Below, piece by piece: positions 1-57,577 of a stretch of DNA of 57,577 bases. The notes beneath the pieces were generated by a model. The model made no database searches. It was not told where the DNA came from and saw nothing but the letters and a program-made list of their open reading frames with translations. How positions within the stretch are numbered: position 1 is the first letter of the stretch; each line of letters opens with the position of its first letter. The stretch is from Chromera velia (lineage: Eukaryota > Sar > Chromeraceae), in NCBI GenBank assembly GCA_018398765.1, contig JAHBMJ010001660.1, positions 48,819 to 106,395 of the forward strand. Direction: 5' to 3'. The translations under genes and the position numbers were made by a program.

Positions 1-1031
1 TTTATAGGTTCTATTCACTGGCATATAACGAAGTTGTGTATTTAATGATTGGAACTTTTGTAACAAGTTTTGTTATGCATGCCGCGTCTCTATATATGAA
101 GAGTATAGATCTAGCTTAGTTATTAGAAAGTTCTGTTTATTCTAATTGCATGTTATATCTCAAATTTGGGAGCAAATATTGCAAATCTGCTCATCAATAA
201 CTTTTAGAGACTGAATTAGAGTGGCTTATTTATCATGACTTTAATAATACGGTAAAAAAAAACCTGAAAAAAGGTTAAAAAAAAGAAGAGGCGCAAAACT
301 TTTATAATATTTTCTTTCTTTGGCGGAAGCTATACTATTTGTTAGGTTACAAAGACTTTAATTGTGTAAAAATATTAAATTTCTTCCCTTTTTCTATATA
401 GCTTATTCTTTCACAGTCTTACTTCTTCTTCGGTTGTGTATTTCATTTCATTTTTTCAAACAAATAAACTAAGAAGAAGTCGACAAAGACCATGCATGTT
501 AAAATTTAAATTCTGAAATATAGTTGAAAGTATGTGTACATGTAGGTTAGTCATTTGGCGTGAATCAGTCAGACGTCTGGATATGTCTGGCTGCGCTGTG
601 TACAAAGCCTTATATAGGCTTGACGCATTATACTGCGCGTGCGTACCGCGCGAAACATGCACGGATTTTTTTTTTTTTCGATCGTTTTGTGCATGCATGC
701 ATGAGCATACGCATATATATATATATATATATATTATATATACTGACATGCGCGTATGTATGTTTTTTTTTCAAATTTGCATGTATACACATTGAAATAA
801 ATATAGAGGCACGTGTACGTGTACATGATCGAAGCCTGCATGGGATCATGCCCTTCAAGTTGTCAGTTGAAGGCGGAAGCATTGAATGAATTCGATCAGA
901 GAGATCGACCGTTGTAACTCGGTCCTAAATGGTATTACCCCATTGACTCGACTGAAGTTTTTAGACCTTTCTGTAAACTGAAGTCTCATTCAAAGCAGCA
1001 CAAAACAGACGCAAACAGACGCTTCGACAAA
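1..1031. other. AT-rich intergenic DNA
   Basis: No credible coding region was seen. The stretch is A/T-rich with poly-A and poly-T runs and an (AT)n microsatellite at about 711-742. Short ORFs over 456-889 are low-complexity readings of the AT and TGCA repeats and are not called. Confidence 0.6.
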
Positions 1032-2093
1032 ATGACTCTGTACAGAACAGGAGCGGTGCTCTCCTTCAACTTCGAACATGGAAAGATGGAGGTACGCGGC
1101 ATGCTCGCCGACAAGCGTTATGTCCTTCAACAGATCACAATCATCAGCGGACAAAAAAATTATCAACCTTACAGACGCAGGTGGACCTTCGCTCAGATTC
1201 AAAGAAAGTTGAAGAGAACGGTGCGAGGAGGAGGAAGAAGATCACCAGGACAGCAGAGATCCAAAGAGGAGGAGGAAAGGAAAGCGTCGGCTCTACAGGC
1301 CGCCAGAGACACTGTTTCGGCAGCGTGTTCCTCTGCGCTCGTCTCCGTTCTGAAGCTCGAGAGGGACAGGCAGAGGGAAAGGGAGAAGAAAAGGGAGGAG
1401 GAGGAAAGGAAAGCGTCTGCTCTGCAGGCCGCCAGAGACACTGTTTCGGCTGCGTGTTCCTCTGCGCTCGTCTCCGTTCTGAAGCTCGAGAGGGATAGGC
1501 AGAGGGAAAGGGAGAAGAAAAGGGAGGAGGAGGAAAGGAAAGCGTCTGCTCTGCAGGCCGCCAGAGACACTGTTTCGGCAGCGTGTTCCTCTGCGCTCGT
1601 CTCCGTTCTGAAGCTCGAGAGGGACAGGGAGAGGGAAAGGGAGAAGAAAGAGGAAGAGGAGGAAAGGAAAGCGTCTGCTCTGCAGGCCGCCAGAGACACT
1701 GTTTCGGCAGCGTGTTCCTCTGCGCTCGCCTCCGTTCTGAAGCTCGAGAGGGACAGGCAGAGGGAAAGGGAGAAGAAAAGGGAGAAGAATGAGGAGAGGG
1801 AAAGGGAGGAGGAGGAGAAGAAGGAGGAAATGAAGGCAGCTGCCGAGGAGGCTGCGCGGAATGCGGCCCGTTTGTCGTGTGTGAGTGTCTCTGCCTTAAC
1901 CATAGTCACAGTGGAGGCCCCTGTGTCTCAGACTGATTCTGAGGGTGTCCAGGAACGGCAAAAGAAGAGACAGCGAGGCCGGCTCTGGCAGGCGGCTGTC
2001 CGGAGGTTCTTTTGCCGTCTGACTGGACAGTTTTGTCTTCGTGGCTCGGCTGTGCTGGAGGACGATCAAGCCCAGTCCAGAAATTCAATCTAA
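1032..2093 (+). CDS. Hypothetical protein with four 43-residue coiled-coil repeats
   Basis: Single uninterrupted ORF of 353 residues. Residues 1-80 are non-repetitive and basic towards the end. Residues about 84-255 are four near-identical 43-residue units, each with a small-residue stretch (ALQAARDTVSAACSSAL) followed by a strongly charged segment (LERDRQREREKKREEEER). A further E/K/R-rich helix and a non-repetitive tail of about 80 residues follow. The pattern predicts a long charged coiled coil. The ATG at 1032 has an A-rich upstream context. No family was recognised. The opposite strand is also open across the repeats, so strand choice rests on the acidic/basic helix composition and on the longer total ORF. 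It could be a non-coding minisatellite that happens to be open. Confidence 0.4.
   Translation: MTLYRTGAVLSFNFEHGKMEVRGMLADKRYVLQQITIISGQKNYQPYRRRWTFAQIQRKLKRTVRGGGRRSPGQQRSKEEEERKASALQAARDTVSAACSSALVSVLKLERDRQREREKKREEEERKASALQAARDTVSAACSSALVSVLKLERDRQREREKKREEEERKASALQAARDTVSAACSSALVSVLKLERDREREREKKEEEEERKASALQAARDTVSAACSSALASVLKLERDRQREREKKREKNEEREREEEEKKEEMKAAAEEAARNAARLSCVSVSALTIVTVEAPVSQTDSEGVQERQKKRQRGRLWQAAVRRFFCRLTGQFCLRGSAVLEDDQAQSRNSI
1281..1796 (+). repeat. Tandem array, 4 x 129 bp
   Basis: Unit starts lie at 1281, 1410, 1539 and 1668, exactly 129 bp apart, so each unit is 43 codons and preserves frame. Units are nearly identical, with small changes such as the CAG/GAG switch after GACAGG and one altered KKRE/KKEE junction. 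This indicates recent in-frame expansion. Confidence 0.85.
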
Positions 2094-4115
2094 ATGGACG
2101 GACGGATGGATAACAAGGGAAAAGACCAGAAACAGTCTGCAGCCAAGGACCTTCCAGGCTGCGACGAACTCTGGTATGAGCATTTCGATCCATGCATCGA
2201 TAGTGCTTTTGGCGTTTCTCTTCAACCCAGAGTGATGGTATTGTCTGCAGCCAAGGAATTTCCAGGCTGCGGCATGCCACTTCAACACACGGGTACCAGT
2301 ATGGTGTTTCAGACAAACGACGGGCTGGGAGATGTCGGTTCGAGAAGTGCATGACTCTGTGAGGGACAAAGAGGGAAAGTTAATTAACGAATGCCTGTCT
2401 CATTGATTGCATGGGTGAGTGAATAAATGAATGAATGAATGAATTGATGAGTGGATTGATGGATGCATGCATCGATGGACGGACGGATGCATGAACCTTT
2501 CAACAGACCGAAAGAGGGGGGGGAAATGAATGAATCGATAGTCCCACAATCGTGAAACAAAACGGCACCATAAAGGGCCAGAACAAAACGGAGGCGGCTG
2601 GAAAAATACGCTCACAAAGCATTAGAGCGACAAAAAACGAATGAAGGAATCCAGAAGTTACGAAAAGATTGGTAATTCAAAAAGAATCGAATTAAGATCA
2701 AAATATGAACAAAGCACAAAAAATATGTTCTGCATTGTGATAGTTGTCGAGCTGATATAGTTGAGCTAGCTCTTGATTAGAGGGGGCTAAGGGCATAAAT
2801 TTTAATTTGTTGAAGTGCACACAGGGTTTACTGAAAGGCAATGAAAGCACTTGCTGCATTTCTTTATTACTAGCTTTATGAGTTAATAAAAAATATATCA
2901 TTCAAGTATATATAACATAAATATTTAGCTAAATATACGATAGTATAAATTGGTACTTAATTATTTAAAAAAAAAATAAAAAATATTATACATGCATATA
3001 TAGGCTAGAATCCCATAAATTTCGGTCCTAAAATCCTCTAAAGTCCTAGCTAGGCTAGCCTAAAATCCTATAAAATCCTAATTACTTGGAGCGCAATGAA
3101 TATTCACTTAGTTTTTTTATATTCTGCTCACTTAGTGGAAATTATAAACAAAATAATGAATAATCAATTTAGTAATTGATACACAGAATCATACACTGAA
3201 TGTATGCTGTACAATGAACAAAAAAAAATGTTTACCCACTTTGGATCCAAGGGACCGAGTGACCTTTTTTCATTTGTGTATATAGTTGGCACGCCACAGG
3301 CTCTCAGTACTTTTATTGCTGTCATTCATTCCATTTGGTGCGTGCAAGCATGGAAGAACCATGTCGATTCGTGCGATTCGATCAGCAAGTAAGCAAACAG
3401 TCCTGCATTGGACGCTCGACCTCACAAGGCACGCATGCTCACTCTATCTGCTTAATTTAATTCACGATGTCTGTGCATTACAGCGCCTCGGACCCGAAGC
3501 GCATCCAGTCAGTGTATGTGCCCGCAGGTGGCAAGACATGCAGGCAGGCAGGTCACGGTCCAAGGGGGGCACTCGGTCCCTCCCGAGAGAGGGAGAGACG
3601 GGGATTGACTTCCAGATCTTCCAAAGGGGCCTCTCCCGTCTCCTCCGATTTGACGGTCTAACGAGTTCTCTCACGGCCGTATGCTCATTCAATTCCCTCA
3701 CAACACGGACCACATGTAGACGCACGCGCGCACACAGAGAGATTAAAACGAAGAGAGATCGATCGTGCACCATTTGCATTTTACCCCCCCCCAATATTCC
3801 GTGCCCAATGTATGCCCCGTAATGAATACACAGGCAGGCAGGCTAGCTGCCGTGCGGAGTTGGCCGACCGACTCTTCGGCCTGCCTTCCTCCTTGCAGGC
3901 TGATTTTCTTTCTCTTTCTCTTGTTTGCCTGCTCTTGAATTGGCCTGCACTTTCTGTCCGTTTCTGTGTCGTCAAACCAGGTAAGTTGCGTCTTTCTGGA
4001 TCTAATTGATTGGCCGCACGGTTTGTGCGAACAGCCGGTTTGTCTAGAACAAATAAATAGAGACTATAAATCAAAGATCGAGGGAAACGAGACGCGCCCC
4101 TCCCTTCCTTCCTCC
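2094..4115. other. Intergenic DNA with short repeats
   Basis: No gene was recognised. A partial direct repeat (gtctgcagccaagga then ttccaggctgcg) occurs near 2138 and near 2246. Simple (GAAT)n and (GGAT)n runs occupy about 2410-2495. From 2640 to 3240 the DNA is AT-rich, with scattered AATCCTA-like motifs at 3005-3085. The ORFs over 3286-4009 do not look like real exons. Confidence 0.5.
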
Positions 4116-6291
4116 TCAGTCGTCTAGGTCTAAGTCGTCGATGTCGATTGCAGTAGCTGCGGCCTTCTGTCTGACCTCTTCTGCGCTCTCCACCATCGTG
4201 ATGCACACCTGGAATGATGCATGCAGTCATCATGAGAATTTATTTGAATAAACAGGTACAGAAGTGGGTACCCTCAGTCACTGCGTCATTGCACGAGAGA
4301 GGAAGGAAAGATGGGAGAGGCGGGGGTTGAAAGGAGGAAGACCAGACAGAAAAGGAGAACATTCACAGCTCAACAAAAACGGACACAGACAAAACGACAT
4401 CTTGTACAGCAAACAAAAGGCGCCCACTTCGTCCCTGGTTCACTGACTGACGTCATCAAATTCATCCTCCGAGTTTCCCACTCGAGAGGAAGAGGACGCA
4501 GCACCATTGGAGATCTCTGCAGGTCTTCTTTTGAAGGCCGCAATGAAATCGGCAGGGGGGCCGCCCTCCGCAGGGAAGGTGTACAGTGCGACCTCGGAAG
4601 CCTGTATGCGGACCAACAGTCGAGAGAAGAGGCACGGATAAACCATTGTGACCTTTTATTTGAACCATCTTCGCTTTTCTTTGTCTGTCTGGCTTTCAAT
4701 TCTGAACCAGCGCCGTGCCCCTCTCTTCCCAAACAGCGTCGTCTGCTCACACATGTTCCCCCCCCCACCCCAACATGCACATGCAGAGAGGGTCAGTATG
4801 CAAGAAGAGACAGGGACAAAGATCGAAAGAGACGATGCGAAAGAAAGACAAACAGACAGACGCACAGACAGACCTCCTTCTGTTCCTCCAGCCATCGCGT
4901 GATTCCAGAGAGAACTGCACCTCCGTCTTCCTCCTCCTGCCCCTCCTCCTCTGCGTCTGCCTCCAGCTTCTCTTTCAATTTCGTCTCCATCTCCTGCAAC
5001 GGCCATGAAATCACGCAGGCAGGCAGCCACTCATGGAACGAATCAACGAATCAGACAAACAAAAACGTCTCCCCAATTGCCCAGCCCACTTTGCTACAAA
5101 TAAGATCTGCATCTCGACAAGCAGCCCGCCCCCGCCTTTCGACACACACACACACACAGGGTCCTGACTGCTGTCGTAATGAAACGCTACGCGGAGAAGA
5201 GTCAAGAATTCACACCTTTAGGCTGCAACACCCGACTCCGGACCTACATACAAAAAGAAAGACTGACGTCAAAGTAAGCCACTGCAACCTCCTTGTACCA
5301 CTTCTTTGCCTTCTTCCTCGTCTCCTGCATATCGTACAGCTGCAAGAGACAGACACCCAGACAAAGACAAAACGAACAGAAACGTCCAAAAAGCTCCAAG
5401 ATCAATGCAGAAAGAAAGTCTTCGTTCAGATCTGCAGTGCCGACTTCTCGAGGAGAAAATTGACCCACCGGGCCCGCCCAAGCACGTCTACTCTAAAGTG
5501 CGAAAAAAAGAAAGAAGAAAAAACTAATTTTGCGCAAATGTTGTCCGTCCGGGAGGGGAACAGTCATGACTCGACTCGACTCAAGCAATCGCCAACATGC
5601 CCTCAGTCTGTCCGTGTGGCTGGCAGGCTGACTGACCATTTTGCGATTTGCACTATCGGTTCGAATCCACCGCTTGAAGAGGGAAGACTCCAGAAGAAGA
5701 CTGCGGACGAGGTCGGAGTCGCAATGCCGAAGCAGAGCTGCACAGGCAGAATTGAAATGTTACTCAGTGTTTAAAAACAAATGCTGTCCCAACCTGAAAT
5801 GAATCCCCATCGGCTCCACGGATGCACCCTTCGAGCTCGTTCATTCTCACATGTTCTGCACAAATCATAAAAACAAACTACGCCGATCCCCCCTCCCACC
5901 CCCACCCAGCCCCATACCCACACAGAGCAGCAATAGAACGGCAGTCACGGAGAAAAACAAAAAAGAACAAAACGACGAACCTTCGAGATCTCCCTCTCCG
6001 ACTTCATCAAGCTCCTTCTGTCTCCTCTCCTTTCGCTCGCGTTCGATGTTTTCCTTCGAGCTGTCCTGGCCCAAATTCTGAGGGGGGGAAGCAGAGAGGA
6101 AAGGAGAAAGGCGGGGGGAGAGGGGACCAGCGTTAAGCGAGGAAACAGGAGCGAGACAGACACACAAACAATTTTCTGTTTTCTTTCCTGTCTTCCCAGC
6201 CGCGGGCCTGCATTCCTTGTCTACCGGTCTCTCAGGACTGGCGCCCTAAAGACGTCTGTCTGCCTTCCGGCCTTCTGACTCAAACAAGGGG

Positions 6292-6322
<31 letters not shown>

Positions 6323-6343
6323 GGTCTTCACATAAGACGCGTC

Positions 6344-6376
<33 letters not shown>

Positions 6377-9300
6377 ATAGCCTTCCGTCCACTCTCCACG
6401 CAAATAAAAATCAACCCACAAAGTAGAGAGACAGAAAAAGAAAGCAAAGCAGACAAAAAAATACCTGCATGAAAGGCAGAAAAGAAAGGCGAACAGACCA
6501 TCAAAAGGTTGTTGATCACATCACACCGCGCCTGGAGGGCATGATTGGCTGCCTCCGAGATGCTGGAGAAGTTCCTTCGAGTGGCTGCACGCATCAAGAG
6601 GAAGGAGGCACGGGCTAGTGATGAGGACATCTATGGTGTGGATCAGAACTGCGTCCTGATTTTTTTCACTTGGCGCTTCCATCGAGTGCTTCAAGTACGA
6701 AGAGAGAACTGAACCTCATTTGTTCACGAAGACAACAGGAGGCAGGCAGGCGTATTCCCTGGAAGGAAAAGGGAATCAGACGTTCAGAAAATGTGCTGAA
6801 GGATTGATTGATAACGTGTGGGCAAACCCAAGCGAGACAGGGAACAACGCGAAGGCAAAGGCCAGCCTTGCGCCTTCACAGTTTCTTCGCGCCAAAGAAC
6901 TGCTGCCGAGACATACACACTAGCGAGGATTTTGAACTTCAACTTGAACAATAGGCCTTTCCCCCTCCTTTTCCCCACCCCCCTCTGACGAGGCCTGCAG
7001 CTCCTCTCTCATCAATCTCTTGCAGGTCTGCCTGAAGAAAGTCTTCTCTACAGACGTCTACAAACACCCTGAACTGAACGAGAAGCACCTGGTCACTGAC
7101 TGACTGACTGACCGTCTACCGCAGGCCCAACCGGAACCCCATATTTCCAGACCAGATCAGCCACAGAGAGAACGCTCACTGCAAAGGGAGAAGAAAGGGG
7201 GGAATCCAAATAACCACACATCACCGCACGGGGGTGCAGAGACATGCACACTGAGAACAAACAAAGGAAACATACAGAACAGGGAGGCGCATTAGAAGAG
7301 GAAGCAACGCAGATAGAAATCCTTCCACCACCAAGAAGCCGAAGATGAAGACGAGACAAAACGCCCACTCCTCGTTGCAGGAGGAATTGAGACGGGACTC
7401 CGGAGGAAGCACCAGGGCCCCACTCGACTTACGGAAGTAACGGAGACAAGATACGAAGACAGAAAAGGAGAGAAAGGGTGGGAGGGGGAAGAGGCCCGCA
7501 CAAGACAACGCACCTCCTGACACGTCCACAATTTTGTTCGATGTTGGGCCCTGTGCCTCCTCGCTCGAGGGAGACGCGTCCCCTCCCCCTGAGTCTACTC
7601 CAGGCTCGTCTTTGATCCACACGCTGCATCACGACAAACAGGGAGGAATGAATGAATAAACACGTGTACAAAGCGGATTTTGTGTAAGAGAGGAGTGTGA
7701 AAAGATGGGACCATCTTCAACCAAACAGGCAACTAAGACAGCAAAACAAGTAAAAAACAACAGAAGAATTGGAGAGAGTAGCCGCCCCCCCGTGGTCTCT
7801 CTCTGACCATCCTCCTCCCTCTCACTCCCTTGTTCCCTTCTTCCAGTCCACATTCTTGACTGCCTCTCCAACAGGGCGACCCTCCCTCAAGAGAAGGATT
7901 CGAATACAACGTGCAGACACAGATCGAGACAAATAGACAGACAGATAGATAGATGGATAAAGAGAGAGAAAGAGAAAGAGAGAGACTGACCCATTCACCC
8001 ATCGCCCCCTCACGGACTTCCTCCCCCTTCTGACGCTCTCCCGCCGCACCCTCACTACGCCTTCAGCGTCCTCCCGAGAGGACCCACTCGTCGAAGGACA
8101 AGCAGAAGAGGAGGAGGACGAAGAAGAGGAAGAAGAGGAAGAAGAAGAGGAAGAGCTACTGCTGCTTTGGCGTGCGTCCTCTTCCCTCGCCTGTTTGGCC
8201 TTGCAGAACGGACACTCGTCCGTTTGCATCTCGGGCTTCGGAGGCCTGTCTCTTTCCCTGTCCCTGTCCCCCTCACTCTCCCCGTCTCCATTCCCACTCC
8301 TACCTGACCCTGCAGTGCTTGCAGAGGCAGAACCAGAGTCTCCAAGCAGGTGCGGAGGTAGGTTCTCCTTCATATACTTGTCGGTATATTCCATTGCCAG
8401 GGCAAACCGCAGGGACCCACGGTTTTTGCACAGGGGACACTGGGATGAATCCCCAGGGGGGAGGTAATATCGGTTTCCCAGGTAGGGTCCGTCGGGGGGG
8501 TGAGGTTTGAGTCCATGGGCAGAGGCAGCGGCATTATGAGCAAACGGATTGGGGGGGTGGTGGGGCATTCCCATGGAAGCAGGGTGCCGCCAGGGGTGCC
8601 GTGCGAAGAAGGGATGAATGGGAGGGGGTGGCCTCATAGGAGGAACGTGTGGGTGTCCGTTCATACGGGGGACATGGGCAGGAAGAAATTGACGTCTGGG
8701 ATCATCTGAATGTCCCGAGCGCGGGTGACTTCGGGATCCGGAACCTCGACCTCTGCGGGAATTTGAGTTTGAGTGATGAGAGTGTGAGGGTGGGGGGGCG
8801 TGGAACCCAAAGGGATTTCTTGGAAGAGGTTGACCGAATTGAGGAGGGGCATATCCAAATCCCCCATCTCCATTCACGTGACGTCGGTCTCGGTCTGCCC
8901 TTTCGTCTTCTCGATCGTAAAACGCTTCTTCTTCATCTCGATCCAAACGGCGTCTCTTCTGGGCATGTTGTGGAGGTGGGGCACGACCCTTATCTTCCTC
9001 ATCATCGTCATCATCAATGTCAATCACATCATCCCCCCCAAACATCGCATCACTATGCCCAGCACCACCCCCACCCACCCCCCCACCCGCACGCGAGGGG
9101 GCTGGAAGCGGGGCCAATCGGCGGGGGGGCGGGTCTGCAGGGCCGTCGATCACAATTTCCTGTCCGTCGATGACGATCTTTAGGGGACCCCCCCCGTCGG
9201 CCTCTGGAATGAAATCACCCGCCTGCAGACCCCCCGGGTGGCCTGGCTGTTGCTGTTGTTGAAGTTGCACAGGCGGGGGGTGGTGCACGGGGGGAGGGGG

Positions 9301-9816
9301 CGCATGGACGACCGCCCCCGCGGGTCCGACCCTGTTGGTCTCGCTCCTCTCGAGCCTGTCGACAAGCTGAGCCTGCAGGGAGGGGGGATTGGGGGTAATA
9401 AGATCTGATTGGGGGGGAGGGGGGAAGCGGAACAGACAGAGGGAGGGTGATCAGTGAGAAGTGCGAAGGGACACTAAACAGACGGGTACCTACGGACCTT
9501 AGTGCCTCCAACAGCCAGGCGTCTTTTCTTGCACTCAGCCTTCAGTTCCACCTGCAGGAAGGAAGGGTCCAGGGAAGACGGTGGGAAGAGAGTACATACA
9601 ATTCACGCATGAAGCAAACGGTGAACAGGAAGGGTAGATCCCCCTCTTGAGCAAACCACCTTGCCATATATAGGGAGTCAGCAGAGAGGCACCTCTGTGC
9701 AAACCGGGGCGGGAGATTGTAGGGTTCCTTGCATCCGGGTTTCAAGTTAGGAGGATTACACATTTGTGCGACGAGCTGAGGCGACTCACCACTTTCATTC
9801 CCCGAAAGTTCGTCAT
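4116..9816 (-). CDS. SAP-domain nuclear protein, about 16 coding exons
   Basis: The first exon, 9790-9816 (MTNFRGMKV), joins 9498-9551 and then 7999-9372 in phase. The junctions rebuild a SAP motif (VELKAECKKRRLAVGGTK, then AQLVDRLE), a DNA/chromatin-binding helix-turn-helix, near residues 8-37. The large exon carries an acidic SUMO-interaction-like stretch (DVIDIDDDDD), a KKRRRLD-type basic patch, Pro/His-rich segments, two CxxC pairs (CPLCKNRG, CPFCKAKQ) suggesting a zinc site, and a poly-Ser tract. Further exons with mostly matching phase: 7826-7881, 7514-7623 (with a sumoylation-like WIKDEP), 7120-7178, about 7000-7088, 6465-6584, 5981-6077, 5794-5855, 5637-5737, 5268-5492, 4874-4993, 4452-4601 and 4116-4208, ending in an acidic DLDLDD tail. 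Phases do not close around 6.1-6.6 kb and at 5794/5737, so an exon is missing or mis-set there; two adjacent genes cannot be fully excluded. Likely a nuclear chromatin or RNA-associated regulator. Confidence 0.7.
6293..6372. repeat. (CTTT)n and (CA)n microsatellites
   Basis: A run of ctttctttcttt at about 6293-6319 is followed by (CA)n at about 6343-6370. Both lie in an inferred intron of the SAP-domain gene. Confidence 0.8.
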
Positions 9817-10619
9817 GTGCAAGCCACAGTGGGAGAATCAGAATTCCCACACCAAGCGAGATCTTGGTTTTGAGTGTGTAAGTAGTTGGCCACTTTGACC
9901 CGATACTTCGCTTCCAAAACACGGGCAGTACACAGAGAAAATCGGATCCCTGAAGACCCAACTCCCGAAAAAAATGAACGAACAAACTGCAGGCCAATGA
10001 CTGGACCTGCGGCGCGAAAAAAGCTATGCCTCCGTCTCCTTCTTCAGCCGAGAAACAGTGCTCCTTCACCATCCCTCACTGCGGGCGATTCTTTCAAAGG
10101 CAACCGAGCCTCTCTGAGGAACTCTACCAGCTTACACCTGATGCGATAGATGATGTTGACAGTGCTTCACTCTCTTCTTTGAATCTCCAGACTCAGAATG
10201 AAGATGGCTGATGATGGCTAGCTGACAGTTGAAGGGTGCCATGCAAGCCGGGGCCCCAATGCCAGTGCGATGGGCCCCGGCATTCCATGCAGCCGGCCCT
10301 CTGCACCCGAGGGGCTTGCATGCCGGGGCCATCCGGGTCCCAGATTCGCCTCTCAAGCTTCTCTATGTAGCTTCTCTCATCTCTCAGACTGCATGGCAAA
10401 GTCTCTCAGGATGTTCATCAGACAGATGATACTTTGGGAATCACAGTCTGACGTAACGAACGACAACATGCTGAGGGGTGGGCATGAAACTAGCCTCTTC
10501 AGAATGTGAGACGACACAGAGGAAGCTGGGATTCAAATGAAGGGAGAAGTTTGTACAGACTGAATTGAACGCTGATAAACAGGGCGCTGGCGCAGCTGAT
10601 CTACCGAAAAGTGCCCACG
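9817..10619. promoter_or_regulatory. Shared upstream region of two divergent genes
   Basis: The minus-strand SAP gene starts at 9816 and the plus-strand ankyrin gene starts at 10620, leaving about 800 bp between start codons. No convincing TATA box was placed. The segment 10240-10345 holds a GC-rich imperfect inverted pattern (GGGGCC...GGCCCC and GCCGGGGC). A bidirectional promoter is an inference from orientation only. Confidence 0.4.
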
Positions 10620-12577
10620 ATGACTTCTGCGATTAGCCTGTCAGCGGACGTCCTTCGTGATTTCGCAGTGGGGGTTGAAATCGGAGACGAACATCGTGTA
10701 CTGTCTAGAGACAATCCCCAGGTCTGATCTATATATTCATTTTTCGATTGTCCGTTCCATCGTTCCTGTTCGAATCGTTTTGGGCATATTCTGTACGTAA
10801 TATTCGTATTTCCTCTCATTTTCTTCGATTTGTAGGTGCCTATTGCTTCGCTGGAGCCCCTGACGATCCGGCTGACTTCCATTTTACAGGTAATTGAAAG
10901 CAAACAACTCATTCAACCTTGTGTATGTACGCGTCTCGACTTTCTGTTTTCCAAAAACCCGTCTACTTGGGGCTGGCCAGTCTGAAGGGCTGCCAGCTAG
11001 TCGAAGATGTGCTTTTTGACCACAATGCAGAGGTACCAATGTGGCATGTAGTTGTTTTGTGAGCAACAGTGTGCATGAGAGTGTACATCTCTTTACGAGC
11101 AATAGACCGTTTTCATGTACCTGGCATGGTGTGCATATATGTCTGGTTCTCTCTCTGTTTGTGTCTGGATTTACACTTCAGCAGGTCTGCCCCCAAACGC
11201 CCAGGAGCTCACAGCAAGGCACGGGACCACCAGACAACGAAGCATTCGAGATGAAAAGGTCAGTCGGTCGGATGGCTAGAGGGAGATATTGATGTCATCT
11301 TTTCTGCAGGGCCTTCTACGTGTCCCACATTTTCAGATTTGAAATGGATACGTGTACCCATCCGTACATTCATCTGCTGATTTCGGGGCTTTCTCTCTTG
11401 CATGCTCATACAGTGAGTCAACCCAGTCCAGACAGCGAGACGGACGAAGAGAAGAACCAGACACACTCTCTGCTTGTTCATTTCGCGTCTTTCCGTTCTT
11501 GCAGATCATTCGAAGCAGAAGCACCACCAGTCGGGTCCTTTTCAGACAGTACCAATTTGTTTCAACCCCCTATCTCTCAACACACACCACCAGTAACATC
11601 CTCGGACCTGGTCAGGCAGATGCTCGAAGCCCTCCAGGCAGCCAGACCTGAGGACGAGAGGCAGTTCTTGGTCAGCAGTGAGTGCATGCATGGGGGGGGG
11701 TTCCAGGTGCATTGATTTTCCTTTTCGTAGTCTCCTCAATGCCTTGACCAACCAAAGAGAGTTTTTCTCTTCAGGTTTCCTTCTTCAACATCCCATCCTG
11801 TTTTCGTAAAGTCTTCCATACGTTCTTCTTGGACTCCCTTCCTTCCCCTTTTGCTTTCTCTTGAGGGCGCCTGAGACAACGATCTTTCTGCGACTGCTGT
11901 CCCTCATTCTGTCTCTGACTGTCTGCCTTTGTTCCTTCCCGCAGATCGATTTCCTCCTTCTTGGCGCTGGGAAGAGACCCACACAAATGGAGAAGGAGGA
12001 TGAAAAGGATACACAGGGAAAAGGTAAAAAGGGGTGCGGAGTATCGCCGTGCTCCCCCCCAACTTCGACTGTTCCCACGGGGTGGACGAGCGCGTCGAAG
12101 ACAACTGAGGAGATTGGGGGGCCGCACTTGAACAAGCAGACGTATTTGCCGTGCCCTTTGAGTGGCCTCTCCTTTTCCTCTAGGGAGGCCTCTCCGCTGA
12201 TGTGGGAGGAGACAGCAGAATCGGTTCTCCAACTGGTCACTCTGAGGGGGTTCGTGCCTCTGCAGGGTCTTGGTGTGTTGGCAACTCTTTGCAGTGCCAC
12301 GTCCAACCTTGTACAGTGCCCCCTTGCCCTGAGAGCGGCGTTCCAGTCGACTGGGCTTGCCTGCAGGGGGCGGGCCCTGAGGTCTTTGCTGTGGTCTGAC
12401 CACGTGGGTGCTCTGGATCTTCTCCTGAAGGAGGGCATCGTGGATGCTGACAAGCCCCTGATCCTCTCAGAGGTCTGTCTGTCTGCCTGTCTGTCTGTCT
12501 GTCTGTCTGTCTGTCTGNNNNNNNNNNNNNNNNNNNNNNNNNNNNNNNNNNNNNNNNNNNNNNNNNNNNNNNNNNNN

Positions 12578-12610
<33 letters not shown>

Positions 12611-14602
12611 GATGGGCATCGTTTCGACTTCCCTCTTTCCCTGGCGCTCCGGCCCCGAAATTTCGTCTCCTCACCAGAAGCTGAAGGAGAAGGAGGGGAC
12701 GCGCAGCAGAACCACCAGGGGATCCCCCTGGGGTCTCGAGAGTTTTCACAGAGAGACCAGCAGATCGACAAAGAGGGGGCTACTTTCGAGTGTGCCCGTC
12801 TCCTCATTCAGCACGGAGCTCCCCTGTTCAGTCTGAACGCGCAAACAGAGTCCCCTCTGTCCTGTGCAGTCCGACACTGCACACAGAGAGACATCCTGCA
12901 GTCTCTGGCAAAGGCTGCAGCCAAAGACGATCTTCTGTCTTTTCGTTTTCCTCTCTATGCGGAATCCCCTCTCGACCCTTCCGCTTCAAATGGTGAGTGC
13001 CTTGCCCCTTTCCTCTGGACTGCGGTACAGCATCAGAACGGTGCCGCAGTCGAAGCACTCATAGGCGCAGGAGCAGATCCAAACGACCATTCGCAGAGAC
13101 TCTCGAAGTCTCCTCGTGGCGCCGTTAGGGGGGAGACGGAAGGGGAAGGCCTCTCTTTGAGGAGAGACGGTCATTCGATGAGGAGACTGTCGTTGTCGAT
13201 CGAGAGCGATTCTCCTCTCACGCTTGCCGTGAAGAGAGGAGACGCTCAGATGATCCCCTTGTTGGTTCACCTGGGTGCACGCGTGGATCTATGGGACGGT
13301 CATGGGGACTCTGCGCTCCATGTAGCGTGTGCGCTAGATGACGTTCCCGTTCTTCGGCTGCTTCTCCAATGTGCAAAGGAGAAGGAGAACAATTGGGAGG
13401 GGGGGCAGGTGACAAATCTGTCCGTCAAGGACAGCAAAGGAAGAAGCCCTGTTCATCTTGCCCGCTCAGCAGCTGCCTTCGCTGCCCTGTTTGAATACGG
13501 CGCCTCGCCCAACGAAGGCCTAGATGATGGCACCACGCCCCTCCTCAAAAACGTCCGACTAGGCAAGACCGACGCTGTGACGGTCATCCTGCAGGCGGGG
13601 GGGGATGTGCACGTGCAGGATGAGTGGGGTGAGAGTGCAGCCTCACTCGCAAATCGAGGCGAGATTCTGCGTCTGATTGTGGAGAAGGGGGCAGACCCGA
13701 GACCTGCAGTGATAAGAGCTGCACAGGGCAAGTCTGGAATTTCTGTCGAGTCTCTGCAGACAGCGTTGGGGGGTCGTGAGGCGTTGTGTGAGGTGTTGAG
13801 GGAACAGAACGAGGAAGGGAAAACGCCTTTGTTCTTCGTCTCCCGTCCTTCCCTTGTATCTGACCTGCTCTCTGCAGGTGCGTTGCCGCATCTCCGAGAC
13901 AAGGAGGGGAGAACGTTCCTTGATCAGACCCTCCTGAACGGTGCGTTGATTGAGGACGCTCTGAAGGGACAGACTCACCTGTCTGACCTTCTGACAGAGG
14001 CCAGAGACGGATGGAATTTCAAAGAAGAGGAAGTGAACGCATGGGCAGTTAGAGCTTTGAAACCCCGCATTGATCGCTCTGCTTCTGTTAGACAGGGGCA
14101 GGGGCAGGGGCAGGACGGGGGGGTAGGGTCTGAGGTTAGTCGTCTGTCGAATTTGACTCTCCTCAGAGGGACCCCCCTCCTGCTTGCTGCTGCAGTAGCA
14201 GGGGAGGAAAATTTCCTCACTCGTCTGCTCTCTTATGGAGCAAATCCGAAGGGCACAGATCGGAATGGAAGTTCGATTCTCCACCTTCCCCAAGTTTTGA
14301 TGAAACCTGAACTCGTTCATAAGTTGATTTCGTCAGGTGGGTTTGTGCAAAGTTTGGTGGCAGAGAAAGACGCAAAGGGCAGAAACCCTTATGAGGTTTG
14401 TGTGTCAATGGCGGCAGTCCATGGAGAAGAGCTGTCAGAAGCTCGGAAGAGAATCTCTATGCCGGGGGGGAGTGAGGCGGGACTTTTGGAAGATGCGTTG
14501 GTAGAAAGGGAGCTGTGGCACGCAGAGAGGAGTCTGGAGGGATTCCGATTGTCCTCCCATATCCTCAGAGAGGCAAGCATGCGTCTGAATAGAAGAGCTT
14601 GA
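10620..14602 (+). CDS. Large ankyrin-repeat protein
   Basis: The start is the ATG at 10620 (MTSAISLSADVLRDF). Supported exons: 10620-10721, 10836-10889, one ending at 11032 (acceptor unresolved), 11182-11258, 11310-11670, 11945-12472 and 12611-14602. Phases agree from 11182 onward if the donor at 11671 is GTCAGC. The last two exons encode 840 codons. Ankyrin-type repeats are visible: GADPNDHS; HGDSALHVACALDDVPVLRL; GRSPVHLARS with YGASPNEGLDDGTTPLL; GKTDAVTVILQAGGDV; GKTPLFFVS; and GTPLLLAAAVAGEENFLTRL with YGANP. Repeats are spaced by long low-complexity insertions. No catalytic domain, signal peptide or membrane segment was seen, so a cytoplasmic or nuclear scaffold role is likely. One repeat is split by an intron containing an assembly gap. 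The stop TGA is at 14600-14602. Confidence 0.8.
12518..12577. other. Assembly gap (60 N) inside a microsatellite intron
   Basis: The gap is flanked by (GTCT)n on the left (from 12473) and (TG)n on the right (to about 12607). It lies wholly within the intron between 12472 and 12611, so the coding sequence is unaffected. Smaller ambiguous bases occur at 30783 and 47269-47270, both in homopolymers. Confidence 0.95.
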
Positions 14603-16369
14603 GAAGCAAACTTTTTGTTCCCATTTTGAGACAAGGGGGTGAAAGTGGGGGCGTAGAATCAATCATCTTTTATCTCTCGCCCTTCACGAAAGAGGGCGCC
14701 TGCAGGCAGGCAGGCACTGTATTGTAGTCGGAAGGAAATTTTCGGTCTCAATGTATTGCATTGCATGACATGGCTTTCAAGAATTCACGATGCATGACTG
14801 CGACCCGTTTTTGTTCATGGGTCTGCACGTAGTTGTTTAAGCGAGGATGCATGCATGAATGGTTTCTTTCGATCATGGGTAACGAGGGAAGACCAGAGGG
14901 GTCTAAGGTTTCGATGTATGCGCAAATGTGACAAGGTTCCGCTGTGTTGCGTGGAGTGAAAAATTGAAAATGTGTAGTCGACAGAAGCAGCCACCATGTA
15001 GAAGAGGAGACCGCCGTTCTTTTCTTTCCTATTTGGGTGGTTAATGTGCGGGTGGGTAGAGAGAGTTTTTACAAATGGATCCTTCGTTCTGGTCCAACGA
15101 TGAGTCTCTCTGTGTCTCTTGTTTGTGAGCATGCATGCATACATGCTGGCCTTCTAATGTCATGCGAGAATTCACATCTATTCATACATGTTCTTATGGC
15201 TGTACTGTGTGTGTTGCGTCCCTTTTTTGAACGCTGCACTCGTTTTTGCTGCCCGGCGAGGGAAAACCAAATTCATCATCTGTATGTGAGGAGAGGTGGG
15301 AAGGGATCGAGAGAGATCATTAGGAAGAAGGACGTGTAAGTCGCTCCTTCAAGAAGGGAGTGAGGACAGACGAAGGAAAACTGGATCTCGGCCTGATTTG
15401 CATGACTGCATACGTTACAGATTGCTGATTACAAGTAGTTCGAGCTGGGCCGAAGCCCTAGACCTGTGTGCCAGTTTGTAGGCGTCCGGTTCGCCTTGCA
15501 TCATGCATGAATTCTTTTTTTTGTTTGTCTGCAAGTTGGTTAGTGCAAGGAGTGAAGGACAGGAAAATTGCACTGAAGTTCTTTCTGGCATCGATCTTTA
15601 TCAAGGAAGGGCGGAAGAGAAGGAGGGAGAACGGAGCAAGCAATGGAAAGTCGAAAACGTTCATTGAAGACTGACAGACTGCACGTCAAAGTGATGCCAC
15701 AATGTCGGACTGATCGAGGGGATGTGCTTTCTTGCTTTCCGCCCCCCCGTCTCTCTCGCTTCTCCTCCCTCTCTCTTTCTCTCTCTCTCTGTCATGAGAC
15801 CTTGCCGAATCGTCGTCCACTCTCGAATTTTCCTTCCTTCCTTTCTTTTTGAATCCACCCACCCACTGTATAAGAAACGGAAATTCCAGAAAGACTGGAG
15901 AGAAAGAGAGAGAGAGAAGAGTCGAGAGGTCGAGACAGGCACTCACTCTCGTGCCAGGATCGAAAGGCAGTCAAGTCAACAGGAGATCTCTCGAGACACG
16001 AAAGTCAATTCGAACAGAGCATGCAGAGATCCAAATTAAAAGATTTGTCGGACCAAACAGGAACCCTTCAATTGATAGGCAATCTCTCAATGCAAGACAG
16101 AAAGAAGGGAGCTGGTTCGTGCGCAAATGAATTCATTTCGACGATTTTGCTAGCGATTTTGGACTTTCTGTCTTTCTTTACATGTTGTTCTCCACTGCAT
16201 CTTTCCTTCCCCTGAGCCCTGCATAAATTTTAGTCCACTCACTCAATCATCAAATTGGGTGTCTGTACGATAGCCCTGTGCATCCGGCCGCTCCTCATTT
16301 TGCGGGTGCTGCCCTTTCAAGTCTAACGCTGAGTCCAACATCGCCCTCCACACGTATAGCACTGTTGCA

Positions 16370-16387
16370 CAGTGTCACGTGACACTG
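16370..16387. repeat. 18-bp perfect palindrome with CACGTG core
   Basis: The sequence cagtgtcacgtgacactg equals its own reverse complement and is centred on an E-box/G-box type CACGTG. It lies in gene-poor DNA. A transcription-factor site is possible but not shown. Confidence 0.6.
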
Positions 16388-17054
16388 ATCGAACTTATCA
16401 AAGAATGAAATCCATACATGGATCTAGGCATGGATCCTTCTTGTTGGCAGTCTTGCCGGGGCTTCTTTCTTCAAAGAAGCCTCAGCTTCAAGAAGGACAT
16501 CAGCCGCATCTGCGTGGGCACTGTTAGTGTAAGTTGCATGGCTGTGATAAAGCTGCGTACAAAGCTAGGCAGGTGCTACTCTAGATGCTACTAGAAGTGC
16601 AAGTAAGTACAAAAACGTGCATGCAGCTTTTAAACTACATATATATTTTTCCGAAAGACTTCTTCGCCAGGCGACGTCAACTTCCCTAACAACTTCCATA
16701 TACTAGCTTCTGTATTTTAATATTTACTGATTTTTCTAAATTTTGTGCCGCAATGCATTGAAAACATGTATCTATCTGATTCTATCAATAATAATACGAA
16801 TTTATCTAGCTCTGTATAATTCTAGGTATAATTATGTATTGCTTATTCATATTTGTTTATTTGATCTTCATTTATTCATACATTCATTGCTATAATTTGC
16901 TAAGCTTTTTTGAATTACATATATATAACTGAAATTAAATTATTCAATTGTAATTCCAGTAAGGCCATAAAAGATATCAAAAATCAATCTAAAAAAAAAA
17001 TAACTTAAACAATGAACATTATTATTGTTCCAATTAACTGATTTTTAATCTAGT

Positions 17055-17130
17055 TTTTAATCATCATCATCATCATTATTATTATTATTAATCGGTCTAT
17101 AGGCCATCCATCATCATCATCATCATCATA
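17055..17130. repeat. (ATC)n / (ATT)n trinucleotide arrays
   Basis: Runs of atcatcatcatc, attattattatt and a second catcatcatcat block are separated by a short unique segment. They lie in AT-rich intergenic DNA. Confidence 0.85.
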
Positions 17131-18198
17131 CGCCATCGCGATCGGCCTATGAATAGCGTTTGGCGGCAACGCACGACGCAGTTCGGTTCTTTACTTAATT
17201 ACTATATGTAACTCTGTTAAGACTTGGTTTAGTTTAATTGACATTTGAAACAAAATCTTGGCTGAAGTTCAAAACAGTCTTTTTGTTTAAGTACTCTTTC
17301 CTAGACTCTTTCGTACTTGTTCATTACTTCCATGCACATGACAAATCCAAACATACACTCTCCACCGTAGCTTTCCACCCTGAGGCTCCCTTCTGAAAGT
17401 TCCTTGTGCGCCGGCAGTGCCCCAACCAATCTACAACGATCGCCACGGTCAAGCATCTTTCAATGATCTTTGAGCTCACAATGGGGGCCAAGTCTCTACA
17501 ACTTCGTCTGACAGTGAAGCCTCAAGCAGGTTGAGCTCTGCAGACTGTTCGTGACAAAGCGCCCAGTCACGTTACCAGGCTTCTGCCGTTTGTTGCCTCG
17601 GTGGCTTTCTTTTCGATCTTACTCCAAGGCATGCAACAGGAGCTGCAAGTCCAGTGGCACGAGCAGTCCTCTGCCCGCGACCGGGAGGTCTTCTGCAAAA
17701 AGAGACCATCACAAGGACACAAAAAGATTGGCGTGAGAGTAGTGCTTGCTGGTTTACGCTAGCTACTACAGGATCATTCAACTGAATACATAGAACCTAA
17801 GGTCAGTCATCAAGCACAACCCACCAAAAAACCTTGTAAGCGACAGAAAAGTCTACGCAGAGATGAATGGAGAGGTCTTTGCAACAATCACTTACTCTGA
17901 AAGTTATGTAAAGAAATGCTGCTCCTCGTCTTGCAGTTGGTCTGCAGTTGTTCTCTCGATGCTTATCGGCATTTTTGCAGACCATATATACGGGGGATTT
18001 TGATGACTTCAAAATAGGAAAGACATCCAAAGAGCTAGCCTAAGGGTGAACATTCGATACACTGCCCAAGTGGAAAAAAAGTAGAGCTGTTCCTTATTCG
18101 ACATATGAATAGCAAGGCAAAGGCGACTGGCGCAGTCACCTTCAAGGAAAGTGTGCATCATGAGTCCTGACCTCATTTCTTTTATCCTCTTGTGACAG

Positions 18199-18937
18199 CC
18201 ACACATCAGCCGGGCCTCTGGGCCGATCTCAGCTGCACACATCTGCACCCTTTTGGAGATTCGTGCAAGAGGACAGAGACCCTCGGAGCTCCATTCCCTC
18301 CCAGGGGGCCTCCTTGATTCATTCATTGCCTCTCAAGAAGGTGATCCAGCGGTCCTCCCTCCGCGTTCTAGAGTAATCAATCAGCCTTCTTCTGCATTTA
18401 CTCTGAGTACACAGATAACACGTGGGCAGGCAGACACACAAGTAGACAGTGCATTCGTGAATAGATGCAATGAGGGACGTCGAGGAGAAGGAGGGCGGCG
18501 TGCAGACACCGTACGACTCATGCATAATTTCACCCTTAGGTGATCCAGAAAGGAATGGCAGAGACGGGAACAAAGTCTCAGAAAAGGGACAGGGAAGGAG
18601 CTAAGAGGGAGAGAGCTGCAGAAAAGCAGGAGAACGACGCGAAAAGATCCTGTGTCCCTTTTCGCCTACCTGCCCTTCGAGTTCCGTCTCCCAGACTGCT
18701 GCAGTCCCTCCCCAGAATCTGGATTCCGAAGCGATGTCAGAGGCACCTTGGACCAGATCGGAGGCCTCATCGCTCGAACGACAGCTCGTCCCGCGTGTAG
18801 GGGACCAACGCTTGCAGAGAGACCATGTCAAAGAGAAGGGAGAAAAGAGGTATGAACAGGAGAGAATCGATGACGCATATACACAATCAGAAAACAACAA
18901 ATTGCAGGAAAGATTGCAGTTTGAGAAGCTACCGTGA
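18199..18937 (+). CDS. Tentative charged coiled-coil protein (partial model)
   Basis: Three candidate exons follow pyrimidine-rich acceptors: 18199 to about 18350, 18540-18651 and 18705-18937. The last two agree in phase and read through a K/R/E-rich segment (KRDREGAKRERAAEKQEND) into an E/Q/R-rich helix ending QERLQFEKLP and a TGA. The first exon (ISAAHICTLLEIRARGQRP) does not match phase with the second, so the 5' part is unresolved. No domain was recognised. The minus strand of the same region also gives exon-like readings (for example around 18930-19075, EALGEGLGTDCEACQRP), so strand is uncertain; plus is preferred on acceptor quality. Confidence 0.35.
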
Positions 18938-19091
18938 AGAAAAGACGGAACCGTTTCCGCTGCACCGAGCTTTCTTGCTTCGTGAGGGCGTTGGCATGCT
19001 TCACAGTCTGTCCCCAATCCCTCCCCCAATGCCTCCAAGGATGACTTTCCGTGGTCTACTGCTCAGACCTGTTGCTTGTGCTGGCTTCTGA

Positions 19092-19700
19092 GCACTGAAT
19101 TGCACGCCGACCGGACTTGCAACAGAAATCACCCGTGGATTGCAAAAATGGGAAAGAGAAACAAAACGAGGAAATGAAAGAAGAAGCTGACCTGAACAAA
19201 ATGCTTTCTTGCGTTTGGCTTGTTAATCTTGCGCCACAGTGCGAGGGATCCGGTTCCGTGACTGTGAGGGGGCATTGAGTATCTGGGCTGAATATAAGCG
19301 GATTGAAAGCAAAATGGGTCAAGAGAAACAGGCAGATCAAAGAGGGACAGAGAGGGAATCTTGTTTTTGTCATTGGTCAAAGACTACAGACATGCACTGA
19401 CCTGACAGCATGCATGAGTGTGACGATTCGCATTCGCGCTTGATTGTCTGATGATTTGTGGTTGCTAGTGAGCGCTACGCAAAATAGAGTCTGAGTGAAT
19501 CATTGAGAATATTTACTGAGACAAAAAGCAACACAGCTTACCTCACTGCTTTAATTGAGTTTCATGGATGCATATATCTTTGTACGAAGGTGAGTGCTAA
19601 GATGCATGTCGCCTTTTCATAGTCAGACTTATTATTAATTTGCTCTTCTTTAAAGTTCAACTGTGACTCTTTCTGACTTTCATTCTTTCTTCTGGTGGAC
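19092..19700. other. Intergenic, no feature seen
   Basis: No coherent exon was identified on either strand between the tentative coiled-coil gene and the stop codon of the RING-type gene at 19701. Confidence 0.5.
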
Positions 19701-20506
19701 TTAAAGTTTGAGGGATCTAATGCCGTAACTTCTGAGTGCTGGAGAAATCTTTTTGACCACCTCCCTCTGCAAATTGCTGTCTTTTATCTTCCAAAGTCTT
19801 TCGTTCACTCCACGGATTCTTCTTGCATTAATTGTCTCGTTCCACCTCTGCCTATCTGGGATGTGTTCGAGTCTCTTTCCATCGGTGTGTTTTCCCCCCG
19901 GGCAAGAAGTCAGGTGCTTCTGCTTCTCAATCCCTTCCGCAAACAAATTGACGCAAAAAGCACAAAAATCCTCCCCACAAAAAGAACAAGTCACCACAGC
20001 ACATTTTTCAACGTCGACAAACAGGTCACCGCACGATTCGGAAGGGCATGACAAATTGATCACATCATTAATTATTTCATTTGCTATTTGTTCTGCCTCG
20101 ACTGGCCCGCTGCTTTCCACTGCTGCTGCGGCTGACTGTTCTTTTGCTGCTCTCGTTTTCTGAGCTATTTTCTCTTGTCGCTCTTTGACTTCTTCAACTT
20201 GCTGGAGCACCTTGTTGTAAAGTCCCTTCGTTTCTTCAGACAAATGGGGCAGAACAAAGTCATTTGGCAGCACAGCATCACATGTCATTCCCATGCATTT
20301 CGGTTGTCCTTTGTCTTTCATAAATTTTGCGCGCACATCTGGATTTTCGTAGTCTACTTTGCATTTTGAATTTAACCACCCATCCAAACATGCGCTGCAA
20401 TTAAAGTGCCCTCCTTGCAAGCAACAAATTCCCTCATCTTTGCCTCCATTTTCTTGACACACGCAGCAGTGCAGCTCTTTGGTGTCATTAGATGGACTTT
20501 CTGGAG

Positions 20507-20538
<32 letters not shown>

Positions 20539-21707
20539 ATAAAATTGGTTGGGGTGGCTGGTAGTGTGGGTTTTGATAAGGGGTAGGGTCTTGCCCTCCT
20601 GCTCTCTCTGGTCCGTGCCTCCTCTTGCTCTTCTCTGTTTCCATCGGACCTGGTACATGTGTGTACAAGCCAAATACGTATATACATATACACGGATATG
20701 ATTAGGTGTATACATACCTCGTATACATCAATATCTACGCATATTACCTGTCAACCAGGTTTGGCTCAGAACAATCTCATACAGAAAAGGCTCCACCAGC
20801 TTATATAGAAACTTGAAGTCACACGGCGTCAGGCAAAGAGACGGTTGATCATAGATGCAATCATGAGGAGGTCAGCATCTGTTTGACCACACACGACTTT
20901 GAGTCTCATCAACACACACACAAAATGTGCCAAAAGCAAGGACCAGACGTTCATGCAGGACAAACACTAGGACAAACAGTCAAACAACCACTCATGCAGC
21001 AACACGTGCAGTCATTTACTGACCCGTTTTTGTCCGAACGTCCTTTACCACCCATTGGGCCGTGTTTGCCTCCTCCGGGAAGGCGCGCCATGATCGTCAA
21101 CAACGATCCTTTTCTCAACCCACAGAAGCCGACAGACCAACTCGGTCTCATCAGTCTTCCTGCAAAGACGAACTGCTGCTCCTCTGCAATCCCAGCGACC
21201 GTGCCCGCTTGCTCCTCTGCTTTTCTTTTTACCTGCATGCACACAACATTCACAGAGAGACGCACACACACGAAGGTCGTTGCTGCTCTCACAGGCATCT
21301 CACTTCCCCTCCCCCAGATCTCACGTATGCGTGGAGGAGTCTATCCAAATTCGGAATGAAGAAGAGAGATGAAATGCAGGTGAATGAAGAAAAGCTCCGC
21401 ATGCAGGGCTGGCTGCCCACTTCAAGTGACTCGACCTCATGCAGTGTTTTGCTGTGAACGCAGAACCTTTCTTGAATCCGTCCCACCTTAGCTGCGACAG
21501 CTTTTCCAGACAGCTTCCTTTCTGTACGGACTGTGCGAGCGAGCGACTTAAAAAAGAACGTCAATATCGTAGCAAGCAGTCGTGATCGAACTTTGATGAC
21601 TGACCTTCCGGAGCGAGTCTGACTTCTTCACATTCAAACACACGAGGGCGTCGTTGCTTGTCCGAACAAAAATTTGGAGCGTCTCCTCCCGTCCTCTGGA
21701 GGTCTTT
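19701..21707 (-). CDS. Ubiquitin-like + RING/RING2-like protein (parkin-like outline), 5' end missing
   Basis: Exons in phase: 21605-21707, 21487-21546 and 21049-21232. They encode a ubiquitin-like fold: LQIFVRTSNDALVCLNVKKS matches the first hairpin, FVFAGR the central strand and LLTIMARLPGGG the C-terminal strand and GG. Exon 20748-20878 follows, then 19701-20500. The last exon has a RING-type cluster (CCVCQENGG...CCLQGGHFNCSAC), a helical A/E-rich spacer, then CPSESC...EKCAVVTCSFCGEDFC. The Cys in EKCAVVTC aligns by eye with the catalytic Cys of RING2 in RBR ligases (parkin, HOIP). RBR ligases pass ubiquitin from an E2 through that cysteine. The order Ubl then RING modules recalls parkin, but a full RING1-IBR-RING2 set is not visible. 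Exon 20748-20878 needs a one-base frame change to stay open. The start codon was not located. Likely an E3 ubiquitin ligase. Confidence 0.7.
20503..20552. repeat. (GTGTAT)n / (GTGT)n repeat at a splice acceptor
   Basis: On the minus strand this becomes (ATACAC)n followed by acacacacacctccag, directly before the exon starting at 20500 in the RING-type gene. Confidence 0.7.
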
Positions 21708-21730
21708 CTGCACAGAAGCAAAAAGCGGTA

Positions 21731-21913
21731 CTTAAAGTTCACAACACTCTGGAGTTTAAAGTTGAGAGGGGACACTAGAGTTTTAAAGTTGAGAAAGGAT
21801 ACTGGAGTCTTAAAGTTGAGAAGGGACACTGGACTTTTAAAGTTGAGAAAGGACACTGGAGTCTTAAAGTTGAGAAAGGACACTGGACTTTTAAAGTTGA
21901 GAAAGGACACTGG
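21731..21913. repeat. 27-bp minisatellite, about 6-7 copies
   Basis: The unit reads approximately ttaaagttgagaaaggacactggagt and alternates between ctt- and ttt-ending variants. It lies just upstream (minus strand) of the first recognised exon of the Ubl/RING gene, so probably in an intron or 5' region. It lacks the repeat/spacer pattern of a CRISPR array. Confidence 0.85.
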
Positions 21914-23086
21914 AAGAGGTGTGCACTGGAGAGTAAGCGATAGGTTGAGAACAAGAGATGACGTCAAAGCGGCAGGACCCCAGGCACTGAATTGAGCAAC
22001 TCTGAGACCTTAAGAAAGAACTCCGAAAGCAATCAAGTTTTGGGAGAACAATTTCGAAACGTTGGACAATTGTCAAACTGCCAGGATGAAAACACAGCGA
22101 ATCTGGTGACGCGCATGCAGTCGAATTATATTCAACACACTCGTCTGCATACAGTCACGCATCACAGTCATGTCGCGTCCTGCTCTCATTTTTTCCTAAA
22201 TGCCTTTCTCCGTGGGCTTTCAGACACCCACGCTCCGTACCATCATTGACTCCTGAGGGCTTTCAGACACCCAAATTCGTCAAGTGACAGCGCAGACAGA
22301 GGAAAGGGGCAAGGACTACGACAACTTCTGCGACCAAGGGAAGACACTCAACGGTCAGAGCATTGCAGGGCGTCCATCTTCAGATTCCGTTTTCAAGGAA
22401 TCATCGAGTCCCCTGTGGGATTCGCAATGCATGTTCCATCACCGACAGCCTGACTCCTGTCATATGATTCTCTTTTCTCTTTTGGAAGTCTGGTTGCCTT
22501 CCCACCAAGGGGGCATGTATACAGGAGAACAAGAAGAGCACCTTCTTTCCATTGATCCGAACGCCACTGGAAAGTCTGGTTGTCTTCTCTTTCGATACAT
22601 GACGAGGGCATACTTCCAATCATTCTCCACTCTACAAATGAAGGCAGGCCAAAGATGAAAGCGACCTCTGGTGTCTCCTGGAGCCAAAAGCGTTTGCATG
22701 CACCTGCACGTACCAGAGGGTACAACAAGACAGCTAGGGAAGGTGGGCTTGACTTGCAAGAAGAAGTACTCATTCACGCAAACGAGACAGATCTCATACC
22801 TCTGTTTCATCGCATCCATGCACCAACTCACTCTGCACGAACCCATCCGAAACTCATGTTCTTGTCTATGCACTTATATGCCGAGCAACCCTGGCCACCC
22901 ACCAGATCGACCCCTTGGTTCCGTCTGTCCAGCCCTTTGCCGACGCGTGCACAATCAACAATGTCTTCCACCACGTCATGATATTATATGCACTATCATC
23001 AAGCCGTCCAACTTCACCCAGCTGCTACCGCAACGACGAAACAATTGCTCCATTTGCCCGCCATCTCGAATCATCCAACCATCCAT
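21914..23086. other. Intergenic, no recognised gene
   Basis: Overlapping ORFs on both strands at 22284-23378 do not give a consistent exon series. The 5' exon of the Ubl/RING gene should lie in the left part but could not be identified. Confidence 0.4.
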
Positions 23087-23508
23087 TTATACAAATAGTT
23101 CATCCACACGTATGTATTTGCTCAGCTGCATGTCTTCTATAGTATCAAACTTCTCAACAGCGATCCACGCGGTCCCTGCGTGTCCACAGCAGTCTCCCAT
23201 ACACTCATGCACAACAACTCTGCCGACTTTCCGCTTCCTGACGAAAAAGACGTTGCTCTTGCGCTTTCTTCTCTCCAGAGGCACCCGCCACCCCTCAGTC
23301 GCTTTCCACCTTGAGGAAGAAGTGCCTGCTGCAGTGGGCAGTCGGAGAGCACAAATGCATGTGCGGAGGTTTCAGTAAGTACAGACGCCGAATCCTTGCT
23401 TGATGGAGAGAGAACAAACGCAAAGGAAACAAGAAAGCAGAAACAAAGGCAGGGCAGACAGACAGACGGACGAACGGACAGGCAGGCAGGCAGGCAGGCA
23501 GACAGGCA

Positions 23509-23540
<32 letters not shown>

Positions 23541-23542
23541 AA

Positions 23543-23574
<32 letters not shown>

Positions 23575-23663
23575 ACGAAAAAACGAAAGAACAAAAGAAC
23601 GACAGAAAGGGAGAAAGGAAGAAAGAACGAAAGAACGAAAGAAAGAAAGAAAGGCAGGCAGGC

Positions 23664-23726
<63 letters not shown>

Positions 23727-23831
23727 ACGAAAAAACGAAAGAACGAAAGAACGACAGAAAGGAAGAAAGGAAGAAAGAACGAAAGAACGAAAGAAAGAAA
23801 GAAAGAAAGAAAGGCAGGCAGGCAGGCAGGC

Positions 23832-23871
<40 letters not shown>

Positions 23872-23874
23872 GGA

Positions 23875-23906
<32 letters not shown>

Positions 23907-23983
23907 ACGAAAAAACGAAAGAACGAAAGAACGACAGAAAGGAAGAAAGGAAGAAAGAACGAAAGAAAGAAAGAAAGAAAGAA

Positions 23984-24018
<35 letters not shown>

Positions 24019-24023
24019 CACGC

Positions 24024-24062
<39 letters not shown>

Positions 24063-27000
24063 AAGAAAGAAAGAAAGAAAGAAAGAAAAGAAGAAAGGAA
24101 GGAAGGAAGGAAAGAGAATGGACAAAAACAGGCAAAAAGGAAGCAGCTCAGGCAAGAAAACAACAGTCAGTCGACTCACGTATGCCTCTTCGATCTTCTT
24201 CTTCAAAGCTGCCCTGACTATCTGAATTCTGCAGCAGCGCAGGGAAGAAACAGGGAGCAATTAAACCGAGAGAGGCAGTCTGTAAAGGAGGGTACCTACT
24301 TGTCATCTCTTCTCTTTTTGCCTAGTTCTCCCAGAATGTTGCTTGTACATCAGCTGGAGAAGAGAAGGGCACTCTGTCATGATGGCTTTTTCAACGGACT
24401 GTCAAGACGGCCCCTTTGCTTTCTCTCTGCTTCTGTATTTCTTCCGCCGTACCTGGTGCGAAGAATTGCTCTCGAAGTACCACCATTTGTCCTTGAATTT
24501 GCTGTTACAGTAGACCTCCCCTGAACCGCAGTTCCCGTATTTAGATCGGCAGAATGTGGGGTCTGTGCAGGGGTCTCCTGGGCAATTGGTCTAGCAATTG
24601 GTTCGAGGAGGGAAGCAACCCTCGGGCTTGTAGGTGGACGCTTCGTTGCAATAGGCTGCTGAGGTGCCGCAAAAGCCCCACTCGGATCTGCACATTGTAG
24701 AGTCGTCACAGGGCAGGCCTGTGCAGCCTGTGCTTGGATTGACTGTAGGGGCGGGGGGAGGGGTGCATCCCTCTGGCTTGTACAGAGAGTCATCGTTACA
24801 GTACCAAGAGGTGAAACCACAAAAACCCCACTTTGACTTGCACATCGTGGGATCGTCACAGGGAGTCCCCTCGCATTGTGCACCTGCTGCTGTGGGGGGA
24901 ATGGTTGTGGTGGTGGTTGTAGTTGTGGTGGTCGTTGTAGTTGTGGTTGTAGTTGTGGTGGTAGTTGTTGTGGTGGTAGCTATGGTCCTAGGATCGGGAC
25001 CGTTGGACGTGGCGACAGATGGGAAGAAGAGAGGATTTGTGTACATGCCCATGGATAAATACTCTGTGGGAATGTGATCGAATTCCGTAGGGATGAGCTC
25101 CATCCGTGCCATGGTGGAGGTTGGGGGCATCATTGTGGGCACAGATGTGATCGTCAAGTTGGTAGGGGGCCCTACAGGAGGGGTTGAGGGAGATGTGAAG
25201 TCGAATTGAGTGGTCGAAGGCTCAGGTGTGGTTGTGGTGACAGGCTCTGCAAGGGAGACGGCAATGAAGTTAACATATTCCTTTCCTGGATGTTTTCTGG
25301 TGATTTTCTTCGTCTTGCCGTCTTTGTGAGGGCGGCATCCGTCCTCATCAATGTAAGCTCTGCCCATTCTTCATCAAGCTTGTTGTTGCGCACATCTGCG
25401 GCGTTGGGCCCATTGTAGGTCCCGATGGTTCCAAACACCGCAGGCTCTACTTCGAAGCCTGGAAGGGGGTGGAAGGGTATTCGCTGCTTCTTCTCTGTCA
25501 TCTCGGGAGCCTGCAGACAACATTTAATCAGAGTGTGCATGCAAAGATAGACAGACAGACCTGGTCCCTCGGTAATAAGGAGCTGAAGTCCTGCCAGATC
25601 GATAGGGGATGCATCCACGTACCGAAACAAAGTCTCGGAAAGAGAACGACGAGATGATGTTCTGTCTCGACACTTTTTTCCTGTGTCTGGAAGAAACACA
25701 CTGGATGTGTGAGATGAGCTCCAAAGCCAGCGGATGGCAAGTCACTTCCATGAATGTGGGGCTCACACGACGCAGTTTTAAAAGTGAGCAGGGGCAGGAA
25801 ACCGGTAAACATAGGTATAAAAAAGAGAAAGCACGCCACAGCCAAACACGACATTGACTGACCGTCTTGCCCCATCCAAACAGTTTCCCTCCGATCATCT
25901 CTGCGCCTTCTGAGTAGGCCATTGCCATGAAGGCAACCGTCAAGTCGCCCTCAAAAGTCATGTAGTTACCCATTCGCTCTCCCTCTCCCTGCAGGCCAAC
26001 GGTGAATCCGTCTGGGCCGATGGAGCTCAGTCTTGCCTTCACGTACTGCTCCCATTTGTGCTGGACATACACGACCATCACAGGCGGTTCTGCAAAGGGA
26101 GTGGCGAACTTGAATTGATACCATCCGCCATCTGAAGGCACAACGACTGTGCCCACCTCCATATGCCCCCCGTTGGCGAGAGGGAAACTTCCCTGGTCGG
26201 CCAGAAGGAGAGTGGCCTCCTCAACCGTGTGCCACGCATCGTAACATGAGGGCTCGAGGATCTTGGCAGAAACTCTGGAGGCCCCTGTAGGCTCCTTGTG
26301 AGACATGGCGATGACGAGACCTGGATCTCCCCCCTTGGTTGACATGGTGCTTGCAAACAGAACAGGACTCTCGAAAGGCCCGGATACAGGGGTGTCCATT
26401 TGTTCGTGATCCAGCTCGATAGGCACAGTCTCGAAGTGAGGGACCGAGTTGGGAGGAACAGTGGCGGTCTTCGGAGGAGCGGGGGTGGTGGTGGTGCGGA
26501 GGGCGCCCCTGCCGACTGAGAGGACGCTCACGATCTCCTTCCCTGGATGTTTCCGGGTGATCTGATAGGAGTCTCCGTTCTTTTTGCATCTGCACAGATA
26601 AACAGGGAACTTCATTTTTCTCTGTCGTTCTTTTTGTACCCCCAGAGGAAGGTTCAAGCACATTGCGAGGCACTGGGAACAGCGTGAAATGATTCCAACA
26701 AACAGAGAGATGCATAGACAGGATGTCGAGAAGAGAGAGCAAAATTGCAGCCGGATCGTAGTTTATATTTGGGCAAGGCAAGGGGGGGCACAATCTAGTG
26801 CATGAGTGTGTCAATGGGTATCCGGTCCGTGCGCTCGCGCATCTGCCTATCTGCCGGGTACTAGAAGGAAGAGGGCCAGTGCCTTCAAGCACTCTTGTAG
26901 ATCGTGCAAGTGCCAGAAAACAGGCACACAAACTGACAACCAGCTAGCTTATCTGAAGATTGGTCGACTCCACCCCCTCCCTCCCTCCCTCCCTCCCTTC

Positions 27001-30000
27001 CGTCACTGACGCACGCACCTGCAACCATCCTCGTCCAAGAAGAGGATGGAGGACTCGGGGGTGATGCCGATGGATCGCACGTCGATGGCATTCGGTCCGT
27101 GATAGGTCTGCGCGTCTGCAAAGACTGCAGGGGCGTGTTCGAACACCGCGTCCTCATCGACTTCGATCGTCCTGGGCTTCTCTGTCATCGCCTTGGGCTG
27201 CAAGGAAGGAAGAAAGGGAAGAAAGGGAAGAAAGGGAAGAAAGGGGAGAAAGGAAATCAGTGGGCGTGAGAGAAAATGGGACGAAGAAAAAGCAAATGCA
27301 TTGTTTTTCATGACCGTCGTTTGAGATAGACAAGAGAAGAACAATGGAACGGTGAGGAAGGTCGGAAGCCTCAAAGGGGTGGACACGTCCGCACGCACTT
27401 GGAAGAAAAGTCCATATGGAACAAAAAAGCCCAAACAATCACTTGTCAAAGCAACACAGTGCGTCAGAACAGAGCCAAAACAATCACAGATAAAGCACAG
27501 CGAGTGTCATCACTCATTTGTGTCCTCACCACTCACCGTGGAGACAACAGAAAGAAGGAGACCGTCCAGAGCCTCTGCTCCATGATTCATTGCAATGTAG
27601 GCGACCTTGAAGGTGCCCTCGAAGAACTGCCCTTCTCCGATCTTCCCCCCCTCTCCCTGTAGACCGATCTCAACCATATCGTCCTTCACCCTCTTCATTC
27701 TGGGCTTCACATACAGAGTCTCTCCGCCTGGTGTGTGTTGCACTGCCACAATGACAGCGGGGGGTTCCTCGAAGGCGTGTTCAAACATGAAGTCGTGCCA
27801 CTTTCCGTCGGCTTCTACGTCCCATGTCCCGATCTCTATGTGAGCACCGGAGGGAAGGAGGAAACTGCCTGGCTCTGCCACGAGCAGATGAACAAACTCG
27901 ACTGTGTGGGGCCCATCGAAACAGGAAGGCTCTTTGAACTCCACAGAGTATTCGAGAGGGGCCCGGCAGGCGATGTGGGTTGGACAACAACAATGCCTGG
28001 GTCCCCTCCGTTCATGGTGGAGACAGAGGGGAACACCAGAGGACTCTGGTAGTCTGTCAGAGAAGAGGGGACAATTGCGGGGGAACTGGAGAACTCTGTG
28101 GATAGAAGAGAGAGTTTCGGCCAGTCTCCGAACTCTTCCTTGTCCTCTGTGTCATCTGCCTCTTCATCTGCTGGATCTCCGAGGCCGACCGCGTGAATGG
28201 GAGGGACTTGACATTCATAGTCAAATTCTCCATACTTATAAGTGCCGACGCAGGGGTCTCCGACAGTTTGGTTTTGGGGTTTGACGATACAGCTTTCGTT
28301 GCCATCGCACATACCGGACCCGTGGTCGAAGATACCGACGTAACAGTCGAGGTCAGGGATGGAGGAGTGGGGGCAGACTTCGTCCCCTGGCCTCTCACGA
28401 CCGTACCAGGCCTCGGTGGTGACAATGACCTCTCCGATGACAATGACCTCTCCGGGGGGACAGGAGACAGTGCCCTCAATGTTCTCGCAAATAATGTTGT
28501 CTGGGTTTCCGGCAGAGATGGCAACGCTTGTGGTGGTGGTGGTGGTGGCAGTGGTAGTGGTAGTGGTGGTAGTGGTGGTTGTGGTGGTTGTGGTGGTGGT
28601 GGTGGTTGTAGTGGCGCAGCCTTCGGATCTGGTTGTGGTTGCCGCAAAAGCCCCACTCGGATCTGCACATTGTAGGGTCGTCACAGGGCAGGCCTGTGCA
28701 GCCTGTGCTTGGATTGACTGTGGGGGCGGGGGGAGGGGTGCATCCCTCTGGCTTGTACAGAGAGTCATCGTTACAGTACCAAGAGGTGAAACCACAGAAA
28801 CCCCACTTTGACTTGCACATCGTGGGATCGTCACAGGGAGTCCCCTCGCATCCTGCACCTGCTGCTGTAGGGGGAATGGTTGTGGTGGTTGTTGTAGTTG
28901 TAGTTGTCGTTGTGGTTGTAGTTGTGGTGGTAGTTGTCGTGGTGGTGGTAGTGGTCGTGGTGGTGGGGGCGGCTGCCACACACCCTTCGGGCTTGTAGGT
29001 TGATTCTTCATTACAGTGTGCTGCAGTGGAACCGCACCACCTCCACTTGGAACGGCACATAGTGGGATCGTCGCATGGGTCTCCCACACAGCCTGCACCG
29101 AGAGTGGGGGTGGGGGGTTCTGAACCCTCAGGGAGGCAGAAAGGGACGGGGTGCTCGGTGTCGATGTGGTAGACACCGTCGTCTGGGAATGACTCTGGTT
29201 GGTGGAAAACGGATGGGTCTTGGGAGGGGTTGATGGAAACAGAGGAGACGTAGAGGGAGGCCTCGTTGAAGGAGGCATCCCCTGCCCAGGAGGGGAACCA
29301 GACACCGATGGTCAGACGGGCTGCGACTGCTGAGATGTGCTCGGTGGACTCTCCAATGAACTGATCATCAATGAACAGCTGGACTTTCTTTCCGACAGGG
29401 ACCATGTAGAATTCTTCCTCTTCCTTGACTGCCGCCATGCCCTGGTAGGGACTGTTGGCCTTTGCGACATACAGATGGTCCCCAACTCTGGCCAGATCTG
29501 CAGCTGTCAAGTCTGTTGGCACAAGCTCTGTTGACCAGACGAATTTGTATTTGTGGTACTCTCCGTCGTATGCGGTGGGGATGGTGACTGTCTGGTAGTT
29601 TGCACCCATCACAGACTCCCACGTGTGGAAGCCCGCTTGGTGCCAGGACCAGGGGCCAGGTGCGCCGATCTCCGGAGCTGCATTGATTGGCATGCATCAA
29701 TTAAGAGAAAAGAAATATCAGATAGGACGATTCAGTAGGAGTAACGCTTGCGAACAGACTGAGGGTCAAACGGGGGTGCATTTCGGGTCAGCGATGCATG
29801 GAGCTGAGGGTAGGGAGTGAAGTGTCGGTCACGGAGGAACAGCACATCGAAAGCTGATGAGTCCTTTGAGTGATGCACCCAGCCAGAGAGGTCCTTTAGA
29901 CTGACCGTTGATTTGTGAGTTGACTGTAGACCAATACCCAATGTCGGGGTTTCCCTGTCTGAATCTAGGTTGGTAGAGGGGGTCCTCTGGGTTCAGGTCA

Positions 30001-30494
30001 TCTCCCTCGAGGTCCCCTCTGGCTGAGTAGTGCTCTGAGTAGTGGTGGGTGAACACAGCTGCCACCATTCCGAGAGGCTTGCCGTCAGTACAAGCCTCGC
30101 ACACGGCCTTCATCTCGACCTCGTATGTCCCTGCTCCGTAGTAATCGTATGTGCTCATCATGGCTCCCACTCTCTGAGCAGATCCGTCACAGGCGTATGT
30201 GCCTGGTCCAGTGCGCGTGATACCAGACACAGGGCCATCATATGAGTCTCCGTGTCCCTTGAAGACGACGACATTCTTTACTTCCCTTCCCACGGTGTCG
30301 GTTGTCAGCATCACGTTCTCGTGGGAAACTCCATTATTCCCAGCCCCCCACAGTTTCTCCAGAAGAAACCAGCGCTGGGGATTGACGCCTTCGGAGAAGT
30401 CATCAGTGAACCCTTCAGGAGAATGGAAGAGTAGGTCGATGTCATTCACAGCTGACACCAAGGAGGCTGCCAGCAGGAAGAAGACTCCACGCAT
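23087..30494 (-). CDS. Secreted mosaic protein: GH16-like, hevein/CBM18-like, SUEL lectin and H-lectin-like modules (frame-disrupted)
   Basis: Exons: 29906-30494 (signal peptide MRGVFFLLAASLVSAV), 27537-29677, 27019-27197, 25863-26589, 24453-25510, 24180-24228 and 23087-23328; all splice phases agree. Order: a concanavalin-like/GH16-like domain (YHKYKFVW, RLTIGVWFPSWAG; no clear ExDxxE catalytic motif); a hevein-like chitin-binding module (PCDDPTMCRSKW..CG); a Thr-rich linker; two more hevein-like modules, the second truncated; a Thr-rich linker; a SUEL-type lectin (CPPGEVI, AWYGRERPGDEVC, VGDPCVGTYKYGEFDYEC); and a beta module rich in PPAVIVAVQH and IGLQGEG that resembles H-type lectins. Two further copies of a lead-in block (GPNA.DVR, DEDGCR, ITRKHPGKE) follow; the last copy swaps the lectin part for more hevein-like modules. 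Frame changes occur near 28.63, 27.97 and 25.37 kb, and a TAG at 24591-24593 interrupts the last hevein tandem, yet the exons beyond still splice in phase. Either a decaying gene, an assembly-damaged gene, or recoding. Predicted extracellular or wall glycan binding. Confidence 0.7.
23455..24115. repeat. Higher-order tetranucleotide array in an intron
   Basis: Blocks of (GGCA)n, (GAAA)n with GAAC/GACA interruptions and (GACA)n recur in the same order about three times. The marker gaacgaaaaaacgaaag occurs near 23573, 23725 and 23905. The array fills most of the intron between the last two exons (24180 and 23328) of the lectin mosaic gene. Long K/E/R or S/F/L ORFs over it are artefacts. Confidence 0.9.
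24591..24602 (-). other. In-frame TAG created by a short duplication
   Basis: On the minus strand accaattgc occurs twice with TAG between the copies (window positions about 24582-24602). The upstream copy ends a hevein-like tandem. The downstream copy begins another module (CPGDPC..PTFCRSKYGNCG) in the same frame, with a donor after it. Confidence 0.8.
24665..24900 (-). repeat. Duplicated hevein-like block, copy B
   Basis: Collinear without gaps with 28640-28875, with about six base differences by eye over 236 bp. It encodes two hevein-like modules in the last large exon of the lectin mosaic gene. Confidence 0.9.
24901..24987 (-). repeat. Thr-codon array (ACN)n
   Basis: Read on the minus strand this is an uninterrupted run of ACC/ACA/ACT codons forming a poly-Thr linker. 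Similar arrays lie at about 28528-28612 and 28877-28967. Such linkers in secreted proteins are usually O-glycosylated. Confidence 0.85.
28640..28875 (-). repeat. Duplicated hevein-like block, copy A
   Basis: Partner of 24665-24900 at a constant offset of 3975 bp. Here the second module breaks after WGFCG, where the frame changes. Confidence 0.9.
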
Positions 30495-31204
30495 GGTGGT
30501 CAGGCAAAGAAAAAAACCAGACCTTTGCGCGCATGTCGATCGGTGTTGCTTTTTGGTCTGCTTCAGAGCAAAGGAAAGGCTTCTCCCTGTCGATGCGAGA
30601 CCCTTCCTCTTCTTTGCTCTCTCGAATTTGCTTCAATAAGAGCCAGATCGCTTTGGAATCAACCTCCTTTCTTGGACAATCCTTGGAAGAAGCCGGCACA
30701 TGCAAAAAACCAAACATTTGCATGCATGCATTCGATTTTTTTTTTTTTCTTTTTTTTTTTTTAAAGTTTTTTTTTGGGGGGGNGGGGGGGGGGGGGTTTG
30801 ACTTGAATTTTTAATGAGCGGCGACCTCGCAGACAGGCATGCAGTGGAGGGGTGTTTCAGTTCAGCAGGATCGATTGCAGCAATGCAGGCCCCTAGAGAC
30901 GATGGTGACTGGGCTTAGGCCCCTAGGCAGGCCTAACATTTGCATCTATAACAAAAACGACCACAAAGTAAAATATATATATTTAAAAAAAAAAAAAATA
31001 CTTAATTAATTGACGCGCCGCGGCGCCGGGCGAGCCTGGCCGGGGGCCGTGGGGACTGCATGCATGCATGCATAGCATTGCATGCGGCCGGGTTTCGCGA
31101 GTCGCGGTCTGCGCGTAGATCATGATCGACCACTGCAGGAATTAATTAATCTGCAGGACTCAGATCCTGCTTTGGACTTCGTCGATCACTGTTGATCCAG
31201 ACAC

Positions 31205-31230
31205 CGCGGCGTTTACAGTCAAACGCCGCG
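31205..31230. repeat. Perfect 10-bp inverted repeat, 6-base loop
   Basis: cgcggcgttt, loop acagtc, then aaacgccgcg. It could form a stable hairpin or cruciform. The same arm sequence recurs at 31543. Confidence 0.85.
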
Positions 31231-31542
31231 TTGCCGCGGAGTGCCCAATCGAAGGGCGTACCACGCCGTGGTGCACCGCGGTTGTAAAAGTTGGAAGAAA
31301 GGGTGGGAACCGCGACGTGACTCTTCCGATCCTTACCTTTTCTGTATTTTTCTGACGTCAGTTGAATTAACCAAATTAATCAGCAATTCATCAAATTCAT
31401 CGTTGGAACACCTTAAAAAAATTTTTTGACACCTGAAGAAACCGTTTTTTTGAGTATGTATATATATATATATATATTTATATTATACATGGGGCCATGT
31501 CCCAAACAAAGGGGGGCGCCACCGCGGAGCAGCGTTTCTAGA

Positions 31543-31574
31543 CACCGCGGCGTTTGTATGTAAATGCCGCGGTG
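31543..31574. repeat. 13-bp inverted repeat, one mismatch
   Basis: caccgcggcgttt, loop gtatgt, then aaatgccgcggtg. It is closely related to the hairpin at 31205-31230, with the same left arm and a similar loop. Confidence 0.85.
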
Positions 31575-31722
31575 CGCCCTTCATGCCGCGGGGAAAAAAC
31601 TTGGAGGAGAAGGGGAGGACTGCAACGCACCGCGGAGTGGCGCGGTGCCGGTCGAGCAAGTTTCCGTGGCAAGCGGCAGGACCGTCACCTTTTTCTCTCC
31701 GCGGCGGCATTAAAAAAAAAAA

Positions 31723-31923
31723 ATGGATCGTCGAGATCGAGTCCTCCAATGCAAGTGTTGCTCTGACAGCTCTCAGCCCAGAGAGCTATACAGATTCTTG
31801 TCAAGCGATCAACTGAGAGCAGCGGGCTCAACCTGTCAAAGGAACATTCATCTATGTGATTTATATGCTTTCATAAATACTAACTTCAATACTTTACAGT
31901 TGAATCTGCTCACTCGACTCTGA
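31723..31923 (+). CDS. Possible small protein, unknown
   Basis: ORF of 66 residues starting MDRRDRVLQCKCC and containing a Cys-rich N-terminus (CKCC..C) and a helical centre (RELYRFLSSDQLRAAG). No family was recognised. It lies at the left side of the block bounded by CCGCGG hairpins and may belong to the same element as the ORFs to its right. It could be a chance ORF. Confidence 0.25.
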   Translation: MDRRDRVLQCKCCSDSSQPRELYRFLSSDQLRAAGSTCQRNIHLCDLYAFINTNFNTLQLNLLTRL

Positions 31924-32019
31924 ATTTTTGCGAAGCTGATAGTCTGCCCAGACTATCTTACCGTCTGAGTGTCATGGCGCCCAAACGAAAAGCGTCTGAC
32001 TCTGGTACGAAGATGATGT

Positions 32020-32412
32020 ATGCAGTCTCAGAAGTTCTTGAAGTTCTTTGTTGCCGCAGAAAAGAAAGGGGAGGGGGCGGGCAAGGCCAACCAGCCATTA
32101 CTTGGTGGCTTTGTGCCTCCAGCCGCCCGGAAATCTCTGGTTCTCCTGCAGTTTGAACATCCAACATCCCGATCACAAGAGCACTGGAATTCATAAACCT
32201 TTAAGTCCGCTACAGACCTTACGTCTTTCACTTCTGCTCTGCAGGAAGCAAGAGCAAAGATGAAAGGGGGGCGTCTCGGTTCTGTCCTTGAATCCACCTG
32301 CCGAGTTGTTTTGGAGGGAGTCTTTGAAAGGCTTCACCGGGTGCGCTTGCTTGACGCTCCTCCGGGCGAGCAGGAGAGAGGTGGGGGAAAAGAGAAGGAG
32401 AGAGGTCACTAG
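32020..32412 (+). pseudogene. Coding-like ORF interrupted by one in-frame TAA
   Basis: From the ATG at 32020 a 58-codon ORF (MQSQKFLKFFVAAEKKGEG...) ends at the TAA at 32194-32196. The same frame then stays open for another 71 codons (TFKSATDLTSFTSALQEAR, ESTCRVVLEGVFERLHRV, GEQERGGGKEKERGH) to the TAG at 32410. Both halves have balanced codon use and helix-like composition. This suggests one ancestral reading frame broken by a single stop, or two exons. An upstream ATG at 31974 (MAPKRKASDSGTK, nuclear-signal-like) is in another frame. The stop at 32410 coincides with the left edge of a direct repeat. The family is unknown. Confidence 0.4.
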
Positions 32413-32617
32413 GTAGTAGGCAGGTGTGTATCAGTGACTAGCGTAACATACTCGACTCGTACATATAGGATCTGTCATGCCAGGTTCTTACTTCTAGATA
32501 CTTCCTTACAGACTTTCATATGAGGGCTTGACTCACTGCTGACTGCGCGCATCTCGATACGGCCTGACATGCTGCTTCACGTACCGTTACATGGCTGGCT
32601 AGCCTCACAACGTTACG
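32409..32617. repeat. Direct repeat, left copy
   Basis: It begins ctaggtagtaggcaggtg and ends gcctcacaacgttacg. It is highly similar to 34015-34277 in the same orientation, apart from an insertion of about 45-50 bp in the right copy. Confidence 0.85.
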
Positions 32618-33462
32618 TGCTATCTCCCCCTTGAAGCCACGTCTACGCTGGCTTATACAGAAAACGCAAGTGAATTCTTTTATGTAACGCTTCGCGGCAA
32701 TGAAGTGGTGATCGTTGATCAGATCATCGCTTTCCCTCACTTGCAGCATCGTAGGAAATCAAAGAACGCTTTTTTTCTCTTCTCTTTTCTTTTCTTTCAT
32801 CTCTCTCATTTCTGATTTCAAAATTTTCTTTACAGTCTTTTCTGTGGCTCTTCTTCTCTTTTGCATTGTCAACTCATAGTCCACTTCAACTAGCCACTTC
32901 AATCAACCCATCGCAACTCCTAAACACCATCTATACCAACTTCACCGTACACCCAGTATACATGCCCCCTCCCCTGTATACTGTGTGTACGGTGAAGTCG
33001 ATTAGTACGGATGGTGCTTGGGAGTTTCGGCGAGTGTGGCTCCCACAGAGCTCACAAAGACACTCTCCTCTCACACCCCAGACACCTGCATATCTGTTTG
33101 CTGCTGCAACTGATTGGAAGCGCCCGACTGTGTATAGCCGTGCGATCTTATGCGAACACTACCATCACCCAGAGTTTCTTCGACCCAATCCATATCCTCC
33201 TCTTTCACACGGAATTCTTTCTCTGGGGGACTTGGTGGAATAATTCTTCTCTCTCTTTCTGTCCCTCGCTCAGGCCTCCTCTATTGTTGCGAGCGTTCAG
33301 ACGAATTTGAGTGATTGCTGCCAAAACCTCGCCTACTCGCTTTACCTCTTTCTCCACTTCGATTTGCATTTTTATGTGCGCCTGGGGCCTTACGCATGCC
33401 TTCAGAGAAGACGTCTCTGGGCTGGCAGACTTTCTGTTTCTTTTCACTCCCTGCTGAACTTT

Positions 33463-33808
33463 TTAGGCAAACAGCATTACAGTGCTCAGATGATTGCTGA
33501 GTCTTTGCTCGCTCTGCCTCTTCCCTCCTCCATACAGCTTCTGTCATCCTTCGGCTTTGTCGGGTTTTCCTGCCTTCTGTATCGGATCAGCATTTTCTTT
33601 TCTACAGAACGGCTTCTACCTGAAGCTTCTCTTCTTCTGATGAAGTGGCAGATACACCAGTTGCTCTCAGAAGTTCCTGCGCAATCTCGTGTCCCTCCAG
33701 CAAGAAGCCTTCACCGCTCTTCTGCACATCGCAAGAAGGAACGTCTTTGAATTTCTCTAATTTTTCAATGATAGAAAGAAAATTTCTAAAGCATTCCCAG
33801 ATTGACAT
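33463..33808 (-). CDS. Tentative two-exon small protein between the direct repeats
   Basis: Exon 33620-33808 starts at an ATG (MSIWECFRNFLSIIEKLEKF), reads GFLLEGHEIAQELLRATG and ends at a CAG|GTAGAAG donor in phase 0. The acceptor at 33541-33543 opens exon 33463-33540 in phase 0, which ends in a stop. The total is 88 residues. Composition is helical and acidic. No domain was recognised. Its position between two direct repeats suggests it could be carried by the same element. Confidence 0.35.
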
Positions 33809-34014
33809 CTCTTTAGAAGCGGTCTGAACGTGTCAATGACTCTTTCTGCAAAGCAAAATGATTGACTGCTGTACGTCTCTATCCGAGTTAAAGGGTTTCG
33901 TACGTAGTTAGGCAAACTGTGGGTAGCTGCAGATGACGGACCTCGCACTGCAAATTCACGACTAAAAACGGTCTGCAAATACCCCTAAGGCAATTGTATG
34001 GCTCTGCTACTGCG

Positions 34015-34277
34015 CTAGGTGGTAGGCAGGTGCGTATCAGTGGCTAGAGTAATATACTTGACTCGTACATACAGGATCTGTTATGCCAGGTTCTTACTTC
34101 CAGATACTTCCTTACAGACTTTCATATGAAGGCTTGACTCACTGCTGACTGTATGCATGCGCGCAGCTTAATTGCAAAGATGCAAATATGCTCGGACTGC
34201 GTGCATCTCGATACCGTAACAGCTTAACATGCTGCTTCACCTACTGTTGCACGGCTGGCTAGCCTCACAATGTTACG
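34015..34277. repeat. Direct repeat, right copy
   Basis: It begins ctaggtggtaggcaggtg and ends gcctcacaatgttacg. It is the partner of 32409-32617, with an extra segment rich in TGCATGCGCGC and ATGC after ctgactg. The next gene's ATG (34229) lies inside it. Confidence 0.85.
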
Positions 34278-34879
34278 AAGGTGAGGAAGGAGAGAAGGAG
34301 AAAGGTGAGGAGGGAGAGAAAGAGAGAGCTGAGGAAGGAGAGAAGGAGAGACATGAGGAAGGAGAAAAGGAGAGAGTTGAAGAAAGAGAGAAGGAGAGAC
34401 CTGAGGAAGGAGAGAAGGAGAGAGTTGAAGAAGGAGAGAAGGAGAGACGTGATAAAGGAAAGAAGGAGAGAGTTGAGGAAGGAGAGAAGGAGAGAGGTGA
34501 GGAAGGAGAGAAGGAGAGAGGTGAGAAAGGAAAGAAGGAAAGAGGTGAGGGAGATGATGGTCTTGCTCATGAGTCAGACGAGATGTCGGAGTCTGACTTT
34601 TTAGGTAGTGAGGGGGATTTTGAAGAGAATGAAGGCGGCGGTGTTGAAGAGAAGGAAGGGGGGGAGCCTCTTGCGGACCCTTATATTGAGAGGAAGCAAG
34701 AGGACAAAGCGGGCACAGATGTGCCGGAGAAATCTATGTTCTCCTCTATCATTACGGTGGTAAAGGAGGTCCGATTGTCGGTTAGAGGGGGGCGAGGAGT
34801 GGTGTGCGGACAAAGGGACAGACTCGCACACAAAGGTGAGTCTCTGACTATGCAGCTTTCCTTCGTCAATGCACCTTAG
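34229..34879 (+). CDS. Hypothetical protein with EEGEKER-type octapeptide repeats
   Basis: Open frame of 216 residues. The first 16 codons lie in the right direct repeat. About 95 residues of 8-residue repeats follow (consensus EEGEKERx, 24 bp each, from 34277 to about 34555), then an acidic segment (SDEMSESDFLGSEGDFEENEGG) and a basic tail containing IITVVKEVRLSVRGGRG. It predicts a highly charged, extended or coiled-coil protein. A possible donor (AAAGGTGAGT) at about 34832 suggests the real gene may be spliced. No family was recognised. Pure repeat ORFs can be non-coding, but the open acidic segment beyond the repeats favours coding. Confidence 0.4.
   Translation: MLLHLLLHGWLASQCYEGEEGEKEKGEEGEKERAEEGEKERHEEGEKERVEEREKERPEEGEKERVEEGEKERRDKGKKERVEEGEKERGEEGEKERGEKGKKERGEGDDGLAHESDEMSESDFLGSEGDFEENEGGGVEEKEGGEPLADPYIERKQEDKAGTDVPEKSMFSSIITVVKEVRLSVRGGRGVVCGQRDRLAHKGESLTMQLSFVNAP
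34277..34555 (+). repeat. 24-bp tandem repeats (about 11-12 units)
   Basis: Unit approximately gaggaaggagagaaggagagagtt, with substitutions mainly at the last codon (GCT, CAT, GTT, CCT, CGT, GGT). Frame is preserved throughout. Confidence 0.85.
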
Positions 34880-35847
34880 ATCTGGATTCTAATGGTCATG
34901 AAAGTAACTGCGACTTCAGAAAACGATAATCAATCGCATATCAATCGCACATCAATCGCACATTTGCTTTGTGTACAAACATATGTCAAACGCAGCTGAG
35001 AGATACTAAAGGGGGGGGGTCAAATGGGTTGAGGCGTCTCGAAGTGTAGAGGAGAGAAGACTTTGTGCTTCTAATGCTCCCCACCTTTTTCCTCTTTTCT
35101 CTGTCAGATCTGTGATTTGATTAATTAATATTATATTTGATAATGCCAAATAATGTTTCATGGTGTATACATTCATGAATAATCATTTTAATATAGTTTG
35201 ATTCATTTTTATTACTACTTATTTGGATATATTGAGGGTTATTGAATCTAATATTAAATAATAGTGCAATTGATGATCTAGTTGATGATGTATGTACAGT
35301 TTTTCTTTTTATTACCTAACTTAATAGTCATTTTGTTCTTAAAACGCCTTAACCGGCTTATATAGAATAGGATGGGATTTATATTTCGGGCTACCCTGTG
35401 GTCTACCACCGGGCCTCGACTTGCACCCTGAGAGGCACGGTTGTCGCCGCGGGGCGGCAAACGGTCAAGCTAGTAGGCTAGAACCGCGGCGCTAGCGCCG
35501 CGGAAAGCTTGGGCAGGCACCGCGGCTGCACCGCGGCTGCGCCGCGGTGCTCACCAATTAAGGCTGCTCTAGAAACACTGCCGCGGAGGGGCCTGGAAAG
35601 GACCGCGGAAAAAGGGCCACTCTAGAAAGCCTGCGTCGATCACCTAGCTGGAGTCGGAAGTCACGGTTGGTCGCTTGATGTGGTCAATCGATTGCCGTCC
35701 TGTGGTATCACACAATATGTCGGAAAGAAAATAGCCAAGTCCGTTTCTTGCAGCAAAGGCTGTTGAATCGAGGTCATCAGAAAAGGTTGAAAGCTCGTCT
35801 CCTCCCTTGTCTGCTTGCGCATATCCGTAGACGGAGAGCCAGTCACA
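34880..35847. other. Intergenic: AT-rich then CCGCGG-rich cluster
   Basis: AT-rich DNA at 35110-35340 gives way to a second CCGCGG cluster at 35440-35620, containing a 20-bp palindrome and CCGCGGCTG direct repeats. Two ctctagaaa motifs (35568 and 35621) recall gtttctaga at 31534 in the opposite orientation. No gene was seen before the transporter start. Confidence 0.5.
35484..35503. repeat. 20-bp perfect palindrome
   Basis: ccgcggcgctagcgccgcgg equals its reverse complement. It is followed by three CCGCGG(CTG) copies up to about 35551. Confidence 0.9.
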
Positions 35848-37080
35848 ATGCCAACGCCAAAGACTAGCACCTCCTCTGCGGGGGACTCGCAGCTGATGAT
35901 CTCGCTGTATATGGCTTTGAATTTTGGATCGAGTCTTCTAATTATCTGGACGAACAAGCTCACATACCTTGCGGGCTTCAAGTATACCATTGCGTTGACG
36001 TGTCTTCATTTCGTATTCACTTCTTTTGGATTGGAACTGTCTCGTATGTTGGGACTCTTCTCCCACAAAAGCATTTCGTGGTTCGAGGTCGTGCCTATCA
36101 GCTTATCTTTTTGCGGTTTTGTCGTGTTCAACAACCTCAGCTTGCAGTACAACACAGTCGGACTCTACCAGTTGACAAAGGTGATGACCACCCCAACCAT
36201 TGTTGCCATCGACTTCTTCTACTACCACCGGACCCTGCCCTTCTGGCAGAACATCAGCCTTATCCCTATCATTATTGGAGTCATTCTGGCCACTGTCACG
36301 GACCTCTCTGTGAATTTTTGGGGCGTGGTCTTCGGGGCCTGCGGCGTTCTCTCCACAAGCTTCTACCAAATCTGGGTCAAGACTGAACAGGTGGGTGGGT
36401 CGGTGCGTTGACCGTGTGTGCCTTTCGCTCTACCCGCTGAGAACCATCTCGCTCATTTCTCCATGCAGTGCGGATGAGTGGCGAATTATGACCTGTGAGA
36501 GAAGGAAGAGAAGGAGAGGAGTGGGCGTGTGGAGACGGAGAAAATACAGACCCTGACAAACCAGAAGTGGCGTGTTTGTATGATGTAGGAGAATAGCAAG
36601 AGTGACAAGAAGAGCTTTTTTCTTCGTCGGAGAATGGAGAGACTGAGAAGGAATGCTCTGCTGTGAGAGAACGAAACGACGAACAGGAAAGAAGGAGTGT
36701 GTGTTATGAAAGAGGACGAGAAAAAGTGACAATCCTAATGTCAGTAGATATAGGTGGAATCCAGAGCGCTGCATACATCAGACTAATATAGTAGGTGACC
36801 TTGCGCTTCTCCCCCGTCTCCATTGATCGAGTGCAGAAACGGTTGGACTGCAATGCCCCTCAGCTGTTGGCGTACCAGTCCCCGGTGTCTTGTCTGTTCC
36901 TTTTGTGTGCGATGCCTTTCTTGGAAGACCTCTCGTCCCCTGAGGCCGGTCTCTTCTTTTTCGAGTGGACAACAGACGCCACTCTGTACCTGTTCGGCTC
37001 AGGTGGGTTGTCTCAGAGTCTCCCTCCCTCTGTGTGTGCGTGCGTGCGTTCGTGCTTGTGTGTGTACGTGTGTACGTGTG

Positions 37081-37126
<46 letters not shown>

Positions 37127-37134
37127 CGTGCGTG

Positions 37135-37169
<35 letters not shown>

Positions 37170-38926
37170 ATTTTCTTCCTCTGTTCCTCCAGGAGACAAC
37201 CCGCGCTTACCGTTTCCTTTCCATCCTCCATTCAGATCTTTGGGTTTTTGTTGCTTCCTTCCAAACCCCCCTCTTTTTGATTCGACCTCTCCCGTGCCCC
37301 CTTAGCCTGCCGCTCTCTTTCCTGCAGAGAAAGAGACAAAAGAAGGGAGAGCAGCCGTCTCGTTTTCTTTTGAAAAGAGAGAGGGGGAGAGAGAGAGAGA
37401 AGCCGTCCTCGTTTCTTTTGAGGTATGGAGAAAAGTGAATATACGTAGGCGAGGACAGTGTGTCATCCTTTGTTCTCTTCACTTCTCCGGTCGATTTGAT
37501 TCGTCTCCCTTTGTAATGCCCGCCTTCCCGTTGGTTCCTGCAGCCTTTTGCGCATATCTGGTGAACCTTTCGATCTTCTTAGTCATTGGGAAAACGTCCG
37601 CAATCAGCTACAACGTTCTTGGACACTGCAAGACGGTGGCTGTGCTTCTCTCGGGATGGGTGCTGTTCGCTGAACCTATCAACGCACACGGACTACTAGT
37701 GAGTGGGGTCGTTTTCTCTGCAAATTTGCCCTTAGTTTTCTCTTCCCACCTTTCCCGGGCCCTTTTTTGCCTCCTTTCCTGTTTTTCTCCCTCTTCTTCC
37801 TTCCTTCCTTCCTTCCTTCCTTCCTTCTCTTATTCTTTCCTCCTTTCCTTCCTGCTGTTTTTCCTTCTTTCATGTTTTTTTTTCTTTCTTCCTTTTGTTC
37901 TGCTTTGTCTCTCTCGGGGTGCGCGTACATACATCAATCCAACATTTTCTTGTATCAAGAAGAGCTCACATGCGGACGCAAAAATGATGCCTCGTCTTGT
38001 TTGTAATCTGCGGGGGGCATTTTTGTCTCTCCACATGATGCTCACCAGTCATGTCTCGTCTCTTTCCAGTCGTCTTCTAGCGTCTACTTCACCCGAGGTG
38101 TTGCACTTGTCCTCAGTTCCTCTCTCTGGACTGTGCCTTCTTGCACTTCTCTTTTCTCAACTCATTCATTCACTCGCTACCGCACTCAGTTGCTTACTAA
38201 GTCACTCACTCAGTGACTTATCCACTTATTCACTCAAACGGTTACTCAAACAGTCGTCATGTCACTTTTTCACTTGCTCGCTGACCCATTCACCCAATCA
38301 ACCACTGGCTCGCTCACGTTATCACTCGATGTGGGTGGCCTCTCAGTTGTTCTCTTGCATCTGTCTCTCGAACCCTGCCTTTCCCTTTGTTTTGCCATGC
38401 GTCGCGTGTCTCTGCTTCTGTGGCTTTGACATACTCCTTCTGCCTGAATGATGCACGACAGAAGAGGTGTCTCCAGGAGCAAATCTTGAACCATGAGACA
38501 TGTCCTACCCTCGCCGTATTTCACTCTGCCTTGCAACATCCCAGAGAGAAAAAAGGGGAGATTCTATTTTGCCATGAAACAAAAGACCTCGGAAACAAAA
38601 ACCCTTTCGAAGGCCTGCTGCTCTTTCTTTTATGCTACAAAACTGACATAAAGGAGCTACATACATGCATTGCGTCATCCGACCTGCAGGGAGTGCTGCT
38701 GACTCTGTTCGGCATCATCTGGTACACTCACCTGAAGCTCTCCCCTGCTGCTTCCCCACCCAGTGGCCAGGGGAAGGACAAAGAGGTGACCCCAATAGGA
38801 CGGAGGGACAACGAATTGGAGAAGGGGGAGGTCGAGCTGTCTGACATAACCACCGAGGCAGAAGACCATCCTCTGAAGGGAAAAGTAGATGCAGGACCGG
38901 AAGAAAGACGTGCCAGCGTTAATTGA
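35848..38926 (+). CDS. TPT/SLC35-family sugar-phosphate or nucleotide-sugar transporter
   Basis: Four exons with closing phases: 35848-36390, 36837-37002, 37544-37698 and 38690-38926, giving about 366 residues, which is usual for the family. The start is the ATG at 35848 ([15 protein letters not shown]). About ten membrane segments are visible. Family-type motifs include [18 protein letters not shown], where the KVMTTP stretch resembles the substrate-binding Lys region of SLC35E/TPT proteins; [20 protein letters not shown]; and [19 protein letters not shown], matching the second signature (GN.K). The C-terminus is a charged cytosolic tail (about 60 residues). Such carriers exchange nucleotide sugars or phosphorylated sugars across Golgi/ER or plastid membranes. 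The closest resemblance by eye is SLC35E3-like; the substrate cannot be read from sequence. No plastid transit peptide was seen, so a secretory membrane is more likely. Confidence 0.88.
37036..37168. repeat. (GT)n microsatellite in transporter intron 2
   Basis: Two GT blocks separated by gcgtgcgtgcgtgcat lie within the intron 37003-37543. ORFs made of H/T or C/V residues across it are artefacts. Confidence 0.9.
37699..38689. other. Long transporter intron with (TTCC)n
   Basis: The third intron of the transporter gene, 991 bp, contains ccttccttcc repeats at about 37796-37830 and CACTCA/CACTT runs at 38150-38320. The ORFs inside it are not considered real. Confidence 0.7.
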
Positions 38927-40730
38927 GATGACTGATTCAATGCAAGAATGGGATCAAAGTAGACCTAGAAATAGACCAATTAAAGTTTGCGTCACTGGCA
39001 GGAGTGCCGGCTTCTTTAATTGAAACCCTTGTGGTCTGTGTGTGTAGATAAAATTACGACCTAGATATTACAACACTAGCGACTTCAAGTCTAAGTGTTA
39101 TCTGTAAAGTTATTTTTACAATACTAAAGTCTGACCACAGACTTTGGACTTTAAAACTTCTTTGGTTTTATAACTTTAAGAATAAAAGGCTTCAATATAT
39201 TGATTTGTTGTTTAGGATTATTTAGCTTTTTAAAACGTTTTCCAGTGCATTGTATGACAAAAAACTTTTAAAGTGCGTTTCAAAAGTTATATTTTAGAGT
39301 CTACAGATTCAAAGCTGACTTTAAACTTTATTTTACTTTAAAACTTTACAAATCACACCTAGCTTTAAGTTCGATACCATATACAAATTACACATGCATG
39401 CAGTGTTACATGCAGTGCAATACTAACAATGATCCCGACAATGAAATTGGTTCTAGAATTGGCTAGAGAATTGGTTAAATATGGTTAGCATTAGTTACAG
39501 TATATTATATTTGCATAACACTTTTATTGCTTTGTCCCTCTTATCTGGCCACCTTATGGTGTCCAGATAGAAGGTAAAGCGAGGATAAGAACCTTAGGAA
39601 GATCTAGAGAAGGAACGTGAGCAACACTAACTCAAGCAACACCTTATAGGTTCATGTAAACCAGGTCTCAATCCTATTTTGACTCTAAGAGGTCCTATCG
39701 AGCTTTGTCTTCAGACTTCTGACTGTATAGATTTATGCAATATGATTCACTGACTTCGGTTGACTTCAACTTAAACTTGCCGTAGGATGTTGCTCAGACA
39801 ACATGTTGCTAAAGAGGCCAAACGTAGGCTTGCATGCATGAGCAGAGCCTCAAGTGCGACACATACTGGCAGACTGCGTATACGCACAGTGGCGGAGCAT
39901 GGCGTTGGTATGCGAGCTCATTCAGATACAGCGCATGCGAGGGTCCAGAGGGCAGCGCTACAGGGTAGGACTCCATATTATATACTTTTGATATTAATAG
40001 ATTAATAGATTTGTATATGTAAGTATAATTATCTGTGAATATAACATTAAATTTATGCATGAAATAATATAAAGACTAGTATAAAGAAAAATAACAAGAA
40101 AACACAATTTGGTGAGAAGCAAACTAGCAAGATGCATAGAATCGAAGGAATCGATCGATCAAGTGCACTTCACATACAAATCTTTTTCCCTTCTAGATGA
40201 TTTATTGAGCTAAAGTCTTCCGATTTGTGCCCTCTGTTCTCTTCCATTGCTGTTTGCTTTTACTGATTGTCTTCAATATGCAATAAGCGTTGCAGCGCAG
40301 GTCCTGAGATTGGTCAGATTGAGAATAAAAGTTTCATGTGACGAATGACGCCTGTCAAGATGAAAAGTGAGAGTTTCAATGGCTCACTGACACCTCCCAA
40401 AGCCTTGCCAACTTACTCCAACCTCGCTGTATTACTACTGTATGCCTGGGAGCTCGAGGAACATCGTCTGCAACATTGACTGGACCGGATGGAGAGAGAA
40501 CCCGGTCATATCCAGTTGGGCAACACATGGCAACACTCTCAATTAATTCGTTGATATTCGTTGACAATTATGCATACATGCATGGCAGGCTGGCCGGCGC
40601 GGCGCTCAAGCACAGCACACGCGCGAAAATGCATGCGCCGTGGAATTTTAATTCTTCGATCATGCATGCATGTATGCATGCATCGATCCATGCGAGATGC
40701 ACGCATGCAGCACGTACGTGTTGCATCGCG
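38927..40730. other. AT-rich intergenic DNA
   Basis: Repeated ACTTTAAA/TTTAAAAC motifs occupy about 39120-39360. A short inverted pattern (ttatctggccacc...ggtgtccagataga) lies near 39540-39572. TGCATGCATG runs occur at 40660-40720. No exon was recognised; the 72-residue ORF at 39787 has no support. Confidence 0.5.
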
Positions 40731-40745
40731 TAAATATATATAAAG
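40731..40745 (+). promoter_or_regulatory. Candidate TATA element upstream of the cyclase gene
   Basis: taaatatatataaag lies about 50 bp before an ATG at 40781 and 275 bp before the cyclase start at 41006. If transcription begins near 40765, the 40781 ORF is an upstream ORF in the 5' leader. Inference only. Confidence 0.35.
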
Positions 40746-40780
40746 TACGTACCTCCGTTTCACTGAGATTGCCTGTCACA

Positions 40781-40930
40781 ATGGCTGAAGAGAGACCTCT
40801 TGGTTGTATCGTCTGCAGTAAAGATGCTTTGAGATGTCTCTCGATGGGGTGTACCCTTGAAAGGTTTCGCCTTTCCAAAAAGAGGATTGGCAGCGTTGAC
40901 CTATACGCATGCATGTTGCAATACATGTGA
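40781..40930 (+). CDS. Possible upstream ORF / small Cys-containing peptide
   Basis: 49-codon ORF beginning MAEERPLGCIVCSKDALRC and ending before the cyclase start. Codon use is reasonable, but no domain was recognised. It could be a leader uORF repressing cyclase translation, a first exon of a longer product, or chance. Confidence 0.25.
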   Translation: MAEERPLGCIVCSKDALRCLSMGCTLERFRLSKKRIGSVDLYACMLQYM

Positions 40931-41005
40931 ATCAGCAGGAGACCAAAATCAATTGTCTTTGCCCCTGCGAGAGAGCCCCTCGAATAGGGTTGAGCAGAAG
41001 GAAGG

Positions 41006-43634
41006 ATGGCGAAGATGATGGGAAAGAAGGAGAAGGAGGAGGACCCCGAAAACGTGCACGGGGTAGACGACGAGCCGACAATTCCCCAAAAGTTAGAGGA
41101 CTTCTTTGACGGGAAGTACATGCAAGTGGTGATGACCTTGATCACCATCTTCGCTCTGTTTGGTGATGACATTCGTCTGGCAACTTTCGAGAAGAAAGAC
41201 GACCCTTGGTTCTTTGCCACCTTCATTCTTTGCTTTCTGGCGTTTCTGGTTGAGTTGGTGGTCTTCTCAGTTATCAAGGAGGACTATAAGTGGTCCTTCT
41301 TCTTCTGGTTGGACTTCGTTGCGACTTTCTCCATCATTCCAGACATTGCATGGATTACAGACCCGATCCTTCAACTGATGCAACTGGACAGTGCAAGCAA
41401 CTCCGCAGCTGCAAGAGCAGGACAAGCAACGCAGGCAGGAACACGAGCAGGGCGAATTGTGCGTCTCGTCCGACTAATCCGATTAATTCGAATTGCGAAA
41501 CTCTACAAGTACTGTTCCAAAGCTTCAGAAGAAGATCTAGAAGAGAAGTTGAGAGAGGAGGCAAAAGCTGCCATGAACGCCAAACAGGCGGCCCTGAAGA
41601 GAGTAGAGGCAAGCCGACTGGGCAAGTTTCTCTCTGAACAAACCACGAGAAAGATCATTGTGGGCGTCCTCCTGATGCTCTTCGTTATTCCTCTGCTGCA
41701 AGTGGAGGAAGAAGACAACTCCAGATTTTTCGGCCTACGTCAGATCTTTTGGTATGGACGCTCTGGGTGCACCGACACAGAAGCGCTGTCCGTGCACTGC
41801 GAGCAACAGGTCTGTCAGCTTTATCTGAAATGATGAAAAGGAAGGGCTTTCTGAAGGATTTGGATTTATTCTCCCTTGACGCTTGCCCTTGTTTTTTCTT
41901 CTCAGTAAGTTCATTTCGGTCCCCCCATTTCCTTCTTTTGGTCCTCTCTCACGCATGCCTTCCCCTACCTTCCTCTTCGTCGTCTTTTCTTCTCTTCCGA
42001 TTTAGGCTGCAATCTCTCTTGCGCTGGATTGCACTCATTTGCCTTTCTATTGTCTTCGTACAACTTTGAGTAATCTGCAGAACGGTGCCTGGATCACTCT
42101 AGATGGGTGGGACTTTATGTTGTTCAGATACACAAAGAGCTCGGTGACACCAGGGTCTGATGTCAACAGGTGGGGGGAGGAGGGGGTCTTACTGAGCCGC
42201 AGAGCCTCAGGAAGTTGTGAGGGAGGTTTAGGATGTCTTCTGGATTGTGTGTGTGGCTGGGTGGTGTGCTTCACTGTTCTGTGTTGTCTGCACGACATGA
42301 TTTGCCCGGCCTTCCCTCTTCGCACAGCTTTGCTCCTCGCGCGGACACTCGCCCGTCTAGTTGTCGCTTTGTGCACGTGACTGATTGTCTGTTTGTTTAC
42401 ATGCATGATTGCATGTCTGAATTTTTTCTCCGCACGTTTTTCAGTCATTCACTCGGTGGCGCATCTTTTAAATTGTCTTTCTGTGCTTCTGTGTGTTTCG
42501 TTGGATCCCTCCCTCAGGTTTCCCCTTCTCTGGCTCCAGGCTCCTGACTTGCGTTCGGTCCGTTATTTGTCGCATGCAGGGGATACATGTTTCCTCTTCG
42601 GTTTACTTACTCCCTTTTTCTTTTTTCCTTTCCAACTTCTACACTTTCCGTTGTTCTAGTCCCTTTCTGTCTTTCATTTCCCCAAGGGGGCGGAAAGAAA
42701 TGCCCGACGCTCATTCGAGAGGCACAAAAGCTGGCAGACAGTCAGCAGAAGACCTGGCTGTAGTTTCCATCCCCACCACATCCTCTTGGGGGTCGTCCAC
42801 CAGCCGGGGGGGTCTCTTCTTCTCCCTCCGTGTCTCCGTTTCTTTGTCGTATCCTCACTCACTGGTCATACAGCTCCACTTCACGTCTGTGCACTTTGTA
42901 CCTTTGTGCTTGCAGAAGGGGCACATTGAGGATTTCGAGAGCATCACAGGAATCGCTGAGTCTGGGAAGAAACAACTGTGGAGGCAGAACCCGAGATGCG
43001 CAAGTGAGTGAGTGGGAGAAATTAAGCGAGAGGACGGTCTTCGTTTGTGAGGGAACAAAAAGAGCTCGGAAGCGGAGAAAGAGAAAAAGAACAAGAATGA
43101 ATGAAGTCCGATCTCTCCTGTATTGCTTTTCAGCCTCCTTCTCTCTATGGGTGCTCTTGGTGCCTTTTGGACTCTTTTCGTCCTTTCTCTCCACATTCCA
43201 TTTAGGCACTTTGCCTTTTCTGTCCTGTCCTGTCCTCTGTCTGTTTGCTCTGTCTTGCCTGTAGAGAGCTCTGTATCCCCATGTTCCTTCTCTATTGATT
43301 CTCTCTCTCTTTTTGTTCCGTCCTTCTTGCAGCCCTTGATCCCGTGGACTGTCCCTACAGAGACGAGGAACTGGACCTCGTCTCCTTCACTCCTCCTGAA
43401 TGTCTCGACAGGGAGGACTGCGATTCTGTTGCATCGTATGCTCGGTCAGTCTGCACGCATGTCTGTCAAGGCGTACGTGAGTGCCTTCAAGGCCGGTCGG
43501 CCATCGGTGGAACGGACAGGGAAATACTTCACAAGCCATACATCAGTTTTTTCGTGTTGACTTCGATTTCGTCTCCTTGACTGATTTGACTCTGTAGGTG
43601 CGTTGGGGGGACGCTGTCTTGTCTTCGTACGCGC

Positions 43635-43677
<43 letters not shown>

Positions 43678-46600
43678 TGTGTGTGATAGAGAGAACAAAA
43701 GTGGAAAGGCATTTCTTGGATGAACAACAAAAGGAAACAACTTGAAAATACCCATGCCTTTTTCTGCCTGGGCCAATTCAGATTTCAAGTCCAGCTGAGA
43801 GTTCGGGAGTCTGCGATGTGGAGTATGGCCGTGACGGTCAGCTTGTTCACCTAGCCTAGCCAGTCTTTGCTCGAATCCTTGACTCAGCTCCTTTCTGATT
43901 CTTTCCATCTGTATCGCTCTACTTTCTGTGCACTCAGCCCTGCTGACCGACCAATCCACACACGGCCTGTGTCTGTCTGTCTGTCTATCTGTCTGTCTGT
44001 CTGTCTGTCTGTCTCTCCAACTGTCTACCTGTGCACTTTCAACCCCTCGGAGTAGGGTACTCGTGCGAATGTGCCACGCACATAGACTGCTCATCTCTCT
44101 CTGTTCTCATCCAGTTCTGCCGCCGTCTCGTCCGCTGATTCAATGAATGGAAAAAACGGGGGATTCATTTTCTTCCTTCCATCGTGAGCATCCCCCCCCC
44201 TTGCCTTTTTTCCCTCGCGCAGGTGTTCATCATCATTCTATTGGGGACCCTGAGCATGTTGCTCTCTCAAGACACGCAGGTGAGGGGAGCAAAGAGTTCT
44301 CCGCATTTCCTTTTCTTCTCGCAGAAGCTCTTTGCTGTTGTCTTGGAGTTTTTGAAAAGGAAAGGGGTGGCAAGAGCTGGGTTTGGTGATCTCTCTCTCT
44401 TTCTCTCCATCTCTTTGGACATGTGTGTGAATGTGAGAATATTACTGGATTTGTACCTCTCTGTGTCCGCTTGTCAATTCATACGCATAGCTCACTGTCT
44501 GTCTCTATATCCACGCCTCTGTCTACCACGTTACTGTAGTCTGGTGAGTGTGTTCTTTTCCAAATGAATGCCAACTCGTACCGTAAGACGACTCTTTCGG
44601 TGTGTCTACGAATGTGTGCGTGCAGAATCTGGTGATTGCCCCGATAGAGAAGATGGTCAACATCGTCAAACAACTTGCGGACGACCCTCTGAGGAGGCCG
44701 GACGTCTCGGTATCAGAGGAGGAGACGGTGAGAAGGAAGAAGACGTAGACAGCCAAATAGAAAGAAATGGGGGAGGGAACAAGGAGGCTGACAGACAGAC
44801 GTACGGACAAAGAGAACCTGAGATAGACAGCATTGCAGGTAGACCTATTGGAAAGCTTCCAAACAGCAACTTGGGAAGACGCAGCAATGGTGCTGAAAAC
44901 GTTTTCTCACGCAGACCGTGGGGACATGACTCACTGACTGGGAAATGAATAGAGATTCAGAGTAGATTCTCTCGGTGAATCGTGAGCAAAGGCAAGTGAC
45001 TACAGACAGACTCATTTCTGCCCATTATCTCAGACGGACTTTTTGCATTGCCATTGCACCTGCAGAATTCAAAAAAAAAAGCATTGCCATTGCACCTGCA
45101 GAATTCAAAAAAAGGAAAGAAGAAAGGGGGGCCGCAGCTGGAGACCTCGATGTTGGAGGCGACAATTCTCAAAATTGGAGGGCTCCTGCAGGTGGGTTAG
45201 ATCGTTTGCTCACTCGAGAGATCGAAAGCTGGGATGGATGGGGTGTGGCTGGAACCTTGTTGTTCTTCACATTTTCGTGTGTCTACTCGTTGCACTTTCT
45301 CCTTTTTCCATTTCGTTCTTCGTTTCCTCTTTCTGAGCCTTACTTATCTATCCCCTTTTTTGATTTGCTTTCAAGTTCCTTTCTTTCCCTTTGATGCTTT
45401 CTTGAACGAAGGTCGGCTTCGGAGAGGCAGGAGCAGAAGTGATTGGCAACAACATGTCGTCAGGAGACGGTGAGTGAGTAGGGGGGGGATAATTAAGCGT
45501 CAATTGCCGCGTCCTTACTGGAAGATGATGGTCATCTCCTGCGAATACTCTCGACACAAGCACTTTCCTGCCTCTCCCCAACGCGTCCCTGTCGTGTGCT
45601 CGCGGAGTTCTCCTTTTCCCTTCCATCCCTTCCACTTCTTCTCTCCGTCTGCTTCTCTTTGTGTGTGGTTCTACCCCTCCTCTTCCTGTTCCTCTGCGTT
45701 TGCACTCAGTGGAGGAGACTGTTTCCTCGACCGTAGTCAAGAGTGCTGTGTTGTTCATCCTCCCTTTCCAAAAACGTGCGCGTGCGCAGTTGGTATTTTG
45801 CTTCCCCCCCCCCCCCTCTCTCTGTCTCTTTCTTCTGTGCGTCTGCCCCTAAATCCTCTTGCAGGAGAGTTGAACATCATGATTCCCGGCAGGCAGATCA
45901 GTGCGATTTTCGGGTTTCTGGACATCCGGAGGTTCACAGACGGCACAGAGGCTCTGAAGGAGGACGTGATGCTCTTCGTGAACATGGTCGCCAAAATTGC
46001 CCACCACTGCGTTCATAGGTCAGCAGTCGAAAACCTGCTCTTCTTTCTGTACGACTACGGCAGGGGTTGGGACCTTCACGTCTGAAAAAAGGGCAACCCA
46101 GTACGCTTTAGTGATCAGTTTCAGCAATTCTGGATTTTCTTTCGCTATCCCTGTGTCAAATCATGCATATGAAACCTTCCCGCTTTTTCGGCTGATTACC
46201 TTTCTGTGCTGCACTACAGGTGGTCTGGCAGTGCGAACAAGAACGTTGGCGATGCGTTCCTGTTCACCTGGAAGATCGGGAACCTTTTGGAGAAGACGGG
46301 AAAGAAGGTCGGGGGGGAACTGGGACGGGAAGAGAGAGACTGGTGGAGACACAAACTCACATGACGAGATGGCATGCAAGAATGAATTCATTGTTTGGGT
46401 AGAGACGTGTTGCTCTTCCAAAAGTCGGAAGGAAGCACAAGGTCGAGCCTTTTGGGTTGTTTTCTGTTTATGCCGTCGGATGGATGGCTCTGAGTGTCTT
46501 TGGTTCCGAAGCCAAAGGCACGGGATGCCCTTCGCCAGCCTTGAAAGGAAGCGCGGGATCAATTCTGTTCATTTGTACTGATGCAAGTCCCTTAGCGTGC

Positions 46601-47415
46601 TCTTCATTGATGCTGCAGGAAGGAGGCACGAAGCAGCTTCTCCCTGCTGAGCTCGCGAACAAGGCACTCATCTCTTTTCTGAAGATTATTGTGGAGATGA
46701 GGTCAGTGGCTGAAGAGGATCGAAGTGAATGTAGAGGGGGGTTGTCATTTCGGGTGGCTGCGTTTGAGCGTGTCGATGAATCTCTGTGAGCATGGAAGTG
46801 CCCCTTCCTGGGTGTGTATCGACTTCTTTACTCCCTATCTGCATTTTGAGAGGGTCGGGCCTCCCTTTCTTCGAATGAATGAATGCAGCGATCGTTCTGC
46901 ATTGCATCTTCCTTTTGCAGGAGGTCGACTGAGGTCAGGGGATTCGAACACGATCCCCGAATCCTCGGCAGATTCGGTGAGGGATTCCAGCTGCGGATCG
47001 GGTACGGCCTCCATGTAGGGTGGGCGATTGAGGGCGCCATCGGGAGTGACTTCAAGATTGACGCTTCCTACCTCAGCCCTCACGTGAACTTCACGGAAAG
47101 GCTGCAAGTGAGTGAGTGTTGTAAAGCGGGAAGCAAAGTCTGAATGTTCGTGCAGGCCCTCTTTAAATCTGGTGGAGGGGAAGGAGAGAGACATGTGAAG
47201 TGGTGGTAGAGCCTTTCTTGCGTGAATCATGCGTCCCCATTCCTTTCAATTCTGTCTCCCCCCCCCCCNNCCCCCCCCCCCTTTCCTGCCTGTGATTATG
47301 CCCTGCAGGAGGCAACGAAGATGTACATGGTCCCCCTTCTGATGAGCGAGCCTTTCTACGTGATGCTCTCAACGAAGGTGCGTGCGTGCGTGTGTGTGTG
47401 TATGTGTGTGTGTGT

Positions 47416-47449
<34 letters not shown>

Positions 47450-49161
47450 TCTCCTGGCTGGAGTTGGAAGGAAAAGCAAAGAAAAAAAGAATTGTGAAAG
47501 GGAATCGGGTCTTTTTTTCAACCAATAGAAAGATGTTAAATTGAATGCCAGTGCAGCAGCAATTACACTCAACTCTTTTGCAAGAGAGACAAAGGAAGAC
47601 CAGCTGCCCAGGAACTCTAGCCCCCCCTCTGCAAATGTTGAGGATGCAGGCAAAGGACAGAATCCGCAAAATCGACGTCGTCAAGCCTAGCGTCTCCATC
47701 GACAAGCCGATCGGCATCTACACGTTTGACGTCAAAGAGGACCATATCGAGCCTTCAGTAGATGCAGAGGACTTCATCGGAGAGTTCAGAACACCAGACG
47801 TCAGCGTTCTTTTCTGCCGTTCTTCCTTTCTTCCCTTTTTCCTTTCTCTATCCTTGTCCGTCTGTCTGCCTGCCTGTCATCTCGTTCAAAAGCATGTAGG
47901 AAATTGGGTGGCGTCTGCATTCTTGCCTGCCCGTTTGCGTATCCTCTAACCCCCAGTTTTTGTTTGTATGTGGCTTCTACTTTGGTGCTTCGATCTCCGG
48001 ATCAACACGCACGGAGCGTGTCAAGAAAAGGCCTGTCAAGACTCTTCTTCTCATTTTGTTTTTGTTTGCCTGTCTGTTTGGTGACTTCGGCGTGATGCCT
48101 GAGTCTCGTGGAGAAGTGGGCGTGATGAGCGAAGATGATCATTCTGCGACTCGCTTTGTCCTTGTATCTTCTTCCATGCACGCAGGACATGGATGACATC
48201 CCGAAAGACCACATCTACGGGGCGGGGGCGGAGTTTGCGTTCCTCTGCGATGCTGACATTCTGAAGTTGCAACAAGATCTTCCTGAGGAGTTCCTCTCAC
48301 TTCATCGGTGCGTGTCTCTGTCTGTCTGTCTGTCTGTCTGTCTGTGTGTCGGTGTATCTCTCTGCCTGCCTGTCTCCAAAGAACAAATAAATCCGTCTGA
48401 CCCTATAGTCTGTCTCTTACCCTGATTCCAGGCAGCTTCATTTTCTGATCTTTGTTTACTATGTCTGGATGTGAAAAAAAAAGAAACGAGAGAGAACAAG
48501 AATTCGTATCTTGGTACTCCCGTGTTTCTGTCACTTACCCTGACAGTCCTTGTCCTTCAACCCAAATGATTGATTAATTGATTGATGCATCATGCATATT
48601 GCAGAAGAGCGCTGATTCAGTACACAGAGGGCCAGTGGTCGGAGGCGAAAAAACTTTTTGAAGAGTCAGTCGGGGGCACAGGGAGACGCTTCAGGCTTCA
48701 CCATCGAGGTTATAAAGCTTCATTGATTTGTTTAGGTTTTCTCGAGATGCTAGGAAGGGAGCAGAGGTGGACAAGTAGACAGACGGGGGAAGGAGGGAAT
48801 GAAAGAGAACAAGGGTGCAGAGAGGGGCGGTGGAATGAGCCGACTCAACGAAGATAAAAAGAAACAAAAGGCACCAATTAGGGGGGCTTTCACAAACTTG
48901 CAAACAAAGTTTCTGTTAGACACATAATAATTCTCACAATTTTTTCACATCTCCTGCACATGCCTTACATGACTTTTTTGTGTCTGCACTCTTCCCTCCA
49001 TCTACTTTTCTGTATTTTATTCCCGCCATTTTCTGCGTTGCAGGTGTTTGGAGATCATGCCTCACGATGGGCCGACTCTGGCGCTTTTGGATTTTATGGC
49101 AGAGAGGGACGACGAGCCTCCCGAAGACTTTCCAGGGTTTCGGGAGACTGATTATATTTAA
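41006..49161 (+). CDS. Voltage-sensor / class III adenylyl cyclase fusion, 18 exons
   Basis: Exons: 41006-41809, 42081-42169, 42687-42759, 42916-43003, 43333-43472, 44223-44279, 44626-44727, 45102-45191, 45412-45469, 45865-46018, 46220-46307, 46619-46701, 46921-47107, 47309-47377, 47650-47799, 48186-48307, 48605-48664 and 49044-49161. All phases close, giving 843 residues. Exon 1 holds four voltage-sensor helices; S4 reads RIVRLVRLIRLIRIAKLYK with a basic residue every third position. A fifth helix (IIVGVLLMLFVIPLL), a Cys-containing loop of about 155 residues and a sixth helix (VFIIILLGTLSMLL) follow. No K+-channel GYG filter was seen. A helical linker (IAPIEKMVNIVKQLADDPL) leads to the cyclase: FGFLDIRRFTD has metal Asp 1, ANKNVGDAF metal Asp 2, and VNFTERL the transition-state Asn/Arg. 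Lys in ANKN sits where guanylyl cyclases have Glu, favouring ATP. Predicted membrane enzyme making cAMP under voltage control, as in ciliate and apicomplexan channel-cyclases. Confidence 0.9.
43638..43685. repeat. (GT)n microsatellite in cyclase intron
   Basis: Runs of gtgtgtgt lie between exons 5 and 6. A (GTCT)n run follows at 43972-44012 in the same intron. Confidence 0.9.
45045..45116 (+). repeat. 36-bp tandem duplication spanning a splice acceptor
   Basis: gcattgccattgcacctgcagaattc plus an A-run begins at 45045 and again at 45081. Each copy ends an intron with ctgcag, so exon 8 of the cyclase can start at 45066 or 45102. The extra 36 bases are open in the same frame (12 residues). Confidence 0.9.
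47379..47450. repeat. (GT)n microsatellite directly after a splice donor
   Basis: The donor of exon 14 (AACGAAG|gtgcgtgcg) runs straight into gtgtgtgt repeats. Confidence 0.85.
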
Positions 49162-50740
49162 ACAAATTCGTGCATTTCTAGCACAAGTATGTGCACGATC
49201 TGCAAGCAAAAACATCTGGACAACCCAGACATAGAGGTTGTAAGTTTCAATTCATTTACTAAACCTGTACAGAACAAAATCCCCCCTGTTGGTAGATTTC
49301 CGATTTATATAGTGAATTAGTTTGAAGTAGTAAATTGTTCCTGATATTTATCCTAGTACATACCATACGGCATTCACTTAGCCTAAGACTTAGCATACCA
49401 CTGGCACTAATTATTTAATAGACTATTTCAAAGGCTTTAGATCTTGTATAATGGTCAAAACGCGTTTTTTTTATCGGTTTTTAGTTATATAGTCAATTTT
49501 AAACAGGGTTGATTGATTGATTGATTGATATGTTCCGCCCTAGGGCCTTCCCGCTATGTCTATCTGGTTAATTGTTAAATTATAAAATTATTGATACTTT
49601 CAGTACCCTAGTCAATACCTTAGTACCGGACTAGGTACCGGAGGGGGGGGGGGTCTCGGATTTTGATACCGACACTTTCGGTATCAGAAATATCTTTAAA
49701 AAATTGCAAACATGATCTTAGATCGATATAATCTAACATACTACCTCTAATACAAAAAAGAAATCAATGGTCACCAGTGACTCACCACACTGTAATGTAG
49801 CAACATTGATTGTTTCTACATATAATAATGTTATTTATTTTTAAGTACCTCAAATTCATGATAATAAATACTAATTCAACTTATCTCAGCTGCAAATAAA
49901 AGGAAACTTGAAATTTAAGGTATTATTCTTAGTTTTTTCAAGCTTTTGGGATTCTATAAACATTTAATAACTTTCTATGTTTTAGTCATGAGAATATTAT
50001 TGGACAACTTACTAGCTTATAGTCAGTAATTCAGTTGTAGAGCATCGAATCATAATTTGAGTGTCCTAAAAAACCGTAGAAAAAACCGCGCCACTCACTC
50101 AACAATTATAACTAAATATTTATATTTAATAATAATAATATTTGTTTTTATATTCAACAGATGGTTCACTCTGTTAATACATATACGTTAATTGCCACAT
50201 ATGTCGCATAATATGTTTGAATTGAATGAATCGAATTCCAGTGGCTCTACTGTTGTGACGCAAGCACAAGCTAGAGCACAGTTGATCAAAACGAGCCAAA
50301 ACCAAGTTTTTCAAACAGAAAAGGCATCAAAAAATGGGGAGGTGGATCCAATGCATGTGGGAGACGAACTCTTTACCACGGAGCCACGATCGCAGGCTGA
50401 AGCATCACCACATGGCACGGCGCATGCATGCATTCATTTCGTTTGCAAAGAAATGGCGATGAAGATCTTCGAATGGTTCATGCACTTGACTTCATGGCGC
50501 GCACAAGAGACACTCCCCCCCCTGCTTGTCATAGAAAGACCGGTAGGGCTGGGGGTGACTCTGTCGAATTCACAATCATGCAGATCCATGCACACACGCA
50601 TGCATGCATCCTTGAGTGATCGAAGAAGAGAAAAACCAACCACTTGCATGGAGACGTACGCTCGCACGCGGACTGGGGCCATGCACTCACTCACTCACTG
50701 AGGTCGACAGACAGGCTCTATCGTCTTTTCTTTTCCGCCT

Positions 50741-50777
<37 letters not shown>

Positions 50778-52062
50778 CTGGCATCATCTCATCATCGATC
50801 GATAACGAATCCACGCAGACGGACAGACACACGAAATACCATTCAGATACACACTTGCAAAGAAAAACACTTGATCTGAGCACCACAACACTAATCGTCG
50901 ACGTATCGATCGATCGAGTGCCTCGGGCGCACGTGCATGCAGTCGTACGGAAAGGGAAACAGAAAGAGAGAGAGAGACAGAGCTGGAAGGAAGGACGGAA
51001 GGAAGGCAGAATGTGACACCGATAGTCGACAGACTGACAAAAGAGGTCAAAGAGAAAGAGACTAAGAAAAGAAATGGAGCGCAACCAGCAACAAGTACAT
51101 GGAGGTGTGGGATGCGAACGTTTTTAAAAGATGACCATGAAGGAAGAGAAAACAAGAATTCGACAGAAGGCATTTCGCATTCACACTCGAAAAAGACACC
51201 ATGACAAAAGGCAATCGAAGAACAAAGCAAGCCATGCACCCTTCGCAAGAACAACCAAGCTCCTTGCTGACGCTCTCACTCACTGACGACACGAAACGGA
51301 TAGGGATGATCGAACGAGAGAAAGAGAAAGAGGTCAGATACGACACATGCACCTCACACTCCACCCATGTTGACCCACCCCCCCACGACACAAATCCTAG
51401 TCCCTGCCCTCGCCCAGTCAATCAGTCAGTGAGTCAGTCAGCTGCGGAGGATAGGTCATGAGAACAGAAGGAAAGGAAGAGCCAACCATCCTCCCAAACG
51501 ACCCATCCTGCTCCCAGAGTGTCTCCCTGGGCAGACAGAACAGAACCACAAAACCGACGCATGTAAGTCACTGGACAGAAACAGATATTATCACGCAACA
51601 CATACGCGCATGGTCCAAATGCACACATTATCATGAAAGAAGAGAGCGGGCGAGAGAAGAAAGGAGAAAAGAAGGAGATGACGGCATGAAAGGGTCGCCC
51701 CGGACCCCAAACACGACAAGAAGACGATTTGAAAGAAAGAAGACTATGATTGAAAACAGAGAGAGAAGAATGAAACGAGGACGAGAACCGTGAGTGAGGA
51801 CAACGAATGATTTTTCCCTCCCATCCTTTTTCCCACCACCCAATTTTTTAAAATGCGTTTTAGCGGGGGCCGCCTGCAGTCTGTCGTTCAGCAGTCAGAA
51901 ATTTCGTTTCTTTCTCACCCTTCTTTCCCTCTTCTTCTGCTCCCTTGCCCCCACCCTCCACCTCTCTTTTTGGGGGGGGAAATTCAGCTGGAACAAACGA
52001 CTTCCTTCTCTTCTTTCACTCTGCACACACAAGCAAGCAAGCAAGACAGACGGCTGATCTCA
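49162..52062. other. Intergenic, no convincing gene
   Basis: 49240-50190 is AT-rich, with a (TTGA)n run at 49511-49529 and a G-run at 49643. An ORF at 50192-50701 is open (169 codons), but its composition is irregular and its 3' part is TGCATGCA and CACTCA repeats. (GACA)n lies at 50742-50776. 50900-52060 is purine-rich on the plus strand without exon signals; its right end should contain the 3' UTR of the minus-strand NRPS-like gene. Confidence 0.45.
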
Positions 52063-55000
52063 CTATGCGCGCGGTCGCACCGGCACTCCGGGTACCCCCC
52101 CAAATTTGCTGCCTGCCCTGAACTCCTCTCCCTTCATCATCAAAGAGAGGCCATACAGAGTTGCCCCGTCTCCCATGTGGGTGTCGTACAGAACCACAGA
52201 CCGCGTCCCCACCGAGGCCTCCCTGCCGATCTCCACCGTGCCTGTCTTCATCACCCGGTCTTCGAACAGATGAGTCTGGAGGGTCGCGTTCTCCTCGACG
52301 GTCGTGTCGTCGCCCACAGTGACCAGATCGAACTCGATCAAGTAGGGGGTGTCCAGGTACACACGTCTTCCGATCTTCGACCCCATCATTCTCATCCATG
52401 TGTTCAAGAAAGGCGTCCCCGCAATGGCCTTTCCGAACCCTGCATAGGCGCAGTCATCTGCCATGGTGGTCATTAGCTCGGCCCTCCAGACGAAGGTCGA
52501 GTAAAGGGGATGACGTCCAGGGCGGATGCGGCCGACCAACAGCCACTTGTGGATAAGGGTCGAGAGGGCAACGACAGAAGCCCACAGGAAGACCAAGGCT
52601 GGGACCATCATGGGTACCCACCAGTCGAGAGTGAAGGTCTGGAGTCTGTAGATGGTGGATTCTTGTCCCACAGACCACTCTGGGAAGAAGAAGGCGATGG
52701 TGTAGGTGAAGATCAGCCAGACGGCAAGGAATGCATACTCGACTGTAAGGGAGGGGGCGATGCATCTGTAGAGCTCGATGAGAACTCGGAGGATGCGCAT
52801 TCGGAGAGGGGGGGCGAAGGTCTTGGAGCTGTCGACCTCGACAATCTCCCTATTGGGTAATGCGAAGGCCACAGAGCCGAGGTAACTCTGATTCGGTTGC
52901 GTTGTGACAGACGCGGGGGGTGCAACAGAGGCGACACCCACGAGATTGGATCGGGGAAGATCGGTTCCCGGGGGGGCAATGGAGTTGTTTCCGAGGAATG
53001 TTCTTGCCCCCACCTTGACTGTCCCCAGGGACATTTTCATTCTCCCACTCTCTGCTTCTCTGTTCACATTCCACCCTCCCACATGGACTGCATCTGCAAT
53101 GAAGCACTCGTCCTCGATGGTCGTCATATCAGGGGTCCACATGACCAAGTCACTCACCTCCACCTTCTTTCCGATGCTTGCCCCCATCCACCTCATCCAA
53201 GAGGAAGTGAAGAGAGTTGAGTAGAAGGGATGGCAAATCATCACGTGACGGTCAAGGACGAAACGCAACAACCAGAAACGGCAATAGAACCATGAGTTGA
53301 CCTCCCATGTGCCTGGCTGGATTTTGAGGGGAAACAACAACCACCTAGTGGCAAGGGCGTAAAGGGAGGGTCCGACCACCACGGCCCAGATGGAGAGGGC
53401 GGGAATAATCTCGGAGGCAAGTGCGAAGTTTCCATTCAGATAGAGGGCATAGATCAGACCAACCCTCGGGGCTTCCGTCAAAGCCAAGACGGTGAAAATG
53501 GAAACCGACCACCAGAGAAGGAAGCCTGCACTTCTCAACCATGCAGTGAAAGGAGAGGAACCACTAGGGACGGAGTCCTGTCGCGGCTCTTTCTTCTCTT
53601 TGCACTTTCCGGGACCGTCATGCCAAATCTGGTTAGAAGGAACCTCTGTGCCAGGCATCAGACTGGTGCCAGGGCAGAGAGTCGAGTTCTCTCCCACTGT
53701 ACACCCTCTCGCAACAAACGAAAGTGCCCCCAACTCTGCCCCCCTCCCAATCTTCACCTTCCTCAGCTTCACATACCCATTCTCGACCTCAATGCACCTC
53801 ACATACGCAGACGGCTGCAACACAGCGTCATCTCCAATCTCCATCAAATCAAAGTTTCCGAACCCCAGAGTCTTGGAGGCGATGTGCACATTCTTTCCAA
53901 TCTTGGACCCCAACAGTCGGAGCACAGGTGCCATGAGGGGGGTCCCGAAGAGGAACGTACTGTCGATGGAGGAGGTCCACCTCCTCACAGTCCACCAACG
54001 GACGAACTTCCAGGACCAGACGGGGAACTCACCCTCCCTCACCTTTCCCAGGAGGGTCCACTTTAGGGCAACAGCAATGAGGATGTTCAGAAGGTGGTAG
54101 ACGATCACAGACGCAGGCCAGCAGGCGATGACTGCCCACAGGGGAAGGTTGTAGTCCTCCCTCGCTCTCAGCAGGAAGTGGATCGACAGAATCGTCTGCG
54201 ATTAAGCAAGAAACAAAGGAGAGTCGGAAGGAGTCAGTTGCTCATCAGCCGCCACTGGAGCAATGAATGCCGGTTTGACAAACAGACTATATGTTTCGTC
54301 TCTTCCTCCTTTTCTTCATGACAGAAGACAGACAAACACGGAGAACAGAGAAGGCCTGCATGCGTCACCCAAGCCTTCCGTGCCCAAGTTCTGAACCAGT
54401 GGGCGGAAAGTTGATCCTCGATTCACGGAAGGCCGCGGAAAAGCAGTTGACGGAATAAACGAGAAAGGAAAACAGGAAAGGAAGACTGGAAGAAGGGAAG
54501 AATGGAAGGAAGGAAGGAAGGAGGGAAGGCAGGAAGGCAGGAAGAATGGATAGAAGGAAGGCAGAAACGATGAATGATCGAAGGAAAGAAAGAGGAGAGA
54601 AAGTATTAAGTTGAAAAGAAAGAAGCTTGACTGACGAATGCTCCAGTGTAGGTTGCGTTGAGGAGGATCACGAGCGCTTGGACGATCCACACCCCCAGCA
54701 TCGTGAAGGGGTGCACCTTCCAGGGACTTCTCACCTTCCTCTCCCTCAGCAGAACCTTCGACTCTGCCCCCCTTGCAGAACCCTTGTCTGTAGATGCGCT
54801 GCCTCTTGTGCCTGCAGATGCCAGAGACTTGGACCTGTTGGCAAGCACCTCAGCAGAGATCACAGGCCGAGGATGCACAGGGCCCTCGATGTCTCTGCAG
54901 GTGGCAGAGGGAGAGGCGGTGCGGGGCTCTTCGGAGGACCCGGGGATCGTGTTCCTCAACGTGGGGGGGGCTGCCGAGCTCTTGGCGGCGACAACAGAAG

Positions 55001-55064
55001 CCAGCTCGATCTCGTTGGCCTCACAGAGAGACTCAATACGAGAGGCAAACACACGGAGCACCTG

Positions 55065-55124
<60 letters not shown>

Positions 55125-57477
55125 GAGAGAGAGAGAGAGAGAGAGAGTAAGGAGGAGGCAGCAATGAGAAGAGAACAGAGGAAGGGGGGGTTGAAAAAGA
55201 AAACAAAGAAGGGAACGCATCCTTGAGAATCTGAAGTGAGCTTGTCGTTTCTCTGTTCTGACTCGATCGCGACACCGTACGTGTGTTTTGTCCCTTCATC
55301 TGCCTCTGTTTCTCTTTGTCTATCTGCCTGTACTACCAACTGACCTGAGTGTCGTACAGGTCCCTAACAGCGAGGGGTACCTCAGGAAGTTCCTGTCTGA
55401 GTTTTGAGATCACTCGGGCAGCCACGAGAGAGTTCCCACCCAACTTGAAGAAATCATCCGAGGCCAGGACCTGAGGTACTCCCAGAGCCTGCTCCCAGGC
55501 AGATGCGAGAAGCTTCTCCAAATCAGAGCTCGGAAGGTCCTCTGCGTCGACTGCACCGTTGTCCCCGTTGCCGGAGGGGAGGGAGGGGAGGGTCTCGGGA
55601 CCTGGGGGGGGCAGCTGGCCGAGGGCTTTTCTGTCCACCTTCCCTGAGGGCATGTAGGGGATTGTGTTGAGGATGATGTACCGGGCCGGGACCATGTAGT
55701 CGGGAACAGACTGTGAGACGTGTTCTCTAAGGCCGAGGGGGGTGAGGAGGGGGGCAGGGATTGGAGACGGGTGGTGGGGGGAAGAGGGAAGGGCGGCGGT
55801 ATCGGTGACAGCAGTGGCTGCAGGAGTTGTGGGGGGGAAAGCGGGAGAGAGACGTCCTTGGGAAGCCAGAAGCTCGGGAGTGGTCATGTTCCCGATGTCC
55901 TGCTTGCTGGTGCCCGGAGTGTGGCAGTAAGCGGAGTGGGGGGTGCCCTTGTCCTTTGCGAAAAAGGGGGTTTCCTTCTCCTTCGTTTTGGAAGTGGATG
56001 CGAAGACAGCGCGTGCCAGCTGCTTGAGAACAGAAGTTTCGGAAGGAACAGAAACTCCACTGGCGACGTCATCATTCGGGCTTGTGATCTGCACACTAGG
56101 GGGACGCGGTCGCTGTGGGGGGGAACGAAGTCTGAGACCCTGTGGGGAGATGACATCTTCATCTATGTCTTCTCTGTCCGGTTCTTGTGAGGGCATCATC
56201 TCCTCCTCATCCTCTTCCCCCTCCGGAGACAGAGCGTCAAGGGTCAAGGCAGGAATTCCCCCCGCACCCCCAAGACCTGAAGTCACGCTAACGTTAGCCC
56301 CACTGCTGCCACTAGACGACGCACTTGCAGATGCCGTGGCAACAGCAGTTGTCTCTGCAGCCACCCTCGGGCCTCTTCCGACCTCCGCCTCTTGAGAGGT
56401 CACGTAAGCAACCAGAGTTAGCTCGGAACCGGCTGCCCCTCCCACATCATCTCTGGCAAGAACCACCGCCTCCTTCACCTGAGGGTGTGTGCACAGAGCA
56501 GACTCAATCTCTGTCAACTCCACTCTGTACCCTCTGATCTTTACTTGGGAGTCGATACGTCCCAGGAACTCAATGTTCCCATCTGCATCGAAACGAGTCA
56601 AGTCACCTGTGCGATACAGACGAGGTTCATATGCCAAGAAGCTCTGATGGGTTTTCGGATCGTACCCCCGAGCACCCCTTCCCTCAGTCTTCCCCCCGAC
56701 ATACTCCCTCCAGTCATACTGCAGCCAGTTGGGCAGGGGTGCTGTGTGGGTGTCAGGAATAAACTTCTCCGGATTCAAATCGGGTCTGTTGATGTACCCC
56801 CTTGCAACAGACACACCCCCGAGAAGCAACTCCCCCGCCTTCCCACTCCCAGGAGGACAAGGGTTCCCTTCCTCATCCACAATATGGGCAGAGTATCCTG
56901 GAAGGGCCTTTCCGATCGTGATAGGGACCTTCGGGTGCACTTCGCAATATGTTCCGACCACGGTAGCCTCTGTAGGACCGTACGTGTTCAGAAACACGCG
57001 GCCGGGGGCGCACCACTTATCCACAACCTCAGGGGGGCAAGCCTCTCCTCCGGTGATGACAATGCGGAGAAGGGGGGGGTCCGGAATGTCTTCGCAGACG
57101 CGCAGCACCTGCAGAAAAGGGAGGGAGGGGCACGGAAAGAATGAGGGTCCGGGTCTTCGTTTGTGTGCATTTCTCTGCATCTTTGTGGGAGCCACACGTA
57201 CCTCCTTCCCTTCTCCAAACAGCCAACAGAGTCAGACAGGAGCAACAGGCAAATCCATTCCTTCGCCTTTCCTCTCACAATAGAGAGGCTAATCGGCCGA
57301 CTGACCGTAGGGACTGTGGAGAAAACGGTGATGCCCCTATCTGCCAGAAGGGCTCCCATTTCAGGTCCGGATCTCATCAGCTCCTTTGTGCCCACCACTA
57401 GAGTGGCACCAGAGGCAAAGGCCAGCCAGATCTCTTCCACAGAGGCGTCGAAGCAGGTAGAGAACCCCTGGAGGACT
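52063..57477 (-). CDS. Pls/PosA-type NRPS-like synthetase (A-PCP-membrane beta-helix modules), N-terminus outside window
   Basis: Exons 57306-57477, 55345-57108, 54636-55061 and 52063-54195 join in phase 0, giving about 1,497 residues; the 5' end lies beyond the right edge. Adenylation-domain motifs: FDASVEEIW, NTYGPTEATV (A5), YRTGDL (A7), LGRIDSQVKIRGYRVEL (A8) and MPSGKVDRKAL with the A10 Lys. A low-complexity insertion of about 210 residues sits between A8 and A10. The carrier domain follows (DDFFKLGGNSLVAARVI, phosphopantetheine Ser). After a Ser/Pro linker come hydrophobic segments alternating with three hexapeptide beta-helix modules: GSKIGKNVHI...VTIG-like KIGRGAELG; MGASIGKKVEVSD...VGARTFLGNNS; and GSKIGRRVYLDT...EIGREASVG. 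This order matches the Pls/PosA family, typified by epsilon-poly-lysine synthetase, where A activates an amino acid, PCP carries it and the tandem membrane modules form the polymer. The substrate was not deduced. Probably integral to a membrane. Confidence 0.88.
55064..55147. repeat. (CA)n/(GA)n microsatellite forming a splice acceptor tract
   Basis: On the minus strand it is (TC)n then (TG)n ending directly in the cag before exon 55061 of the NRPS-like gene. Confidence 0.9.
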
Positions 57478-57577
57478 CTGCACGTACAGACAGAGACGAA
57501 AGGACCGGGGGGAATCACTATAGAAAGAAAAGGTGAAGGGCAGGGCAGGACGAGGAAGAAAGAAACAGCGTGGGAGG

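Follow-up and report, generated by a model that had tools for sequence, protein, structure and literature searches.

A predicted Pls-type synthetase gene with introns and a lysine pocket in the alga Chromera velia

Poly-lysine, made by Streptomyces, is an approved food preservative (accessible part of PMC8117764), and bacterial and fungal enzymes of the Pls kind are already known. The sole eukaryotic maker with a proven gene found in the literature examined is a fungus (available excerpt of PMC7179176). Alveolate homologues have already been reported in PMC10522769, the accessible sections of which place "sequences from other eukaryotes", given as having unknown substrates, in a fourth group apart from the lysine enzymes. 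The gene described here lies in a stretch of 57,577 nucleotides from Chromera velia (hereafter the window). The sequence-only reading had recognised a Pls/PosA-type enzyme in an intron-containing protist gene and had proposed an amino-acid homopolymer or a related amide as its product.

Four predicted exons on the minus strand of the window, between 57477 and 52063, cover the C-terminal 1,497 residues of an adenylation-carrier protein with three modules at its end (Table 1). The extent given for this intron-containing gene by the sequence-only reading proved exact: the most upstream exon within the window opens at base 57477, and the TAG stop codon closes at base 52063. All three introns, predicted from sequence, start with GTCAGT and end with CAG, and all four exons are open, with the visible core motifs intact. 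Two lysine-type paralogues of the same genome, C3597 and C3992, have an intron at the same place after STVPT and also share the acceptor that precedes the FDAS exon; in the solved bacterial homologues the alignment is continuous across the STVPT border. The adenylation cores A1-A3 fall inside a 5,000-N gap at the end of the window, the visible adenylation domain being partial, and none of the A1-A3 motifs tried was found beyond the gap. The region between A8 and A9 carries an insert of about 200 residues of low complexity; since none of five donor patterns occurs inside it, it was left as predicted coding sequence rather than regarded as a hidden intron. Simple-sequence repeats are present inside and around the gene. 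Neither Rfam at its gathering threshold nor a tRNA scan gave any match in the window, and no biosynthetic partner gene was seen among the ten window ORFs scanned.

Table 1. Predicted features of the synthetase gene, in window coordinates.
Feature	Position	Strand	Description	Basis
Exon	57306-57477	minus	Part of adenylation domain, core A4 (FDAS) through STVPT; pocket D235, A236, E239, S278	Borders, alignment to 7WEW
Intron	57109-57305	minus	197 nt, GTCAGT..CTGCAG, after STVPT; position common to C3597 and C3992	
Exon	55345-57108	minus	Adenylation A5-A8 and A9-A10, separated by a long low-complexity insert; carrier domain (PCP) follows	Pfam, exon model
Pocket residues I299, G301, T322, V330, V331	56956-57057	minus	With the preceding exon give DAESIGTVV	Counted by hand on exon model
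Low-complexity insert between A8 and A9	55738-56415	minus	Motifs 232 residues apart, against 32 in C3597	
A10 lysine (GKVDRKAL)	55639-55641	minus	Tenth letter of specificity code	Coordinates by hand
Ser of LGGNSL	55429-55431	minus	Phosphopantetheine attachment site of carrier domain	PF00550; coordinates by hand
Intron	55062-55344	minus	283 nt, GTCAGT..GTGCAG	Exon model
Exon	54636-55061	minus	Linker past carrier domain and first hydrophobic stretch ahead of module 1	Exon model
Intron	54196-54635	minus	440 nt, GTCAGT..TCGCAG	Exon model
Last exon	52063-54195	minus	Terminal part matching TIGR02353 (710 residues), closed by the TAG stop	Profile, exon model, AlphaFold2
Module 1	53593-54195	minus	Rest of TM hairpin and beta-helix C1	Model; HHalign to LacA E 1.6e-12
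Module 2	52879-53553	minus	TM hairpin and beta-helix C2	Model; HHalign to LacA E 5.1e-9
Module 3	52090-52806	minus	TM hairpin and beta-helix C3	Model; HHalign to LacA E 9.3e-9
QTHLFEDRVMK motif of C3	52246-52278	minus	Putative condensation site; His 52270-52272 (residue 642 of last exon)	Coordinates by hand

A Pfam search of the two large exons yielded Hexapep, AMP-binding, AMP-binding_C and PP-binding above the cut-offs; condensation (PF00668) and thioesterase domains were absent from the matches of these exons, which argues against a classical multimodular NRPS. The visible order, adenylation - carrier - (TM2-LbH)x3, as read from Pfam on the same two exons, hydropathy and the structural model described below, follows the Pls/PosA plan. 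The upstream exons of two paralogues, C3597 among them, match AMP-binding, and two phosphopantetheinyl-transferase-type loci (PF01648) were detected above the cut-off in the genome. In a search with TIGR02353 the terminal part reached 487.7 bits (E 5.6e-146), exceeding the cut-off of 423.1, and 486.9 bits when the genome was searched in six frames. As a control, 13 of 14 named genomes matched this profile at E <= 0.001, the cut-off being exceeded in only one of the 14. The profile thus relates the beta-helix part to the family, as had been proposed, and no sign of an unrelated beta-helix was seen.

An AlphaFold2 model of the last exon (mean pLDDT 89.9, pTM 0.90; built with 55 bacterial relatives) predicts three repeats of a transmembrane hairpin and a left-handed beta-helix, the first hairpin being cut by the exon border. 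Of the "three membrane-embedded beta-helix modules" suggested earlier, the number was recovered; the embedding was not, as hydropathy and the model assign the membrane part to hydrophobic helices and not to the beta-helices. No solved structure of a three-module terminal domain was found. Each C module has the fold of the hexapeptide acetyltransferases (LacA, maltose O-acetyltransferase), and the histidine of QTHLFEDR in C3 aligns with LacA His115, C1 and C2 having no histidine there. Hexapeptide acetyltransferases are soluble trimers that use acetyl-CoA, whereas the window protein has three fused, membrane-anchored modules and presumably a carrier-bound donor.

Measured against the 55 bacterial relatives, 31 of the 33 invariant residues, QTHLFEDR among them, and 19 of the 22 near-invariant ones are retained in the terminal part, whose identity to these rows is only 28-35%; both invariant residues that differ (G193D and P442V) are also changed in C3597. 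One must bear in mind that QTHL[FY][EH]DR was itself among the two patterns used in the scan that supplied the 55 rows, and hence the invariance of QTHLFEDR is partly a product of selection. Among ten plasmid homologues found by tblastn, the C3 motif is present in strict form in nine and in loose form in all ten.

The substrate was approached through the adenylation domain, the pocket positions of which (D235, A236, E239, S278) are numbered as in GrsA; GKVDRKAL is the A10 motif, and its lysine gives the tenth letter of the code. By alignment the pocket code is DAESIGTVV, identical at nine of nine positions to 7WEW, the solved epsilon-poly-L-lysine synthase domain, and it includes the acidic pair for diamino acids, Asp235 and Glu239. 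The extraction of these residues had been expected to await the upstream exons; all nine letters were obtained from exons already in the window. With a 176-residue adenylation segment as query, the best solved relatives were 7WEW (137.4 bits) and PosA (134.5), the next scoring 118.1. With a 293-residue query, 7WEW (171 bits) was outscored by linear gramicidin synthase, with 239 bits across four stretches, and by 8xjz, with 177 bits from two, we think because the scores of multi-domain chains are summed over several domains. PosA, the delta-poly-L-ornithine synthetase of Acinetobacter (8G95-8G98; PMC10522769), shares family and plan; however, its pocket, DMEHNGTVS, differs from that of the window gene at four of nine positions. 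Of 90 prokaryotic relatives, 84 gave a full nine-letter code, which is the identical DAESIGTVV in eight and begins with DAES in 24; all 11 prokaryotic adenylation segments most similar to that of the window have a DAES code. Pocket codes predict substrates imperfectly. From the match to Pls and the mismatches to PosA, the earlier guess of an amino-acid homopolymer can be sharpened to lysine.

A first scan of genome_contigs with a two-row algal alignment found no relatives; a second, to which eight plasmid homologues had been added, returned at least 588, of which the best 80 were kept. In trees of prokaryotic relatives and the sequences of this alga, the algal terminal part forms a long branch, for which neither a donor nor a link to any single bacterial group has support. 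In both trees, the rows with the shortest path to the algal clade carry a lysine code. Membership of the Pls/PosA type, as originally proposed, held under the profile, the domain order, the conserved residues and the trees. As for a viral origin, a terminal-exon scan of viral_contigs, a single-protein query reaching close relatives only, gave four pattern matches and no confirmed one, and a fold search of viral models gave no match at E <= 0.001 (best 1.3e-3).

The genome contains further members. C3597 has the same pocket code as the window gene and shares its intron borders; the two differ at 106 of 168 fourfold sites and keep 46% of residues, a pattern that fits purifying selection. C3992 looks decayed: it has lost the C3 motif, and its frame is interrupted by a TAG unless an intron has been missed there. 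Two other loci join a weakly related terminal part to a loader of another kind, fatty-acyl-AMP-ligase-like in C152 and acyl-CoA-ligase-like in C860. Their terminal parts have relatives in 21 and 12 plasmid records, with 23-36% identity among the matches listed, and the annotated ones among these matches are Pls/PosA or amino-acid adenylation proteins.

Taken together, the window gene probably encodes a Pls-type synthetase with a lysine pocket that makes an isopeptide lysine polymer. In such an enzyme the adenylation domain would activate L-lysine with ATP and load it onto the phosphopantetheine arm of the carrier, and the membrane-anchored three-helix assembly would hold the Lys-thioester for attack by the epsilon-amine of lysine or of the growing chain. 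The histidine of C3 may take the role of general base known from hexapeptide acetyltransferases. Repeated cycles would build isopeptide-linked poly-lysine, from several up to tens of units long, with no need for a condensation or thioesterase domain. Several observations weigh against this reading: the A1-A3 cores fall in the gap, two invariant residues are changed, the terminal part is divergent and on a long branch, the A8-A9 insert is present, no partner gene was seen among the ten ORFs scanned, the longer query favoured multi-domain chains, and PMC10522769 sets other eukaryotic sequences apart from the lysine enzymes. The nine visible pocket residues and the A-PCP-six TM-C1/C2/C3 plan (the latter as outlined in the available parts of PMC7179176 and PMC8117764) are those of Pls of S. 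albulus, although the window gene is eukaryotic, with introns and the long A8-A9 insert, and its visible part starts at core A4. A Streptomyces homologue (L017) has the same pocket code and the C3 motif; the terminal part of the window gene is 31% identical to it. The fungal synthetase, as described in the accessible text of PMC7179176, is likewise eukaryotic, with A, T and tandem C1-C3 domains and a conserved lysine pocket, and its overexpression gave more epsilon-poly-lysine. It belongs to a fungus, however, and not to an alga, and the identity to S. albulus Pls stated there is 51%.

The usual job of the acetyltransferase fold is a single acyl transfer, and the modules have this fold. A lysine-using enzyme of the Pls/PosA type might accordingly form another product: a short oligomer, or a lipid, sugar or protein at the membrane to which one lysine or a few have been attached. 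The divergence of the terminal part, with its two changed invariant residues, is consistent with this, and C152 and C860, where acyl-type loaders are attached to weakly related terminal parts, suggest that the scaffold can serve other donors. Since the C3 family motif and nearly all invariant residues are kept, and the characterised members listed in the discussion of PMC10522769, in its accessible part, make polyamino acids, we regard such a product as unlikely, though deserving more weight than the other alternatives. Activation of another basic amino acid (ornithine, beta-lysine or diaminobutyrate) draws on the degeneracy of pocket codes and on the finding that PosA also binds L-Lys (PMC10522769). 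According to that paper, the diaminopropionate and diaminobutyrate enzymes have Phe at the second code position and the beta-lysine code is DGESISVVNK; wherever these codes or that of PosA differ from Pls, the window gene has the Pls letter, which makes the substitution improbable.

The state of C3992 and the unassembled 5' part would suggest a pseudogene, decayed or silent, or else an artefact of the assembly near the gap; the open exons, the intact visible motifs and the purifying-selection-like change relative to C3597 speak against both and render them very improbable. Bacterial contamination of the assembly deserves hardly any credence. The relatives found are bacterial or archaeal, though the collections searched contain nothing else, whereas the GT-AG introns that three paralogues, each on its own contig, have at common positions, the simple-sequence repeats, light-harvesting genes in the same assembly and the lack of any terminal-part identity above 35% among the matches listed (80 from genome_contigs, 40 from plasmids) all speak against it.

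A broader and rather doubtful idea is that the alga keeps a home-grown family, in which one Pls-type three-module beta-helix scaffold is combined with exchanged loaders, lysine-type in the window gene and C3597 and acyl-type in C152 and C860; these might even act together, for example in making fatty-acylated poly-lysine or in wall or membrane anchoring. If this were true, the terminal domain would not be dedicated to homopolymers but would serve in general as a carrier-to-acceptor transferase.

On the preferred reading, that of a lysine polymer synthetase, the alga can probably string lysines into a polymer of the antimicrobial type, and chemical defence is our guess at its likely use. In a photosynthetic organism related to the apicomplexan parasites, a synthetase of the lysine type would extend this chemistry to algae and would give a directly testable product. 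An algal polycation would also raise the question of its role, be it defence against microbes or wall cross-linking, and the paralogue together with the acyl-loaded cousins would offer natural variants for the study of bond-making by the three-module terminal domain.

The gene at the right edge of the window was found to encode a member of the Pls/PosA family. Its terminal part scores 487.7 bits against the family model TIGR02353 (NCBIfam cut-off 423.1), and AMP-binding, AMP-binding_C, PP-binding and Hexapep domains exceed the Pfam cut-offs in the two large exons, with no condensation or thioesterase domain among the Pfam matches there. The truncated adenylation part reaches 193.7 bits with TIGR01733 (NCBIfam), under that model's 317.4, as expected from a domain that is present in part only. 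Hydropathy indicated three pairs of hydrophobic stretches, and an AlphaFold2 model of the last exon, built on an alignment of 55 bacterial relatives (mean pLDDT 89.9, pTM 0.90), shows a transmembrane hairpin plus a left-handed beta-helix three times over, the first hairpin being interrupted at the exon border. The top Foldseek matches of this model are hexapeptide acetyltransferases (best E 2.7e-5), the best having a TM-score of 0.18 by query length and 0.60 by target length, i.e. about one module. A PDB sequence search with the terminal part gave seven weak matches: one to a hexapeptide transferase, the other six to chains that belong to complex I or resemble carbonic anhydrase. The sequence-only reading, which had proposed a Pls/PosA-type enzyme with a carrier and three beta-helix modules, agrees with the profile, domain and fold results.

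The exons listed below join without a break in frame, according to a sequence-based model, and encode 1,497 visible residues. The introns (197, 283 and 440 nt) each start with GTCAGT and end with CAG. The position of the intron 3' of STVPT and that of the acceptor 5' of the FDAS exon are common to the window gene and its lysine-type paralogues on contigs C3597 and C3992, in line with the intron-containing gene suggested earlier. The insert between cores A8 and A9 is in-frame and open; the spacing of these motifs is 232 residues in the window gene versus 32 in C3597, and none of five donor patterns tried for a hidden intron is present inside it.

Coordinates of the exons and of other features referred to in the text
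Feature	Position	Strand	Basis
Exon 1 of visible gene	window 57306-57477	minus	exon model
Exon 2 of visible gene	window 55345-57108	minus	exon model
Exon 3 of visible gene	window 54636-55061	minus	exon model
Exon 4 (last), TAG at end	window 52063-54195	minus	exon model
Low-complexity insert, A8 to A9	window 55738-56415	minus	
Ankyrin-repeat ORF (930 residues)	window 11810-14599	plus	
Overlapping ORFs	window 27839-29696	minus	
ORF with transporter match	window 35791-36408	plus	
C-terminal extension, C3597	L010:8181-9728	plus	
Third lysine-type copy, C3992	L011:3160-8200	plus	
Acyl-type cousin, C860	L012:1502-6378	minus	
Acyl-type cousin, C152	L013:4234-6666 and 1779-4037	minus	
Phosphopantetheinyl transferase gene, Sphingomonas plasmid	L015:4923-5480		
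M1 metallopeptidase gene, Streptomyces plasmid	L017:5001-6404		

Immediately beyond the window's end the assembly has an N stretch of precisely 5,000 positions, in which the exons for adenylation cores A1-A3 should lie; none of the A1-A3 motifs tried was found in the 4.4 kb beyond. AMP-binding matches occur in the upstream exons of both C3597 and C3992, and that of C3597, which also has a short N run, contains TSGSTGKPKG, core A3.

Elsewhere in the window, the overlapping ORFs may encode a carbohydrate-binding protein, one having a SUEL lectin match and another a chitin-binding match. The ankyrin-repeat ORF runs across a 60-N run (12518-12577), and a further ORF matches the triose-phosphate transporter family (31.7 versus a cut-off of 30 bits).

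It had been supposed that the specificity residues would require the upstream exons. In fact positions 235 to 331 (GrsA numbering, on an alignment computed here) lie within the two upstream visible exons, from which the code DAESIGTVV was obtained; the A10 lysine is also there. This code is the same at 9/9 positions as that of 7WEW, the solved epsilon-poly-L-lysine synthase adenylation domain, and differs from DMEHNGTVS of the ornithine enzyme PosA (8G95). According to the PosA paper (PMC10522769), code position 2 is alanine in the lysine enzymes, and the side-chain amine is bound by the Glu of position 3. With a 176-residue segment as query, the best solved matches were 7WEW (137.4 bits) and PosA (134.5), the next scoring 118.1. 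A 293-residue query placed linear gramicidin synthase (239.2 bits) and 8xjz (177.1) above 7WEW (170.8), probably because stretches of several adenylation domains are summed in these two.

Codes were taken from 90 relatives (10 plasmid homologues and the best 80 of at least 588 in genome_contigs), and counts refer to the 84 with a full nine-letter code, the remaining six rows being omitted. Eight of the 84 are identical to the window gene, 24 start with DAES, 42 carry ornithine-type DME codes and 18 are of other kinds. All 11 top-scoring adenylation segments among the 90 relatives listed have DAES (best identity 58.8%). Directly 3' of a Pls/PosA gene with an ornithine-type code on the Sphingomonas plasmid lies the phosphopantetheinyl transferase gene, and directly 3' of one with a lysine code on the Streptomyces plasmid the metallopeptidase gene.

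The terminal part was compared with 55 bacterial rows (from the best 80 of at least 588 genome_contigs loci, 73 survived a length and ambiguity filter and 55 aligned), the motif of module C3 itself being one of the two patterns in the scan that yielded them. The window gene keeps 31/33 invariant positions (G193 is changed to D and P442 to V) and 19/22 near-invariant ones; C3597 keeps 30/33, with changes at 193, 442 and 420. In the 10 plasmid homologues (tblastn) the C3 motif occurs in strict form in 9 and in loose form in all. HHalign, with one comparison per module, matched E. coli LacA with C1 (E 1.6e-12), C2 (5.1e-9) and C3 (9.3e-9), and aligned the His of the C3 motif to LacA His115, the catalytic His of that enzyme; neither C1 nor C2 has a His at this position. 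On this ground C3 would be the bond-forming module, C1 and C2 probably being structural or binding modules.

Across the genome searched (177.8 Mb, 4,040 contigs, the window being bases 48819-106395 of C1658), TIGR02353 matched nine stretches at five loci, exceeding the cut-off at the window and C3597. Since 13 of 14 control genomes also match at E <= 0.001, though just one exceeds the cut-off, the case for the other three loci is less secure. In C3597 the nine-letter code is that of the window gene, and a C-terminal extension of ~516 residues, without a Pfam match, carries several more hydrophobic stretches beyond the third module. The two genes differ at 106/168 fourfold sites and share 46% residue identity in the terminal part, a pattern that fits long purifying selection on both. 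C3992 may be non-functional, perhaps a dying copy, as judged from one in-frame TAG (or missed intron), an altered C3 motif and the diverged code DAESLGSCA. In C860, acyl-CoA-ligase-like exons and a carrier precede a diverged Pls-like terminal part (TIGR02353 144.3 bits, under the cut-off, the best stretch covering its last third) with CHLNSRG at the site of the family motif QTHLFEDR; its loader fits FadD7 fatty acid-CoA ligase best in NCBIfam (62.9 bits; amino-acid adenylation 29.7), both far under cut-off. C152, an acyl-loaded cousin, combines a fatty-acyl-AMP-ligase-like domain and carrier with a Pls-like transmembrane/beta-helix part that is more diverged than that of C860 (66.5 bits, under the cut-off).

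Of the phylogeny called for against bacterial, fungal and algal members, the trees cover prokaryotic relatives and the paralogues in the same genome. In the terminal-part tree (57 prokaryotic rows from the 84 coded relatives, at most six per code) the window gene groups with C3597 (support 100/100); the branch leading to the pair is long (1.27), and none of these rows is joined to it with support. The adenylation tree unites the three algal lysine types (96/84), lysine-code rows being nearest by path. In these trees the gene was likely acquired before the duplications.

The genome contains 58 light-harvesting protein stretches (E <= 0.001), so the host is a photosynthetic eukaryote. Enzymes already characterised are Pls and PosA of bacteria and Epls of a fungus (PMC10522769, PMC7179176). 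PMC10522769 lists homologues in 'Alveota', Metazoa and Amoebozoa, with Chromera and Vitrella unnamed in its main text. A homologue from alveolates has thus been published before, and it may be the window gene. Two chromerid genomes were credited with '2-3 Other(A) genes' each (adenylation, carrier and another domain), to which the accessible text of PMC7073580 does not apply the name poly-lysine synthetase; no report of a chromerid or alveolate poly-lysine synthetase was found in the open-licence literature. To this the present analysis adds the exon-intron structure of the gene, its lysine pocket, its further copies and the cousins with acyl-type loaders. It is close to certain that the window gene is a real and well conserved Pls/PosA family member in an alga, and the enzyme is most likely a lysine polymerase, its product being predicted from sequence.
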